Below, one piece after another: positions 1 through 64,000 of a DNA stretch of 64,000 nt (positions within the stretch are counted from its first letter, which is position 1; every line of letters begins with the position of its first letter). The position numbers and the translations under genes are program-made. The notes below the pieces were generated by a model. That model made no database searches and was not told where the DNA came from. It worked only from the letters and a program-made list of their open reading frames with translations. The DNA comes from Gemmatimonadota bacterium. GTDB lineage: Bacteria > Gemmatimonadota > Gemmatimonadetes > Longimicrobiales > Gaopeijiaceae. The DNA lies in NCBI GenBank assembly GCA_030428885.1, contig JAUIEJ010000005.1:248001-312000 (forward strand), in the 5' to 3' direction.

Positions 1-495
1 CTCAGCATGGACTACACCCCTGGCGCCCGGGTGAATCCCTTCGTGTCCGTCGCCGCCGAAGGCAGCTACGAACGGCGCATCGATCTGCGCCTCAGCGGCG
101 GCATGGGGGCGCGCTACCGCTTCGTCCGGAGCGACGCGGGTCGGCTGGATCTGAGCCTCGCCGCCCTGGTGGAGCGCACCGATCCCCGGGACCTGCCCGA
201 CGAGGCCGACGAGGTGGAAACCCTGGGCCGATGGTCGGCCCGCTTCCGGGCCCGGCGCAGCATGCGCGAAGGGGGCGTCGTGTTCGACCTGGTGTCGTTC
301 TACAAGCCGGCCTTCGAAGAGCCGTCGGAAGACTTCACCGTGGAGGTCACGTCGAGCCTGACCTTCGCCCTCACGCGGCAGGTGGGGCTCAAGCTGAGCC
401 TGGCCGACAAGTACGATTCCCTGGCCGAGGACCGGGGCGCCCGGGACAACAACGACGGGCGCCTCTTCTTCTCCCTGTCGGCGGCCACCCGGTAG
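1..495 (+). CDS. DUF481-like outer-membrane beta-barrel protein, C-terminal part
   Basis: The frame is already open at the first base and ends at TAG 493-495, so about 164 C-terminal residues are visible and the true start lies outside the window. The visible part alternates polar and hydrophobic residues in strand-length blocks separated by acidic turns, as in an outer-membrane barrel. Its last strand region (LKLSLADKYDS, then a short acidic loop and LFFSLSA) resembles the end of DUF481/YdiY-type proteins, which are salt- or stress-induced outer-membrane proteins of unclear function. The family call rests on this pattern only. The next gene starts 79 bases downstream. Confidence 0.55.
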   Translation, partial: LSMDYTPGARVNPFVSVAAEGSYERRIDLRLSGGMGARYRFVRSDAGRLDLSLAALVERTDPRDLPDEADEVETLGRWSARFRARRSMREGGVVFDLVSFYKPAFEEPSEDFTVEVTSSLTFALTRQVGLKLSLADKYDSLAEDRGARDNNDGRLFFSLSAATR

Positions 496-574
496 GGTCC
501 CGGTTGCCGCGGCGGGCGGTGCCGGATAGCGTGACCCGGCCGCGATCGAGCCCTTCCTCCCCCGGAGTCCCCCC

Positions 575-2086
575 GTGAGCGCAGCGTCGAAGAGCCAGGT
601 CTTCAGTTCCCGGTGGGGCATGCTCCTGGCCATGCTGGGCATGGCCGTGGGGACGGGCAACATCTGGCGGTTCCCCCGCATCGCGGCCTCCAACGGGGGG
701 GGCACGTTCCTGGTCGCCTGGGTGTGCTTCCTCCTCGTCTGGTCCATTCCCCTGCTGATCCTGGAGTTCGGCATGGGGAAGGGCACCCGGCGGGGGCCCG
801 TGGGCGCAATGGTGGCCACCATCGGCGAGAAGTTCGCCTGGATGGGTGCGTGGGTGGCCTTCACGGCCACGGCCATCATGTTCTACTACAGCGTCGTCAT
901 GGGCTGGACGATGCGGTTCTTCTGGGCCACGGTGACGGGGGAGATTCCCACTGCCGTGCCCGGGGCCTTCTGGGAGTCCTTCGCCGGCTCCCCCAACGCC
1001 CTCCTCACCCACACCCTGGCGGTGGGGCTCGGGGTGTTCGTGGTGGCCTGGGGGGTGCGGGGCATCGAGACCGCGGCCCGCATCCTGATTCCGTCGCTCA
1101 TCGTGCTGGTGGTGGTCCTGGCCATCAAGGCCCTGACGCTGCCCGGGGCGTCGGAGGGGCTGGCGTTCCTCTTCACCCCCGACTGGTCGGCGCTGGGCGA
1201 CTACCGCATCTGGCTCGAGGCTCTCACCCAGAATGCATGGGACACCGGGGCGGGGTGGGGGCTGGTGCTGACCTACGCCATCTACATGCGGGCCCGGGAA
1301 GACACGGCCCTCAACGCCTTCGTCATCGGGTTCGGCAACAACTCCATGTCCCTCCTGGCGGGGATCATGGTGCTGTGCACCGTGTTTTCCGTGATGCCCG
1401 AAGCGGCGGGCGAGATCGTGGGTGCGGGCAACGAGGGACTCACCTTCATCTGGGTGCCTCAGCTCTTCGCCCAGATGCCCGGTGGCCAGTTCTTCATGGG
1501 ACTCTTCTTCCTGGCCCTGACCTTCGCGGCGTGGACCAGCCTGGTGGCCATGATCGAACTGGCGAGCCGGGTGCTCATCGACCTGGGACTGGGTCGAGGC
1601 ACGGCCATCGCCCTGGTGGGCGTGTCGAGCCTGCTCTTCGGCGCCCCCTCGGCGCTGAACATGGACGTCTTCGCCAACCAGGACTGGGTGTGGGGCGTGG
1701 GCCTCATGCTCAGCGGGTTCTTCTTCGCCGTGGCCGTGCTGAAGTACGGGGTCAGGGAGTGGCGGGAGACGTTCATCAACCACGCCCATTCCGACGTCCG
1801 CATCGGGGCGTGGTGGGACTGGGCGATCCGCTTCGTGGTGGTCCAGGCCGTGGTGCTCATGGTGTGGTGGCTGTGGAACGCCCGGGGCGACGATCCCGCG
1901 GCGACCTGGACCCTCTTCTCGCCGTACAACGTGGGGACCGTGCTCATCCAGTGGGCGGTGGCCCTGGGGCTCTTCGTGGGCCTGAACGGGTGGATGGTCC
2001 GGCGCATGAAGGCCCACGACGTGAGCCGCCCCGACGCCCGGGCCCGGGACCACGTGGGGCCCGACGAGGACTTCCACGCGCCGTAG
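575..2086 (+). CDS. Sodium-dependent amino-acid symporter, NSS/SNF family (MetP-like)
   Basis: Secondary transporter of 503 residues that should couple sodium entry to uptake of an amino acid across the inner membrane. The N-terminus carries the family signature of the unwound TM1 (GMAVGTGNIWRFPRIAASNGG, about residues 22-42), which forms the sodium and substrate site in the LeuT fold, and about a dozen hydrophobic segments follow. The start is GTG at 575, with a GGAG seven bases upstream. Bacterial members with short or absent TM12 extensions include the methionine/alanine importer MetP, which works with the small subunit MetS. A MetS-like micropeptide lies at 7742-7852 on the same strand. 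The substrate cannot be read from sequence. Confidence 0.9.
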   Translation: MSAASKSQVFSSRWGMLLAMLGMAVGTGNIWRFPRIAASNGGGTFLVAWVCFLLVWSIPLLILEFGMGKGTRRGPVGAMVATIGEKFAWMGAWVAFTATAIMFYYSVVMGWTMRFFWATVTGEIPTAVPGAFWESFAGSPNALLTHTLAVGLGVFVVAWGVRGIETAARILIPSLIVLVVVLAIKALTLPGASEGLAFLFTPDWSALGDYRIWLEALTQNAWDTGAGWGLVLTYAIYMRAREDTALNAFVIGFGNNSMSLLAGIMVLCTVFSVMPEAAGEIVGAGNEGLTFIWVPQLFAQMPGGQFFMGLFFLALTFAAWTSLVAMIELASRVLIDLGLGRGTAIALVGVSSLLFGAPSALNMDVFANQDWVWGVGLMLSGFFFAVAVLKYGVREWRETFINHAHSDVRIGAWWDWAIRFVVVQAVVLMVWWLWNARGDDPAATWTLFSPYNVGTVLIQWAVALGLFVGLNGWMVRRMKAHDVSRPDARARDHVGPDEDFHAP

Positions 2087-2098
2087 GCAATCCGACCC

Positions 2099-2842
2099 GT
2101 GAAGTTTCCTCGCTTCGAGGCCGCGGCCCAGGCCGCCTACGACGCCATCCCTCCCGAGTACAAGGAGGGCATCGACGGCCTGGTGGTGTCGCGGGAGGCG
2201 CTGCCCCATCCCGAGCGGCCCGATATCTGGACCCTGGGCATGTGCGACACCGAGTCGTACCCGTCGGAGTGGGTGGGGCCCGAGACCACCCGATCGGTGG
2301 TGGTGTTGTACTGGGGGAGCTTCCGCAATCTGGCGCGCCTCGATCCCGACTTCGACTGGGAGGCGGAGATCCACGAGACGGTGGAGCACGAGGTGCGCCA
2401 CCACCTGGAGTGGTTGGCGGGCCACGACGAGTTGGGCGACGTGGACTACGCCATGGACGAGAGCTTCAAGCGTGCCGACGGCCTGCCCTGGGACCCCTGG
2501 TTCTTCCAGAAGGGCGACGCCGTGGCTCCGGGCGTGTACGCCGTGGAGGATCAGGCCTTCGTGGAGGTGGAGCTCACCCCCGCCCAGTTCGAGGCCGCCG
2601 ACACCGTGGAGTTCGCCTGGCGCGACACCCGGTGGGCGGTGCCCCGGCCCGAGGTCCAGGGCGACCTCCACTTCATCTGGGTCGAGGGGGTGGACGATGC
2701 GCCCCCGAGTCTGGAGGTGGTCCTGGTGCGGAAGCGGCGCTGGTGGGACGAAGCGAAACGCCTCTTCGGCGCCACCCGTCCCCGGGTCCTGGAGTCCGAG
2801 GCCCGGGCTCGGCGGGTCGACCCCGGAGGCGAGACCCTCTAG
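2099..2842 (+). CDS. Putative zinc metallopeptidase of the zincin_1 type (PF06262-like)
   Basis: A 247-residue soluble protein starting at GTG 2099, twelve bases after the transporter stop. Residues around 97-115 read HETVEHEVRHHLEWLAGHDE. This contains an HExxH zinc motif (HEVRH) followed by a downstream Gly/His/Asp-Glu stretch, the layout of the minimal zincin family PF06262 whose members are about 120-150 residues. The extra 110 C-terminal residues here are not recognisable; they are rich in Trp and acidic residues and end in a basic tail. There is no signal peptide, so it is probably cytoplasmic. The substrate is unknown. Confidence 0.65.
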   Translation: MKFPRFEAAAQAAYDAIPPEYKEGIDGLVVSREALPHPERPDIWTLGMCDTESYPSEWVGPETTRSVVVLYWGSFRNLARLDPDFDWEAEIHETVEHEVRHHLEWLAGHDELGDVDYAMDESFKRADGLPWDPWFFQKGDAVAPGVYAVEDQAFVEVELTPAQFEAADTVEFAWRDTRWAVPRPEVQGDLHFIWVEGVDDAPPSLEVVLVRKRRWWDEAKRLFGATRPRVLESEARARRVDPGGETL

Positions 2843-2845
2843 AGT
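2840..2845 (+). promoter_or_regulatory. TANNNT-type -10 box six bases before a start codon
   Basis: TAGAGT sits exactly six bases before ATG 2852 and overlaps the stop codon of the preceding gene. Initiation there would give a leaderless mRNA. No Shine-Dalgarno sequence precedes the ATG, which fits but does not prove this. Confidence 0.35.
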
Positions 2846-2851
2846 GGGTGC

Positions 2852-3658
2852 ATGCCCCTCCACGACGCCTACCTGCGACGAACGCCGTACGAACGGTTCC
2901 TCCCGGACGAGGACTTTCCGTCCCGGCGGTTTTCGGCCATCGCCGAGGAAGCGGGCCGGCGGGGGGTGGCCCTGGACGACCCGGGGGCGTTCGCCGTGCT
3001 GGAAACGGCGTCCGAGGCCCTGGGTGAACTCCGGCGGAGCGACGAGCCCACCGACACGCTGTCCCGTCACGCCCTCATGCTCTTCCACGCCTTCCACCAC
3101 CACGGTGCCGGGACCCCGGTGTACCGGTTGACCACCGAGGTCGTGCGGGCCGTGGCGGAGCGGGAGGAGTGGAGGGTGGACGCGGCCGACGGCGGCGCGG
3201 TGCCCCCGTCCACCTACCTCCAGTTCCCCCAGCACATGGTGTGGGCCCGGCCCGAGGGCGATGGTCCGCCGTCGTCCCTCGACGGGGCCTTTCGCACCGG
3301 GACCGCCGATGGCCGGGTCCACGTCATGGCCGTGGGAGGACTCCTGGGGGATCGTCCCGGCTTCACCGTCATGCCGGTGCCCGGCGCCCCGGCGGCCCAC
3401 GAACCCGGGTGGTGCGGCGCGGCCATGCGACCCGACGGACCCGACTTCGAGTCGGATCTGCCCGGGGCGGAGCTGGAAGGGCTGTACGAGGTGCGGACGG
3501 CAGGGGAGCTCCTGAAGCTGGTGGCCCGGGCCGCCGCCCTGATCCGAGCCGGGGGCGTCGAGGCGTCGGGCGACGATCCCCCGGCCTCGCCCACGCCCGA
3601 GGGGCCGCGACCGTCGCGGCTGCCGTCCCGGCGTGTCCTCCTCACCGAGTCCCCCTGA
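2852..3658 (+). CDS. Conserved-looking hypothetical protein, 268 residues
   Basis: I do not recognise this protein. The N-terminal half (about 1-110) is helical and charged, with a His-rich stretch FHAFHHHG near residue 75. The middle contains LQFPQHMVWARP, and the last 40 residues are a Pro/Ser-rich disordered tail. There is no signal peptide or membrane segment. GC at third positions is high, as in its neighbours, so it is a real gene. Its stop overlaps the start of nth (TGATG, 3656-3660), so the two are probably translated together. Whether that links it to DNA repair is unknown. Confidence 0.6.
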   Translation: MPLHDAYLRRTPYERFLPDEDFPSRRFSAIAEEAGRRGVALDDPGAFAVLETASEALGELRRSDEPTDTLSRHALMLFHAFHHHGAGTPVYRLTTEVVRAVAEREEWRVDAADGGAVPPSTYLQFPQHMVWARPEGDGPPSSLDGAFRTGTADGRVHVMAVGGLLGDRPGFTVMPVPGAPAAHEPGWCGAAMRPDGPDFESDLPGAELEGLYEVRTAGELLKLVARAAALIRAGGVEASGDDPPASPTPEGPRPSRLPSRRVLLTESP

Positions 3659-4308
3659 TGCCCCGGGAATCCAAGGCGAAGAAGGTCCAGCGGGCCGACG
3701 AGGTGTGGGCGCTTCTCCGGGACGCCTACCCCGATGCCCATTGTGCCCTCGACTTCGAGAACGCCTTCCAGCTCGGGGTGGCCACCATTCTGTCGGCCCA
3801 GACCACCGACGAGCGGGTGAACGGGGTCACCCCCGCACTCTTCCGCCGCTTTCCCGACGCCGAGGCCCTGGCGTCGGCTCCCCGGGAAGACGTGGAGGAG
3901 CTGGTCCGGTCCACCGGCTTCTTCCGGAACAAGGCGAAGAACATCCAGGGGTTCGCCCGGGGCCTGATGGCCGATCACCAGGGGGCCGTACCCCGGTCCA
4001 TGGACGAACTCCACGCCCTGCCCGGAGTGGGGCGCAAGACCGCCAACGTGATCCTGGGAAACGCCTTCGGCATCGACGAAGGCATCGTGGTGGACACCCA
4101 CGTGAAGCGGTTGGCCCGGCGACTGGGGTTCACCACCCAGACCACCCCCGAGAAGGTCGAGGCCGATCTCATGACCCTCGTGCCCCGGGAGCGGTGGACC
4201 CTCCTGGCCCACCTCCTGATCTGGCACGGTCGCCGGGTCTGCGACGCCCGCTCCCCGGCGTGCGAACGGTGCGTGGTGAGCCATCTCTGCCCATCGTCCA
4301 GAGTCTGA
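3658..4308 (+). CDS. nth: Endonuclease III (DNA glycosylase/AP lyase)
   Basis: Base-excision repair enzyme that removes oxidised pyrimidines and nicks the abasic site. It has 216 residues, close to the 211 of E. coli Nth. The helix-hairpin-helix LPGVGRKTA carries the catalytic lysine at position 127. The catalytic aspartate is D146 in VVDTHVKRL. The C-terminus has the four-cysteine 4Fe-4S loop C-x6-C-x2-C-x5-C at 195-211. The start ATG 3658 overlaps the TGA of the preceding hypothetical gene by one base, which fixes it against the longer open frame upstream. Confidence 0.97.
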   Translation: MPRESKAKKVQRADEVWALLRDAYPDAHCALDFENAFQLGVATILSAQTTDERVNGVTPALFRRFPDAEALASAPREDVEELVRSTGFFRNKAKNIQGFARGLMADHQGAVPRSMDELHALPGVGRKTANVILGNAFGIDEGIVVDTHVKRLARRLGFTTQTTPEKVEADLMTLVPRERWTLLAHLLIWHGRRVCDARSPACERCVVSHLCPSSRV

Positions 4309-4342
4309 TCCCCGTTCCCCGTCTCCCCCACATCCGAGTCCC

Positions 4343-4915
4343 ATGCTCCGACGCGACGACGCTCTCGCCCTCCTGAACGACTGGGTCGACAACGAGGCCC
4401 TGCGCCTCCACATGCGCTCCGTGGAGGCCGCCGTGCGCCACTATGCGACGCTTCGGGGGGCCGACCCGGAGCTGTGGGGGCTGGCGGGGCTCCTCCACGA
4501 TCTGGACTGGGAGAAGCACCCCGAGACCCACCCGGTGACCGCCGTGGAGCACCTGAAGGGGGTGGGGTGTCCCGAGGAGGTCTGCCACGCCATCCTGGCG
4601 CACCGACCCGACTACACCGGGGTGGAGCCCGAGACCGAGCTCGACCGGGTGCTGTACGCCTGCGACGAGCTGTCGGGGCTCGTGTACGCCTGCTGTCTCG
4701 TGCGCCCCAACGGCATCGACGATCTCAAGCCCAAGTCGGTGACCAAGAAGCTGAAGGACAAGGCCTTCGCCGCCGGCGTGAACCGGGACGACGTGGCCCG
4801 GGGCATCGAGCTCATCGGCCTCGACCGGACCGAGCACATCCAGAACGTCATCGACGGCATGCGGGCCGTGGCGGAGGAGTTGAAACTCCGGGCGGTGGAC
4901 GTGGCCCGGTCCTGA
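4343..4915 (+). CDS. HD-domain metal-dependent phosphohydrolase family protein
   Basis: A 190-residue cytoplasmic protein with the HD signature. There is a histidine at about residue 34, LLHDLDWEKHPETH near residues 50-63, a conserved ILAHRPDY around 87-94, and an Asp (YACDELSG) at about 112. These match the spaced His/HD/His/Asp ligands of HDIG-type hydrolases, whose substrates are nucleotides or other phosphoesters. The C-terminal helices contain the KLKDKAFAAGVNRDD segment seen in the subgroup often annotated simply as HDIG protein. It follows nth after 34 bases and lacks a clear ribosome-binding site. The substrate is unknown. Confidence 0.8.
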   Translation: MLRRDDALALLNDWVDNEALRLHMRSVEAAVRHYATLRGADPELWGLAGLLHDLDWEKHPETHPVTAVEHLKGVGCPEEVCHAILAHRPDYTGVEPETELDRVLYACDELSGLVYACCLVRPNGIDDLKPKSVTKKLKDKAFAAGVNRDDVARGIELIGLDRTEHIQNVIDGMRAVAEELKLRAVDVARS

Positions 4916-4952
4916 CCCGGGAACGCACCCCTCCGCGAGGGATACCATCGTC

Positions 4953-7205
4953 ATGGCCATCGAGCTTTCCAGGGCGTCCGCGGGTGCCCGACTGGTTCTC
5001 CTGCTGGCCGTCGGCGCTTCGGGGCTGGCGGCCCAGGACGACGTGGAGCAGTTGGGACGGATGTACGGCACCCGTCCTCCGGCGGCGTACTACGAATTGC
5101 GGGCCCGGGACCCCGACGCCTTCGAGTTCGGACGGGCGCTGAAGGCCCGGAACCCGGGGCTGGAGGCCGCCGACCCCGCCTTTCCGCGCTTCGAGGCCAC
5201 CGCGGCCTTCCTGGGCCCCCGGGACGAGGCCGTGGAGGGCACGTTCCGCTTTCCCGTGGTCCTGGGGTTCTTCTCCGACGATCCGGCTCCGCCCGCCTTC
5301 ACCCCGTTCGCCGTCCAGAGCGAGTTCTTCGACGGGCCCAACTCCCGGGGACAGACCATTCCCGAGTTCTACGACGCCATCTCCGGCGGGCGGGTCCAAC
5401 TGGAGGGAAGCACCATCGGGTGGGTCCAATCCCAACTGTCGAGGGAATTGACCACGGGCGGCATCAGTGGCCTGGGCGGCCGCATCGGGCTCTTCATCCA
5501 GCAACTCCTGGCCGCCGCCGACGACGGCTCGGTCGACTGGGGGCAGTTCGACAACGACGGCCCCGACGGCGTGCCCGATTCGGGCGACGACGACGGCTTC
5601 GTCGACGTCCTGGTGGTGATCCACCCCACCTCCGGCGCGGAGTGCGGGGGCACGGGGCAGCCGGAGCGGATCTGGTCCCACAAGTGGACGCTGTCGTCGG
5701 CCTACAACTCGATCCCCAACCCCGAGCGCCCCCCGGAGCCCACCTTCGCCACGTCCACCGTGGGGGCGTCGGGCCAGCCCATCCGGGTGGACGACTACAC
5801 GGTTCAGCCCGTGCTGTCGTGCGACGACACGTCCATCAACGAGATCGGCGTCATCGCCCACGAACTGGGCCACGGATTCGGGCTCCCGGACCTCTACTGC
5901 ACCACCTCCGGGTGCGACTCCAACGGCATCGGCCGCTGGGGCCTCATGGGACAGGGGTCGTGGGGCTGCGGCTCCTTCGACCCGTCTCGGCCCTGCGCCA
6001 TGGGTGCGTGGAGCAAGAGCATGCTCGGGTGGGTGGACGTGACGTCCCTGGGCCTCGACACCGACCACGGCGTCGTGTCCCTGGCCCCGGTGTCCACCTC
6101 CGGGTCGGTGCTCCGCATCGATGCCGACGACGGCTCGGACGAGTACTACCTCCTGGAGAACCGCCAGCGTCTGGGGGTCGATGCCGACCTCCCCGGGTCC
6201 GGCCTGGTGATCTGGCACGTGGACCCCGACTACGTGGCCCAGCGTTGGCCCACGAACTCGGTGAATCCGCCGCTCCGCAACGGCCTCCACCTGGGCGTGC
6301 GGGTCGTCCAGGCCGACGCACGCCTCGACCTGGAGGGCGGGATCAACCGAGCCGACGCCGGCGACCCCTTCCCGGGCCTCCAGTCCACCGACCGCTTCCA
6401 CGCCGGCGCCGCCCCCCAGTCCATCACCCACGAGGGCCGGGCGGCGGGCGTGACCTTGACGGGCATCGAAGAGGTGGGCACGGAGGTCCGCTTCCGGGCC
6501 ACCACCGGCTTCCGGACCGTCACCGTGGGGGTGGAGGGCACCGACGGCTCCGGGCTCGTTCTCCTGGACGACGAGCCCCTTCCCGCCGGCGGCGCGACGT
6601 TCACCCGGGCGCCCTTCGAGGGGTTCGTCCTCGATGCCGCCGCGGGGGAGGACCTGGGTGTAGGCGTGCGCCGCCCCTTCGTGGAGTGGTCCGACGACCC
6701 CGGTGCGTCGCGCCGTCGGGTGTACATCACCCCCCTGGACGGCGTCACGACCCTGAACGCCGTGTACGGGGGCCAGGAGGTGCGGCTCACCACGGCGCTG
6801 GAAGGGGGGATTCTCGACGTGGAACCCGGCACCCTGGTCACGGCCCCCTTCGCCGCCGATCTCTGGGTGCCCCGGGGTCAGGAGGTGTCGATCCGGGCGG
6901 CGCCGACGCCGGGATTCGCCTTCCTGGACTGGACCGGCGTGTGGGCCGGGCGCCCCAACCCCTTCACCACGACACCCATGGAGCCCCTGGAGGTGGGGGC
7001 CCGGTTCGGCTTGACCTTCACCTCCCTGGCCACGGCCCTGGCGGCGGACCGGGAGTCGCTGGACGCCCGGGTCCGTTCGGCCCTGGACGGCTTCGGCAAC
7101 GGAGACGGCCGCTACGACGTGGGCGACCTGCGGGCCTACCTCCGGAACGGCAGCACCCCCCTGGCCGTCCCCCCGGGTCCCGAGTCCCAGGGAGGCGGCT
7201 CGTGA
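4953..7205 (+). CDS. Secreted M6-family zinc metalloprotease with a C-terminal dockerin-like repeat
   Basis: A 750-residue extracytoplasmic peptidase. Residues 1-27 form a signal peptide ending in GLAAQ. The catalytic motif HELGHGFGLPD lies at 303-313 (HExxHxxGxxD). It is preceded by an Asp/Gly-rich calcium-type loop at about 200-217 and followed by the Met-turn region GRWGLMGQGSWG. This is the arrangement of immune-inhibitor-A-like M6 proteases. After about residue 520 come two beta-rich repeats with Trp, then a single dockerin/EF-hand-like loop (GNGDGRYDVGDLRAYL) near residue 717. The start codon has a TACCAT box four bases upstream. The stop overlaps the next gene (GTGA). Confidence 0.88.
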   Translation: MAIELSRASAGARLVLLLAVGASGLAAQDDVEQLGRMYGTRPPAAYYELRARDPDAFEFGRALKARNPGLEAADPAFPRFEATAAFLGPRDEAVEGTFRFPVVLGFFSDDPAPPAFTPFAVQSEFFDGPNSRGQTIPEFYDAISGGRVQLEGSTIGWVQSQLSRELTTGGISGLGGRIGLFIQQLLAAADDGSVDWGQFDNDGPDGVPDSGDDDGFVDVLVVIHPTSGAECGGTGQPERIWSHKWTLSSAYNSIPNPERPPEPTFATSTVGASGQPIRVDDYTVQPVLSCDDTSINEIGVIAHELGHGFGLPDLYCTTSGCDSNGIGRWGLMGQGSWGCGSFDPSRPCAMGAWSKSMLGWVDVTSLGLDTDHGVVSLAPVSTSGSVLRIDADDGSDEYYLLENRQRLGVDADLPGSGLVIWHVDPDYVAQRWPTNSVNPPLRNGLHLGVRVVQADARLDLEGGINRADAGDPFPGLQSTDRFHAGAAPQSITHEGRAAGVTLTGIEEVGTEVRFRATTGFRTVTVGVEGTDGSGLVLLDDEPLPAGGATFTRAPFEGFVLDAAAGEDLGVGVRRPFVEWSDDPGASRRRVYITPLDGVTTLNAVYGGQEVRLTTALEGGILDVEPGTLVTAPFAADLWVPRGQEVSIRAAPTPGFAFLDWTGVWAGRPNPFTTTPMEPLEVGARFGLTFTSLATALAADRESLDARVRSALDGFGNGDGRYDVGDLRAYLRNGSTPLAVPPGPESQGGGS

Positions 7206-7597
7206 AGCGCCCGCTCGCGCTCCGGGCCCTGGCTCTGGCCCTTCTGGTGGTCGGCGCCGCCTGCTCCGACGACCCCGAGGGGCCGGGCACCGTCGACCTG
7301 GTGATCCGGGCGCCGGTGCCCCTGGGCGCCGCCGTCGTCGAACTCGTGGGCGAGGGCATCCAGGGCATGGAGCAGCCCGCCGTGGGGTGGTCGGAGCTGG
7401 TCCCGGTGGTGCCCCAGGGCAGCACGCCGGTCCACCGGGTCGTGGTGATCCAGGAGGAGCCCGGTGAACTCACCGTGCGCCTCCGGGTCACCGACGTCCA
7501 GGACGTCCGGCCCGTGACCACCGTCGTGGAGGCCACTGACGCCGCCGACGAACCCGTGACGCCCCTCTCCCAGGTCGAGGTCGTCATCCGTCGGTGA
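7202..7597 (+). CDS. Small lipoprotein translationally coupled to the M6 protease
   Basis: Starts at GTG 7202, which overlaps the protease stop in a GTGA quartet, so translation is probably coupled. The 131-residue product has a basic N-terminus, a hydrophobic segment (ALALALLVVG) and a lipobox ending in AACS, so it should be processed to a lipoprotein at Cys21. The mature part is acidic and Val-rich, with the beta-strand pattern of an Ig-like or carboxypeptidase-regulatory-like fold. I do not recognise a family. The coupling suggests it serves the protease, for example as an anchor or inhibitor, but that is inference. Confidence 0.75.
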   Translation: MKRPLALRALALALLVVGAACSDDPEGPGTVDLVIRAPVPLGAAVVELVGEGIQGMEQPAVGWSELVPVVPQGSTPVHRVVVIQEEPGELTVRLRVTDVQDVRPVTTVVEATDAADEPVTPLSQVEVVIRR

Positions 7598-7741
7598 ACG
7601 GGGTCCCTCGGGGAAGCCGTCTTGCCCCGGACCCCGGGCTCCGTCATGATTCTCCGACCTTCGCAGGTCGTCGGGTGGCGCAGCCGCCTCGGCGGCCCCT
7701 TCCGTACACGCTTCGCCCTCCTCCCTCCCGGCCTGGATCCC

Positions 7742-7852
7742 GTGACGACCGCCACGTGGGTGACCATGATTCTGATCGTCGGATTCGTCTGGGGCGGGTT
7801 CGTCATGGCCGTGATCACGGCATTCCGGAAGGAGTCGGGCAAAGCCGACTGA
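7742..7852 (+). CDS. MetS-like 36-residue small subunit of an NSS transporter
   Basis: A one-helix membrane micropeptide. GTG 7742 begins a 36-residue product with a single hydrophobic helix containing [17 protein letters not shown] and a basic tail (FRKESGKAD). The WGG motif in the middle of a lone helix is the hallmark of the methionine/alanine importer small subunit family (MetS), whose genes normally sit directly beside the NSS gene. Here the NSS gene ends at 2086, so 5.7 kb and six genes separate them. The open frame extends upstream to 7622 from a TTG, but that region has no membrane or signal features, so I chose the GTG. Only 13 bases separate it from carB. Confidence 0.6.
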
Positions 7853-7865
7853 CCGACGCGCCGAC

Positions 7866-11114
<3,249 letters not shown>

Positions 11115-11209
11115 ACCCCCCCTTCACGAGAGGGTTAAGGCGGGTTTGCCGCGGGACCGATACTCCGTGTCAGACTGCCCGTTCGCCCACGTCGGGCGGC
11201 GGGATGGCT

Positions 11210-11231
11210 CGGCCGGCAAGGATGCCGGCCG
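11210..11231 (+). promoter_or_regulatory. Strong hairpin in the leader of the pseudopilin gene
   Basis: CGGCCGGCA and TGCCGGCCG pair as a perfect nine-base stem around an AGGA loop. It lies 24 bases before the GTG start at 11255 and ten bases before its GGAGG. There is no T-run behind it, so it is not a classic terminator. It could be a leader structure or an mRNA-stabilising stem. Confidence 0.45.
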
Positions 11232-11254
11232 GTACGGCACGGAGGCCGGATACA

Positions 11255-11737
11255 GTGGACCGCACATCGCCCCCCCGAGCCACGGTTTCGCACCGTGGAC
11301 GGGCCTTCACGCTCGTGGAGGTCCTGATCGTCATGGTCATCATGGGGATCCTGGCCGCTCTGGCGATTCCCTCTCTTCAGGGCGCCATCGAGAAGGCCCG
11401 CATCGCCCGCGCCATCGGCGACATCAAGGCCATCGGGCGCAACCTCCAGGAATACGAGATCGAGCACAACAGCTTCCCGGCGTCGCTGGGTACGCTGAAC
11501 ATGGGCGAACTCGTCGACCCCTGGGGCAACAACTACTACTACACCAGGATCGAGGGCACGAAGGGCAAGGGAAGTCTGCGCAAGGACCGCTTTCTGGTGC
11601 CCATCAACTCCGACTTCGACCTGTACAGCGCCGGCCCCGACGGCAGTACCACCACGCCTCTGACCGCCGCCAGCAGTCAGGACGACATCATCTGGGCCAA
11701 CGACGGCGGCTTCGTGGGAATCGCGGCGGAGTACTGA
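11255..11737 (+). CDS. GspG-like major pseudopilin
   Basis: Type II secretion / type IV pilus-like pseudopilin. The start is placed at GTG 11255, nine bases after a GGAGG at 11241-11245; the longer frame from 11204 has no such signal. The 160-residue product has a short basic leader, a prepilin-peptidase site RA/FTLVE with alanine instead of the usual glycine at -1, and a hydrophobic N-helix. The C-terminal region contains DPWGNNYYY and DFDLYSAGPDG, the conserved calcium-site region of GspG. No other secretion genes are adjacent. The next gene, an HD-GYP sensor, starts one base after the stop. Confidence 0.88.
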   Translation: MDRTSPPRATVSHRGRAFTLVEVLIVMVIMGILAALAIPSLQGAIEKARIARAIGDIKAIGRNLQEYEIEHNSFPASLGTLNMGELVDPWGNNYYYTRIEGTKGKGSLRKDRFLVPINSDFDLYSAGPDGSTTTPLTAASSQDDIIWANDGGFVGIAAEY

Positions 11738-11738
11738 C

Positions 11739-13841
11739 GTGGGCCGGCACTTCCTCCGCACCAAGGTCGCCCGGCGCATCCTCCTGACCTTCCTGGTGGG
11801 GGCCATCGTTCCCATCACCCTCATGGCGGCCCTCTCCTTCGGCGCCGTCACCAACCAGCTCCGGGATCAGAGCCGGGAGCGCCTGGGACGCCTGGCCAAG
11901 GCCTCGGGCATGGCGGCGGTGGAGCGCATCTGGACCGCCCACGCGGCCCTGTCGCAGATCGCCGCCATGGACCTGGTCCACGCCCCCGTGCCCCTTCCTC
12001 CGGGGTTCCGGGGCGTGGGCGTCGTGGAGGGGGGAGATCTGCAGACGGTGCGGGGGCGGCTGGGCGATGTGCCCCCCTTCTCCGCCGACGAGGTGGAGGC
12101 CATGGGGCGGGGGCGTCCCGTGGTGCGGGTCACCCGCGACGCCTCGCCTCCGGACCTCTTCCTGGCCATCCCGAGTCGCACCCCCGGCGAAACCCTGGTG
12201 GGTCGGGTCGTGGCGGACTCGGTGTGGGTCCGGGCCCTGGACGCCGCCGCCCTCCCCACCACCTCGGCGGTGTGTTTCCTCGATCACGCCTCCGCGCCCC
12301 TGGCGTGTGGGCTCGACCAGGGGGGAGAACTGGCGGCTGCCACCGCGGGGCGACCCGGGATCCGGGGGGTGCAGGAGGTGGAGGTGGCGGGAGAGGCCCA
12401 CCTGGTGGCGGGGTGGGAGGTGTACCTTCCGGCCTCGTTCGAGGCGCCGCCCTGGTCCGTGGTGGTCAGCGAGTCCCGGGCCAGCATCTACGGGCCCGTA
12501 CGCACGTTCTCGTATGCCTTCCCCCTGGCCCTGGTCCTGGGCCTGGCCGTCATCGGCCTTCTGGCCAACGTCCAGATCCGCCGCACCATGGAGCCCCTGG
12601 ACGAGCTCACCGACGCCACCCGCCGGGTGGCCTCGGGTGACCTGGTGAGCCGGGTGGCGGTCACGTCCAACGACGAGTTCGCCGACCTGGCCGTGTCGTT
12701 CAACCAGATGGCGTCGGAACTCCACGGCCAGTTCGCGCTCCTCGAAGCCGGCCGGCACATCGACGAGGTGGCCCTGACCGAACTCGACCGGGACCGCATC
12801 GTGGCGACGCTCCTGCGGAGTTGCGCCGAGGTCTTCCCCGGGCGCCGCATCGGCGTTCTGCGGGGCGGAGGCGACGAGAAGTGGCGTGTATGGGGGGTGG
12901 TCCACCCCGGGGGCGATCTCGCCCGTGATCCGGCCCTCGCCGAGCCCGTTCCCGTCCCCACCGTCCAGGCCGGACTCACAGCCCGGGGCGCCAAGGGGGT
13001 GCTCGTCCTCGAGGGTCTCGACGGTGGGCTCCATGAGCTGGCGTCGGCCGGCTACGAGCCGGGAGACCTTCCCCTCACCGTGGTGCCCCTCACGGCCCAC
13101 GGCGAGCTCCGGGGCGGGCTCGCCATCGGAGGGCTCCGGGGCATGCCCGTGAGCGAGAAGGGGGTGGCGGATGTCCGCGACCTCATCGGCCGCGCCGCCC
13201 TCGGCGTGCAAAGCGCCCGATTGGTGGGTCAGCTCGAGGAGATGTCGTGGGGCACGCTTCGGGCCCTGGCCCGGGCCATCGACGCCAAGTCGCCCTGGAC
13301 CGCGGGGCACTCGGAACGGGTGGCGGCGCTGGGGCTCGCCCTGGGCGACGTCATGGGGCTGAATCCCGAGGCCCGGGCGATTCTGGAGCGGGGGGGCCTG
13401 CTCCACGACGTGGGGAAGATCGGCATCCCGGCCAGCGTCCTGGACCATCCCGGGCGCCTGTCCGAGGAACAGTTCGCCATCATGCGGTCCCATCCCGTCA
13501 TCGGGGCCACCATCCTCGAGCCCATCGTGGCCTTCGCTCCGGCCCTGCCCATCGTCCGGAGCCACCACGAGCGCTGGGACGGCAAGGGCTACCCCGACGG
13601 CCTGGCGGGCGAGGACATCGATCCGTTGGCCCGGATCCTCGCCGTGGCCGACGTCTTCGACGCCATGGTGTCGGAGCGGCCGTATCGCGGGGCCATGGAC
13701 GAGAGTCTCGTCCACGACATCATCCGGAAGGACGCCGGGGTCGCCTTCGATCCGGCGGTGGTGGAGGCATTGGATGTGGTGCTGGGGCGTGGGTGGAATC
13801 ACCAGGAGAAGACCTACGGGAGCCTGAGCCATGTCGCATGA
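11739..13841 (+). CDS. Membrane sensor with HAMP, GAF-like and HD-GYP domains
   Basis: Probable cyclic-di-GMP phosphodiesterase of 700 residues. The first helix (about 12-35) and a second near 255-278 bracket an extracytoplasmic sensing region. A HAMP linker (RRTMEPLDELTDATRRVASGD, starting about 283) follows, then a GAF-like region up to about 490. The HD-GYP domain has LLHDVGKIGIP at about 552, RSHHERWDG at about 608 and GYPDGLAG at about 616, so its metal-binding and GYP residues are intact. The start GTG 11739 follows the pseudopilin stop by one base, which suggests that cyclic-di-GMP signalling and the pseudopilin are co-expressed. Confidence 0.92.
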   Translation: MGRHFLRTKVARRILLTFLVGAIVPITLMAALSFGAVTNQLRDQSRERLGRLAKASGMAAVERIWTAHAALSQIAAMDLVHAPVPLPPGFRGVGVVEGGDLQTVRGRLGDVPPFSADEVEAMGRGRPVVRVTRDASPPDLFLAIPSRTPGETLVGRVVADSVWVRALDAAALPTTSAVCFLDHASAPLACGLDQGGELAAATAGRPGIRGVQEVEVAGEAHLVAGWEVYLPASFEAPPWSVVVSESRASIYGPVRTFSYAFPLALVLGLAVIGLLANVQIRRTMEPLDELTDATRRVASGDLVSRVAVTSNDEFADLAVSFNQMASELHGQFALLEAGRHIDEVALTELDRDRIVATLLRSCAEVFPGRRIGVLRGGGDEKWRVWGVVHPGGDLARDPALAEPVPVPTVQAGLTARGAKGVLVLEGLDGGLHELASAGYEPGDLPLTVVPLTAHGELRGGLAIGGLRGMPVSEKGVADVRDLIGRAALGVQSARLVGQLEEMSWGTLRALARAIDAKSPWTAGHSERVAALGLALGDVMGLNPEARAILERGGLLHDVGKIGIPASVLDHPGRLSEEQFAIMRSHPVIGATILEPIVAFAPALPIVRSHHERWDGKGYPDGLAGEDIDPLARILAVADVFDAMVSERPYRGAMDESLVHDIIRKDAGVAFDPAVVEALDVVLGRGWNHQEKTYGSLSHVA

Positions 13842-14307
13842 CGAATTCGGTGAGATCGGGTGGGCCTTCAGCGCGGCCGAGGAGCGGTCGTTGCGGACGT
13901 CCGCTCCCCCACCGCAGGACGATCCCTCGCCCGGGAGCAAGGGCATGGGGTTGCTCATGGCCCTGGCCGGGATCATCGTGGTGCTTCTGGTGGCCCAGAG
14001 TCTCCCCGGGACCGTGCAGCGGGCCGAACTCCCCTCGGTTCTCGCCGGCATGTGGGTGCCCCAGGACACCACGTACGACGACCGGAGCCTGGAGTTCACC
14101 GCTGAGACCGTGATTCTGGGCATGGGCGAAGGTCGGCGGTCCACTCACCCCCTGCGTGCCGTGATCGAACGAGAATCCGTGGTGACCCGGGTCTTCGAGG
14201 TGCACTACGCCTCCACCCAGGGAGTGCAGTCCATGGAGGTCCACCTCCATCCGGACGGAACGATCCGTCTGCGCAATCCGTCGGACATCGTCTGGCGTAG
14301 GGAATGA
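13831..14307 (+). CDS. Single-pass membrane protein of unknown function
   Basis: Begins at ATG 13831, eleven bases inside the end of the HD-GYP gene. The 158-residue product has a cytoplasmic-looking N-terminus of about 38 residues, one hydrophobic helix (LLMALAGIIVVLLVAQS, about 42-58), then a 100-residue beta-rich domain starting LAGMWVPQDTTYDDRSLEF. That last pattern, an aromatic-led strand series with a short turn, resembles a lipocalin- or META-like small barrel, but I cannot name a family. Co-translation with the HD-GYP protein and the following deacetylase (ATGA overlap at 14304) suggests one operon. Confidence 0.65.
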   Translation: MSHDEFGEIGWAFSAAEERSLRTSAPPPQDDPSPGSKGMGLLMALAGIIVVLLVAQSLPGTVQRAELPSVLAGMWVPQDTTYDDRSLEFTAETVILGMGEGRRSTHPLRAVIERESVVTRVFEVHYASTQGVQSMEVHLHPDGTIRLRNPSDIVWRRE

Positions 14308-15302
14308 GCCGAACGGCCTTCCTTCTTCATCCGGCCTCGGCGCTGCACGATACGGGGTGGGGCCATCCCGAACATCAGGGCCGGCTGCGGGCCCTTTCGT
14401 CCACCGTGGGCCGGGACATGCTGGCCCTCCACGACCGGGTGGTCCCCATGGTGCCGGGGGAGGCCGAGCTGGACGACCTGCTCCGGGTCCACACCCGGCC
14501 CCACGTGGACACCGTCCGGGACGCCGTGGATCAGGCGGCTCGCCGGGGCGAACCCGTTTCCATGGGGGCCGACACGGTGGTGAGCGCGGCCTCGTGGGAC
14601 GCGGCGGTGGGAAGCGTCGGTTCGGCCCTGGCGGCGGCGGGCGCCGTGGCCCGGGGCGAGCGGGCCAACGCCTTCGTGGCGACCCGGCCCCCGGGCCACC
14701 ACGCCACCCCCGACCGGGCCATGGGCTTCTGCCTCTTCAACACCGTGGCCGTCACGGCCCGGTGGCTCCAGCACCACGGCCACGCCGAGCGGGTGCTCAT
14801 CGTCGACTGGGACGTGCACCACGGCAACGGCACCCAGGACGTGTTCTGGCGCGATCCCACCGTGACGTTCCTCTCCCTCCACCAGTCGCCCTGGTACCCG
14901 GGCACCGGCGCCCGATCGGAGCGGGGCGAAGGGGCGGGGGAGGGCTTCACTTTCAACGTGGAACTCCCGGCGGGGACGTCCCGGGAGGTGTATCGGGCGC
15001 GCTTCGAAGAGGCTCTGGACGAGGCGTTCGAGGCGGCTCGCCCCGACTTCGTGCTGGTCTCGGCGGGCTTCGATGCCCTGGCCGGCGATCCCCTGGGGGG
15101 ACTCCTCCTGGAGCCCGAGGACTTCCACGCCATGACCCGGGCGGTGATGGCCCGGGCGGAGCGTACGGGGAATTCCCGACTGGTGGCGTTGCTCGAAGGG
15201 GGCTACGATCCCCGTAGGACGGGCCTGGCGTCGGTGGCGGTGCTCCGCGCCCTCGCAGGGGTGGAGCCGGCCGATCCGACCCTCCCGGCGGGCGCGGGGT
15301 AA
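14304..15302 (+). CDS. Histone deacetylase / acetoin-utilisation family zinc deacetylase
   Basis: Zinc-dependent amidohydrolase of 332 residues, class II HDAC-like (AcuC/acetylpolyamine amidohydrolase superfamily). Diagnostic motifs are HPEHQGR near the start, RPPGHHATPDRAMGFCLFN (about 130-148) with the His-His pair, DWDVHHGNGTQ (about 169-179) carrying zinc ligands, SAGFDAL (about 253) with the second Asp ligand, and LEGGYD near 296. The substrate in bacteria may be acetylated protein lysine, polyamine or another amide; sequence does not decide. It overlaps the preceding membrane-protein gene by ATGA at 14304-14307. The last 20 residues are a low-complexity tail. Confidence 0.93.
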   Translation: MSRTAFLLHPASALHDTGWGHPEHQGRLRALSSTVGRDMLALHDRVVPMVPGEAELDDLLRVHTRPHVDTVRDAVDQAARRGEPVSMGADTVVSAASWDAAVGSVGSALAAAGAVARGERANAFVATRPPGHHATPDRAMGFCLFNTVAVTARWLQHHGHAERVLIVDWDVHHGNGTQDVFWRDPTVTFLSLHQSPWYPGTGARSERGEGAGEGFTFNVELPAGTSREVYRARFEEALDEAFEAARPDFVLVSAGFDALAGDPLGGLLLEPEDFHAMTRAVMARAERTGNSRLVALLEGGYDPRRTGLASVAVLRALAGVEPADPTLPAGAG

Positions 15303-15360
15303 CACGCTTCTTCCGCTCGCACCGGAGTCCCACCGGAATCGCACCCGGAGGCTGATCGAT

Positions 15361-15897
15361 ATGAAGACGAACCTGGCGGCCCTCTTCCGTTTCGCCGTCC
15401 TGGGCCTGGCCCTGGCGGTGGTTCCCGCGGCCCTGTCGGCGCAGGCCGCCAACGAGCTTCCCCCGGACGGTTCGGGACCCACGCCCCGGCATCCCGAGGC
15501 CGACGAGGCCATCGATCAGCTCAAGTCGCCCTACTGCCCCGGGCTCATGCTCGAGGTGTGTCCGTCGCCGGGGGGCGCCGCTCTCCGGGACAGCCTCCAG
15601 GAGCTCGCCCTTCAGGGCCGGACGTCGGAGGAGCTGGTGGATTGGGTGATCGCCAACCACGGGGAGCACTGGCGGGCGCTGCCCAAGCGATCCGGGATGT
15701 CGCTGTTCATGGCGTGGCTCGTGCCCCCCCTGGGCGTGCTGGCGGGGTTGGGCCTGGTGGTGGTGGCGCTGCGGAAGATGCGCTCCAACGCGCCGCGTCC
15801 GGCCATGGCGGAGGGGCCCCTCTCCGACGAGGAGGAAGCCCGTCTCCGGGAGGCGCTGCGGGAGCTGGACGCCGAGGAAGAGGCCACCTTCTTCTGA
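15361..15897 (+). CDS. CcmH/NrfF-like cytochrome c biogenesis protein with altered cysteine motif
   Basis: A 178-residue envelope protein. It has a signal peptide to about residue 29 (ALSAQA), a helical domain resembling the CcmH three-helix bundle (LRDSLQELALQGRTSEELVDWVIANHGEHW), then a membrane helix (about 120-140) and an acidic cytoplasmic tail. CcmH normally reduces apocytochrome heme-binding cysteines through an LRCxxCQ motif. Here the equivalent place reads PYCPGLMLEVCPSPGG, so the two cysteines (59 and 67) are seven residues apart. No other cytochrome maturation gene is nearby. GGAGG precedes ATG 15361 at the right distance. Confidence 0.7.
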   Translation: MKTNLAALFRFAVLGLALAVVPAALSAQAANELPPDGSGPTPRHPEADEAIDQLKSPYCPGLMLEVCPSPGGAALRDSLQELALQGRTSEELVDWVIANHGEHWRALPKRSGMSLFMAWLVPPLGVLAGLGLVVVALRKMRSNAPRPAMAEGPLSDEEEARLREALRELDAEEEATFF

Positions 15898-15904
15898 GGC
15901 CGGC

Positions 15905-16846
15905 GTGACGTCCACCGACCCCCGGCCTCCGGGCCGGGGCGTGCCCTCCATGCTGGATCTGGTGCGGCTCAGTCCGCGCCCCCTCTTCCCGCCGGGAGGC
16001 GAAGCTCTCTACCGCCAGATCGCGGTCCTCACCGGCATGACCGAGGGCACCGAGGTCCTGGACGTGGGCTGCGGCAAGGCCGTGACCCTGGAGTATTTCG
16101 TCCGGGAGTACGGCGTCCACGGGTCGGGCATCGAGGCCGATTCCCGTCTGGTGGACGAGGCCGTGGACCGGCTCCGGGACCGGGAACTGGGCGGCCGGGT
16201 GCAGGTGCAGCAGGCGCCGGCCGACGCCCTCCCGTACCGCGACGAGATCTTCGACGTCACCGTGGGCGAGGTGGGCATGACCACCGGCGTGGACCCGGCC
16301 CAGGCGGTGCGGGAACTGGTCCGGGTCACCCGACCGGGAGGCGCCGTCGTCCTGGTCCAGCTCGTGTGGCTCGCGCCGGTGGATCCCCGGCGGCGTGCGC
16401 TCCTGGGCGAACACCTGGGGGTCCAGCCCCGGATCCTGGTGGAGTGGAAACGCCTCCTGCGGGAAGCCGGGGTGGGCGACCTCCACACCGAAGACTGGAG
16501 CGACCCCGAGACCGCCTTCCGCCCCGGGGGTGTGAAGCCCTTCCCCGACTTCGCCGAGCTCTTCTCCCTGAGCGAGAAGATCGGGATCCTGCGCCGGGCG
16601 TGGTCCCGGTGGGGATGGGCCGGCGTCCGCTCGGTCCTGGCCCGGGAGCGGGAGGTTCACCGGCTCCTGACGAAGGAACGGATCCTGGGCCTCGACCTCC
16701 TCAAGGGCGTCAAGGAGGAGGTGGCGTCGTCCGCGCCCGATCCCGAACCCGAAGCCGAACTCGAAGCCTCACCCGAACCGTCCACAGCCGATCCCGAGCC
16801 CCGCGATACGCGGGGTCTTCCCCTCTTCAGCCCCGAGTCCCCATGA
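15905..16846 (+). CDS. SAM-dependent class I methyltransferase
   Basis: A 313-residue cytoplasmic protein starting at GTG 15905. The Rossmann methyltransferase signature VLDVGCGKAVTLEYF lies at about residues 52-66. It is followed by an acidic residue after the second strand (GIEADSRLV) and by EVGMTTGVDPAQAVRELVRVTRPGG, typical of the type-11 family. The methyl acceptor is unknown. The C-terminal 45 residues are a Glu/Pro repeat region that is probably disordered. It starts seven bases after the CcmH-like gene and overlaps the following M24 peptidase gene by ATGA. Confidence 0.85.
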   Translation: MTSTDPRPPGRGVPSMLDLVRLSPRPLFPPGGEALYRQIAVLTGMTEGTEVLDVGCGKAVTLEYFVREYGVHGSGIEADSRLVDEAVDRLRDRELGGRVQVQQAPADALPYRDEIFDVTVGEVGMTTGVDPAQAVRELVRVTRPGGAVVLVQLVWLAPVDPRRRALLGEHLGVQPRILVEWKRLLREAGVGDLHTEDWSDPETAFRPGGVKPFPDFAELFSLSEKIGILRRAWSRWGWAGVRSVLAREREVHRLLTKERILGLDLLKGVKEEVASSAPDPEPEAELEASPEPSTADPEPRDTRGLPLFSPESP

Positions 16847-18039
16847 GCTACGCACCGCTCCTCATCACCGAAGACGGCGTCGCCCGGGTCCAGCAGGCCC
16901 TGGCGGACCAGGGCCTGGACGGCTGGCTCCTCTACGAGTTCCGCGGGCAGAACTGGATCTCGGCCGAACTCCTGGGCGCCGGCTGGACCACCCGCCGCAC
17001 CTTCGCCCTCATTCCCCGGGAGGGGCGTCCCAAGGCCCTGATCCACGCCATCGAGGGCTCGTCTTGGCGCCACTGGCCCTGGGATACGGACCGGTACGCC
17101 GGGTGGCGGGAGATGGAAGCCAAGCTCGCCGCCCTGGTGGACGGGCGGCATCGTCTGGCGGTGGAGTTTTCGCCGGGCGGGGCGGTGCCCACCGTGGACC
17201 TGGTGCCCTCGGGCACCGTGGAACTGCTGCGGGGGGCGGGGGTGGAGCCCGTGAGCTCGGGCGACCTGGTGAGCCGGTTCTTCTCGGCCTGGAGCCCGAG
17301 CCAGCTCCAGGACCACCGTCGCGCCGCCGAAGTGGTGGCCGAGGTGGGGAAGGGCGCGTTCCAGGAAGCCGCCCGGGCGCTCCGGGCCGGGGAGGCCCCC
17401 ACCGAGGGGTCCATCACCCGGTGGATCCTGGAGCGGTTGGAGCGCGGCGGCGTCACCGTGGACGTCGACACCCACGTGGCCGTGGGGGCTCGGGCCGCCG
17501 ATCCCCACTACGCGCCCGAGGGCGACGGCGAGGCCATCACCCCGGGACAGGTGCTGCTCGTGGACCTCTGGGGTCGGGTCTCCGACGACGCCGTGTCGGC
17601 CGACCAGACCTGGATGGGGTGGCTCGGTCCCACGGCGCCGGAGCGCATCGTCGATCTCTGGACCCTCGTCCGGGACAGCCGGGACGCGGGAGTGGCGCTG
17701 CTGGAAGAGAGAGCGTCGGAAAACCGGGAGATCATGGGCTACGAGGTGGACGACGCCTGCCGGGCGGTCATCGCCGACGCGGGATACGGCGAGTACTTCA
17801 TCCATCGTACGGGCCACTCCATCGACCGGAAGCTCCACGGGAGCGGGCCGAACCTGGACAACCTCGAGACCCGGGACATCCGGCGGATCATTCCCGGCGT
17901 GGGATTCTCCATCGAACCGGGCATCTACCTGCCCGGCGACGTGGGACTCCGGAGCGAGATCAACGCCCACTTCGGCGACGACGGTCCGGAGGTGACCCCC
18001 GCCGAGCCCCAGACCGACCTGATCCTCCTCGACGTTTGA
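16843..18039 (+). CDS. M24-family metallopeptidase, Xaa-Pro aminopeptidase-like
   Basis: A 398-residue cytoplasmic pita-bread-fold peptidase. The N-terminal creatinase-type domain (about 1-165) includes DGWLLYEFRGQN. The catalytic domain keeps the five metal ligands in order: Asp in LLVDLWG, Asp in SADQTW, His in RTGHSID, Glu in SIEPGIY, Glu in RSEINAHF. This subgroup probably cleaves Xaa-Pro dipeptides or N-terminal Xaa-Pro bonds. The start ATG 16843 overlaps the methyltransferase stop, and its own TGA lies in a TTGA with the priA start. It is distinct from the PepP-like gene at 47510. Confidence 0.9.
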   Translation: MSYAPLLITEDGVARVQQALADQGLDGWLLYEFRGQNWISAELLGAGWTTRRTFALIPREGRPKALIHAIEGSSWRHWPWDTDRYAGWREMEAKLAALVDGRHRLAVEFSPGGAVPTVDLVPSGTVELLRGAGVEPVSSGDLVSRFFSAWSPSQLQDHRRAAEVVAEVGKGAFQEAARALRAGEAPTEGSITRWILERLERGGVTVDVDTHVAVGARAADPHYAPEGDGEAITPGQVLLVDLWGRVSDDAVSADQTWMGWLGPTAPERIVDLWTLVRDSRDAGVALLEERASENREIMGYEVDDACRAVIADAGYGEYFIHRTGHSIDRKLHGSGPNLDNLETRDIRRIIPGVGFSIEPGIYLPGDVGLRSEINAHFGDDGPEVTPAEPQTDLILLDV

Positions 18040-20513
18040 GCCCGCCACCCCGCCGGGGCGACCGGCCCCTGGTGGCGGTGGCCCTGCCCGTCCCGATCCA
18101 CGGCACCTTCACCTACGCCCTGTCGGCCGGCACGCCCTGGCCGGCCCCGGGCACCCGGGTGCGGGTCCCGTTCGGTCGCCACGAGCGCATCGGGTGGGTG
18201 ACGGGGCCCGGATCCGACGAGGGGGTGTCGCGCCTCCGCTCGGTGCTGGACGTGCTGGACGAGACCCCGTCGGTGTCGCCCGACGTCCTGGAGCTCTGTC
18301 GCTGGATGGCCCGCTACTACGCGGCCCCGCCCGGGCTGGCCATCGCGGCGACCCAGCCCGCCGTGCTCAGCGACGTCTCCCGGGACTACGTGGGACTCGC
18401 CGGCGCCGTGCCCTCCGACGCCTCGCCCCGGTTGCGCCGCCTGGCCGCGGCCCTGACCGAGGGTGACGGCGACGCCCTGCACCGGGTGTCGACCCTCCGG
18501 AAGCGGCTGGACATGGGCTCCATCTGGCCCGAGATCCGCGCCCTGAAGGAGGCCGGCGTGCTCCGGCACGAGGTGGTGCCGCCCCGGGAGCCGTCGGTGA
18601 AGACCCACCGGGTCGTGCGGGCGATCCGGGAGCTTCCCGATCTGGTGGAGCGGGACGAGATCTTCGGGCGCGCCCACCGCCAGCGGGAGGCGTGGGCGGC
18701 GCTGGAAGACGGCGGGGGGCGCCTCGAGCTGGCCCACATGCTCGACGTGGGCGGATTCTCCCGCTCCGTGGTGTCGGGCCTCGAAGAGAAGGGGTTGGTG
18801 GAGGTGGTGGACGAGGAGGTGGTGCGGGATCCCTTCGCCAGCATCGACCCCGTACCCCCGGTTCGCCACGCCCTCACCGACGACCAGGTGCGGGCCCTGG
18901 AGGTGGTGGCCCGGGAGGCGGCCTCGGAGCGCCCCCGCCCGGTCCTGCTCCACGGTATCACCGGCTCGGGAAAGACCCGGGTGTACATCGAGGTGCTTCG
19001 CACGCTTCTGGAGGCGGGGAAGGGAGCCATCGTCCTGGTGCCCGAGATCTCCCTGACGCCCCAGACCGTGACCCGGTTCCGGGGGTGGTTCGGCGACCGG
19101 GTCGCCGTGCTCCACTCGGCCCTCTCCGACGGCGAGCGCTACGACGCCTGGCGCCAGCTCCGCCGGGGCGAGAAGACCGTGGCCGTGGGCGCCCGATCGG
19201 CCCTGTTCGCCCCCGTGGCCGACCTGGGGGCCATCGTGGTGGACGAGGAGCACGACGGGTCGTACAAGCAGTCCGACGCCCCCCGCTACCACGCCCGGGA
19301 CCTGGCCGTGGTGCGGGCGGGGCTGGCGGGAGCCGTCTGTGTCCTGGGCAGCGCCACGCCGTCGCTGGAGAGTTGGGCCAACGCCGAGAAGGGCAAGTTC
19401 GTACGGGTGTCGCTGCCCCGGCGGGTGGCGGGGCGTCCCCTCCCTCCGGTGCATCTCGTGGATCTTCGGCAGGAGCGGAAGACGGCGGCGGGCGCCGGGT
19501 CCAGCTCCGAGGCGGGCCTCGTCCTGACCCCGCGCCTCGTGACGGCCGTGGAGACCCGCCTCCAGCGGAGGGAGCAATCGATCCTGCTCCTGAACCGCCG
19601 GGGGTATGCGTCGTTCGTCCAGTGCCGGGAGTGCGGCGACGTGCGGGAGTGCCCCAACTGCTCCATCTCCCTCACCTACCATCGCCGCACCGGCCGGGTG
19701 GTCTGCCACCACTGCCGGTTCGAGGACGCCGCCCCCACCCGGTGCCGACGGTGCGGCTCGGGCGACCTGTCGTTTCGGGGGCTCGGCACCGAGCAGGTGG
19801 AGAGGGTCGTGGTGGAGACCTTTCCCGGGGCCCGGGTGGCCCGCATGGACGTCGACACCACGTCGGGGAAGTGGTCCCACCACGAGATCCTGGGCCGGGT
19901 GGAGCGGGGCGAGGTGGACATCCTCCTGGGCACCCAGATGATTGCCAAGGGGCTCGACTTTCCCCGGGTGACCCTGGTGGGGGTGGTAAACGCCGACGTG
20001 GGCATCCACCTCCCGGATTTCCGGGCCAGCGAGCGGACGTTCCAGTTGCTGAGCCAGGTGGCGGGGCGGGCGGGGCGGGGCACCCTGGGCGGTGAGGTCC
20101 TGATCCAGACGTCCCTTCCCGAGCACTACGTCCTGCAGTCGGCGGTGGACCACGATTTCACCGGCTTCGCTCGTCGCGAGCTGGAGGAGCGTCTCAATCC
20201 GCCCTACCCGCCCCACGTGCGCCTGGCCAACGTGGTCATCAGCAGCCCCGACGGGGACGCCGCCGCCGACCAGGCCGAGGCGGCGGTGGCGTGGCTGAGG
20301 CGGGCCCTCCGCCGTGGGCCCGCGGTGACGCTGGTGGGCCCGGCCCCGGCGCCCATCGAACGCCTCCACGGCCGGTGGCGCTGGCACTTCCTGCTCCGGG
20401 CCGCCCGGGCGGCCGATCTCGGCCGGGTGTGTCGGGGGTTCGTGAAGGGATTCCAGCCCCGGGGAGGCGACGTGCGGGTGGCTCTGGACCGGGATCCGGT
20501 GGCCCTCCTGTGA
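18036..20513 (+). CDS. priA: Primosomal protein N', replication restart helicase
   Basis: 3'-5' superfamily-2 helicase that reloads the replisome at stalled forks. The product is 825 residues if started at TTG 18036, which overlaps the M24 stop; GTG 18072 is an alternative that would remove 12 residues. The N-terminal DNA-binding domain begins LVAVALPVPIHGTFTYAL. The helicase core has Walker A GITGSGKTRVY near residue 308, a DEEH box (VVDEEHDGSYKQ) and motif LLGTQMIAKGLDFP. The inserted zinc domain has eight cysteines in four CxxC pairs around residues 529-575. The length is comparable to Bacillus PriA (805). Confidence 0.96.
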   Translation: MSPPPRRGDRPLVAVALPVPIHGTFTYALSAGTPWPAPGTRVRVPFGRHERIGWVTGPGSDEGVSRLRSVLDVLDETPSVSPDVLELCRWMARYYAAPPGLAIAATQPAVLSDVSRDYVGLAGAVPSDASPRLRRLAAALTEGDGDALHRVSTLRKRLDMGSIWPEIRALKEAGVLRHEVVPPREPSVKTHRVVRAIRELPDLVERDEIFGRAHRQREAWAALEDGGGRLELAHMLDVGGFSRSVVSGLEEKGLVEVVDEEVVRDPFASIDPVPPVRHALTDDQVRALEVVAREAASERPRPVLLHGITGSGKTRVYIEVLRTLLEAGKGAIVLVPEISLTPQTVTRFRGWFGDRVAVLHSALSDGERYDAWRQLRRGEKTVAVGARSALFAPVADLGAIVVDEEHDGSYKQSDAPRYHARDLAVVRAGLAGAVCVLGSATPSLESWANAEKGKFVRVSLPRRVAGRPLPPVHLVDLRQERKTAAGAGSSSEAGLVLTPRLVTAVETRLQRREQSILLLNRRGYASFVQCRECGDVRECPNCSISLTYHRRTGRVVCHHCRFEDAAPTRCRRCGSGDLSFRGLGTEQVERVVVETFPGARVARMDVDTTSGKWSHHEILGRVERGEVDILLGTQMIAKGLDFPRVTLVGVVNADVGIHLPDFRASERTFQLLSQVAGRAGRGTLGGEVLIQTSLPEHYVLQSAVDHDFTGFARRELEERLNPPYPPHVRLANVVISSPDGDAAADQAEAAVAWLRRALRRGPAVTLVGPAPAPIERLHGRWRWHFLLRAARAADLGRVCRGFVKGFQPRGGDVRVALDRDPVALL

Positions 20514-20534
20514 GGGCCGGATGCGCTCCGGCCC
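20514..20534 (+). terminator. Hairpin directly after priA
   Basis: GGGCCGGA and TCCGGCCC form a perfect eight-base stem around TGCGC, beginning at the base after the priA stop codon. No T-tract follows, so termination would be weak or factor-assisted. Its position at an operon end supports a terminator role. Confidence 0.45.
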
Positions 20535-20668
20535 CGCATGTCGGGGGTGGGGGGAGAGGGAGTCCGTCACCACCCCGTCACGACCGTTGCCGGGGCCGGC
20601 ACGGCGAGATAGCTTCGCGAGAACGGCCTCCGGGGAGGTGCCGGGGGCGTGTCGTGGAGGACGGCATC

Positions 20669-21259
20669 ATGGGCTGCCTCGCCCTCAACGCGTCGTACGA
20701 GCCGCTGACGCTGGTACCCACCCGGCGTGCCATTCGGCTCGTCCTGGACCGGAAGGCCGAGATCCTGGAGGTGGACGGGGGCCGACGGTTCCACTCCGAG
20801 CGCGCCTCGGTGCCGTGCCCCACGGTGATCCGCCTGGTGCGGTACGTCCACGTGCCCCGGCGGTACCGGCGGCAGGTCACCAACACCTTCCTCTTCGCCC
20901 GGGACGACTACGCCTGCCAGTATTGCGGCCGGCATCGCTCCCGCCTGCGGGGGCGCCAGTTCCTCACCCGGGACCACATCCTGCCCCGCTCCCGGGGCGG
21001 CGCCAACTCGTGGGACAACGTCGTGACGGCGTGTTCCTCCTGCAACAACCGCAAGGGCGACCGCACGCCGGAAGAGGCGGGGCTACGCCTCCTGAGCGTC
21101 CCCGAGGAACCCGACTACGTCCACCTGGTGTGGGCGGTGCGGCGCGTCACCCCCATCCAGGCCCGGTGGATCGGGCGCTTCTACGGCGACGACGCGGTGG
21201 CCCTCCTCCGTTTCCGGGAGGAAACGACTCCCGGCGAGGACGTTCGGGTCGTAGGCTGA
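20669..21259 (+). CDS. HNH endonuclease family protein
   Basis: A 196-residue protein with a GGAGG eight bases before ATG 20669. The N-terminal 70 residues (LALNASYEPLTLVPTRRAI) match the leader domain found in chromosomal HNH proteins of bacteria that are not linked to restriction. The nuclease core follows: CQYCG (Cys 83 and 86), DHILPRSRGG (Asp102-His103), NSWDNVV (Asn117) and CSSCNNRKGD (Cys122, Cys125), a complete zinc-finger HNH. Such proteins probably cut DNA, but the cellular role of this widespread subgroup is not known. It stands alone after the priA hairpin. Confidence 0.9.
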   Translation: MGCLALNASYEPLTLVPTRRAIRLVLDRKAEILEVDGGRRFHSERASVPCPTVIRLVRYVHVPRRYRRQVTNTFLFARDDYACQYCGRHRSRLRGRQFLTRDHILPRSRGGANSWDNVVTACSSCNNRKGDRTPEEAGLRLLSVPEEPDYVHLVWAVRRVTPIQARWIGRFYGDDAVALLRFREETTPGEDVRVVG

Positions 21260-21383
21260 CCACGGGCGGACCGGCCTCCATCCCGGCTGACGCCGCGCCG
21301 CCCGCCTCGCCTTCTTCGTCGTGGCACGCCCGTTGCGCCGAGGGGACGGTTTATCCGTCTTCCCCTCATCAGGAGCAGCACCC

Positions 21384-21698
21384 ATGGTCGACAAGACCCG
21401 GATCGCCGCCGCCGGAGCCGGAGTCGCGGCGCTGGCGGGGCTGGCCGCCGCCGTGAAGGTCTGGCGGGATCGCCGGAGCCGGACCGAATCCGGCACCGCC
21501 GTCGTTCACGTCACGCCCGGAGCCGAGGCGTGGATCGTGCAGATCGAAGGCCTGGACGACAGCGACGTGCAGTTCGAAACGAAGAAGGCCGCCGTGACCG
21601 AAGGGCGGACCTTCGCCCGGGCCCACACACCGAGCCGGCTGGTGATCCATCGCCAGGACGGCACGGTGCAGCGCCAGCACGCCTACGGCGTCGAATGA
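21384..21698 (+). CDS. DUF2188 domain protein with an N-terminal membrane helix
   Basis: A 104-residue protein with AGGAG nine bases before ATG 21384. Residues 6-25 are an Ala/Gly-rich hydrophobic helix. The remainder carries the DUF2188 pattern: strand VVHVTPGAEAWIVQIEG, helix FETKKAAVTEGRTFAR, strand RLVIHRQDGTVQRQHAYG. In that family a Trp-containing strand and the terminal HxxDGxI motif are typical; the function is unknown and stress association has been proposed. It overlaps the following DUF4235 gene by ATGA, so the two membrane proteins are probably made together. Confidence 0.8.
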   Translation: MVDKTRIAAAGAGVAALAGLAAAVKVWRDRRSRTESGTAVVHVTPGAEAWIVQIEGLDDSDVQFETKKAAVTEGRTFARAHTPSRLVIHRQDGTVQRQHAYGVE

Positions 21699-21976
21699 AG
21701 ATGCCCACCGTGAGTGAGAGGCGGGCCTGGGGGCTTCTCACGGCCGGCGCCGGAATCGCCGCGGGGGCCCTCGCCCGGTGGGCGCTGACCCGGGGCTGGC
21801 GAGTCTCCACCGGGCGGGAGCCCCCGGACGGCACCCGGGACGCCGACGGGGCCCGGGTGGTGGTGTGGGCGGCCGCCACGGCGGCCACGGTGGCGGCGGC
21901 CCGGATCCTGGCGCATCGGGGCGCGCGCCGGCTCTGGACCGAGGGCCTCGGGCGGGAACTACCCGACGAGGCGTGA
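21695..21976 (+). CDS. DUF4235 family membrane protein
   Basis: A 93-residue product starting at ATG 21695 inside the stop of the DUF2188 gene. It has two hydrophobic helices, AWGLLTAGAGIAAGALARWAL and VVVWAAATAATVAAARILA, separated by a short loop with GREPPDG. This matches the two-helix DUF4235 family, common in actinobacteria and other high-GC bacteria and of unknown function. Its last 18 bases overlap the 3' end of the opposing AI-2E-type permease gene, so the two transcripts are complementary at their ends. Confidence 0.75.
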   Translation: MKMPTVSERRAWGLLTAGAGIAAGALARWALTRGWRVSTGREPPDGTRDADGARVVVWAAATAATVAAARILAHRGARRLWTEGLGRELPDEA

Positions 21977-23083
21977 TTCGGCCACGGCGCACCGGGTGCG
22001 CCGGAGGAGCCGGACCGCCGCATCGCCCCGCCCCAACGTCAGGGCGAGGAGCCGCCCCCGGGGGTGGTATTCGGCCGCCACCTTGATGCAGACCAGGAGC
22101 GGAACGGCGAGAAGCACCCCGGCGGGACCCCAGACGAGACCCGCCAGGAGGACGCCGAGGAGGATCGAGACCGGGTCGAGGGACAACTGGCGTCCCAGGA
22201 TGGCCGGGGTGAGAAAGGCCCCTTCCACGGTGGTGAGGAGGGCGTAGGCGGCGGCGCCCAGGAGGGCGGTCTGGAGGCCCTCCAGGGTGAGAAGCCCCGC
22301 CACGGTGACGATGGCCACCCCCACCACCGCGCCCAGATACGGCACGATGTTGAGGATCGCCGCCATGACGCCCCAGAGCACGGGATTCGGGTAGCCCAGG
22401 CCCCACAGCGCCAACGACACGGCGACGCCCAGGATCCCGTTGATGACGGCCTTCCAGACCAGGAAGCGCCCGAGGCGGTCCCGAATGGAATGGGCGGCGC
22501 TCAGCGTTCGACGCCGGGCGTCGCCATCGGGCATGAAGGCCACGAGCTTCGCCAGCAGCACGCTCCGGTAGATCAGGAAGAAGAGCACCAGCGTCGTCAC
22601 CAGGCCCGAGAGGGAGACCATCCGCCAGGTGCCCCCGAGCACCGTCGACGACAGAGGCGCCCGGTCGGTCACCCGCACCTCGTCGCTCCCCTCGCCCTGA
22701 CCCGTGGCGGTCATCTCCTCGACCTGGTCGGCGGCCCGGGCCACCTGCTCCACCGGTCCCTTGAGGCTGGCCAGTTCCTCCTGGAGCCCCGCCAGCGAAC
22801 GGGGCGCCCGCTCCATCCACTCCATGGCGGGGCCCCGGAGTGCGACGGTCGCCGTCCCCACGCCCCCGACGAAGGCCGCCACCAGCACTCCGGCCGCCAC
22901 GACGCGAGGGAGTCCCATCCCTTCCAGCCGCCGGGCCAGGGGCAGGAGGAGCATGGTGAGGACCCCGGCGAGGGCGATGGGGAGGAGCAGGGGTTTGGCC
23001 ACGTGGATCACCCCGGCCAGGAGGGCGGCCAGGACGAGGCCCGCCGCGATGCGGACTTCGGCCGACGTGCGCTCAGAGCTCAT
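21959..23083 (-). CDS. AI-2E family (PerM/YdiK-type) membrane permease
   Basis: A 374-residue polytopic protein. The start is ATG 23083, eleven bases inside the end of the upstream phospholipase D gene. Paired N-terminal helices, a soluble region with Glu/Gln-rich helices (about 95-150), then a cluster of helices at about 165-345 form the family layout. Conserved stretches include the KAVINGILGVAVSLALWGLGYP region and NIVPYLGAVVG. Members include the TqsA exporter of autoinducer-2 and sodium/proton antiporters, so the substrate is open. The C-terminal 25 residues are basic. Confidence 0.9.
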   Translation of the reverse strand: MSSERTSAEVRIAAGLVLAALLAGVIHVAKPLLLPIALAGVLTMLLLPLARRLEGMGLPRVVAAGVLVAAFVGGVGTATVALRGPAMEWMERAPRSLAGLQEELASLKGPVEQVARAADQVEEMTATGQGEGSDEVRVTDRAPLSSTVLGGTWRMVSLSGLVTTLVLFFLIYRSVLLAKLVAFMPDGDARRRTLSAAHSIRDRLGRFLVWKAVINGILGVAVSLALWGLGYPNPVLWGVMAAILNIVPYLGAVVGVAIVTVAGLLTLEGLQTALLGAAAYALLTTVEGAFLTPAILGRQLSLDPVSILLGVLLAGLVWGPAGVLLAVPLLVCIKVAAEYHPRGRLLALTLGRGDAAVRLLRRTRCAVAESRLVG

Positions 23084-24323
23084 GGCGCACCCTCCGGGCC
23101 ACCCACTCCCCCGCCCGCTGCAGAAGCGACCGGCGTTCCCACGCGTCGGGATCCTGGAGGATCTCGGCGCGCTCGGCGTCGGCATCGAAGTCGAGATCGA
23201 GGACTCCGGTGAGCCCGGGATCCAGGACGTTGAGGCAGATTTCGTCGTCCCGGGCCAGGGAGCGATGGTTGAAGTTGGCCGACCCGATGGTGCTGAGGAC
23301 GCCGTCCACCGTCACCACCTTGGCGTGGAGCATGGTGGGGAGGTAGCGGCGAATGGTGACGCCGCACTCCAGCAGGGCTGCGTAGACGTCTTCTCCGGCG
23401 AGTTGGCAGATGCGGTGGTCGGTGTGGGGTCCCGGGTTCAGCAGCTCCACATCCACCCCCCGCCGGGCCGCGTCGCACAGCAGCGAGACCATTCCGGGCT
23501 CGGGTACGAAGTAGGCCGTGGTGATGCGGAGTCGCCGGCGGGCCGCCGCGATGAGGGCCCGGAGCAGGATCTGTACGTCGGTCCACCCGGCGCCGGCCCC
23601 GCTGCGCAACACCTGGACCGCGGCGCCGCCCGAGGTGGACGCGCCGGGGCGGGGGTCGGCGGTCTCGGCGTCGTCGCAGATCGTCGCGGCGACCCGCCGG
23701 GAATCGGCCGTGTTCACCCCTTCCAGCCAGTGCTCCACGAAGGCCGCCCGGAGCATCTCCACGGCGGGCCCCCGGATCCGGAAGTGGGACTCCCTCCACT
23801 CGTCGGGACTCCGGGCGTCTCCGGTCCATTCCTCGGCGATCCCCACCCCCCCGGTGAAGGCCACGTCGTCGCAGACCAGGATCTTGCGGTGGGTGCGGTT
23901 GTGGAGTTCCCAGAACTTCCAGCGCACCGGCGGGCGGAAGTCCACCACCTCCACCGGGGACGCGTCCAGGAGGGCCCGCACCTCGGCGGGCATGGGGAAC
24001 GCCCCCACGGCGTCGAGGAGGAGCCGGACCCGCACGCCCCGGTCCGCCGCGGCGACCAGGGCCTCGGCGAACCGGCGGGCGACGTCGCCGCTCCAGTAGA
24101 CGAAGGTCTCGAGGTCGACGGACCGTCGGGCCCGCCCGATGGCGTCCAGCATGGCCGGGAAGATCTCGTCGCCGTTTCGCAGCCGCTCGACCTGGTTGCC
24201 GTCGGTGAAGGGTACGGCCAGGGCCCCCTCGAGAACGCGGCGGAGGCGGGCCACCTCCCCGGCGGGGTCGGGAGCCGCGGACGTTGGCGATGAGGTTGTG
24301 GGTGCGGGTGTGGACACGAGCAT
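23073..24323 (-). CDS. Phospholipase D / cardiolipin synthase family protein
   Basis: A 416-residue protein with two phospholipase D half-sites. The first is HNRTHRKILVCDD (about 160), with the HxK..D arrangement in HRKILVCDD. The second is LHAKVVTVDGVLSTIGSANFNHRS (about 326-349), a full HxKxxxxD motif followed by GSAN. Members transfer phosphatidyl groups to make cardiolipin or hydrolyse phosphodiesters. The usual two N-terminal membrane helices of ClsA are absent, and the N-terminus is a Ser/Thr/Pro stretch, which favours the ClsB/ClsC-like or hydrolase branch. ATG 24323 is preferred over TTG 24374. It overlaps the AI-2E-type gene by 11 bases. Confidence 0.88.
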   Translation of the reverse strand: MLVSTPAPTTSSPTSAAPDPAGEVARLRRVLEGALAVPFTDGNQVERLRNGDEIFPAMLDAIGRARRSVDLETFVYWSGDVARRFAEALVAAADRGVRVRLLLDAVGAFPMPAEVRALLDASPVEVVDFRPPVRWKFWELHNRTHRKILVCDDVAFTGGVGIAEEWTGDARSPDEWRESHFRIRGPAVEMLRAAFVEHWLEGVNTADSRRVAATICDDAETADPRPGASTSGGAAVQVLRSGAGAGWTDVQILLRALIAAARRRLRITTAYFVPEPGMVSLLCDAARRGVDVELLNPGPHTDHRICQLAGEDVYAALLECGVTIRRYLPTMLHAKVVTVDGVLSTIGSANFNHRSLARDDEICLNVLDPGLTGVLDLDFDADAERAEILQDPDAWERRSLLQRAGEWVARRVRHEL

Positions 24324-24398
24324 GATCGTCGGGAATGGAGGATTCGGAGTCCTGCGATTCCCCAGGAGAAGCAAGGCCCGTACCGGGGGCCTGGAACG

Positions 24399-24435
24399 AC
24401 CACGGCCCCGGACCGAGGGGGTCCGGGGCCGTGGT
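24399..24435 (-). terminator. Long perfect hairpin between two minus-strand genes
   Basis: A 15-base perfect stem (ACCACGGCCCCGGAC pairing with GTCCGGGGCCGTGGT) around a seven-base loop lies between the pseudopilin-cluster end at 24459 and the phospholipase D start at 24323. There is no T-run on the minus strand. It is the best candidate for the end of the pilin transcript. Confidence 0.55.
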
Positions 24436-24458
24436 TCACGCCATGAGGCGGGCTGGAC

Positions 24459-24950
24459 TCAGTCGTCCAACCACGCGTAGGGGCGTTCGTAGAACTGGCC
24501 GAACCCCCGGATGTGCCCGTCGGCGGTGTGCTCCTTCCACTGCACGACCCAGCCCCGGACGTCGTCCTGGAGGACGTGGTACTCGAAGCCGTCCAGACGG
24601 GCGCGTTCGGCCAGGAAGCGGGCCAGGGGCGCCGGGAGGTCGCCCACCCCTTCGATCCGGAGCACGTCGCCCTCGTAGGTGAGGGCGGAGTGGGCTTCGG
24701 AGGCCGCCACCGAGAGGGTGCGCAGGGCCTCCTCCACGGCGGACTTCACTTCCACCATGGCGTCCCGGGGCGAGGACCCCGTCCGGGAGCGGATCTCCCG
24801 CAGCAGCCCCGCGAGTTCCGGAGTGCCCAGTTCGTCCCGGACGCGCCGGAGTTGGGTGCTCAGGCGTTCGTGGAGCCGGAGGAGCTGGGCGTACTCCCGC
24901 CGCGCCTCGGCCGGTGCGTCGACCGACGAGGAGGTGGAATCGGGCAGCAT
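24459..24950 (-). CDS. Unknown coiled-coil protein at the end of the pilin cluster
   Basis: A 163-residue protein that I do not recognise. ATG 24950 lies one base after the stop of the upstream gene, with GGGAG in front, and is preferred to ATG 25004, which would overlap that gene by 53 bases. Residues about 12-85 are a charged helical region (ARREYAQLLRLHERLSTQLRR), likely coiled coil. The C-terminal half is alpha/beta with several Trp and Tyr (DVRGWVVQWKEHT, GFGQFYERPYAWLDD). No signal peptide or membrane helix is visible. Tight spacing ties it to the pilin genes upstream. Confidence 0.6.
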   Translation of the reverse strand: MLPDSTSSSVDAPAEARREYAQLLRLHERLSTQLRRVRDELGTPELAGLLREIRSRTGSSPRDAMVEVKSAVEEALRTLSVAASEAHSALTYEGDVLRIEGVGDLPAPLARFLAERARLDGFEYHVLQDDVRGWVVQWKEHTADGHIRGFGQFYERPYAWLDD

Positions 24951-24951
24951 G

Positions 24952-25293
24952 TCAGCTCCCGTCGCCTTCGGCGTGGTCGTCCACGGATCCCCCTTCGAGT
25001 TCATCCAGCAATTCCTTCTCCCGTGCCAGCGCTTCTCGCACGATGCGTGCCGAAGCGTCCTCGTCGGCCTCTTGCGGCGCGGCGCCGGGGCGCCGGGGCC
25101 GAGGCGGGCCCTCGCGATCCGTGGCCCGCACCTCCCAGGCGAAGACCATCCGGCGCAGGTCGCCCAGGAGCCGGAGAACCGACGCGGATCGGTCCAGCAG
25201 TGCTCCCTTCCGCTCCAGGAGGAGGATCAGCCGCGCGAAGGACACCAGTTCCTCGCGCAGCCGATCCCCCGTGATGTCGTCGTGCTGTCCCAT
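24952..25293 (-). CDS. Unknown small helical protein in the pilin cluster
   Basis: A 113-residue protein starting at ATG 25293, 53 bases after the PilX-like gene. The first 60 residues are an amphipathic helical region (LREELVSFARLILLLERKGALLDR and a second helix ending FAWEVRAT). A Pro/Arg linker follows, then an acidic helix (IVREALAREKELLDELEGG) and a Gly/Asp tail. There is no membrane segment, so it is probably cytoplasmic. It could be an assembly chaperone or adaptor of the pilin system, but only its position suggests that. The stop is one base before the next gene. Confidence 0.6.
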   Translation of the reverse strand: MGQHDDITGDRLREELVSFARLILLLERKGALLDRSASVLRLLGDLRRMVFAWEVRATDREGPPRPRRPGAAPQEADEDASARIVREALAREKELLDELEGGSVDDHAEGDGS

Positions 25294-25346
25294 GGGTGGT
25301 TCCGTGCGGGTCGGAGCGCCCCGCCGGCCTCCCCACGGGGACCGGG

Positions 25347-27119
25347 TCAATTGGCGCTCAACTGAGCATAGTAGTCGGCGACGTCGAAGCCCACCGGATC
25401 CACGTTGTAGATCTGGGCCTTGGTGAAGTGGCCCGTGGTGGGGAAGTACGGCGGCGGGTCGGTGGCCCCGCAGGTGTCGTACGAGTACCGCTTCAGGTAC
25501 CCGGTGCCTGCCGACGTTCCCACGGCGCCACGGGTCCGCTGGATGATGCCCCCCGTGAGGTACAGGCATCCCCGGCCCCAGTTCGTGGACTCGCAGTCCT
25601 CGGCGCTGCCCGACCCTGAATTGTAGTTCTCCACCGTGAAGATGTTCAGGGCGAGGACCACACCGTGGACGAACTCGTCCTTGGTGTCGTCGTAGGTCCG
25701 GTACGAGTACCCGCTGGCCGGTCGCTGGGGCGCGTTGATGGTGTTGTCGGCCACGATGATGTCCTGGCCCGAGAACAGGCCCATCATGTCCTGGCAGGTC
25801 CCGGTGCCCGGGTCCACCGAGTAGACGATGTCGTCGGCGATGATGATCTGGTCGGTGGCGGCCACGGTGACCCGACCCCGGAGCGTGCCCGAGATGGCCA
25901 CCTTGCCGTCGACGTAGATGACGCCCTTGAACGAGGGATTCATGGGACGGTTGATGGGGTGGAGGTACTGGGCCTCCGTGGCCCCCACCGCCGCCACCAG
26001 GGCGGCGTCCACCGGCCCGGTCCACGGCAGCCACTGACCGCGGCCCCCGGGAGACACGGGGGTGAAGGTGCCCCCGTCCAGCGCCGGGTCGCCCCCGAGG
26101 AAGCACCGGCGGCTCGACGAGGTCAGGGCGCTGAGCCAACTGTGGCCGCTGTTGGGGTGGTCCAGGGCGGACTGGAAAGTTCCGCTGTGGAAGTCGCCGC
26201 AGTTCGGGGAGTCGTCGAAACCTGCAGAGGGAATCTCGGCCGTGACCCAGCGGTAGTCGGAGCCCGAGTAGGCCCGGATGAAGCCCTCGTTCTCGTCGGT
26301 GGTGTCGCCGTCACCGTTCACGTCCACCGCCACGAACTCGATCCGGAAGGTGCTCTCGCCGTACGCGCTGCTCTGGCCGCCGGTGAACGACATGCTTCCG
26401 GCGCTGGCCTGAGCCTGGAGCTTGGTGAGTTCGGCGGTGACCGGCATGTCGATGCGGGACACCCACTCCTCGTACCCCTTCTTGAACGTGCCGTAGGCGG
26501 CGCCCTGAACCGTCTTCGCCGTCCGGGTCTCGCCGTGGAAGGTGGCGCCGGAGGCGTAGATCTTCAGGTAGTCGTTGGTGTGCACCGGCCCGAAGATCTG
26601 GTCGCCGCCACCGAAGGAGATGTACGACGGTTCGAAGTCGGTGAAGTAGGCGTAGCGGGCGAAGGACTCCTGGTAGACCTGGGAGCGCCGGATGGCCAGG
26701 GCCCCGGTCTGGTCCTCCACCACGGCGACGATGCTGCCGAAGACGCCGTACTGCCCCGACGTGACGCCGGTGGGACCGGCGTAGATCCAGCGCTTCACGC
26801 CCGGGATCACGTCGCCGTTTCCGTCGTGGACGGAGGCGTTGGACACCAGGGTGGTGTATCCGGTGTCGGGGTAGACCGTCTTGTCGGCGTTCAGGGCCGC
26901 CCGGCCCATCTCCAGGCCTTCCTCGGCCAGGTCTTCGAGCATGGACGACCGCTCGAGATAACGGTTGGCCAGGATGTGGTTCGACCCCATCATGACCGCG
27001 CTGGTGGCCAGGGCGGCGGCGACGAGCATGACCAGCATGATCGTCATGAGGGCGAAGCCACGGGAATCGGTGGGCCGGTTCATGGTAGGCTCCGGTCTGC
27101 TGCGTTGGATCGGGTTCAT
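25347..27119 (-). CDS. Large PilX-like minor pilin / DUF4900-type protein
   Basis: A 590-residue secreted protein. The N-terminus reads RGFALMTIMLVMLVAAALATSAVMM (residues 20-44), a PilX-type hydrophobic helix after a positively charged leader. The body is beta-rich and Gly/Ser/Thr/Tyr-rich, with a calcium-type loop DVNGDGDTTDENE at 266-278. Its middle part (FGPVHTNDYLKIY, later GVIYVDGKVAISGTLRG) resembles DUF4900 proteins found beside pilin genes. At 590 residues it is far longer than ordinary PilX. A GAGGAGG five bases upstream supports ATG 27119; ATG 27083 is a second candidate. It probably caps or modifies a pseudopilus. Confidence 0.75.
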   Translation of the reverse strand: MNPIQRSRPEPTMNRPTDSRGFALMTIMLVMLVAAALATSAVMMGSNHILANRYLERSSMLEDLAEEGLEMGRAALNADKTVYPDTGYTTLVSNASVHDGNGDVIPGVKRWIYAGPTGVTSGQYGVFGSIVAVVEDQTGALAIRRSQVYQESFARYAYFTDFEPSYISFGGGDQIFGPVHTNDYLKIYASGATFHGETRTAKTVQGAAYGTFKKGYEEWVSRIDMPVTAELTKLQAQASAGSMSFTGGQSSAYGESTFRIEFVAVDVNGDGDTTDENEGFIRAYSGSDYRWVTAEIPSAGFDDSPNCGDFHSGTFQSALDHPNSGHSWLSALTSSSRRCFLGGDPALDGGTFTPVSPGGRGQWLPWTGPVDAALVAAVGATEAQYLHPINRPMNPSFKGVIYVDGKVAISGTLRGRVTVAATDQIIIADDIVYSVDPGTGTCQDMMGLFSGQDIIVADNTINAPQRPASGYSYRTYDDTKDEFVHGVVLALNIFTVENYNSGSGSAEDCESTNWGRGCLYLTGGIIQRTRGAVGTSAGTGYLKRYSYDTCGATDPPPYFPTTGHFTKAQIYNVDPVGFDVADYYAQLSAN

Positions 27120-27129
27120 GGTCGCCTCC

Positions 27130-28323
27130 TCAGGGCGTCACCGGCACCACGACGGTGGCGCTCTGGGTACGAGACGACAGGGACGGCGTGCAGTCCTGGA
27201 CGGCCAGGGCATACCGTACCGAGGTCCCGCCCTGGACGGCGGTATCGAGATAGGTGTACAGGGACTCCCCTGCGGGAATGCTCAGCATGGGGTCTCCCCA
27301 CGCCGCTCCATTCACACTTCGCCACAACACGTAGCGGATCACGTCGCCCTCCCCCGACGCCTCGTCGGTGGCGGCCGACCAGTTCAGCCGGATGGCCGGC
27401 TCGCCGTCGGGCTGGGCCTCGAACACGGCGGTGATGGAGGTGCCCAGGATGGGCTCGTCACCGCAGGTGAGGAGGACGCCGAATCCGGTGTTGGGAAGGT
27501 CCACGAGGCGGTTCAGCGTGGCCTCTGCGGCTCCTCCCACGTCGGCTTCCCGCAGGTTGTACGACGCCACGTTGATCCGGACGGTCTTGATGGAATCGAT
27601 CACGGCGTAGCGGCCGGTGTCGGCCGCCGACGAGTGGATCTTCACCGAGTGCCGCAGGGGGATCAGCGAATCGGGGATCGGCGTCAGGAAGCTCGCCCCG
27701 GTGTTGTCGAAGGTCTTCCGGTTGTACTGGAAGAACGGCTTCGTACCGTCTTTCAGGAGCGACCGGGCCACCAGTTCGGGCGAGCCGTTGTTGACCTGGC
27801 GGTAGAGACGGTAGTCGTCGCTCCGGCCCGTGGCCGTGTCCGGTGCGAACCAGAAGACGACCAGCTCGGCGGGGCTGTTGATGCCCGACTGATAGTACGT
27901 CGTGTCGGGCCACGCCCAGCCGGCGTTGGGAATCGTGATGGACGTGGTGGGCGCCGCCACCAGCCCCGAGGGGGCGCTGGGGTCGACGTAGACCGCCGAG
28001 ACGTCTCCGGGGGTGTTGCTGGTGTAGTCCGAGGTGAAGGCGAACACGTCGTCGCCGGCGTAGACCACGGCGGGCTGGCCCCGGGCCACGTTGGTGCCGG
28101 CGGTGGTGAGGTCCGTCTCCAGCGCACCCACGGCATACCGCAGGTTGCGCAGAGCCCCCAGACGATTGGATCCGTCGGTGAAGGCCGCGTTCTGCTGGGT
28201 CATGAACGAGAGGGCGGCCGACACCACCACGCCGAAGACGATGATCACCACGAGCAGCTCGACCAGGGTCATGCCCCGGGGGGCCGGGCGGGCCGGCGCC
28301 ACGGGGTGGGTCCGGGAGGTCAT
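27130..28323 (-). CDS. PilW/GspJ-like minor pseudopilin with a long C-terminal extension
   Basis: A 397-residue prepilin-like protein. The leader is 17 residues (ending PRG) with cleavage before MTLVELLVVIIVFGVVVSA, so methionine replaces phenylalanine at +1. PilW proteins are usually about 250-350 residues. The extra C-terminal part, from about residue 295, reads as a fibronectin type III-like module (IRLNWSAATDEASGEGDVIRYVLWRS, then YALAVQD), possibly for binding at the cell surface. Its start overlaps the PilV-like stop by ATGA, and the next gene starts 10 bases after its own stop. Confidence 0.82.
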   Translation of the reverse strand: MTSRTHPVAPARPAPRGMTLVELLVVIIVFGVVVSAALSFMTQQNAAFTDGSNRLGALRNLRYAVGALETDLTTAGTNVARGQPAVVYAGDDVFAFTSDYTSNTPGDVSAVYVDPSAPSGLVAAPTTSITIPNAGWAWPDTTYYQSGINSPAELVVFWFAPDTATGRSDDYRLYRQVNNGSPELVARSLLKDGTKPFFQYNRKTFDNTGASFLTPIPDSLIPLRHSVKIHSSAADTGRYAVIDSIKTVRINVASYNLREADVGGAAEATLNRLVDLPNTGFGVLLTCGDEPILGTSITAVFEAQPDGEPAIRLNWSAATDEASGEGDVIRYVLWRSVNGAAWGDPMLSIPAGESLYTYLDTAVQGGTSVRYALAVQDCTPSLSSRTQSATVVVPVTP

Positions 28324-28742
28324 GGCGCCCCCACGGTGAACCGGCGCGAGAGCGGCTCGGAGAGATCGTCTCCGCTCACCACCACGCTGACCACCTTGTA
28401 GTCCAGCGTCCCGCCGCCGGGCACCGTCTGGTTCACCCGGGTGACCGTGGTCTTCCGGGTGAAGCCGTCGAGGCCGGGCAGATCGGATTCCTCACCGGCG
28501 TACAGGGTTTCGAGTTCGGCGTACCGGGGGTCCACCTTCACCAGCGAGATGCGGTCCTGGACCGCCTGCATGGCCAGGGCCCGGACCTCGGCTTCGGCCG
28601 AGTACCGTCCCAGTACGCCCGCCGAGGCCGCCATGCCCAGGACGGCGACCGCGAGGATCACCAGAGCGATGGTGACCTCCACCAGGGTGAAGCCTCCGGA
28701 CTTCGCGTGGCGCGACTCCGGGGCCGTATCGTGCGTCAACAT
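28320..28742 (-). CDS. PilV/GspI-like minor pseudopilin
   Basis: A 140-residue prepilin. The leader of 17 residues ends in GG, with cleavage before FTLVEVTIALVILAVAVLGMAAS, the canonical class III signal with Glu at +5. The remainder is a short alpha/beta domain (VTRVNQTVPGGGTLDYKVVSVVV) typical of PilV/GspI. It overlaps the upstream GspH-like gene by seven bases and the downstream PilW-like gene by four. That overlap pattern and the order GspH-PilV-PilW-PilX match minor-pilin priming complexes of type IV pili. Confidence 0.88.
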   Translation of the reverse strand: MLTHDTAPESRHAKSGGFTLVEVTIALVILAVAVLGMAASAGVLGRYSAEAEVRALAMQAVQDRISLVKVDPRYAELETLYAGEESDLPGLDGFTRKTTVTRVNQTVPGGGTLDYKVVSVVVSGDDLSEPLSRRFTVGAP

Positions 28743-29338
28743 CCGATCTCCCAGCTCGAGGTACGGTACGACATGCAGGTGACCTGCCCCGTGGCCCGCT
28801 CGATGGCGATGGCCCGGGTGTGCTCGCTGTGGCCGCCCACACGGGACGCCAGCAGCGAGGTGAGGTAGATCACGCCGTTCTCACTGGCGCTGCCGTTGCG
28901 CCGGAACGTCATGGAGGGAAGGCCGTCCTGGACCTCCGTGAACGTCACGTTGGCCCCGCCCTCGGGGAGCGCGGTGGCCCCCCCCCGCCCGAACACGACC
29001 TCGTCTTCGAGCTGGATGAACCGGACTTCTTCGCCCGTGTCCACCACGCCGTCCTTGTCGGTGTCGTGGTGAAGGCGGATCCGGTCTTCCGTCTCGTCGA
29101 AGGCGAGGACGATGTCGTACTGCCGCAGGACGGCGAGTCGCTGCGCCGAGTTGATCATCAGCGCCAGACTCTGGACCTCACCGTCGAGGCGGAACCGCGC
29201 CACGTCGATGTTGGGCAGCGCGATGCCCATGATGGCCACGAGAAGGGCCATCACGGTGAGCATTTCGACGAGGGTGAAGCCGCGACGCCCGCGGGGGCGG
29301 GCTCGGCGGTTCGTCGAGTACGAATGTAGAGGGGACAT
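28736..29338 (-). CDS. GspH/FimT-like minor pseudopilin, first gene of the cluster
   Basis: A 200-residue prepilin starting at ATG 29338, with CGGAG upstream; the TTG at 29380 is rejected. The leader ends RRG at residue 20, followed by FTLVEMLTVMALLVAIMGIALP. The family-typical stretch QSLALMINSAQRLAVLRQYDI follows. Residues 92-103 (DTDKDGVVDTGE) fit an EF-hand calcium loop exactly, with ligands at 1, 3, 5 and 12, which is unusual for FimT. A probable sigma-54 promoter lies 38 bases upstream. This is the first gene of a coupled run of six genes down to 24459. Confidence 0.88.
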   Translation of the reverse strand: MSPLHSYSTNRRARPRGRRGFTLVEMLTVMALLVAIMGIALPNIDVARFRLDGEVQSLALMINSAQRLAVLRQYDIVLAFDETEDRIRLHHDTDKDGVVDTGEEVRFIQLEDEVVFGRGGATALPEGGANVTFTEVQDGLPSMTFRRNGSASENGVIYLTSLLASRVGGHSEHTRAIAIERATGQVTCMSYRTSSWEIGC

Positions 29339-29375
29339 GGTCGACTCCGAGGCGTGGACGTTCGCCAGGGAGTCG

Positions 29376-29391
29376 GGCAACTGTCATGCCG
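29376..29391 (-). promoter_or_regulatory. Probable sigma-54 (-24/-12) promoter of the pseudopilin operon
   Basis: Read on the minus strand the site is CGGCATGACAGTTGCC. The GG and GC elements are separated by exactly ten bases, and the GGCAnGA and TTGC parts match the sigma-54 consensus. The expected transcript start is near 29365, about 27 bases before the ATG. Pilin genes are commonly controlled by sigma-54 with PilR. A short inverted repeat (CCGGCC/GGCCGG, 29394-29413) lies just upstream. The rest of 29392-29538 holds nothing else I can name. Confidence 0.6.
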
Positions 29392-29538
29392 TTCCGGCCA
29401 AGTTCGGGGCCGGCGGTGTAAGTCGTTGCTAGTGAGGGTTTTGCGGTTGCCGGTCGAGGGTTCGGCACCCCGCCGGAGGGGGTCGAATACCGGTTCGTTC
29501 CTCCCCCGCGGAAAAGGTTGCCGGGGGTGGGGCGGGCC

Positions 29539-31641
29539 TCAGAACCGGATCCGGGCGTCCAGGGAGAGGGCCCCGTCGGGGCGGGCCAGGAGGGGGTTGA
29601 TGTCCACCTCCCGGATGTGGGGATGATCTCCCACCAACTGGGACACCCGCTGGATGACGGAGACGAGCGCGTCCCGGTCCACCGGAGGTTCGCCCCGGAC
29701 CCCGTCCAGGAGCTTCCGGCCCCGGATCGAGTCCACCATCTCCCGCGCGTCCTGTTCCGATACGGGCTGGATGCGGAAGGTGACGTCGGAGAGGGCCTCC
29801 ACGTAGATCCCGCCGAGGCCGAACATGACCACCGGACCGAAGGCCGGATCGGAGTGGACCCCCACGATGGTCTCCCGTCCGCCCCGCTCGAAGCGCTCCA
29901 CCAGGATCCCCTGGAGGCGGGCCCCGGCCACGGTTCCCACCGCCTCGACGACGGCGCGACCGGCCGCGGCCACGTCGTCGGGGCCCCGGAGGTCGACTCG
30001 CACGGCGCCCACGTCGGTCTTGTGGACCACCTCGGGAGACAGGGCCTTGAGCACCACCGGGTAGCCGATCTCCTCAGCGGCGGCCACGGCGGCGTCGACA
30101 TCGGCCACGACCCGATGCTCCACCACCGGGATGCCGTACGCGGCCAGGGCCGCCAGGGCCTCGTGTTCCAGCAGGCCCGCCCGCCCCTCGTCCCGGGCGC
30201 CCTGGATGATGGTCGATACGGCGTCGGCGTCGACGTCGAACCGGGTGGGCTCGGGAAGGGGGCGCTCGAGCCAGCGGTGGTAGCGGTGCATGGCGGCCAG
30301 GGCCCGGGCCGCCGACTCGGGGAAGGTGTAGGCCGGGATCCCGGCCTCCTGCAGGCGCGCCTTGCCTTCCGGGAGTCCCTCCCGGCCCATGAGCACGGCC
30401 AGGAGCGGCTTGTCGGGGTGGCCCGCCCGGGCATCGACGATGTGGGCGGCCACGTCGATCTGCCGGATGCCCAACGGCGGTACGAAGGCGGCCACCGCCG
30501 CGTCCACCGAGGGGTCGGCCAGGACGGCATCGAGGACGTCGCGATACCGCTCCCCCGTGGCCGAGGCGATCATGTCCACCGGGTTGCGCACCGAGGCCTC
30601 TTCGGGCAGGAGCGTCCGGAGACGCGCCTGGGTGTCGTCGGAGAGGGGCGAGACCCGGAGTCCCGCCGACTCGCAGGCGTCGGCGATGATGATGCCGGGG
30701 CCCCCGGCGTTGGTGACGATGGCGACCCGCTCTCCCCGGGGAACGGGCTGGGCTTCGAAGGCCATGGCCATGTCGAAGAGATCTTCCACGCTGTCGGCCC
30801 GGAGCACACCGCACTGGGCCAGGAGCGCGTCGGTGGCCAGATCGGTGCCGGCCAGGGCGCCGGTGTGGGAGGAGGCGGCCCGGGCGCCGGCTCCGGTGCG
30901 GCCCGACTTCACCACCACCACCGGCTTCTTCCGGGTGACGCGGCGAGCGATTCGGGTGAAGCGGCGGGGGTTCCCGAAGTTCTCCAGGTACATGAGGATC
31001 ACCCGCGTGTGGGGATCGTCCTCCCAGTACTCCAGCAGGTCGTTGCCGCTGACGTCGGGCTTGTTGCCCACCGACACGAAGTGGTGGATCCCGATGCCGT
31101 ACTCGGCGGCGTAGTCCAGGATCGTCACGCCCAGGGCGCCGGATTGGCTCAGGAAGCTCATGTGCCCCGGGGGCGGCATGGTCGGGGCGAAGGTGGCGTT
31201 CATGGAGATGTCGGCTTCGGTATTGAGCAGGCCCATGCAGTTGGGGCCCACCAGACGCATGCCGTACTTCCGCACCTGCTCCACCAGGGCGTGTTCCCTC
31301 TGGACCCCGGCGCCCCCCACCTCCTTGAACCCGGCCGAAATCACCACCAGCGCCTTCACGCCCGCCCGGCCGCAGTCGTCCACCACCGACCCCACGTGGT
31401 CCTTGGGCACCACGATCACGGCCAGGTCGATGGGCTCGGGGATCGACGAAACGTCGGGCCAGGCCCGGACGCCGTGGATGGCCCGGGCCGACGGGTTCAC
31501 CGGGTGGATCACCCCCTGGTATCCGTGCCGCAGGAGGTTGTCGACGATCTGGTACCCGATGGTCCCGCTTCGGCGGCTCGCACCCACGACGGCGATGGAG
31601 GAGGGGCGGAAGAGGGGGTCCAGGGGCCGGGGCGAGGACAT
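29539..31641 (-). CDS. ADP-forming acyl-CoA synthetase (acetate-CoA ligase family)
   Basis: Converts an acyl-CoA such as acetyl-CoA plus ADP and phosphate to the free acid, CoA and ATP, or the reverse. It is a 700-residue fusion of alpha and beta subunits. The N-terminal CoA-binding Rossmann domain has SIAVVGASRRSGTIGYQ. Succinyl-CoA-ligase-like domains follow, with the phosphohistidine at H259 in ASSHTGALAGT. The C-terminal ATP-grasp region, from about 500, includes GYPVVLKALSPEVVHKTDVGAV and ends EVDINPLL. ATG 31641 matches the family N-terminus; upstream frame residues look non-coding. Some members act on other acyl groups or are protein acetyltransferase-like, but no GNAT domain is present here. 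Confidence 0.93.
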   Translation of the reverse strand: MSSPRPLDPLFRPSSIAVVGASRRSGTIGYQIVDNLLRHGYQGVIHPVNPSARAIHGVRAWPDVSSIPEPIDLAVIVVPKDHVGSVVDDCGRAGVKALVVISAGFKEVGGAGVQREHALVEQVRKYGMRLVGPNCMGLLNTEADISMNATFAPTMPPPGHMSFLSQSGALGVTILDYAAEYGIGIHHFVSVGNKPDVSGNDLLEYWEDDPHTRVILMYLENFGNPRRFTRIARRVTRKKPVVVVKSGRTGAGARAASSHTGALAGTDLATDALLAQCGVLRADSVEDLFDMAMAFEAQPVPRGERVAIVTNAGGPGIIIADACESAGLRVSPLSDDTQARLRTLLPEEASVRNPVDMIASATGERYRDVLDAVLADPSVDAAVAAFVPPLGIRQIDVAAHIVDARAGHPDKPLLAVLMGREGLPEGKARLQEAGIPAYTFPESAARALAAMHRYHRWLERPLPEPTRFDVDADAVSTIIQGARDEGRAGLLEHEALAALAAYGIPVVEHRVVADVDAAVAAAEEIGYPVVLKALSPEVVHKTDVGAVRVDLRGPDDVAAAGRAVVEAVGTVAGARLQGILVERFERGGRETIVGVHSDPAFGPVVMFGLGGIYVEALSDVTFRIQPVSEQDAREMVDSIRGRKLLDGVRGEPPVDRDALVSVIQRVSQLVGDHPHIREVDINPLLARPDGALSLDARIRF

Positions 31642-31701
31642 GGGACTCGAGGCTGATCGTGCGGGGGGGACCGGCGGATGCGCGGCCGAGGGTGACCTGT
31701 G

Positions 31702-31707
31702 TAGTAT
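31702..31707 (+). promoter_or_regulatory. TANNNT-type -10 box seven bases before a start codon
   Basis: TAGTAT lies seven bases before ATG 31715 and no Shine-Dalgarno sequence intervenes, so a leaderless transcript is likely. On the other strand the overlapping TATACT could serve the divergent acyl-CoA synthetase gene, whose start is 63 bases away. Confidence 0.4.
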
Positions 31708-31714
31708 ACCAGGC

Positions 31715-32176
31715 ATGGAGCCCCTGACGAGTCCCACCGCCGACCCCCGGTCCACCCCGGCGCCGAGCCTCACCCGGCGGGTGAGTTTTCGGGCGTCCCA
31801 CCGGTACCACCGGTCCGAGTGGGACGACGGTGAGAACGCCCGGGTCTTCGGCGATCAGGGGCGTCTCCACGAGCACCGGTGGACGGTGGACGTCACCGTG
31901 CGAGGCCCGTTGGATCCGGCCACCGGGTGGACGGTGGACCTGGGGCGTCTCGATGCCCTGCTCCAGGAGATCCGCAGAGGGGTCGAAGGTCGGGACCTGG
32001 GCGACGCCCTCCCGGAGTTCGGCCCCCGGGGCCGCCAGCCGTCCACCGAGGAATTGGCCCGGTGGTTCTGGGAGCACCTTCGGGATCGGCTCCCGCCGCC
32101 GGTTCGGTTGCTCCGGGTGCGGGTGGCCGAGTCCGACGACCTGTGGGCGGAGTGTGCCGACGAGGAGCGGCCGTGA
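31715..32176 (+). CDS. PTPS/QueD superfamily protein lacking the catalytic cysteine
   Basis: A 153-residue T-fold protein related to 6-pyruvoyl-tetrahydropterin synthase and 6-carboxy-tetrahydropterin synthase. The zinc ligands are intact: H29 in FRASHRY, and H52 and H54 in LHEHRW. The PTAEN-like helix (QPSTEELARWFWEHL) and the substrate-side Glu near the C-terminus (WAE) are also present. The family's catalytic Cys in the FGKC segment is replaced: here it reads VFGDQGRLHEH. The enzyme therefore cannot use the standard Cys-His-Asp chemistry, so a different pterin or another reaction is possible. No other queuosine or folate gene is nearby. Confidence 0.75.
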   Translation: MEPLTSPTADPRSTPAPSLTRRVSFRASHRYHRSEWDDGENARVFGDQGRLHEHRWTVDVTVRGPLDPATGWTVDLGRLDALLQEIRRGVEGRDLGDALPEFGPRGRQPSTEELARWFWEHLRDRLPPPVRLLRVRVAESDDLWAECADEERP

Positions 32177-32568
32177 GCCCCGAGCCGCCTCCCCCGGCGG
32201 GGCGTCCGACCCCGGTTCGTGTGGGCGCGCCCCGCACGGCGCCGCCCGCCGACGTGCCCAACCCGTCCCGGGACTGGACCGGGCCGGAGGGCGATGCCTG
32301 GACGGTGGAGGTGGTCGGTCGGGCTCGGGCGGGTGGGCGGGGCGGGGCGGGGGCAGACCTGCTTCTGCTGGTCTTCCGGCCCCGGTCGTCCGGGTCCGGG
32401 GACCGGCCGTCCCCCGGTCCCCGTGAGGTGCTGGCGACGGCGGCAGCCCTGGACGACCTGGGGGAGCTGGATCTTGAACGACTCCTGGAGCGGTCCGTTC
32501 CCTTCGATGCCCAGGCCGATCCCGAGTCCCGCTTCTTCGAGGGCACCCGTCGCGGTCGTCGCGGCTGA
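32173..32568 (+). CDS. Unknown protein coupled to the PTPS-like gene
   Basis: A 131-residue protein starting at GTG 32173, overlapping the PTPS-like stop in a GTGA quartet. The first 40 residues are Pro-rich and disordered. The rest has an aromatic-containing strand (DAWTVEVVGRARAG), a hydrophobic strand (ADLLLLVFRPR) and a helical segment (REVLATAAALDDLGELDLERLLERS). There is no signal peptide or membrane helix. I do not recognise a family. The overlap implies equimolar translation with the PTPS-like protein, so it may be its partner; this is inference. Confidence 0.6.
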   Translation: MSPEPPPPAGRPTPVRVGAPRTAPPADVPNPSRDWTGPEGDAWTVEVVGRARAGGRGGAGADLLLLVFRPRSSGSGDRPSPGPREVLATAAALDDLGELDLERLLERSVPFDAQADPESRFFEGTRRGRRG

Positions 32569-32595
32569 GCCCGATCCCCCGGCTCGACCGGGTCC

Positions 32596-32634
32596 GTGTC
32601 ATATCGACACGAGGCCCGTGTCACTTCGATGACA
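32596..32634 (+). promoter_or_regulatory. Tandem operator-like repeats, 22 bases apart
   Basis: GTGTCA-NN-TCGA occurs at 32596-32607 and again at 32618-32629, exactly 22 bases (two helical turns) apart. Each copy is also part of an inverted repeat: GTGTC/GACAC at 32596-32610 and TGTCA/TGACA at 32619-32634. This is the layout of a dimeric repressor or activator binding twice on one face of DNA. It lies about 150 bases before the 62-residue gene at 32783. Confidence 0.5.
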
Positions 32635-32782
32635 GTCGACCCGGATCGCCCCCGCACCCGCCGCGGAATCCTGCGACGTTCCGTCCATGGCACGGCCCGT
32701 GCTCAGATGATGCGACACCGGCGAATTCCGGGACAACCACACGGGTGGGTTACGAACCTGCGGATTGCAGGAGAGGGATACC

Positions 32783-32971
32783 ATGACGACGAAGAACGGG
32801 CGGGGAAGAGTGCAGGACGGAGCGTGCAGGGATCCGCTCCCCGGGATCGTGATCCGGGGTGGACGCCGGGGACCCGAGGCGAGGGATCCCCGGATCTCCG
32901 CCTTCATCTGGGGCGGCAAGGTGCGCCCCACTCCCACGCTGCCCTACGGCCGGAGGAAGGGCGCGGCCTGA
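32783..32971 (+). CDS. Unrecognised 62-residue basic protein in its own transcription unit
   Basis: A small gene of unknown function. ATG 32783 has a purine-rich AGGAGAGGG about five bases upstream, one of the better ribosome sites in this window, and most codons end in G or C as in neighbouring genes. The product is strongly basic. It has a central GIVIRGGRRG, then ISAFIWGGKVRPTPTLPYG and a basic tail, with one Cys at residue 15. There is no signal peptide or membrane helix. It sits in an otherwise empty 564-base gap, downstream of operator-like repeats and directly before a terminator. It could be a nucleic-acid-binding or ribosome-associated peptide, or a precursor peptide; sequence does not decide. 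Confidence 0.55.
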   Translation: MTTKNGRGRVQDGACRDPLPGIVIRGGRRGPEARDPRISAFIWGGKVRPTPTLPYGRRKGAA

Positions 32972-32999
32972 CGCCCGCTCTCCGGCATCCCTGGAGGTC

Positions 33000-33042
33000 A
33001 CGGCCCGTCGCACCCGGTGCGGCGGGCCGTTTCGTCGTCTTA
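33000..33042 (+). terminator. Rho-independent terminator after the 62-residue gene
   Basis: CGGCCCGTCGCA and TGCGGCGGGCCG pair (one G-T) around CCCGG, followed by TTTCGTCGTCTT. It lies 28 bases after the stop codon at 32971, which closes a one-gene unit. Confidence 0.8.
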
Positions 33043-33075
33043 ACGAATCCGCGTCGGGCGCGTCTCATGGTCGGA

Positions 33076-33097
33076 GTCCGGCGGGATCGTCCGGCGG
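33076..33097 (+). repeat. Short direct repeat before the Spy-like gene
   Basis: GTCCGGCGG occurs twice, separated by GATC (33076-33084 and 33089-33097), about 36 bases before the ATG at 33133. It may be an operator or chance repetition in GC-rich DNA. Confidence 0.3.
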
Positions 33098-33132
33098 ACC
33101 CGATGACGACGACTTCGAAGGAGGGTGACGAT

Positions 33133-33759
33133 ATGCGTACTCGCACGCTCATGGCCGCGGCCCTGATGATGGCCACCGCCGCCCCCGTGGCGGCCCAGCG
33201 CGGATCCCGGGGGCCGGCCCAGAACGATCGCGCCGCCATGGCGCGGCCCGTGCCCGGCGTGTTCCTGGAGGGTCAGGTGGACGCCGCCCTCGATCAGCGG
33301 GAGGATCTCGGGCTGACCGAGTCCCAGGTGACCGAGCTGGAGGCCCTGCGCTCGGAGGTGGAGAGCACCTTCGGCCCCCTTCGTGAAGAGGCCCAGGCGC
33401 TGCGGTCCGAGGCGCGGGATCGATCCGGGACGCGGGAGGAGGTCCAGGAGCGGATGGCCGCTCTGCGGGAGCGTCAGGACGATCTCCGCCAGCGGGCCGA
33501 GGCGGCGTGGGAGCCGCTCCAGGTCCGGTTCGAGCAGGTGCTTCCGCCGCTTCAACGGCAGGGCCTTCGGCAACGGGGCGTCCAGCGCGGCCAGCGGGCC
33601 GGCATGGTCAACGGTCGGCGGCAAGGTGCGGTAGGCCCCCGGGGCGGCGGAGTCGCGGCCCGGGGCGGGCGCGGCGACGGCGCCGGGTGGGCCGTCCGGG
33701 GCGCCGCTCCCCAGCGCGGTGCGCTGCGATCGAGCCGGGTCCGGTGGCGGACCCGGTAG
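33133..33759 (+). CDS. Periplasmic Spy/CpxP-like (LTxxQ) protein with an RG-rich tail
   Basis: A 208-residue exported protein with GGAGGG before ATG 33133. The signal peptide ends APVAAQ (residue 22). The middle (about 50-145) is a long charged helical region beginning DLGLTESQVTELEALRSE, which matches the LTxxQ motif of Spy, CpxP and related periplasmic chaperones or metal sensors. The last 60 residues are low-complexity Arg/Gly/Ala (for example RGGGVAARGGRGDG), which Spy lacks. It precedes an ECF sigma gene by 120 bases, so it may be a target or cofactor of that stress module. Confidence 0.75.
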   Translation: MRTRTLMAAALMMATAAPVAAQRGSRGPAQNDRAAMARPVPGVFLEGQVDAALDQREDLGLTESQVTELEALRSEVESTFGPLREEAQALRSEARDRSGTREEVQERMAALRERQDDLRQRAEAAWEPLQVRFEQVLPPLQRQGLRQRGVQRGQRAGMVNGRRQGAVGPRGGGVAARGGRGDGAGWAVRGAAPQRGALRSSRVRWRTR

Positions 33760-33879
33760 CGGGAGTCCGGTGTGGAACAACGGGAGTCGCATGACGCGGC
33801 GGGGGCGGTCGACCTAGATTGGTCGGTCGCCCCTGCCGAGTCCTCCCGGTTCAACACACCACTCCCGTCCCGTGTCTTG

Positions 33880-34443
33880 ATGTCGGTGCAACACGAACCC
33901 AATGACGAGACGCTCGTCCGCCGAGCTCGATCCGGCGACGAACGCGCGTACGGGGACCTCGTGCAGCGCTACATGAAGTCGGCCTACGCGGTGGCCCTGT
34001 CGGTGACGGGGCGCCACGAAGATGCGGAGGATGCGGCCCAGGAGTCGTTTCTGGTGGCGCTCCAACGCCTCGACGAATGCCGGAATCCGGAGCGTTTCGC
34101 CGGATGGCTGCTGACCATCGTGCGGAACCGGTCCAGGAACCTAGTGCGGCGGGAGTCGCTCCGGTCCTCGGATCCGCTCCCGCCCGGCGCGTCGGGCCGA
34201 GGGCCCGGTCCGGATCGGGAAACGGAGCGAGTGGAGCTCCGGGAGCGGCTTCAGGAAGCCCTGGAGACCCTCCCTCCGGTCCAGCGGGAGATCGTGCTGC
34301 TGCACGACCTGGAGGGGTGGAAACATCGTGAGATCGCGGATCGACTGGATCTCCCGTCGGGCACCGTGCGATCGCACCTGCATTTCGCCCGCAAGGCGCT
34401 GAGAAGCGTCCTCGGCGCGACACTGGAAACGAGTGGAATATGA
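33880..34443 (+). CDS. ECF-type RNA polymerase sigma factor
   Basis: A 187-residue alternative sigma factor. Region 2 includes RYMKSAYAVALSVTGRHEDAEDAAQESFLVALQRL (about 30-65) and region 4 includes LQEALETLPPVQREIVLLHDLEGWKHREIADRLDLPSGTVRSHLHFARKALR (about 123-173). Both core-binding and helix-turn-helix parts are complete. ATG 33880 is preferred; the frame extends further upstream without coding signs. The stop overlaps the next gene (ATGA), the expected pairing of an ECF sigma with its anti-sigma factor. The promoter it recognises cannot be read from this window. Confidence 0.93.
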   Translation: MSVQHEPNDETLVRRARSGDERAYGDLVQRYMKSAYAVALSVTGRHEDAEDAAQESFLVALQRLDECRNPERFAGWLLTIVRNRSRNLVRRESLRSSDPLPPGASGRGPGPDRETERVELRERLQEALETLPPVQREIVLLHDLEGWKHREIADRLDLPSGTVRSHLHFARKALRSVLGATLETSGI

Positions 34444-34856
34444 TGCCTCACAACCACGACGAACGTTCTCGGGACGCCGGCGACCGGGACCTCCCCATGG
34501 AGGCCCTCCTGGCCCGACTCGACCCGGAGGCGTCCCGGCCCCGGTATTGGAAGGGCTTCCATCGCAACGTCATGGAGGCGGCCCGCTTCGAGCTGGCTCG
34601 CCGTCGGCGCCTGGCCGACCTCACCGTGGCCGGAACCGTGACGTCCTGGGCCCGGACCGTGGTGCCGTCGGCCATGGTGGCCGCGGCCGCCGCCGCCGTG
34701 ATCCTCCTGGCGGTCCCCGCTCCCCCCAACGTGCCCGTGGTGGACGTGGGGGTGGAGGAGTACCTCTCGGCGGGCCTGGAAGACGAGGCGATTCCCGCCG
34801 AGTTCGACCAGGACGGCGGTTCGGGTCTGACCCTCGCCTCCGCGGAGATCTTCTGA
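34440..34856 (+). CDS. Probable single-pass anti-sigma factor
   Basis: A 138-residue protein that overlaps the ECF sigma stop by ATGA. Its cytoplasmic N-terminus (about 1-75) contains a helical segment RPRYWKGFHRNVMEAARFELARRRR. One membrane helix (VPSAMVAAAAAAVILLAV, about 79-96) follows, then a short acidic periplasmic tail. No HxxxCxxC zinc motif is present, so it belongs to a zinc-free type if it is an anti-sigma. The role is inferred from position and topology; the sequence itself is not diagnostic. A further exported protein gene starts one base after its stop. Confidence 0.65.
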   Translation: MMPHNHDERSRDAGDRDLPMEALLARLDPEASRPRYWKGFHRNVMEAARFELARRRRLADLTVAGTVTSWARTVVPSAMVAAAAAAVILLAVPAPPNVPVVDVGVEEYLSAGLEDEAIPAEFDQDGGSGLTLASAEIF

Positions 34857-34857
34857 G

Positions 34858-35328
34858 ATGAATGCCGCCAGCCGAGCTCGCCTTCTCTCCATGGCCGTCC
34901 TGGCCGTGGTGTTCGGGTCGGGGATCGTGGTGGGGTTCGCCTGGGATCGCCGGCTGGACGCCGCCGAGGCGGCGGAGCGGTTGGCCGAACGGTCCGAGGC
35001 CGAGGCGGAGTCCGACGCTCCGAGTCGGGACGAGGTCGAGGATGCGGAGTCCCGCCCGCGATACATGTGGGAGCGGGTGGAGCCCACGGAGGCCCAACGG
35101 GTGCTCCTGGACTCCATCATGCGGGACCACTGGCAGCAGTCCCGGGAGTTCCACAAGGAGTCCCGGCGCGTGTACGACGAAGGCATGCGGGCCCTCGTGG
35201 TCCAGACACGAGAGGCCATCAAGGGGGTTCTGGACCGGGATCAGGCCGCTCGGTACGACTCTCTGGCCACGGCCCGGGACAACCGGAACCGGCGCGACGA
35301 CGACGATGACGACGGCAGAGGCAACTGA
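34858..35328 (+). CDS. Membrane-anchored periplasmic Spy-like protein
   Basis: A 156-residue protein with an N-terminal membrane anchor (LLSMAVLAVVFGSGIVVGFAW, about 9-29), an acidic linker and a helical region (TEAQRVLLDSIMRDHWQQSREFHKESRRVYDEGMRALVVQTREAIKGVLDRDQAARYDSL, about 75-134). The layout resembles the periplasmic heavy-metal-resistance and Spy families, in which an LTxxQ-like helix pair surrounds a pocket. The C-terminus ends in six consecutive acidic residues followed by GRGN. It is probably the third gene of the ECF operon and may help sense envelope damage or metals. Confidence 0.65.
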   Translation: MNAASRARLLSMAVLAVVFGSGIVVGFAWDRRLDAAEAAERLAERSEAEAESDAPSRDEVEDAESRPRYMWERVEPTEAQRVLLDSIMRDHWQQSREFHKESRRVYDEGMRALVVQTREAIKGVLDRDQAARYDSLATARDNRNRRDDDDDDGRGN

Positions 35329-35376
35329 GGCGATCCGGAGCTCGGCTCCGTGCATCCATAGACAGGGGAGGGCGTG

Positions 35377-36078
35377 ATGACCGAGATCATCCGAACCGAA
35401 GGCATCCAGAAGTTCTACCACCTGGGCGCGGAGACCGTGCGGGCCGTGCGGGGCATCGATCTTCTCATCGAGCGTGAGGAGTTCGTGGCCGTCATGGGCC
35501 CGTCGGGTTCGGGCAAGAGCACGTTCATGAACGTCCTGGGCTGTCTCGACACCCCCACGGCGGGCAAGTACTGGCTCAACGGTCAACTGGTGAGCGAGCT
35601 GAGCGAGGACGAGTTGGCCCGGGTGCGGAATCGGGAGATCGGGTTCGTCTTCCAGACGTTCAACCTGCTCCCTCGGGCCACCTGCCTCCACAACGTCGAG
35701 CTTCCCCTCGTGTACGCGGGGATCCCCGCCAAGGAGCGCCGCGAGCGGGCGGCGGCCAAGCTCGAACTGGTGGGCCTGGGCGACCGCATGGATCACAAGC
35801 CGCCGGAGATCTCCGGGGGTCAGCGGCAGCGGGTGGCCGTGGCCCGGGCGCTGGTGAACGAGCCGGCCCTGCTTCTGGCCGACGAGCCCACGGGAAATCT
35901 GGACTCGGCCACGTCGACCGAGATCATGGACGTATTGACCACGCTGAATGGGGATGGCCAGACCATCGTTCTGGTCACCCATGAACACGATATCGCCGAA
36001 TACGCCAAGCGGCAGGTCCATCTCCGCGACGGCGTCATCGAAAAGGACTTCCTCAACGCACCGTCCGGAGTTGCATGA
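35377..36078 (+). CDS. MacB/LolD-type ABC transporter ATP-binding subunit
   Basis: A 233-residue ATPase. Walker A is GPSGSGKST (about 42-50), Q-loop FQTFNLLPR, signature [14 protein letters not shown] (about 145-158), Walker [13 protein letters not shown], and the switch His in [12 protein letters not shown]. The long helical insertion and the [16 protein letters not shown] stretch are typical of the MacB/LolD/FtsE branch. ATG 35377 has an AGGGGAGGG seven bases upstream; GTG 35374 is an alternative. It overlaps the periplasmic adaptor gene by ATGA. With the next two genes it forms a tripartite efflux pump. Confidence 0.93.
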
Positions 36079-37472
36079 TGATCAAGCGCATTTCCGTTCT
36101 GGCCCTCACCGTGGCCAGCGCCGCTTGCAGCACCGGCGAGTCCGCGCCGGTGGCTGCCTTCCAGACCGCTTCGGCCCAGCGGGGTGATCTGCGCATCACC
36201 GCCGAGGCCACCGGTACGGTGGAGCCCATTCGCACCGTGGAGGTGAAGTCCAAGGCCGGGGGCGAGATCCTGGAGATGCTCGTCGACGTGGGCGACGAGG
36301 TGCAGCCGGGCACGCTCCTGGCGCGCGTGGATCCCCGAGACGTCCAGAACCGCTTCGACCAGGCCGAGGCCGACCTCGAGGTGGCCCGGGCGAGTCACGA
36401 GAACGCCCGGGCCCAGTTCGAACGCAACCAGCAGCTCCTGGAAGCGGGCGTCATCACCCAGCAGGAGTTCGAGTCGTCGAACCTCCAGTGGGCCAACGCC
36501 CAGGCCAGCCTGACCCGCGCCCAGACCAACTTCGAGCTCGCCGAGCTCCAGCTCGCCGACGTGACGATCCGGGCGCCGCTGGCGGGGACGATCCTGACGC
36601 GGAACGTGGAAGAGGGGTCGGTGATCCAGTCGGCGTCGGGCAACGTGTCGGGTGGGACCGCCCTGTTCACCATGGCCGAACTGTCGTCCATGCGAGTCCG
36701 GACCCTGGTGGACGAGACCGACCTGGGTGACCTGAAGGCCGGGATGAGCGCGTCGGTCACGGTGGAGGCGTTCCCCGAGCGTACCTTCCGGGGCGCCGTG
36801 GAGAAGATCGAGCCCCAGGCCGTGGTCCAGTCCAACGTGACCATGTTCCCGGTGATCATCTCCCTGGACAACTCCTCGGGGCTGCTCAAGTCGGGCATGA
36901 ACGCCGAGGTGGAGATCCTCATCGATCAGGCCACGGACGCGCTGCTGATTCCCAACAACACCGTGGTCACCATGCAGGACGCGCCGGCGGCGGCGGCGGC
37001 CCTGGGGTTGGGCGCCGACATCATCGACGTTCAGGCCCTCCGGGCGTCCCTCCCCTCGGCCAACGGCGCCGCGGGGCAGGCCGGCGGACAGGCCGGCGGC
37101 GGGGCCGCTCGCCTGGATTCCCTCCGGGCCCGCGTGGAGCGGGGAGAGATCTCCCAGGACTCGGTCCGGGCCCTCATGGCCGGGATGCGCGCCGCCGGTG
37201 GCGTCCAGCGCTCCGCGGCGCCCGCCGATCCGGCCCAGCCCCGCCCGGCGGTGGTCTTCGTCATGGGTGCCCAGGGCGCCCCTCAGCCCCGGGCGGTCAT
37301 GATCGCCCTCAACGACTGGGACAACACCCAGGTCGTGTCGGGGCTGGAGGAAGGGGAGGAGATCACGGTCATCGGTGCGGCCCAGCTCCAGGCGGCCCAG
37401 GCGGCCCAGCTTCAGCAGATGCGGGATCGCATGGGCGGGGGCGGCCCGTTCCCCGGCGGCGGACGCCGGTAG
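36075..37472 (+). CDS. MacA/HlyD-type periplasmic adaptor with a long C-terminal insertion
   Basis: A 465-residue membrane-fusion protein. It has a signal with a lipobox-like AACS near residue 18, a lipoyl half ([31 protein letters not shown]), an alpha hairpin (about 97-155) and a second lipoyl half ([25 protein letters not shown]). Beta-barrel and membrane-proximal segments follow up to about 300. Residues about 325-395 are a Gly/Ala/Gln-rich insertion with a helix ([28 protein letters not shown]) that MacA lacks. The substrate, perhaps a drug, peptide or lipid, is not indicated. Confidence 0.9.
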
Positions 37473-37481
37473 GAGACCACC

Positions 37482-38699
<1,218 letters not shown>

Positions 38700-38736
38700 G
38701 CGGAGGGCGGGAGACCGACCCTCGGTAGACGTGCAG

Positions 38737-38770
38737 AGAGGGGCCGCCGGATTCGTCCGGCGGCCCCTCT
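38737..38770. terminator. Bidirectional terminator between convergent genes
   Basis: A 15-base perfect stem (AGAGGGGCCGCCGGA with its complement) is closed by a TTCG tetraloop and followed by TCTCG on the plus strand. It lies between the macB-type gene ending at 38699 and the PDZ gene ending at 38808 on the other strand. Confidence 0.8.
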
Positions 38771-38807
38771 TCTCGTGGGGCGGCAGCCCCTCCTGGGTCG
38801 GGGTCGG

Positions 38808-39992
38808 TCAGCCCGGGAGGCGCAACTCCACCCGGCGCCCCCGGCGCACGATGCCCAGCGTGGCAGTCCCGTCCCGCAGGGAGAGGGCCGCCCGCAACTG
38901 GTGGATCGTGGCCACGGCCCGCCCCCGGGCCTCGACGATGACGTCGCCGGGCACCAGGCCCGCCGCCCACGCCGGAGTCCCGTCGGCCACGTCGGTGACC
39001 AGGAGGCCGTCGGTGGCCTGGAAGTACGTGGCGAGGTCGCCCACGATGGGCGTGAACTCGGCTCCGGCGACCCGGTTCATCCCCGCCAGGTAGGGCGCCA
39101 GGGGCCGCACCGGCGTCGTGGTGCCGTCGTCCACCGGCCCCGCCACCACGATGGGGAAGGGGGGCGACTCGGGGCGGGGCGCCGTGGCCGAAGCCGGGGC
39201 GCGGACGGGGGGCGGGGCCACCCGGGCCACCACACGCAGGGAGTCGCCCTCGATGGACGGCCAGATCTCCACCCCCTCCGCGCCCTGCCGGTATGTCCAC
39301 GCCGTGAAGGAGCGGGGCGCCAAGGATTGGTCGTCGGACGACGCGATGATCCACTCGAAGACCCCGTCTCCCGTCTGGATCGTCAGGTGGCGCCGGCCCT
39401 CCTCCGAGGTCACCTCTACGGTGCGGATGGAATCGGCTTCGATGCGACGCAGTTCGACCCGGGGCGCCGACACCTCGGCCGACAGGGCGATCTGCACCGA
39501 GTCCAGGCGGGTCACGAAGACCTGCCGGGTGGCGTCCAGCGTTTCCTGGATCTGGCGCGGGGCCAGGACCTCCACCCCGGGGCGACGGGACGCCTCCACC
39601 GAAAACTCCAGCTCCCGGCCGGAGCGGAGCACGGTGAGGGAGACCGGGTCGCCGGGAAGAAGGCGTGCCGCCAGGCTCTGGAACCGCTCCATCTGAAGCG
39701 GGCGCCCGTTCAGGCCCACCACGATGTCGCCGGCCCGGAGTCCGGCGCGCCACGCCGGCCCGCCCTGGTAGACGTCGTCCACCCGGAGGTGGGTGGCGGT
39801 GGACTGTCCCGCCGCCATGTCGAAGGAGACGGTCACGGTGGACCGAATCCCGATCCAGCCGGCCCCGGGCTCCTCGGTGGTCTGGACCCGCACGGACCCC
39901 GCCCGCACGGTCTGGGCCGCCACGGACGGGGCCGCCAGTCCGGCGCCGAGGGTCAGGCCCGTGAGGGCCGCGAGGGTGAGGGAGTACCGCAT
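38808..39992 (-). CDS. Exported two-PDZ-domain protein of an ECF sigma operon
   Basis: A 394-residue periplasmic protein with a signal peptide ending SVAAQ (residue 27). A first PDZ domain (about 45-130) contains GWIGIRSTV and GLRAGDIVVGLNGRPLQ. A second near the C-terminus (about 315-385) contains GTPAWAAGLVPGDVIVEARGRAVA. Between them is a Val/Pro-rich region with no protease motif. It is not a DegP-type protease, since no serine protease domain is visible. It starts 12 bases after the anti-sigma gene, so it may recognise misfolded outer-membrane ends and regulate anti-sigma proteolysis. Confidence 0.85.
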   Translation of the reverse strand: MRYSLTLAALTGLTLGAGLAAPSVAAQTVRAGSVRVQTTEEPGAGWIGIRSTVTVSFDMAAGQSTATHLRVDDVYQGGPAWRAGLRAGDIVVGLNGRPLQMERFQSLAARLLPGDPVSLTVLRSGRELEFSVEASRRPGVEVLAPRQIQETLDATRQVFVTRLDSVQIALSAEVSAPRVELRRIEADSIRTVEVTSEEGRRHLTIQTGDGVFEWIIASSDDQSLAPRSFTAWTYRQGAEGVEIWPSIEGDSLRVVARVAPPPVRAPASATAPRPESPPFPIVVAGPVDDGTTTPVRPLAPYLAGMNRVAGAEFTPIVGDLATYFQATDGLLVTDVADGTPAWAAGLVPGDVIVEARGRAVATIHQLRAALSLRDGTATLGIVRRGRRVELRLPG

Positions 39993-40003
39993 GGGTCGAC
40001 CCG

Positions 40004-40687
40004 TCAGTACCAGTCCTGGGTCCGGCTCGCCTGGCGGAGCGCGGCGGCGCGGGCGACCTGGCGCTCGGCGCGGACGCTGGCCAGGAGGCCGTTCATGAAC
40101 GGATCGGCCGGGGCCTCCTGGACGGCGGCTTCACCGGCGGCCAGGAAGTACTCCAGGGCCGCGTATCGCCGCTGGGGATCCACCGACACCACGTCGCCCT
40201 CTTCGGCGTCCACCATCTGGCGATAGCGCACCAGACTGTCGTAGAAGACTCGTTCCGCCTGGCGCATGGCTTCGGCCGCCTCCTCCACCGAGGTGGGCTC
40301 CTGGGCCGCGAAGACCATGGGGCCGGCCCCGGACCGGCCCGGGACGGCCGTTCCGGTGGTGCTGTCGAAGGCGGCCCCCACGCCGGTTCCGGCGAGGAAG
40401 AGCAGGATCGCCGCGGCGCCCCGCATCCACCCGGGCGTCCGGGCCAGGGTGGACCGCAGGCCGCCCTCGTGGCGAACCAGCCCTTCGCTCACCAGCCGGG
40501 CCTCCAGCACGTCCCAATCGCCCCGGGGGGGACGAACGTCGGGAAGGCGGCCCAGGGCATCGACGGTGGCCTGAACCAGGGCCCATTCCTCGGCGCACTC
40601 GGGGCAGGCGTCCAGATGGGCGCTTTCTGCTTCGTCGGGGGCCTCGTCCACCAGACGGGCCAGCGTATCGGGGCTCAGATGCTCCAT
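40004..40687 (-). CDS. Zinc-binding anti-sigma factor
   Basis: A 227-residue membrane protein. The N-terminus has the zinc anti-sigma motif HxxxCxxC (AHLDACPECAEEW, about residues 23-35). A cytoplasmic helical region follows, then one membrane helix (AAAILLFLAGTGVGAAF, about 90-106) and a periplasmic part with VFAAQEPTSVEEAAEAMRQAERVFYDSL. It overlaps the sigma gene by 13 bases. The layout is that of ECF anti-sigma factors that sequester sigma and release it after proteolysis or zinc loss. The periplasmic region is unusually long and helical for this group. Confidence 0.85.
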   Translation of the reverse strand: MEHLSPDTLARLVDEAPDEAESAHLDACPECAEEWALVQATVDALGRLPDVRPPRGDWDVLEARLVSEGLVRHEGGLRSTLARTPGWMRGAAAILLFLAGTGVGAAFDSTTGTAVPGRSGAGPMVFAAQEPTSVEEAAEAMRQAERVFYDSLVRYRQMVDAEEGDVVSVDPQRRYAALEYFLAAGEAAVQEAPADPFMNGLLASVRAERQVARAAALRQASRTQDWY

Positions 40688-41244
40688 GCTTCCACTCCGT
40701 GTTCGGCGTCCTGCCGGCCGATGGGCCCGAGGAGCGACCGCATGCGCGCCCGGGCCTTGAACAACTGGGACTTGGAGGTGCCCGACGCCACGCCGAGCAC
40801 ATCTCCGATTTCTTCGTGGGTGTAGCCCTCCACGTCGTGGAGGATCAGGACCTGTCGCATGCCGTCGGGCAGGCGATCCAGGGCCTCCTCGAGGCGGGTC
40901 TGAAGCAGGGCGTCGCCCCGGGTCGGACCCACGGGCACGGTCTCGGGCATGGGCGCCTCGCGCTTGGCCCGGGTATCGGTGCGCCGCAGCGCCTGGAGGG
41001 CGGCGTTCACCGCGATGCGGTGGAGCCAGGTGGAGAACCGGGCGTCGCCGCGAAACGTCGGCAACGCGCGGATCGCCCGGATCCACGCCTCCTGGGCGTA
41101 GTCCTGGGCCAGATCGTCATCCCCCGCGATGCGTCGAACGACGGCGTACACCCGGGGTGCGTAGCGCTCGTACAGCGCACGCACCGCCCGGGCATCTCCG
41201 TCGCCGGCGCGGCGGATCAACTGGGCTTCGCTCAAGGGCCTCAT
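40675..41244 (-). CDS. ECF-type RNA polymerase sigma factor
   Basis: A 189-residue sigma factor. Region 2 is RYAPRVYAVVRRIAGDDDLAQDYAQEAWIRAIRALPTFRG (about 27-66) and region 4 contains LDRLPDGMRQVLILHDVEGYTHEEIGDVLGVASGTSKSQLFKARARMRSLL. Both halves are complete. The overlapping zinc anti-sigma and the PDZ protein that follow make it a cell-surface signalling type. The upstream region has a short repeat GTGA/TCAC near 41274 but no clear autoregulatory promoter. It is unrelated in sequence detail to the ECF factor at 33880. Confidence 0.93.
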   Translation of the reverse strand: MRPLSEAQLIRRAGDGDARAVRALYERYAPRVYAVVRRIAGDDDLAQDYAQEAWIRAIRALPTFRGDARFSTWLHRIAVNAALQALRRTDTRAKREAPMPETVPVGPTRGDALLQTRLEEALDRLPDGMRQVLILHDVEGYTHEEIGDVLGVASGTSKSQLFKARARMRSLLGPIGRQDAEHGVEAWSI

Positions 41245-41392
41245 CCCGACATCGGTTCCGATCGTGAACTCTCACGGTATGGGACGCGACGAGGTGCGTC
41301 GAGGGTTGCCCCGGACGCGACCTTGCCCGGCGCCCCCCGTCCCGCGACACTCCCGCGCCGATTCCCTCGAACCCTCATCCCCGGTCTGTACC

Positions 41393-42574
41393 ATGGCCGA
41401 ATTCATGCCCGGCGCCACCCATCTCGAGTGCACCGCCACCGGCGAACGATTCGACAGCGAGCGCCTCCAGGGGCTGTCTCCCGCCGGCAAGCCCCTCTTC
41501 GCCCGGTACGACCTGGCGGCGATTCGGGAGACGTTCACCCCCGCTGCCCTCCGGGGACGGCGACCCGATCTCTGGCGATACGCCGAGGTGCTCCCGGTGC
41601 GGGATCCGTCGGCGCGCGTGTGCCTGGGCGAAGGGTTCACGCCGTTGCTCGACGCTCCCCGACTGGCTCGCCGGCTGGGGACGGGGCGGGTGTGGGTCAA
41701 GGACGAGGGGCAGAATCCCACGGGCAGCTTCAAGGCCCGGGGGCTGGGCCTGGCCGTGTCCCGGGCGAAGGAGCTGGGTGCGGAGGCCGTGGCCCTCCCC
41801 TCGGCGGGCAACGCCGGATCGGCCGCCGCGGCCTACGGGGCGGCGGCGGGACTCCCGGTCCACGTGGTGGTGCCCCAGGACACGCCCCGGCCCATCGTGG
41901 AGGAGATCCGGGCCCTGGGCGCCGACCTCCAACTCCTGGACGGCCTCATCACCGACTGCGGTCGGGTCGTGAAACAGGGCGTCGAAGAGAAGGGGTGGTT
42001 CGATCTCTCCACCTTGAAGGAGCCGTATCGGGTGGAGGGAAAGAAGACCATGGGCTACGAATTGTTCGAGCAGCTCGGTGGCCGCCTGCCCGACGTGATC
42101 CTCTATCCCACCGGGGGCGGCACCGGTCTCATCGGCATGTGGAAGGCTTTCGACGAGATGGAGGCCCTGGGGTGGATCGGATCGGAGCGCCCGCGCATGG
42201 TGACCGTCCAGGCCGCCGGCTGCGCCCCCATGGTCCGGGCCTTCGAGGAAGGCGCCGCCTCGGCCGAGGCGTGGCAGAACGCGGCCACGTACGCATCGGG
42301 CCTCCGGGTGCCGGGCGCCGTGGGGGACTTCCTGATCCTCCAGGCCCTCCGGGAGAGCGGGGGAACGGCCGTGGCGGTGCCCGACCACGAGATGGCCACG
42401 TGGGTGCACCGCATGGGCGCCGACACCGGGGTGTTCGCCGCGCCGGAAGGGGGGGCGGTGGCCGCCGCAGCGGCCAAGCTCCGGGCCTCGGGGTTCCTGG
42501 CCGACGACGACGAGGTGGTGCTGTTCAACACCGGCAGCGGACTCAAGTACGTGGGCATGGAGCCGGTGGACTGA
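41393..42574 (+). CDS. thrC: Threonine synthase
   Basis: PLP-dependent enzyme converting O-phosphohomoserine to threonine. The product has 393 residues, the length of the short class. The PLP lysine is K114 in NPTGSFKARG. The phosphate-binding loop reads LPSAGNAGSAAAAYG, and LYPTGGGTGLIG gives the second glycine loop. The N-terminal region contains CTATGERFD, a remnant of the zinc-ribbon-like start seen in some threonine synthases, with a single Cys here. ATG 41393 is preferred; ATG 41405 is possible. No other threonine gene is next to it. Confidence 0.92.
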   Translation: MAEFMPGATHLECTATGERFDSERLQGLSPAGKPLFARYDLAAIRETFTPAALRGRRPDLWRYAEVLPVRDPSARVCLGEGFTPLLDAPRLARRLGTGRVWVKDEGQNPTGSFKARGLGLAVSRAKELGAEAVALPSAGNAGSAAAAYGAAAGLPVHVVVPQDTPRPIVEEIRALGADLQLLDGLITDCGRVVKQGVEEKGWFDLSTLKEPYRVEGKKTMGYELFEQLGGRLPDVILYPTGGGTGLIGMWKAFDEMEALGWIGSERPRMVTVQAAGCAPMVRAFEEGAASAEAWQNAATYASGLRVPGAVGDFLILQALRESGGTAVAVPDHEMATWVHRMGADTGVFAAPEGGAVAAAAAKLRASGFLADDDEVVLFNTGSGLKYVGMEPVD

Positions 42575-42586
42575 GCCACTGCGGTG

Positions 42587-43081
42587 CTAGCGGTTCCTCC
42601 ATCGGTACGACAGACCCGGGAGGGGAATCAGCCGGCGGTTCATGGGGGTGTTGTCCTCCGGGTCGGACCGGCGGATCCACAGTCCCTGGTTGACGTTGAT
42701 GTCGAAGACCAGGGAGTGGCCGTCGCCGCCTCCGAATCGCCAGTCCACACCGATGGGGGCGCGGAGCACGAGGACGGTGGAGGCCCGCTCCTCGGGGGGA
42801 AACGCCAGTACGCCCCAGACGCCCAGGCCCACGGTGGGTCGGGCGTCGGCCACGCCCAGGTAGTGACGGCGCACCAGAGACACCGACAGATCCCGGAACG
42901 ACCAGGTCCCCACGTTGAGTTCGGTGCTGCCGTGACCGTCCACGTACTCCACCACGACGCCCACCGTGGAGATGCCGCCTACCGAGATGCCCACACGGGC
43001 CGTCTCGCGGCGCTGGGCCTCCAGAGGGAGACCGAAAAGCACGAAGAGGGCCGGAACGGCCCGAAGCAGAGGGCGGATCAC
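42587..43081 (-). CDS. Small exported beta-rich protein of unknown function
   Basis: A 164-residue protein starting at GTG 43081. The signal peptide runs to about residue 23 (PLEAQ). The rest consists of alternating strands (VGISVGGISTVGVVVEYVDG, SFRDLSVSLVRRHYLG, VLRAPIGVDWRFG) ending with YRW, the pattern of an eight-strand outer-membrane barrel. I do not recognise a specific family. Promoter box TATACT lies six bases upstream of the start, so the mRNA may be leaderless. It is convergent with thrC and divergent from the glycosidase gene at 43175. Confidence 0.6.
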   Translation of the reverse strand: MIRPLLRAVPALFVLFGLPLEAQRRETARVGISVGGISTVGVVVEYVDGHGSTELNVGTWSFRDLSVSLVRRHYLGVADARPTVGLGVWGVLAFPPEERASTVLVLRAPIGVDWRFGGGDGHSLVFDINVNQGLWIRRSDPEDNTPMNRRLIPLPGLSYRWRNR

Positions 43082-43087
43082 GTGGCG

Positions 43088-43093
43088 AGTATA
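43088..43093 (-). promoter_or_regulatory. TATACT -10 box six bases before GTG 43081
   Basis: On the minus strand TATACT is followed by six bases (CGCCAC) and then GTG, so transcription would start at or next to the first codon base. No ribosome-binding sequence is present. Confidence 0.5.
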
Positions 43094-43162
43094 GCCCGAG
43101 GCCGCACCACCGTCACCGGGGGCGGGCCTTCCGCGCCCATTCCGGTGGGAACGACGGCGTGC

Positions 43163-43168
43163 TACCCT
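43163..43168 (+). promoter_or_regulatory. TACCCT -10 box six bases before ATG 43175
   Basis: TACCCT is followed by GTAGCC and then ATG 43175. The divergent gene on the other strand has the same spacing, so both members of this pair look leaderless. Confidence 0.4.
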
Positions 43169-43174
43169 GTAGCC

Positions 43175-44095
43175 ATGTCTCCCTGGATCCGCCGCGCCGC
43201 CCCCCTGTTCCTCGCCTGTGCGCCGCTGGCGACCTCGGCGTGCGGCGATGGGAGCCCGGGGTCCGACGGCGGCGGGGCCGTGCCCGATTCGGTCGTGGCG
43301 ATCCTGGCCCCCGACACCCTGCGCTCCGCGGAGGTGGCCTCCGGGGTCTGGTACCACTACCTCTGGTCCGCCAAGGGGCCCTTCGCCATCCACCTCGCCG
43401 AGGTGGATCTCTCTCGCTGCGCCCTGGACCTCGACGTCGCGGCGGCCCGGGTCGAACCCGGGGCCCCGGGCGGTCACGAGGTGGTGTCGGCCATGGCGGC
43501 CCGTCACGGGCGCTCCGCCCTCGTGGCGGTCAACGGCGATTTCTTCACTCCCGAGGGACTCCCTCTGGGCCCCGAAGTCCGTGAGGGTGAGCCGGTGCGG
43601 GGCCGCTCCCGTCCGGCGCTGGCGTGGCGAGCCGGAGGCGAGGTCTGGATCGGCACCTCCGGCGTGGACGGAGGGACGGTGGACGGGCCCGGGTGGTCCA
43701 CGACGGCCGCCGGGCCCGAGGTGGACGTCATCGGCGGCTTTCCCGAACTGCTGGATGGGGGACGTCGGGTGGGCGACCTGGGGGTGGAGTCCAATCCCTC
43801 TTTCGCCGCCTCCCGCCACCCCCGGACCGCCGTGGGCGTCGACCCCGAAGGCCGGCGCCTCTGGATCGTGGTGGTGGACGGGCGTCAGGGGGCCTATTCC
43901 ACGGGCATGTCCCTTCCCGAGCTGGCCGAACTCTTCGAGGGCCTCGGGGTGCGGGAGGCGCTGAACCTCGATGGGGGCGGATCGTCGGTCATGGTCGTGG
44001 ACGGGCGGGTCGTGAGTCGACCCAGCGACGAGACGGGGGAACGGGCGGTGGTGAACGCCCTCCTCCTGGTCCGGGACGACGCCTTCTGCCGGTGA
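43175..44095 (+). CDS. Phosphodiester glycosidase family (NAGPA) lipoprotein
   Basis: A 306-residue exported protein. The lipobox-like TSAC lies at about 20-23, so it is probably a lipoprotein. The NAGPA domain (about 65-305) shows ALVAVNGDFFTPEGLPLG, HPRTAVGVDPEGRRLWIVVVDGRQ and the conserved EALNLDGGGSSVMVVDG near 270. The family cleaves phosphodiester-linked GlcNAc in lysosomal uncovering enzyme and acts on cell-wall or polysaccharide phosphodiesters in bacteria. ATG 43175 lies at the end of the divergent promoter region. The downstream TonB receptor gene is convergent. Confidence 0.9.
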   Translation: MSPWIRRAAPLFLACAPLATSACGDGSPGSDGGGAVPDSVVAILAPDTLRSAEVASGVWYHYLWSAKGPFAIHLAEVDLSRCALDLDVAAARVEPGAPGGHEVVSAMAARHGRSALVAVNGDFFTPEGLPLGPEVREGEPVRGRSRPALAWRAGGEVWIGTSGVDGGTVDGPGWSTTAAGPEVDVIGGFPELLDGGRRVGDLGVESNPSFAASRHPRTAVGVDPEGRRLWIVVVDGRQGAYSTGMSLPELAELFEGLGVREALNLDGGGSSVMVVDGRVVSRPSDETGERAVVNALLLVRDDAFCR

Positions 44096-44096
44096 C

Positions 44097-44125
44097 CCGC
44101 CGGACCCGCCGTCAGCGTCCGGCGG
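44097..44125. terminator. Inverted repeat at convergent gene ends
   Basis: CCGCCGGAC and GTCCGGCGG pair around 11 bases, spanning the end of the TonB receptor coding region and starting two bases after the glycosidase stop. There is no T-run on either side, so its terminator role is only suggested by place. Confidence 0.35.
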
Positions 44126-46205
44126 CCGGCTCGAATCCGATGCGGAGTCCCACGCTCAGGGTACGGCCCGGGGCCGGCTCGTAGTACCGACCGCCGAAGG
44201 CGTTCACCGTCACCGATCCCACGTAGTCTTCGTCGAAGATGTTGCCCACTTCGACCCACGGCTGGAGAGTGGCCGACCCGGCGCGCACCGGGTCGAGGCC
44301 GAGTCGCAGGTCGGCCCGGAACCACGAGGGCGCCTCGGCGGTGCCCGCGTCGTCCACGGGCACGGCGTCGGTCCAGGTCAGGTCCACCACGGTGGCCACC
44401 CCGCGCCGTTGGGCGGTGAGCCGGGTCTCGAACCGCGCCGGGGCGCGCCCGGGAATCCGGTTGCCGTCCACCGCCTCGCCCAGCCCCGATTCGAACCGGG
44501 CGTCGACCCGGGTGAGGGCGGAGCGGAAGCCCACCCCCGACGCCACCTCGCCCCGCACGGCCACCTCCACGCCCCGGTGGGTCGACTCCCCGGCGTTGCG
44601 GAAGTAGGTGCGGCCGGGGTCCGACGGGACCTCGAAGGGCACGAGTTCATCGGTGAGGGCCGTCCGGAAGGCCACCACCTCCCATCCCAGGCGGGGTCCC
44701 GCGGAGCCCCGGATCCCGGCCTCGGCGGTCCACCCTCGGGTCGGCTCCAGATCGGGGTTGAACCCTCCGGCGCCATCGGGGCGGTTGGCCAACTCGGTGG
44801 TGGTGGGCGTGTCCAGGAACGAGGCCACCGAGGCGAAAATCGCCACCGGGCCCGCCGGCGCCACCACGCCGAGGGACGGACTGAGGGCGTCGAGGGTCCG
44901 GCTCCCCGAGTCGTCGGGGTCTCCCGCCGCGACGAAGTCGTCGTCGGCCTCGAAGCGGGCCGCGTCCCACCGCAGGGCGCCCTCGACGTCGACGCCCCCC
45001 AGGGCGATTCCGGCCCGAACGAAGAGGCCGAGATTGCGCACCGTCTCGGTCTGATCCAGGGTCAGGGCGCCGTCCCGCCCGTCGTCGTTCTCGAAGTTGC
45101 GGCGATCATCGGATTGGAACTCCCACTCCACGCCGCCGCCCCAGCGAATCCCGCCGGCGGTCTCGTCGGCCACGGTCAGACGGGCGCCTCCCGACGCGCG
45201 ATCCACGTCCACAACGGTGCCGGGAATGGGGTTGCGGAGTTCCCGCGCCACCCCCCACACGGCCAGGTCGGTGTCCAGTCCCCGGGCCGGGCCCCGCCAC
45301 GAGACCCCCACCTGGCCCTGCCGCACGGTCTTGCCCGTGTGCTGCCGGACGTTGTTGCCCCACGCCGATCGGTCGGGGTCGCCCAGGGAATCGGCGGGGA
45401 GGGAGCCGGGATTCTCCGCGTCCAGGTCCAGTCCCACGGCCGACACCCTCAGGTCACCCGAGCCCAACAGGCGGCCGTAGCGGGCCGTGAGGACCGTCCG
45501 CTCCGCCGCGCCGTAGGTGCCCCCGGCCAGGGGGTCGGTGCGGAAGCCGTCCCAGCGCAGGTGGGTCACCGCCAGGCTCGTGGACGGATCTCCGGGGCCC
45601 CCCCCGCCGTCGGACGCGGTGGCGGTGAGTTCCCGTCGGCCCAGCTCGCCCACCGAGGCCCGGGCGTCGAGGCGACGACCCGCTGCCGGGCGACGGGTTT
45701 CCATGAGGAGGACCCCACCGGCGCCGTTGCCCCACCAGGCCGACCCCGGTCCCCGGAGCAGTTCCACGCGGCCCAGGGCCGCCGGGTCCACGTGGTCCAG
45801 GGTCGTCTGGCCGTCGGGCAGCGTCGCGGGCACTCCGTCGAGCACGGCCCGGAGCCCCCGGACGCCGAACTGGGCGCGGGCTCCGAACCCCCGCACCGAC
45901 AGCCGCTCGCCCACGGCGAAGTTGTGGCGGTTCTGGATCTCCAGCCCGGGGAGGGCCCGGAGAGCGTCGCTCAGGAACGCCCCGCCCGCCGGAAGGGGAA
46001 GGGCGTCGACCTCCAGGCCCGCCACGGCGAAGGGGGTGCGGAGACCCGCCAGGGGCGTCCGGAGCACCTCCACGGTGAGGGGTGGAATCTGCACCACGTC
46101 GGTGGTGTCGGCGGGGTCCTGGGCCCGGAGGGGCGCACCCAGGGCCAGGGCCCCCGCCATGGCCGCCAGGGCGCCCCGATGGGCCGGGCGTCGAAGGGCG
46201 TTCAT
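44112..46205 (-). CDS. TonB-dependent outer-membrane receptor
   Basis: A 697-residue siderophore- or vitamin-type receptor. The signal peptide ends PLRAQ (residue 29). A TonB-box-like VEVLRTPLAGLRTPFAV follows. The plug domain contains LRALPGLEIQNRHNFAVGERLSVRGFGARAQFGVRGLRAVLDGVP and VELLRGPGSAWWGNGAGGVLLMETRR. The barrel ends in RIGF before a short tail. The start ATG 46205 lies in an ATGA overlap with the DUF1028 gene upstream. The open frame upstream to 47240 is not coding. The ligand is unknown; no iron or cobalamin genes flank it. Confidence 0.92.
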   Translation of the reverse strand: MNALRRPAHRGALAAMAGALALGAPLRAQDPADTTDVVQIPPLTVEVLRTPLAGLRTPFAVAGLEVDALPLPAGGAFLSDALRALPGLEIQNRHNFAVGERLSVRGFGARAQFGVRGLRAVLDGVPATLPDGQTTLDHVDPAALGRVELLRGPGSAWWGNGAGGVLLMETRRPAAGRRLDARASVGELGRRELTATASDGGGGPGDPSTSLAVTHLRWDGFRTDPLAGGTYGAAERTVLTARYGRLLGSGDLRVSAVGLDLDAENPGSLPADSLGDPDRSAWGNNVRQHTGKTVRQGQVGVSWRGPARGLDTDLAVWGVARELRNPIPGTVVDVDRASGGARLTVADETAGGIRWGGGVEWEFQSDDRRNFENDDGRDGALTLDQTETVRNLGLFVRAGIALGGVDVEGALRWDAARFEADDDFVAAGDPDDSGSRTLDALSPSLGVVAPAGPVAIFASVASFLDTPTTTELANRPDGAGGFNPDLEPTRGWTAEAGIRGSAGPRLGWEVVAFRTALTDELVPFEVPSDPGRTYFRNAGESTHRGVEVAVRGEVASGVGFRSALTRVDARFESGLGEAVDGNRIPGRAPARFETRLTAQRRGVATVVDLTWTDAVPVDDAGTAEAPSWFRADLRLGLDPVRAGSATLQPWVEVGNIFDEDYVGSVTVNAFGGRYYEPAPGRTLSVGLRIGFEPAAGR

Positions 46206-47302
46206 CGGCGGATCCGGGTCAGGGATCGCAACTCCAGTCGGACCTCCACGGCCTTGCCGGCGTCGCCCAGGGCCGTCCAGAGCGCCTCCACGGTCTCGGC
46301 GTCCACGAGCCCCGACGGTGAGCCCTCCGACGGGGTGGAGAGGCCGCGGCTTCGCCGGAAGGCGTCCACGGCTTCGGCGACGTCGTCGTCGAAGTCCCGG
46401 AGGGCCCGGTCCCGGGGCAGCTCGTCCGGATCGGGGCGGTAGAGCCCCAGGGCGTGGAGCATGATCTTGAGCTGGGCCACGTCGTTGCCGGAGAACCGCT
46501 CCAAGGTGCGGTGGCCCAGGGTGCCCGACACCGTATCGTGGATCCGGCGCAGCTCGGCCACGGGGGTGGGGTGCTCGCACACGTGGATGAAGACGGTCTC
46601 GCCGTCGGACCGTTGGGCCATGCCCTCCCGGGGATCGGCCACCCGCACCGCAGCCGACTGGATGCGGCCCTTCCGGGCATCGCCTCCGGCCGCCTGCCCG
46701 GCTTCCAGCGCCGACACCAGTCGGTCGGCCAGATGACGACCCGTGCCCCGGGTCGCCTCGAAGTCCTCCGCCACGGCGTCCACCACCCCGGGGCCTTCCA
46801 GCAGGTTGCCCTGCACCGCGTAGTCGGGCCCGGCGCGCTGGCCGGCCCAGGGGTTGGTGGCGGCACCGGTGTGCTGGGCCACGCCCCCGTCCACCGTGGC
46901 CACGCCGATCTGGCGCCGGTCGCCGGCGGCATCCGAGGCGAGGGCGGCCTCCAGGGCGTCCGTCGCCGAGGCTCCCGCCGCGACCCGATCCAGGATCTCC
47001 GCGCCGTACTCGGTGCGCGTGGAGGCCTGGGTGGCCACCGCCCCCACGCCGGCCCGCACCCAGGGCACGCCGTTGCCCACGCAGGCGTTGCGGGTGGTCA
47101 CCGCCACGCCGGCCTCTCCCGTGTCGGGGTCCACGGCCACGATGGAGAAGGTGTGGAACACCAGTTCGGCGTCCCGCCAGCCTTCGGGAACCTGCCCTCG
47201 GATCGGCGAGGGGAGCATCGTCGGAACGGCCAGCCCCCACGCCACGGCGAGGGTCGGGATCCAGGGGCTGCCGAATGCGAACGAACCTGAGGTGCGGATC
47301 AT
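46202..47302 (-). CDS. Exported DUF1028 Ntn-hydrolase-like protein with a peptidoglycan-binding-like domain
   Basis: A 366-residue protein with a signal peptide or anchor at 13-36. The DUF1028 domain starts HTFSIVAVDPDTGEAGVAVTTRN at about residue 50; in this family the Thr of TFSIV is thought to be the N-terminal nucleophile exposed by processing. Further matches are GVGAVATQAS and AVQGNLLEGPGVVDAVAEDFEA. The last 75 residues (VAQLKIMLHALGLY and VAEAVDAFRRSRGL) resemble a peptidoglycan-binding helix triplet. The ATGA overlap with a TonB receptor is unusual for DUF1028 and suggests hydrolysis of a small peptide or amide at the envelope. Confidence 0.85.
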   Translation of the reverse strand: MIRTSGSFAFGSPWIPTLAVAWGLAVPTMLPSPIRGQVPEGWRDAELVFHTFSIVAVDPDTGEAGVAVTTRNACVGNGVPWVRAGVGAVATQASTRTEYGAEILDRVAAGASATDALEAALASDAAGDRRQIGVATVDGGVAQHTGAATNPWAGQRAGPDYAVQGNLLEGPGVVDAVAEDFEATRGTGRHLADRLVSALEAGQAAGGDARKGRIQSAAVRVADPREGMAQRSDGETVFIHVCEHPTPVAELRRIHDTVSGTLGHRTLERFSGNDVAQLKIMLHALGLYRPDPDELPRDRALRDFDDDVAEAVDAFRRSRGLSTPSEGSPSGLVDAETVEALWTALGDAGKAVEVRLELRSLTRIRR

Positions 47303-47509
47303 CGAGGCCGGGGGAATGGGGGGATCGGGACCAATGTACGGGGGCAGGGCGCGCACATCACCTGTTCCGCCGGGGGGGCGCCAGGGCACCTCGTCCGACG
47401 GCGTCGACCGCGGGCGGAGGTGACGCGCGGGGTCCGACGCTGCATCATGGCTGCGGGAACCGTCTACCCCCGACCTCCGCCCGCGTCCCACCGCGAACGA
47501 TCCGCGCCC

Positions 47510-48871
47510 ATGCCGCCCATTCATTCCCCCCTCGCGCCCCTCGCCGTCTACGCTGCCCGCCAGGAGCGGGTGTTCGAGCTGCTGGGGGACCGGGCGCTGG
47601 TGTTGCCGGCCGCCCTCCCGGCCCGCCGCTCCCGCGACACCGACTATCCGTACCGCCCCGACAGCGAACTGCGGTGGGTGTGCGGGTCCACCGAGCCCGA
47701 CACGGTGGTGGTTCTCCGGGGGCACGCCGCCGAGGAGCGGTTCGTGATCTTCACCCGCGAGCGGGATCCGGACGCCGAACTCTGGGCCGGCCCCCGCCTC
47801 GGGGTCGAGGGTGCTCGGGAACGCCACGGCGCCGACGCCGTCTTCCCCATCGACGAGCTCGACGAGCGGCTGCCCGCCTTGCTCGACGGGAGCGCCACGG
47901 TGGGCTACCGCCTGGGCGAGGGCCGGGCCGCCGAGTCCGAAGTGCTGGCCGCGCTCCACCACGCCCGGGAGCGCGGGGCCCGGCGGGGCACCGGGCCCCG
48001 CGCCGTCTTCGATCCCGGCGTGGTCCTGGACGATCTTCGGCTCATCAAGGACGCGTGGGAACTGGCCCGCATGCGCGAGGCGGTGGCGCTGACGGTGGAA
48101 GCCTTCCGCGAAGCCGCGCCCATGATCCGCAGCGGGGCAGGGGAGTGGCAGGTGCAGGGGCGGCTGGACGGGGCGTTCCGGGCCGGGGGCGGGGAGGGGC
48201 CGGCGTACGAGTCCATCGTGGGCTCCGGCGCCAACGCCTGCGTGCTCCACTACGTACGCAACGATCGGGTCTTCGAGCCGGGGGACCTGGTGCTCATCGA
48301 CGCCGGCGCCGCGATGGCCGGGTACGCCGCCGACCTGACCCGCACCCTTCCCGTGGACGGGCGGTTCACCCCCGAGGCCCGGGCCGTGTACGAGGTGGTG
48401 GACCGGGCCCGGGCCGCGGCGGTGGCGGCGGCGATGCCCGGTTCCACCGTCGCCCATGTACACCAGGCCGCCGTGGCCGTCCTCGTTGAGGGTCTCCGGG
48501 AGCTCGGGGTGCTCGACGGGTCGGGGGCCGGGGAGGGGGAGGAGGTCGGGGAGGATGCCCCGGACGCCTACCGTCGCTGGTATCCTCACCAGACGTCCCA
48601 CTGGCTCGGACTCGACGTGCACGATGTGGGCGACTACGCCCGCGACGGAGGGAGTCGCGTGTTGGAGCCCGGCATGGTGCTCACGGTGGAGCCGGGACTC
48701 TACTTCGGCGAGGCCGGCGTGGAGGCGGCCGAGGGTCGGGCCGATCGCTTCCGGGGGATCGGGGTGCGGTTGGAGGACGATGTGGTGATCACCATCGACG
48801 GCCCCGAGGTCCTGACCCGGGCCATGCCGACGGACCCGGACGCGGTGGCCGCCCTGGTGGCCGGGGCGTAG
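47510..48871 (+). CDS. pepP: Aminopeptidase P (Xaa-Pro aminopeptidase)
   Basis: A 453-residue M24B peptidase that releases N-terminal residues before proline. The N-domain has DTDYPYRPDSELRWVCGSTEPDTVVVL, as in E. coli PepP. The catalytic domain keeps the metal ligands: two Asp in LIDAGAAMAGYAADLTRT, His in HQTSHWLGLDVHDVGDY, Glu in LTVEPGLYF, and Glu in GVRLEDDVVIT. ATG 47510 gives the family-typical N-terminus; ATG 47447 would add 21 residues. The 207-base upstream region shared with DUF1028 has no clear promoter. The 3' end comes within four bases of the opposing MTHFR gene. Confidence 0.93.
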   Translation: MPPIHSPLAPLAVYAARQERVFELLGDRALVLPAALPARRSRDTDYPYRPDSELRWVCGSTEPDTVVVLRGHAAEERFVIFTRERDPDAELWAGPRLGVEGARERHGADAVFPIDELDERLPALLDGSATVGYRLGEGRAAESEVLAALHHARERGARRGTGPRAVFDPGVVLDDLRLIKDAWELARMREAVALTVEAFREAAPMIRSGAGEWQVQGRLDGAFRAGGGEGPAYESIVGSGANACVLHYVRNDRVFEPGDLVLIDAGAAMAGYAADLTRTLPVDGRFTPEARAVYEVVDRARAAAVAAAMPGSTVAHVHQAAVAVLVEGLRELGVLDGSGAGEGEEVGEDAPDAYRRWYPHQTSHWLGLDVHDVGDYARDGGSRVLEPGMVLTVEPGLYFGEAGVEAAEGRADRFRGIGVRLEDDVVITIDGPEVLTRAMPTDPDAVAALVAGA

Positions 48872-48875
48872 GCCG

Positions 48876-49790
48876 TCAGCCCTCCACCCGCTCCAGAATC
48901 CGTCCCAGGACCCGCGGCGCGTCTCTCAGCCGGAGGTTGCTGACGTACACGCCGTCCACCCCCGACGCGAGCGCGGCTCGGACGCTCCGGGCGGTGACCT
49001 CCTCGGCCGGGAGTCCCCCACCGAACTCGGCGGTGAGGCCTGCGGCCGGAACGGGCAGGAAGTCGGCCAGGCGAGCGAGGGTGCGGGGGTTGGCGCTGCG
49101 GTAGTGGAAGACCCCGGCGAGGATCGGGGCGGTGAAGCCCTCGTCCCGCACCCGGTTCACCAACTCCACCAGCCGGCCGGCATCGTGGTGCGACACCACC
49201 TGGGTGAGGACGTAGTCGGCTTCGAGATTCGGGTCGAGAAGGAAGCCGGCCTGTTCCTCCACGTCGCGAAAGGGGTTGGCCCACCCCCCCAGTCCGAGGC
49301 TCGGCACGCGCTCCCGCAGCCGCCTACGCAGTTGCCAGGCATGGGGCACGCACCGCGGCGGACCCCCGCGGGGATCGCCGCCCACCACGGTGAGGGCGGC
49401 CAGGCCCATGGTGTGGGCACGCTCGGCGTAGAGGCGGCAGTAGTCGATGGAGTGCTTGCAGGTGAGAAAGGGCACGAGCCGCGAGCGGTCGATCCCGGGG
49501 TCGAGATTGGCGTCGAGGTGGCCCAGGGTCTCCTCCTCGCTCACCCCCACGGCGTCGTCGGTGAGGAAGACGAAGCGACCGTCGCCGGTGAAGCGGCGGA
49601 TCGCGTGGTTGAGGTCGATCCAGGCGTCGATGCCGTCGGTGGCGTCGAGGTCGGCAAGGGGCGGGCGCAACTCCACCGAGACGAAAGGGCCCGTCCGGCC
49701 CGGGCCACGGAGGGCGTGGACCAGGGCGTCGCGGCCCACGGGCCCCACGCCGGGCCCGTTCGCGGCCCCCCCGGCTCTGTGGCGAGTCAC
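48876..49790 (-). CDS. Methylenetetrahydrofolate reductase-like protein
   Basis: A 304-residue TIM-barrel flavoprotein relative of MetF, which reduces 5,10-methylene-THF to 5-methyl-THF for methionine synthesis. Visible elements are PFVSVELRPPLADLD at the first strand, RLVPFLTCKH at about 102-111, MGLAALTVVGGDPRGG (about 127-142) and DYVLTQVVSHHDAG (about 198). It is divergent from canonical MetF, lacking the standard FEFFPP start. GTG 49790 overlaps the fusion gene stop (GTGA). As the upstream fusion already contains an MTHFR module, this copy may have a different cofactor or an accessory role. Confidence 0.75.
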   Translation of the reverse strand: MTRHRAGGAANGPGVGPVGRDALVHALRGPGRTGPFVSVELRPPLADLDATDGIDAWIDLNHAIRRFTGDGRFVFLTDDAVGVSEEETLGHLDANLDPGIDRSRLVPFLTCKHSIDYCRLYAERAHTMGLAALTVVGGDPRGGPPRCVPHAWQLRRRLRERVPSLGLGGWANPFRDVEEQAGFLLDPNLEADYVLTQVVSHHDAGRLVELVNRVRDEGFTAPILAGVFHYRSANPRTLARLADFLPVPAAGLTAEFGGGLPAEEVTARSVRAALASGVDGVYVSNLRLRDAPRVLGRILERVEG

Positions 49791-51642
49791 GGCGTCCCGT
49801 CGTCCAGCACCGCCAGTGCCGCGGCCACATCGCCCTGGGGAGCGGCCACGTGCACGCCGGCTACCCGGGGCAACCCACTCACCGCCGCGCGCACTTCCCG
49901 GGCGATGGCGATCCCCTCGGCCCGGGCGGCGTCGGGTCCGTCACCCTGGGCTCGCCGCATGCGGTCGAGGGTGGGGGTGGGCACGGCCACGCCGGGCACC
50001 TCGTGGGCCAGGAACTCGGCGTTGCGCAGCGACAGGAACGGCCACAAGCCCACCAGCACCGGAAGGGGGTGGGCGGCGGTGGCGTCGAGGAAGCGTCGGA
50101 GCGATTCCACGTCGAAGACCGGCTGGGTGATGGCGAGATCGGCTCCGGCCTCGGCCTTCCATCGGAATCGGGAGCGTTCCCGCTCCTGGTCCACGGCACA
50201 GGGGTTGGCGGCCACGGCCACCACGAAGCGTGTGGGGGCAGAGAGCGCCGCCCCGCCGGGGTCCACGCCCCGGTTCAGCCCCGCCGCCACGTTGGTGAGG
50301 CCGATGGCGTCGATGTCGAAGACGGCCGTGGCGTCGGGATAGGGGCCCTGGACCGGTGGATCGCCCGAAACCAGGAGGAGGTTGTCCACGCCCTGGGCCG
50401 CCGCGCCCAGGAGGTCGGAGAGCATCCCCATCATGTTCCGGTCACGGCAGGTGTAGTGCATGATGGCCTCGACGCCGGCCTCCCGTTCCACCACGGCGGC
50501 GGCGGCCGTGGTGGCCATGCGACTGGGACCCCGGGGTGAATCCACCAGCGTCACGGCGGCGACGCCGGCGGCGGCGCAGGCCCGGGCGGCCTCCACCAGG
50601 GGGGCCGGATCCCAGCCGTGGGGGGGGAGCAGTTCCACGGTCTTCACCGGCTGGCTCCCGGCCAGGGCCGCCCCCAGCGACGATCGCTCGCCCAGGGGCA
50701 CCGGGGTGTGGGGCGCGAGCTCCGCCTTCACCTGGACCGTGGCGGAGGCGTGGCGAGGCTGGAGTCCCCGGACCGTGTGGGCGATGCGGGCCACGTGCTC
50801 GGGCGTGGTGCCGCAGCATCCGCCGACGAAGCGCACCCCCACGTCGGCGAACCGACGGGCGTAGCGAGCCATGTAGTCCGGGCTGGCCATGTACATCTTC
50901 CGATCCCGCACCGTGCGGGGAAGGCCGGCGTTGGGCTGGGCCAGAAGGGGCACACCCACCCGGTCCGCGGCCTCCTCCAGGACGTCCAGGAGCACGGCGG
51001 GTCCCACGCTGCAATTCAACCCCACGGCGTCGGCCCCGGCGGCCTCGAGGCGGGCGAGCTCCCGGGCGGCGTCGGCCCCGTAGGCCGTGCGCCCGTCTTC
51101 GCCCACGGTGATCTGGACGAGCACCGGTCGGGATCCGGCGGCCTCCCGGGCGGCGCCCAGGGCCACGGCCACCTCGTGGGGGTCGGCGAAGGTCTCCAGG
51201 AGCAGGCCGTCCACGCCCCCCTCGACGAGGGCGTCCATCTGACGCCGGAAGAGCGCCCGGGCCTCGTCCACCGAGGTGGGACCCCACGGCTCGATGCGGA
51301 TGCCCAGAGGCCCCACCGCCCCCACCACCCGGGCACGTCCCCCGGCGGCCTCCACGGCCAGGCGCGCGGCGGCCCGGTTGAGTTCCTCGGTGCGGTCGGC
51401 GAGGCCGAAAGCCGACAGCTTCACGGGGTTGGCGCCGAAGGTGTTGGTCTCCAGCACCTCGGCCCCGGCCTCCACGTATTCCCGGTGGATGGCGGCCACC
51501 CGCTCCGGCTCCTCCACCGCCAGGGCGTCGTAGCAGACGTTCACGAACACGCCGCGGCCGTAGAGCACCGTGCCCATGGCCCCGTCGAAGACGTGCACGC
51601 GGTCGTCGGCGAGGAAGTCGGCCAGGGTGGGGAGCGCGTCGC

Positions 51643-51646
<4 letters not shown>
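49787..51646 (-). CDS. Bifunctional homocysteine S-methyltransferase / methylenetetrahydrofolate reductase
   Basis: A 619-residue fusion like Bacillus YitJ. The N-terminal homocysteine methyltransferase domain (about 1-290) begins [16 protein letters not shown] and keeps the zinc cysteines in GLNCSVG and GGCCGTT. The C-terminal MTHFR domain (about 325-610) includes [49 protein letters not shown] and [14 protein letters not shown]. The start is GTG 51646, overlapping the metH stop by GTGA. It can supply methyl-THF and methylate homocysteine without MetH's B12 domain, so both routes are encoded in one operon. Confidence 0.9.
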
Positions 51647-55437
<3,791 letters not shown>

Positions 55438-55454
55438 GAGGTGGTATGGCAAGG

Positions 55455-55478
55455 CCTCGGCAGGGGCAACGGCCGAGG
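55455..55478 (-). promoter_or_regulatory. Hairpin between the riboswitch and metH start
   Basis: CCTCGGC and GCCGAGG form a seven-base stem around a ten-base loop, between the SAM-II core and the ATG at 55437. Its 3' arm contains GAGG, the only purine-rich stretch in front of the ATG, though about 17 bases away. It may be the expression platform. Confidence 0.4.
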
Positions 55479-55481
55479 CGT

Positions 55482-55559
55482 GGCTTTTTAGCGTGTTTGC
55501 CTCCCTCCGGTGCCCCGGAGGGGAGACGGGCCGCAAGATGCCGCAAATCGCCCCAGATC
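55482..55559 (-). promoter_or_regulatory. SAM-II riboswitch upstream of metH
   Basis: Minus-strand RNA matches the SAM-II fold element by element. P1 is GGGC/GCCC (55550-55553 with 55528-55531), closing an 18-base loop GATTTGCGGCATCTTGCG, which carries the conserved GATTT and TTGC. Downstream, AAACAC-GCTAAAAAGCC ends at 55482. TTGC meets GCTA with the characteristic U-U, and GGC pairs with GCC across the A-tract to form the pseudoknot. SAM-II has CC/GG at that place, so this is a covarying replacement. L3 carries an extra hairpin (CCTCCGG-GGCA-CCGGAGG). The SAM-bound form should reduce metH translation. It lies 44 bases before the ATG. Confidence 0.85.
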
Positions 55560-55616
55560 AGTGATGTTCTGCAAGGTAGCGAAGGGAGAGGGCGGGGTCC
55601 ACGTCGGTGGGCTGCG

Positions 55617-56198
55617 TCAACCGCGCCGCATCTGCTTGATCCGCAGACCGTTCCCCGAGTCCTCCATGAGCGTTGCCAGGCGACGGTGCCGCGTCTCCTC
55701 GCGCTTGGCCGCCATGACCCATCTCGCGGTGGCCCGTCGATACCCCGGGGGTTGTTCCTGGTAGAACGCCCAGGCGTCGGGACTCTGCTCGAAGCGGCGG
55801 CGCATCTCGGCGGGGAGTTCGTCGGTGCGGTCGGCGATGCGGTACCCGCTGTCGGGGTGCACGTCCTTGTGGGCGAAGGCGGCCAGCCCCTCCGGCGTCA
55901 TCCGCCCCTCCGCCGTCAGCCGCTCCACGATCTCGATGTTCCGCCCACTCCACACGCTGGTGCGCTTCCGGGGCGTGAAGCGGATCGTGTAGCTCTCGGC
56001 GTCCCGCGACTTCCGGATGCCGTCGATCCATCCGAAGCAGAGCGCCTCGTCGACGGTGTCTTCCCAGGTGACGGACGGTTTGCCCGTGGCCTTCTTGTAG
56101 TACCCCACCCAGAGGTGGTCCACCGACGTGTGGTGCCGTTCGAGCCACGCGCGGAAGTCGGCGGGCGTGGGGAAGAACGTGGGCGATTCGTCGGTCAT
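55617..56198 (-). CDS. YdeI/OmpD-associated family protein
   Basis: A 193-residue cytoplasmic protein of the YdeI/OmpD-associated type (bacteriocin-protection/YdeI-like). The first domain has FRAWLERHHTSVDHLWVGYYKKATGKPSVTWEDTVDEALCFGWIDGIRKSRDAESYTIRFTPRKRTSVWSGRNIEIVERL, a nearly complete match to the family pattern. The second half is the helical region with RFEQSPDAWAFYQEQPPGYRRATARWVMAAKREETRHRRLATLM. The biochemical role is unknown; some members affect survival under peptide stress. ATG 56198 matches the family start. It ends 58 bases upstream of the metH riboswitch and is probably a separate unit. Confidence 0.9.
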   Translation of the reverse strand: MTDESPTFFPTPADFRAWLERHHTSVDHLWVGYYKKATGKPSVTWEDTVDEALCFGWIDGIRKSRDAESYTIRFTPRKRTSVWSGRNIEIVERLTAEGRMTPEGLAAFAHKDVHPDSGYRIADRTDELPAEMRRRFEQSPDAWAFYQEQPPGYRRATARWVMAAKREETRHRRLATLMEDSGNGLRIKQMRRG

Positions 56199-56221
56199 GG
56201 GAGGGGTCGATGGCGGCGGGC

Positions 56222-56764
56222 TCAGTGGCTGTCGGGAGTCCCTCGGACGATGTCGTCCAGGTGCCCGTCGATGCTCTCGATCCGCCGGAGGTAGGTGTCC
56301 GCGGAAAGACCTTCGATGGCGGCGTCGATGATGCGGACCCGGGCCGTGTCGGCGAACTCCTCGCGAAACGCCCGCCACCACGCCTGGGCGTAGGGGGTGA
56401 CCATGATGGCTCGTGCGTTGAAGCCCCAGAGGTCCTCGAGGGAGTCGTTGAAGATCCCGACCTCCACCATCTCCTGGGAGAAGTCCAACTGGTCCATCAG
56501 GGCCCAGTAGTAGCCGTCGAGCTGGACCTTCTCGGGGAGGGTCAGCTCGTCCGGCCGCTCCAACGACTTGGCGTAGACGGCGGCGAACCCGGGGTCCATC
56601 TGCGCCATCTCGATGGCCTGCCAGTTGGTCAGATACTGCCCCGACATCTCGGCGTTGGCGATATTCGAGGTCTGGCGCAACTCCACCGCCACCACCACGA
56701 GCCCGATCAGGACGGCGAGCTGGCCGAACGCGTCGAGCCAGCGGTCGAGATTGGATTTGGCCAT
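56222..56764 (-). CDS. Single-pass membrane protein of unknown function
   Basis: A 180-residue protein. ATG 56764 gives an N-terminal helix (AFGQLAVLIGLVVVAVELR, about 12-30), then a soluble helical domain with Trp-rich segments (TNWQAIEMAQMDPGFAAVYAKSLERPDEL, YYWALMDQLDFSQEM, WWRAFREEF). The pattern resembles small proteins annotated only as hypothetical or DUF6082-like; I cannot assign a family. The spacing to the YdeI-like gene downstream is 23 bases, so they could share a transcript. No other contextual clue is visible. Confidence 0.55.
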   Translation of the reverse strand: MAKSNLDRWLDAFGQLAVLIGLVVVAVELRQTSNIANAEMSGQYLTNWQAIEMAQMDPGFAAVYAKSLERPDELTLPEKVQLDGYYWALMDQLDFSQEMVEVGIFNDSLEDLWGFNARAIMVTPYAQAWWRAFREEFADTARVRIIDAAIEGLSADTYLRRIESIDGHLDDIVRGTPDSH

Positions 56765-56845
56765 GGGGCTCGATCCGATGGGGGAACTGCTCGTGGAGGC
56801 GGCCAGCGTAGAGCGGTGCCTCCCGGCGGGCAAGGCGGGTCCGGA

Positions 56846-57862
56846 CTAGGAACCCACCCCCAGCTCCTGCGCCAGCAACTCGTACGACCGCCGCCGGGCC
56901 TCCAGGTCGTGGGTGACCGTCACGGTCATGAGCTCATCCACGCCGTAGCGCTCCGCCAGCGCCAGCAGGGCGTCGCGCACCTGCCCGGGGTCCCCCACCA
57001 CCACCCTCGTTTCCTCGGCCAGGACCTCGGAGATGGCGATGCCGGCCTCCTCGAACTCCTCCTTCGCCTGCTCGGGCGAGGGGATGCCTCGGTCCCGGCC
57101 CCCCATGATCCGCATGCGCCACAGGTGGAGGCTCAGGGAGAGCCATTCGGCCTCCTCCCGCGTGTCGGCGCAGATCACGCCGATGCCCACGTTGGCGGCG
57201 GGCTCGGAGCGGTGGCGGCTGGGTCGGAAGCGGGCCCGGTAGGCCTCTACGGCCCGGCTTCCGTCGATCCCGCTGATGAACTGGGCGAAGGAGTACCCGA
57301 GGCCCCGGTGGGCCGCCACTTCGGCGGTGGTGCCGCTCGACGCCAGCATCCAGAGTTCGGGCACGTCGGTGCCCCGGGGTGTGGCCCGCACCCTGGACAG
57401 GGGATGGGCGGGGTCGAACGTCTCGCCGAGCCAGTGGGTCAGATCGTCGAGCTGTCGCGGGAAGTGCTCCACCGGAATCGCCTCCCGGCCGTAGCGCAGC
57501 GCCTGGGCCGCCCGTCCCGTGCCCGCCGGGGCCCGGCCCAGCCCCAGATCGATCCGCCCGGGAAAGAGGGTCTGAAGCATCCGGAACTGCTCGGCCACCT
57601 TGTAGGGCGAGTAGTGGGGCAGCATCACCCCGCCCGAACCCACCCGGATCCGCTCGGTGACCGAGGCCACGGCCGGAATCAGCACCTCCGGCGCCGAGCC
57701 GGCGAAGGAGTTGGTGCTGTGGTGTTCGGCCAGCCAGTAGCGGGAGAAGCCGAGGCGGTCGGCGAGTCGAGCCAGTTCGAGGGTGGCGGCGACCGCGTCT
57801 CGTGCGTCGCTGCCGTTGGGCACCGGAGACTGATCGACGATTCCGAGCTTCAGATGCGGCAT
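56846..57862 (-). CDS. LLM-class (luciferase-like) flavin-dependent oxidoreductase
   Basis: A 338-residue TIM-barrel monooxygenase family protein of the group often named MsnO8/YhbW. The N-terminus reads LKLGIVDQSPV. YWLAEHHSTNSFAGSAPEVLI carries the typical EHH motif at about 45-47. RIRVGSGGVMLPHYSPYKVAEQFRML and GRIDLGLGRAPAG complete the flavin and phosphate site. The substrate is unknown; members act on aldehydes, sulfonates or other organics with FMNH2 or F420. ATG 57862 is the only good start. It is flanked by unrelated genes and may be monocistronic. Confidence 0.9.
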   Translation of the reverse strand: MPHLKLGIVDQSPVPNGSDARDAVAATLELARLADRLGFSRYWLAEHHSTNSFAGSAPEVLIPAVASVTERIRVGSGGVMLPHYSPYKVAEQFRMLQTLFPGRIDLGLGRAPAGTGRAAQALRYGREAIPVEHFPRQLDDLTHWLGETFDPAHPLSRVRATPRGTDVPELWMLASSGTTAEVAAHRGLGYSFAQFISGIDGSRAVEAYRARFRPSRHRSEPAANVGIGVICADTREEAEWLSLSLHLWRMRIMGGRDRGIPSPEQAKEEFEEAGIAISEVLAEETRVVVGDPGQVRDALLALAERYGVDELMTVTVTHDLEARRRSYELLAQELGVGS

Positions 57863-57944
57863 GGGGGAGGGGCAGGAGGACGGGGTCCCCCATTCTCACC
57901 AAACTCCCGTGGCCGGCACAGAGCCGCGGCCTTCTCCCCCCCTT

Positions 57945-60665
57945 CTACGGCGTCAGCCAGTAGCTCAGCTTCACCATGAACACGTTGGCCGGGTGCTGGT
58001 CGAAGAGGCTGCCGAAGTCGTCGGTGAAGCGGAACGTGCCCCCGGTGTCGTAGGCGTCCCGGCCCTGGGCCCACACGACGAAGAGGGTGCTGCCGGGCCG
58101 GTACTCCCACCGCACCACCGCGTTCGACCGGAACTGACGCACGTCGAAATCGCCGGAGCGCAGGGTGTCGTCGGACCCGTCGCCGTCGATGTCGCCCACC
58201 CACTCGTCGCCCGTGCGCGTGAGTCCCAGCAGCTCGACCCGGTCGTCGTAGTGCTCGCCCCGGGGGTCGGTGACGCGCTTGAACGCCTCGTACCGTCCCG
58301 CCGCCGCGAAGGGCTGGGCGTAGAGTTGCACCGAGAGGGTCGGGGAGACCGCCAGATCGAGGCGGCCCGTCAGGCCCACCGAGGTCTGGTCCAGACGGGC
58401 GAGGACGTAGGTGGGGTCGTCGGCGTCGCCGTACCGGCCCACCCACTGACGATCGTCCACCGACCGATTCCAGGTGGTACCCAGGCTCACCGTGGCTCGG
58501 CCCGAGGGCCTCCACCGGATGCTGGGCGACATGCCGAACCCCCAGCCGTCGCTTTCGGGAACGACGTGCCAGAAGGTGTTGAGGTTGAGGCCCACCGCCT
58601 TGCGGGAGTCGGTGTTCACACCGCCCCAGCCGTTCCAGCGGCCTTCCCGCACGAAGTCGGGCCCGCCCCGGAGCATGCCGTTGGACAGCCCCGAACCCTC
58701 CCGATTGATGCCCAGATAGGCGTTCCAGAAGTTCGTGAACTGGGCGTTGCCGTTGATGTTGCCGCCGGTGGCGCCCCGCTCGCCGCTGCTCCAGTACACC
58801 ACGTTCCAGGCGTTGGCGTTCAGGCGCCAGCGGCGGAACACACCCTGGGGAGCCGACACGTCGTAGCCCAGGTAGACGAACGTCGACGCATAGTCGGCGT
58901 CGCGCATGTAGCCGGCGTCGTTGGCGTCGAACCCGGGACTCCGGGCCTGGATGCCGGTGCCGAAGCGCCAGTGGCCGCCGGCGATCTTGTTCACGGTGGC
59001 GGTGGCGGCGAGCCCCGAGAGAGAAGTCCGGGTGGGGTCGTACTCCAGTTCCGCACCGGGTCGATGGTAGAGGCGGGCCGGCGCGCGCTGCAGCGCCGCG
59101 ATGGCGTCTTCCGAACCCCGGAGGTGCGACCCCAGCACGTACCCCGAGACCTCCCAGCGTTCGTCGGCGAAGCGATGCCGGCCGTCGACGCCGAAGGTGT
59201 AGGCTCCACTGCGGAGCCGGAGGTCCTCGGCCACGTCGCCGGTGCGGTTCACCGCGGTGGCGATGACCCCCACCGCGCTGCGCCCCTCCCGGAAGTCCTT
59301 CTGCACCCGGGCCACGGTGGTGTTCGTGAAGGGCTCCACGGCCTCGTCGAATCGATCGCCCTCTGCCGGGGCGACCTGGGCCCGCTCCTCGTCGGTGACG
59401 GCGTTGAGGAGTCCCACGGACCACCCCGAGGCGGTCTTCCCCGACAGCTTCCAGGCCCCGAGGATCGTCGTGCTCTCGTCGGTCTCGGCCCATCCCCCGG
59501 CGGCGTCGGCGAATCCCTGGGGGGCGCGCCCCACGCGACGGGAATAGAAGAGGGACTCCTGAGCGCCGTCGCCGTCGCCGATGCCGAGTCCGAACGAGAA
59601 GAGGTTGGCCCCTTCCACGAAAAACGGCCGGCGTTCGGGAAGGAACGTCTCGTAGGCCGAGAGATTGACCTGGGCCGGGTCCGCCTCGACCTGACCGAAG
59701 TCGGGATTCAGGGTGATGTTCAGCGTGAGGTCGCTGGTGATGCCGTACTTGAGATCGGCGCCCACCGTCCCGAAGAGGTCGTTGCTGGAGTAGAACGGGT
59801 TCGCCTCCTCCCCCGGGGCCCGCTCCAGCCGCGCCAGCGAGTAGGGGGTGACCTCGAGTCGGCGCGGGGGAGCGAGTTCGCTCAACCCCCGGAGTTCGCC
59901 GAACCGCGACACGATGGCCCCGTCGTTCCGCGACGTCGGGGCCCACACCGAGGTCTCGTCGTGGCGGGCCAGGCGCCGCATGAAGTTGATGCCCCAGGTC
60001 TGGTCCGGCGCGTCCCGGAACCGGAGCTGGGAGTAGGGAATCCGGAACTCCGCCGACCACCCCTCTTCGTCCCGAGCCGTGGCCACGTCCCACACGGCGT
60101 CCCACCCCCCGTCTTCGGCGGTGTCGTCGAAGCGGTAGATGTCGGTCTTCACGCCCAGGGGATTCACCTGGAAGTGGAAGGCGGTCCGGCGATCGAAGTA
60201 GGAGTCGATGACCACCGCTACTTCGTCGGAGTACGAGTCCTGATCCCGGCGGGTGAGCTGGGCGGCGATGGAGTCGGGCGCCCGATCGAAGGCGCGGATG
60301 GCCACGAAGAGCGCGTCGTCGCCGTAGAGCACCCGCGCTTCGGTCCGCTCCGTGGCCGGGGCGCCGGGGTCGGGCGAGAACTGGGTGAACCCGGTGGCCG
60401 TGGCGGCTCGGAGCCACGCCGCGTCGTCGAGGCGGCCGTCGAGGGTGGGTTCGTCGCCGGCCAGGCGCAGGGCGGCGAGAACCGGAGCCACACCCGTGCC
60501 TCGGGCCAGGGAGCCGTCGACGCTGCGGGGAGGGGGGTCGGAGTAGGGAGCGTCTCCGTTGCCCGGAACCTGGGCCGAAGCCGGCTGGGGAAGGGCCCAG
60601 AGCCCACCCAGGAGGGCCAGGAGGCCCCACGAACCCGTGTCGTGGTGTCGTCGCCGTCGATCCAT
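57945..60665 (-). CDS. DUF5916 outer-membrane protein with an N-terminal CBM9-like domain
   Basis: A 906-residue exported protein. ATG 60665 gives a basic N-terminus and a signal peptide ending PASAQ (about residue 32); upstream ATGs at 60686 and 60728 would only lengthen the basic leader. Residues about 65-225 (PTLDGRLDDAAWLRAATATGF and ARVLYGDDALFVAIRAFD) form a family-9 carbohydrate-binding-like sandwich. From about 240, DUF5916 strands form a barrel (RLEVTPYSLARLE, ITLNPDFGQVEADPAQVNLSAYETFLPERRPFFVEG), ending near KLSYWLTP. The function is unknown; it is thought to be an outer-membrane protein. The upstream region is divergent with the DapF homologue. Confidence 0.9.
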   Translation of the reverse strand: MDRRRRHHDTGSWGLLALLGGLWALPQPASAQVPGNGDAPYSDPPPRSVDGSLARGTGVAPVLAALRLAGDEPTLDGRLDDAAWLRAATATGFTQFSPDPGAPATERTEARVLYGDDALFVAIRAFDRAPDSIAAQLTRRDQDSYSDEVAVVIDSYFDRRTAFHFQVNPLGVKTDIYRFDDTAEDGGWDAVWDVATARDEEGWSAEFRIPYSQLRFRDAPDQTWGINFMRRLARHDETSVWAPTSRNDGAIVSRFGELRGLSELAPPRRLEVTPYSLARLERAPGEEANPFYSSNDLFGTVGADLKYGITSDLTLNITLNPDFGQVEADPAQVNLSAYETFLPERRPFFVEGANLFSFGLGIGDGDGAQESLFYSRRVGRAPQGFADAAGGWAETDESTTILGAWKLSGKTASGWSVGLLNAVTDEERAQVAPAEGDRFDEAVEPFTNTTVARVQKDFREGRSAVGVIATAVNRTGDVAEDLRLRSGAYTFGVDGRHRFADERWEVSGYVLGSHLRGSEDAIAALQRAPARLYHRPGAELEYDPTRTSLSGLAATATVNKIAGGHWRFGTGIQARSPGFDANDAGYMRDADYASTFVYLGYDVSAPQGVFRRWRLNANAWNVVYWSSGERGATGGNINGNAQFTNFWNAYLGINREGSGLSNGMLRGGPDFVREGRWNGWGGVNTDSRKAVGLNLNTFWHVVPESDGWGFGMSPSIRWRPSGRATVSLGTTWNRSVDDRQWVGRYGDADDPTYVLARLDQTSVGLTGRLDLAVSPTLSVQLYAQPFAAAGRYEAFKRVTDPRGEHYDDRVELLGLTRTGDEWVGDIDGDGSDDTLRSGDFDVRQFRSNAVVRWEYRPGSTLFVVWAQGRDAYDTGGTFRFTDDFGSLFDQHPANVFMVKLSYWLTP

Positions 60666-60889
60666 CACGCCCTTCGTCCCCCTCATCCGCGTTCCCATTC
60701 GTGGATCCGCCCCTCGTCCCGACCCCATCCCCTTTGGTGAGATGCCCCCGGCACAGGCGAGGTTGCATCTGCTTCGACCGTACGGTTTCCCGCTTCACGG
60801 GTTTCTGTACGGGGCCCGACGCCCCATCATGGGCGCGGTTCCGCCCCCCTGGGCCCGATCGTCCCCCCCATCCCACAGCGAGGACACGC
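60666..60889. other. Divergent intergenic region with a 35-base inverted repeat
   Basis: This 224-base gap separates the DUF5916 and DapF-like starts. Its only distinct element is CCGTAC at 60778-60783 with GTACGG at 60807-60812, enclosing a small CCCG/CGGG stem. It could be a binding site or transcript structure. I see no convincing -35/-10 pair and no coding frame. Confidence 0.3.
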
Positions 60890-61837
60890 GTGCGTCGCGA
60901 CGCCGAACACGAACGCCCCGGAGTGGGCCGGGCCTTCTACAAGGGCCACGGCCTGGGCAACGACTATCTGGTCGTGGACGAGGGGACCGCGTGGCGGGCC
61001 ACCTCGGCGGCCGTGCCCCAGGTGTGTCACCGCTGGGAGGGGGTGGGCGCCGACGGAATCGTGGTGGTCTTGAGGGGCTCGGGGACGCCCGTGCGCCTCC
61101 GCATGTTCAACCCCGACGGCTCGGAGTTCGAGCGCAGCGGAAACGGGCTGCGGATCGTGGCCTCCTACCTCTTCCGAACGGGGCGGGTGGGGTCGGAACC
61201 CTTCGAGGTGGAGGTGGGGGGGGATCGGATCCGGATGCAGGTCCACGGCGCCGACGGCCGGGGAGAGTACGACGTGTCGGTGGACATGGGCCGGGCTCGC
61301 CTGGGGCCCGAGGCCGTGGAGGCCGACGCCGAGGTGGACGTCGGCGATGGACGCCTGCTCCTCACCGACGTGGGGGGGCTCCTGGGTACGCTGGTCTCGG
61401 TGGGCAATCCCCACTGTGTGGTCTTCGGCGAAGGGGAGCCGTGGCGCGCCCTGGAGCGGGAGGCCCTGGATCGATTGGGCCCGGCCCTCACGGCCCACCC
61501 CGCCTTCGCCCGGGGCGTCAACGTCCAGCTCGCCCGGATCCTGGCCACCGACCGCATCGAGTTCCTGGTCTGGGAGCGGGGGGTGGGGCACACCACCGCG
61601 TCGGGCACCAGCGCCTGCGCCGTGGCTGTGGCCGCAGTGGCGTCGGGACGCCTCCCCCCGGGGGAGAAGACCCTGGTCATGGAGGGGGGCACGCTCCGGG
61701 TCCGGGTCGGAGCGGATCTGGACGTGGTGCTGCGAGGGCCGGTCCGGGCGGTATGCGACGGCGAACTCGACGCCGGCTTCGTCCGGGTGTTGGGCGGGGG
61801 TCGGTTGCCCGACCCCGAGGGTGGCTCGCCCGGCTAG
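60890..61837 (+). CDS. Diaminopimelate-epimerase homologue with both catalytic cysteines replaced by serine
   Basis: A 315-residue DapF-fold protein starting at GTG 60890. Family signatures are KGHGLGNDYLVVD (about 18-30), GVGADGIVVV, MFNPDGSEFER, VGNPHCVVF, and VWERGVGHT. The two proton-transfer cysteines of DapF lie in xCGNG and ACGxG; here they read RSGNGLR (S83) and TASGTSACA (S238). Two cysteines normally act as the acid-base pair, so standard epimerase activity would be much reduced. It may belong to a serine subgroup often annotated as DapF, with a different substrate. Its TAG stop shares CTAG with the opposing lptG stop. Confidence 0.7.
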   Translation: MRRDAEHERPGVGRAFYKGHGLGNDYLVVDEGTAWRATSAAVPQVCHRWEGVGADGIVVVLRGSGTPVRLRMFNPDGSEFERSGNGLRIVASYLFRTGRVGSEPFEVEVGGDRIRMQVHGADGRGEYDVSVDMGRARLGPEAVEADAEVDVGDGRLLLTDVGGLLGTLVSVGNPHCVVFGEGEPWRALEREALDRLGPALTAHPAFARGVNVQLARILATDRIEFLVWERGVGHTTASGTSACAVAVAAVASGRLPPGEKTLVMEGGTLRVRVGADLDVVLRGPVRAVCDGELDAGFVRVLGGGRLPDPEGGSPG

Positions 61838-62907
61838 GTCCGCACCCGCGTCAGGAGAACCACGCCCGCCGCGGCGAAGAGCATGTTGGGAATCCAGGCG
61901 GCCCACACCGGGGGGATGACGCCCGCCGCCCCGAAGGCGCCGGAGACCTTCATGAGCAGGACGTAGGCGATGGTGGTGCCCAGGGAGATGCCGATGCCGT
62001 AGGCCGCTCCCCCCCGCTTCGCGCTGGTCGCCAGGGGCGTGCCCAGGAGAATGATGACCAGGGTGGCCACGGGAATGGCGAGCTTCTGCTCCTTCTTGGT
62101 GCGGAGGTCACCGGACTTCCCGCCCCCCCGCTCCACGATGCGGGCCTGGCGCTCCAACTCGTCGTAGGTGAGCTCCTCGGGCTCCCGCACTTCCTCCATG
62201 AGCTGCTCGGGCTGTTCCACCAGACCGGGGATCCGCAGCTTGCGGAATCGGCTGGACGATTCGACGCCGTCGGGCCAGATCCGGCGGAAGGTCCCGTTCT
62301 CGAACTCCCACCGCGCCTCGTCCGGCAGCCAGACCGCCCGCTCCACCTCGGCGTGGATGGCCACCGAGTCGGGCCCCCGGCCCGGGTGGTGGATTCCCAC
62401 GCCGCTCATGCGGGGTCGCAGGGTCTCGAGGCGCTGGACGGCCAGAAGGAGCCCGTCTTCGGTCTGGTACACGAAATCGCTCCGCCACTCCCGGCTCAGG
62501 TCCCGGTTCTCCAGGATGGCCGTGGCCTTCCGCTTGCTCAGGGGCACGAGGTCGGTGGTGACGAGGGCGGCGGCCGTGAGCCCCCCGCCCAGGATCAGGA
62601 TGGGAAGCACCAGCCGATGGAACGACACGCCGCCGGCCTTCGCCGCCACGATCTCCCGGTGGGTCGTCATGGCGTGGACGGTGAAGACCGCCGCGATGAG
62701 GCCCGCCATGGGAAACGACCACTGGAAGTATTCCGGCAGGTTGAAGAAGTACCCCCGGGCGATCTCGGCCAGGGAGAGTTCGGCGTCCAGGTAGTCGTCG
62801 AGCTTCTCGGTGAGGTTGCCCAGGATGAAGAGGGGCGGTGTGGCCAGGATCGAGACCAGGAAGAGCCGCAGGAAGGTGAAGGCCACCAGGCGGTCGAGAA
62901 TCTTCAC
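61834..62907 (-). CDS. lptG: LPS export permease LptG
   Basis: A 357-residue YjgP/YjgQ-family permease that, with LptF and LptB, extracts lipopolysaccharide from the inner membrane toward LptC/A. It has a first helix pair (FLRLFLVSILATPPLFIL), a conserved MTTHREIVAAKAGGVSFHRLVLPIL coupling segment, a periplasmic beta-jellyroll (about 130-265) and C-terminal helices (KLAIPVATLVIILLGTPLA). Its GTG start overlaps the lptF stop (GTGA), and gene order on the minus strand is lptF then lptG, as in other bacteria. The assignment to G rather than F rests on gene order and the C-terminal features. Confidence 0.9.
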   Translation of the reverse strand: MKILDRLVAFTFLRLFLVSILATPPLFILGNLTEKLDDYLDAELSLAEIARGYFFNLPEYFQWSFPMAGLIAAVFTVHAMTTHREIVAAKAGGVSFHRLVLPILILGGGLTAAALVTTDLVPLSKRKATAILENRDLSREWRSDFVYQTEDGLLLAVQRLETLRPRMSGVGIHHPGRGPDSVAIHAEVERAVWLPDEARWEFENGTFRRIWPDGVESSSRFRKLRIPGLVEQPEQLMEEVREPEELTYDELERQARIVERGGGKSGDLRTKKEQKLAIPVATLVIILLGTPLATSAKRGGAAYGIGISLGTTIAYVLLMKVSGAFGAAGVIPPVWAAWIPNMLFAAAGVVLLTRVRT

Positions 62908-64000
62908 GCCGACGCCTCCCCGCCGCTGGGGGCCTGCCGCCGCCCGAAGAGCCGCCCCGCCGCCGAGCGGAGGGAGTAGAGCAGATCGTCCCAGCCGCCG
63001 CCCCGCATGGTCGCCGTCTCCTTCCCCATGTTCTTGGCGAACCACAGGCCCAGGATCGTGAAGATCACGTTGGGCGTCCACATGGTGACCACCGGCGGCG
63101 CCACGCCCCGGTCCGCCAGATCCTCTCCGCTGATGAGCCCCACCCAGTAGATGGCGAAGATCACCGACGAGGCGGCGATGACCATGCCCAGTCCCCCCCG
63201 GGGGAAACGAATGGCCAGGGGCACGCCCAGGAGCACGAACACGATGCAGGCGAAGGCCAGGGTGTACTTCTTGTGGATCTCCACCTCGTAGCGGTGGACC
63301 CGCTGCACCGTGGACGCCACCTGCTGGGCCTGGGTGTTGGCGGCCTGCAGGGCCCGGTAGGTGACCTGGTCCCGCACCATGATTTCCCGGGGCGGTCCCG
63401 GTTGGGGACGGGCCGCCGAGATCAGGGTCTCGGCCGACGCCGAGTCGGCCACCGGACGTCCCAGGGCCAGTCGCACCGTCTCCTGGGTGCGTTCCAGACT
63501 CCGGGCCCGGTGTTCCTCGCCCTGGACCCGGGCGCTGTCCACCTGCGCCCCCAGCATGCCGATGGTCATTTCCCGGTCGCCCCGCTGGGCCGCCGAGAGG
63601 TTGCGCTCCATGGCGTTGCCCACGCCGCGGAACGGCACGATCTGCTTGGCGAAGTCCACGGCCTGGAAGGCTCCGGGTCGATCGTAGTCCGTCTCGTAGA
63701 CCACCCCATCGTACAGCGTCAGAAAGAGATCGGTGCGATCGGCGTTCATCTGCATGTAGGCACTGTCGGCGTACGTCACCCGTCGCCGCAGCATGTTCGA
63801 CGCCGGAATGATCCAGACGTCGCCCAGGGTGCTGGTGGCGTTGTCGATGGTGGCGGCCCGCAGGTACACCACCTCTCCGCTCTCCTGGGACTGGATCCGG
63901 TTCATGACCTGCTCGCGCAGGGTGAAGGTCGGACTCTTGCGGTTGATATCGAGCAGGAGGTTCTTTAGGCGATGATTGGCCTCCGGGAGCACCTGATCGT
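62904..64000 (-). CDS. lptF: LPS export permease LptF, C-terminal part
   Basis: The frame is open at the right edge, and GTG 63992 lies inside it, so the gene begins beyond the window. The visible 365 residues start in the periplasmic domain (VLPEANHRLKNLLLDI, typical of LptF/LptG) and continue into an unusually long central region with NAMERNLSAAQRGDREMTIGMLGAQVDSARVQGEEHRARSLERTQ, then helices KYTLAFACIVFVLLGVPLAI and further segments. The central Gln/Glu/Arg-rich helical stretch (about 120-215 of the visible part) has no counterpart that I recall in E. coli LptF. LptG is coupled to it. Confidence 0.88.
   Translation of the reverse strand, partial: DQVLPEANHRLKNLLLDINRKSPTFTLREQVMNRIQSQESGEVVYLRAATIDNATSTLGDVWIIPASNMLRRRVTYADSAYMQMNADRTDLFLTLYDGVVYETDYDRPGAFQAVDFAKQIVPFRGVGNAMERNLSAAQRGDREMTIGMLGAQVDSARVQGEEHRARSLERTQETVRLALGRPVADSASAETLISAARPQPGPPREIMVRDQVTYRALQAANTQAQQVASTVQRVHRYEVEIHKKYTLAFACIVFVLLGVPLAIRFPRGGLGMVIAASSVIFAIYWVGLISGEDLADRGVAPPVVTMWTPNVIFTILGLWFAKNMGKETATMRGGGWDDLLYSLRSAAGRLFGRRQAPSGGEASA

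Follow-up and report, generated by a model that had tools for sequence, protein, structure and literature searches.

A SAM-II-type riboswitch variant with a hairpin in L3 is predicted before a metH operon in a Gemmatimonadota bacterium

The stretch of DNA we analyzed (the window, 64,000 nucleotides of a Gemmatimonadota genome) contains a SAM-II-type motif on the minus strand, between a gene for an OmdA-domain protein (stop at 55617) and metH (ATG at 55437). On the same strand lie metH (51643..55437; TIGR02082 1571.5 bits, PRK09490 1897.8 bits), a gene that fuses homocysteine S-methyltransferase (HCY) and MTHFR (49787..51646; PRK08645 639.2 bits), and a third, MTHFR-like gene (48876..49790). 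Judged by these scores, the identities of metH and the fusion gene are secure. The third operon gene matches PF02219 with 18.7 bits, which is below the cut-off, and no sequence relative of it (48876-49790, minus strand) was found in the PDB; it appears weakly MTHFR-like and very divergent. Both GTGA overlaps that had been predicted to join the three genes are seen in the sequence, between metH and the fusion gene at 51646-51643 and between the fusion gene and the MTHFR-like gene at 49790-49787. Other genomes of the class have a separate canonical SAM-II RNA for the fusion gene; here the gene is located behind metH, under one predicted switch.

A model built without the organism's own genus matches the aptamer as a whole, including a hairpin P3, at 55476..55556 of the minus strand with 65.9 bits. 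On this strand the parts follow in the order P1 GGGC/GCCC, GATTT, GGC, TTGC, hairpin, AAACAC and GCTAAAAAGCC; a GC-rich hairpin follows, ahead of the start codon. As read from the sequence, the 5' strand of P1, GGGC (55550..55553), pairs with its 3' strand, GCCC (55528..55531), and the inner pair of this helix is C-G, T-A or T-G in 31 leaders. GATTT (55545..55549) forms the third strand of the triplex, and TTGC (55533..55536) the 5' strand of P2; together with GCTAAA these core motifs are present in order in the window and invariant in alignment A1. The 5' strand of the pseudoknot helix P2a, GGC (55540..55542), covaries with GCC at 55484-55482. Alignment and covariation place the P2 3' strand, followed by this P2a 3' strand, in GCTAAAAAGCC (55482..55492). 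The A-rich end of L3 reads AAACAC (55493..55498), with the AAC before GCTAAA conserved. GATTT, TTGC, AAACA (55498-55494) and GCTAAAAAG (55492-55484) thus stand where the original prediction had put them. The extra hairpin it noted in L3 is also present, at 55499..55527, and is recognized by comparison with shuffled sequences and by covariation. However, it is not the seven-base hairpin first described: its stem (55527-55515 with 55510-55499) has about 12 bp with one bulged C.

A significant match to RF00521 had been named beforehand as the check on the prediction, and none was found in the window at E<=10. Rfam 15 gives no match in the window at gathering thresholds, and RF00521, RF01726 and RF01826 do not match the element even at E<=10 in the 1.2 kb searched. 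RF01826 finds nothing in the organism's own genome at E<=10 and one chance-level match among 58 relatives. The cut-offs of RF00521, RF01826 and RF01726 are 36, 41 and 44 bits, respectively, and RF00521 gives just 20-23 bits for members of the same family with a short L3. We attribute the missing RF00521 match to the absence of this variant from Rfam. A covariance model derived from 15 relatives that belong to other genera, with the organism's own genus held out (R1), matches the window at E=1.4e-14 in the 5.4-Mb genome and has no other match there at E<=10; within the window its E-value is 1.6e-16, with the next best match at 0.36. In a sample of 298 genomes from the phylum, R1 finds a match in most genomes of the same family, as a rule a single one in each. 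R1 matches canonical SAM-II RNAs in other families as well, with lower scores (e.g., 39.8 bits for the metH leader L008, G013:C1), and this links the variant to SAM-II.

The structure of alignment A1 was set by hand after a search for pairing columns. Paired cells make up 91.5% of those proposed, as against 28-44% when the partners are slid, a contrast that stems in part from the choice of columns, since the P3 columns were picked as pairing columns and the slid control favours them. Nine of 15 pairs change on both sides, as against 5.3 in shuffles (one of 500 was as high), and none of 500 shuffles reaches the covariation score of A1. The variants of P2a are GGC/GCC, AGC/GCT and GGT/ACC, with compensatory changes in two of the three pairs; this is the covariation in relatives that the original prediction had named as a second check. 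The same prediction took GGC/GCC for a covarying replacement of the CC/GG pair of SAM-II. The covariation holds, but the replacement is no oddity and reflects ordinary variation of the P2a helix (PMC6061858), which has 5 bp in 60% of SAM-II RNAs and 2 bp in the rare translational metX form (PMC6061858). The TTGC/GCTA pairs do not vary and thus carry no information on covariation, and P1 is nearly invariant in A1. In P3, seven of the eight aligned pairs have changed on both sides, in stems of mostly unrelated sequence. Independently of the alignment, the folding of the L3 segments surpasses that of shuffled sequences in 20 of 23 leaders (p<0.05), and P3 of the window sequence has a z of -4.7; the combined z of -15 is overstated, as the relatives are not independent. 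RNAalifold, run on the alignment, found P1 alone, because pseudoknots are beyond its scope and the alignment of P3 is poor. The held-out model, the covariation and the conserved position in relatives uphold the prediction of a SAM-II-type aptamer before the metH operon.

The element is found upstream of metH in most genomes of the family, and wherever metH coordinates are known it lies in the metH leader. Some lineages have no R1 match; in genus g5 the metH leader L055 (G045) lacks the SAM-II core and R1 has no match in six genomes, so the switch has apparently been lost there. Across the phylum, RF00521 matches 137 of 200 genomes at E<=0.001, and among the best 30 loci, 12 lie before metH, nine before the HCY/MTHFR fusion gene and two before metF with metH next. 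Family f3, of the same order, has SAM-II long-loop RNAs before metH, with the RF01726 cut-off passed by three of ten leaders scanned (and by five of the 58 relatives). The presence of SAM-II or long-loop RNAs before metH or the fusion gene in several families suggests that the phylum habitually places metH under SAM-II-type control, with the window element as the local form of this control. The proposal of a SAM-II-controlled metH thus stands as to the metH leader, but such control is widespread in the phylum and not peculiar to this genome. A loose DNA pattern scan across genomes returned 118 stretches, scattered in unrelated, mostly AT-rich genomes.

Several further observations concern related RNAs. 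In family f2 and in G196 (L190-L200, L211), SAM-II-like RNAs before metH have a long L3 that looks hairpin-like by eye, and f3 members have an A-rich L3 in place of a hairpin; P3 may have arisen more than once. The organism's own genome contains one canonical RF00521 copy, at C8:194873-194948 (L212), before an O-acetylhomoserine sulfhydrylase gene. This copy has GTGGTCTTTTGAC in place of the GTGGTGATTTG of other copies, that is, GATTT has become CTTTT, and the same change is found in the congener G069 (L214), again before an O-acetylhomoserine sulfhydrylase-like gene. In other families of the class, three canonical SAM-II RNAs (L001, L010 and L013) directly precede panB (TIGR00222), which encodes ketopantoate hydroxymethyltransferase and is a surprising target for a SAM switch.

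In the window a -10-like box, TACCTT, is located upstream of the aptamer (55573..55578, minus strand). A TANNNT box occurs before the aptamer, at a similar distance, in 24 of 30 leaders, compared with a mean of 3.2 and a maximum of 9 in shuffled sequences. The mRNA therefore probably starts shortly before the aptamer, an arrangement reported for SAM-II (PMC1273637). Downstream, many relatives' leaders have a stem directly after P2a that is followed by a U-run (e.g., GCCCC..GGGGC-CTTTTTT in L040), and terminators are frequent in SAM-II leaders (PMC1273637; PMC2258182). The corresponding hairpin of the window, GCCTCGGC..GCCGAGGC (55454..55479, minus strand), is terminator-like, with a z of -1.0 and a weak U-tract, CTTGCC; in many relatives the U-run is longer.

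We consider it likely that the element is an OFF riboswitch that has the SAM-II/SAM-V fold, senses SAM and controls the operon of metH, the HCY/MTHFR fusion gene and the MTHFR-like gene. Plentiful SAM would complete the P2 triplex and lock P1 and P2a, leaving the downstream hairpin free to form and halt the transcript before metH; at low SAM, the 5' strand of P1 or the 3' strand of P2a would pair differently and so let transcription continue. In families f2 and f3 the 3' strand of P2a (AGTGCCGGG or GAGTCGGG) is complementary to the 5' arm of the terminator (CCCCGCACT), which suggests a route by which ligand binding could free the terminator. In the window's own family no specific antiterminator emerged: arms swapped between species pair equally well, so a specific co-adaptation between the 5' strand of P1 and the arm of the terminator was rejected, and minimum-energy folds are mixed.

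An alternative explanation, to which we give a smaller though appreciable probability, is that the same SAM aptamer acts on translation, its SAM-dependent folding and the hairpin limiting ribosome access as in SAM-V and metX SAM-II, both of which act on translation (PMC6061858). The weak U-tract in this genome fits such an output, as does the resemblance of the 4-bp P1 and P3 to SAM-V, and about 16 nt separate the end of the downstream hairpin from the metH start. However, P2a here (GCC) carries no Shine-Dalgarno sequence, and in many relatives clear terminators with a U-run lie between P2a and the gene. That SAH is the ligand, alone or alongside SAM, is improbable. metH belongs to the SAM cycle, and SAH riboswitches regulate metH in Comamonadaceae according to a passage of a Proteobacteria survey (PMC4239095), but the uridines of GATTT and TTGC and the GCTAAA core are retained here, SAM-II does not respond to 1 mM SAH (PMC1273637), and canonical SAM-II controls metH in the same phylum. 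SAM-V tells SAM from SAH by the uridine pair (U9, U20) of the corresponding triple, and the binding of SAM by SAM-II is nearly the same (PMC6061858). A chance resemblance or decayed relic, which the lack of an Rfam match might suggest, is extremely improbable given the held-out E=1.4e-14, the covariation, the conserved position and a core that is intact in the congener G069; the covariation and the held-out match rule out chance.

The SAM-sensing switch we favour would bring the methionine synthase operon under SAM-II-type control in much of the phylum. Among the openly accessible papers searched, we found none that connects SAM-II with Gemmatimonad- names, and, judging by titles, none of the seven on Gemmatimonadetes, riboswitch and SAM deals with such an element. 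In passages of the Proteobacteria survey on SAM_alpha (PMC4239095), the targets named are metY, metA, metX and hom, and metH is not among them. Rfam-based annotation overlooks the variant in a whole bacterial family, whose methionine regulon therefore looks unregulated. The combination of a SAM-V helix layout with a SAM-II-type terminator also offers a natural test of how P1, P3 and P2a set ligand affinity and output.

Compared with SAM-II (SAM_alpha, RF00521; Corbino 2005, PMC1273637), the element has the same GATTT, TTGC and GCTAAA core, P1 and pseudoknot P2/P2a; many relatives have a terminator after P2a, and canonical copies precede metH elsewhere in the phylum. However, it carries P3 in L3, where SAM-II has none (PMC6061858), its P1 has 4 bp instead of 6, its A-rich strand is shortened and its score is below the cut-off. 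The original assignment to SAM-II is thus right as to the type of fold, whereas the cut-off, P3 and the short P1, the latter two being SAM-V features, place the element outside RF00521. In the crystal structure of SAM-V, a four-pair P1 is followed by the third strand and P2, then by a P3 stem-loop of 3 bp and by an A-rich strand that occupies the minor groove of P1 (PMC6061858), and the window element shares with SAM-V (RF01826; PMC6061858) the 4-bp P1, third strand, P2, A-rich strand and a P3 placed after the P1 3' strand. P3 is an addition to L3 placed as in SAM-V; we guess that it stacks on the 4-bp P1 and lends support to this helix. Unlike the 3-bp P3 of SAM-V, P3 here is long and variable, relatives have terminators, RF01826 does not match, and P2a, which is longer in SAM-II than in SAM-V (PMC6061858), has 3 bp (GCC) with no Shine-Dalgarno sequence, the start codon lying 45 nt further on. 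Membership in SAM-V (RF01826) was rejected by score. SAM-II long loops (RF01726; Weinberg 2010, PMC2864571) are likewise a SAM-II variant found before metH, in sister family f3, but in these RNAs additional bases separate P1 from GATTT and L3 is A-rich and lacks P3, and their model leaves the window unmatched. Several members of the window's family have a 3-bp P3 (CGG-GAAA-CCG in L052) or none (L059, L069), and canonical forms with a 6-bp P1 precede metH in other families. With a SAM-V-like P1 and P3, SAM-II-like terminator leaders in relatives and a graded P3, the element is best read as a new structural variant within the SAM-II/SAM-V fold, outside RF00521, RF01726 and RF01826. Tentatively, and with just short of even confidence, we suggest that the metH leaders of the phylum form a graded series, from canonical SAM-II with a 6-bp P1 and no P3, through a 3-bp P3, to a long P3 with a 4-bp P1; SAM-II and SAM-V would then mark the two extremes of a single continuum along which P3 and the expression platform vary independently of each other.
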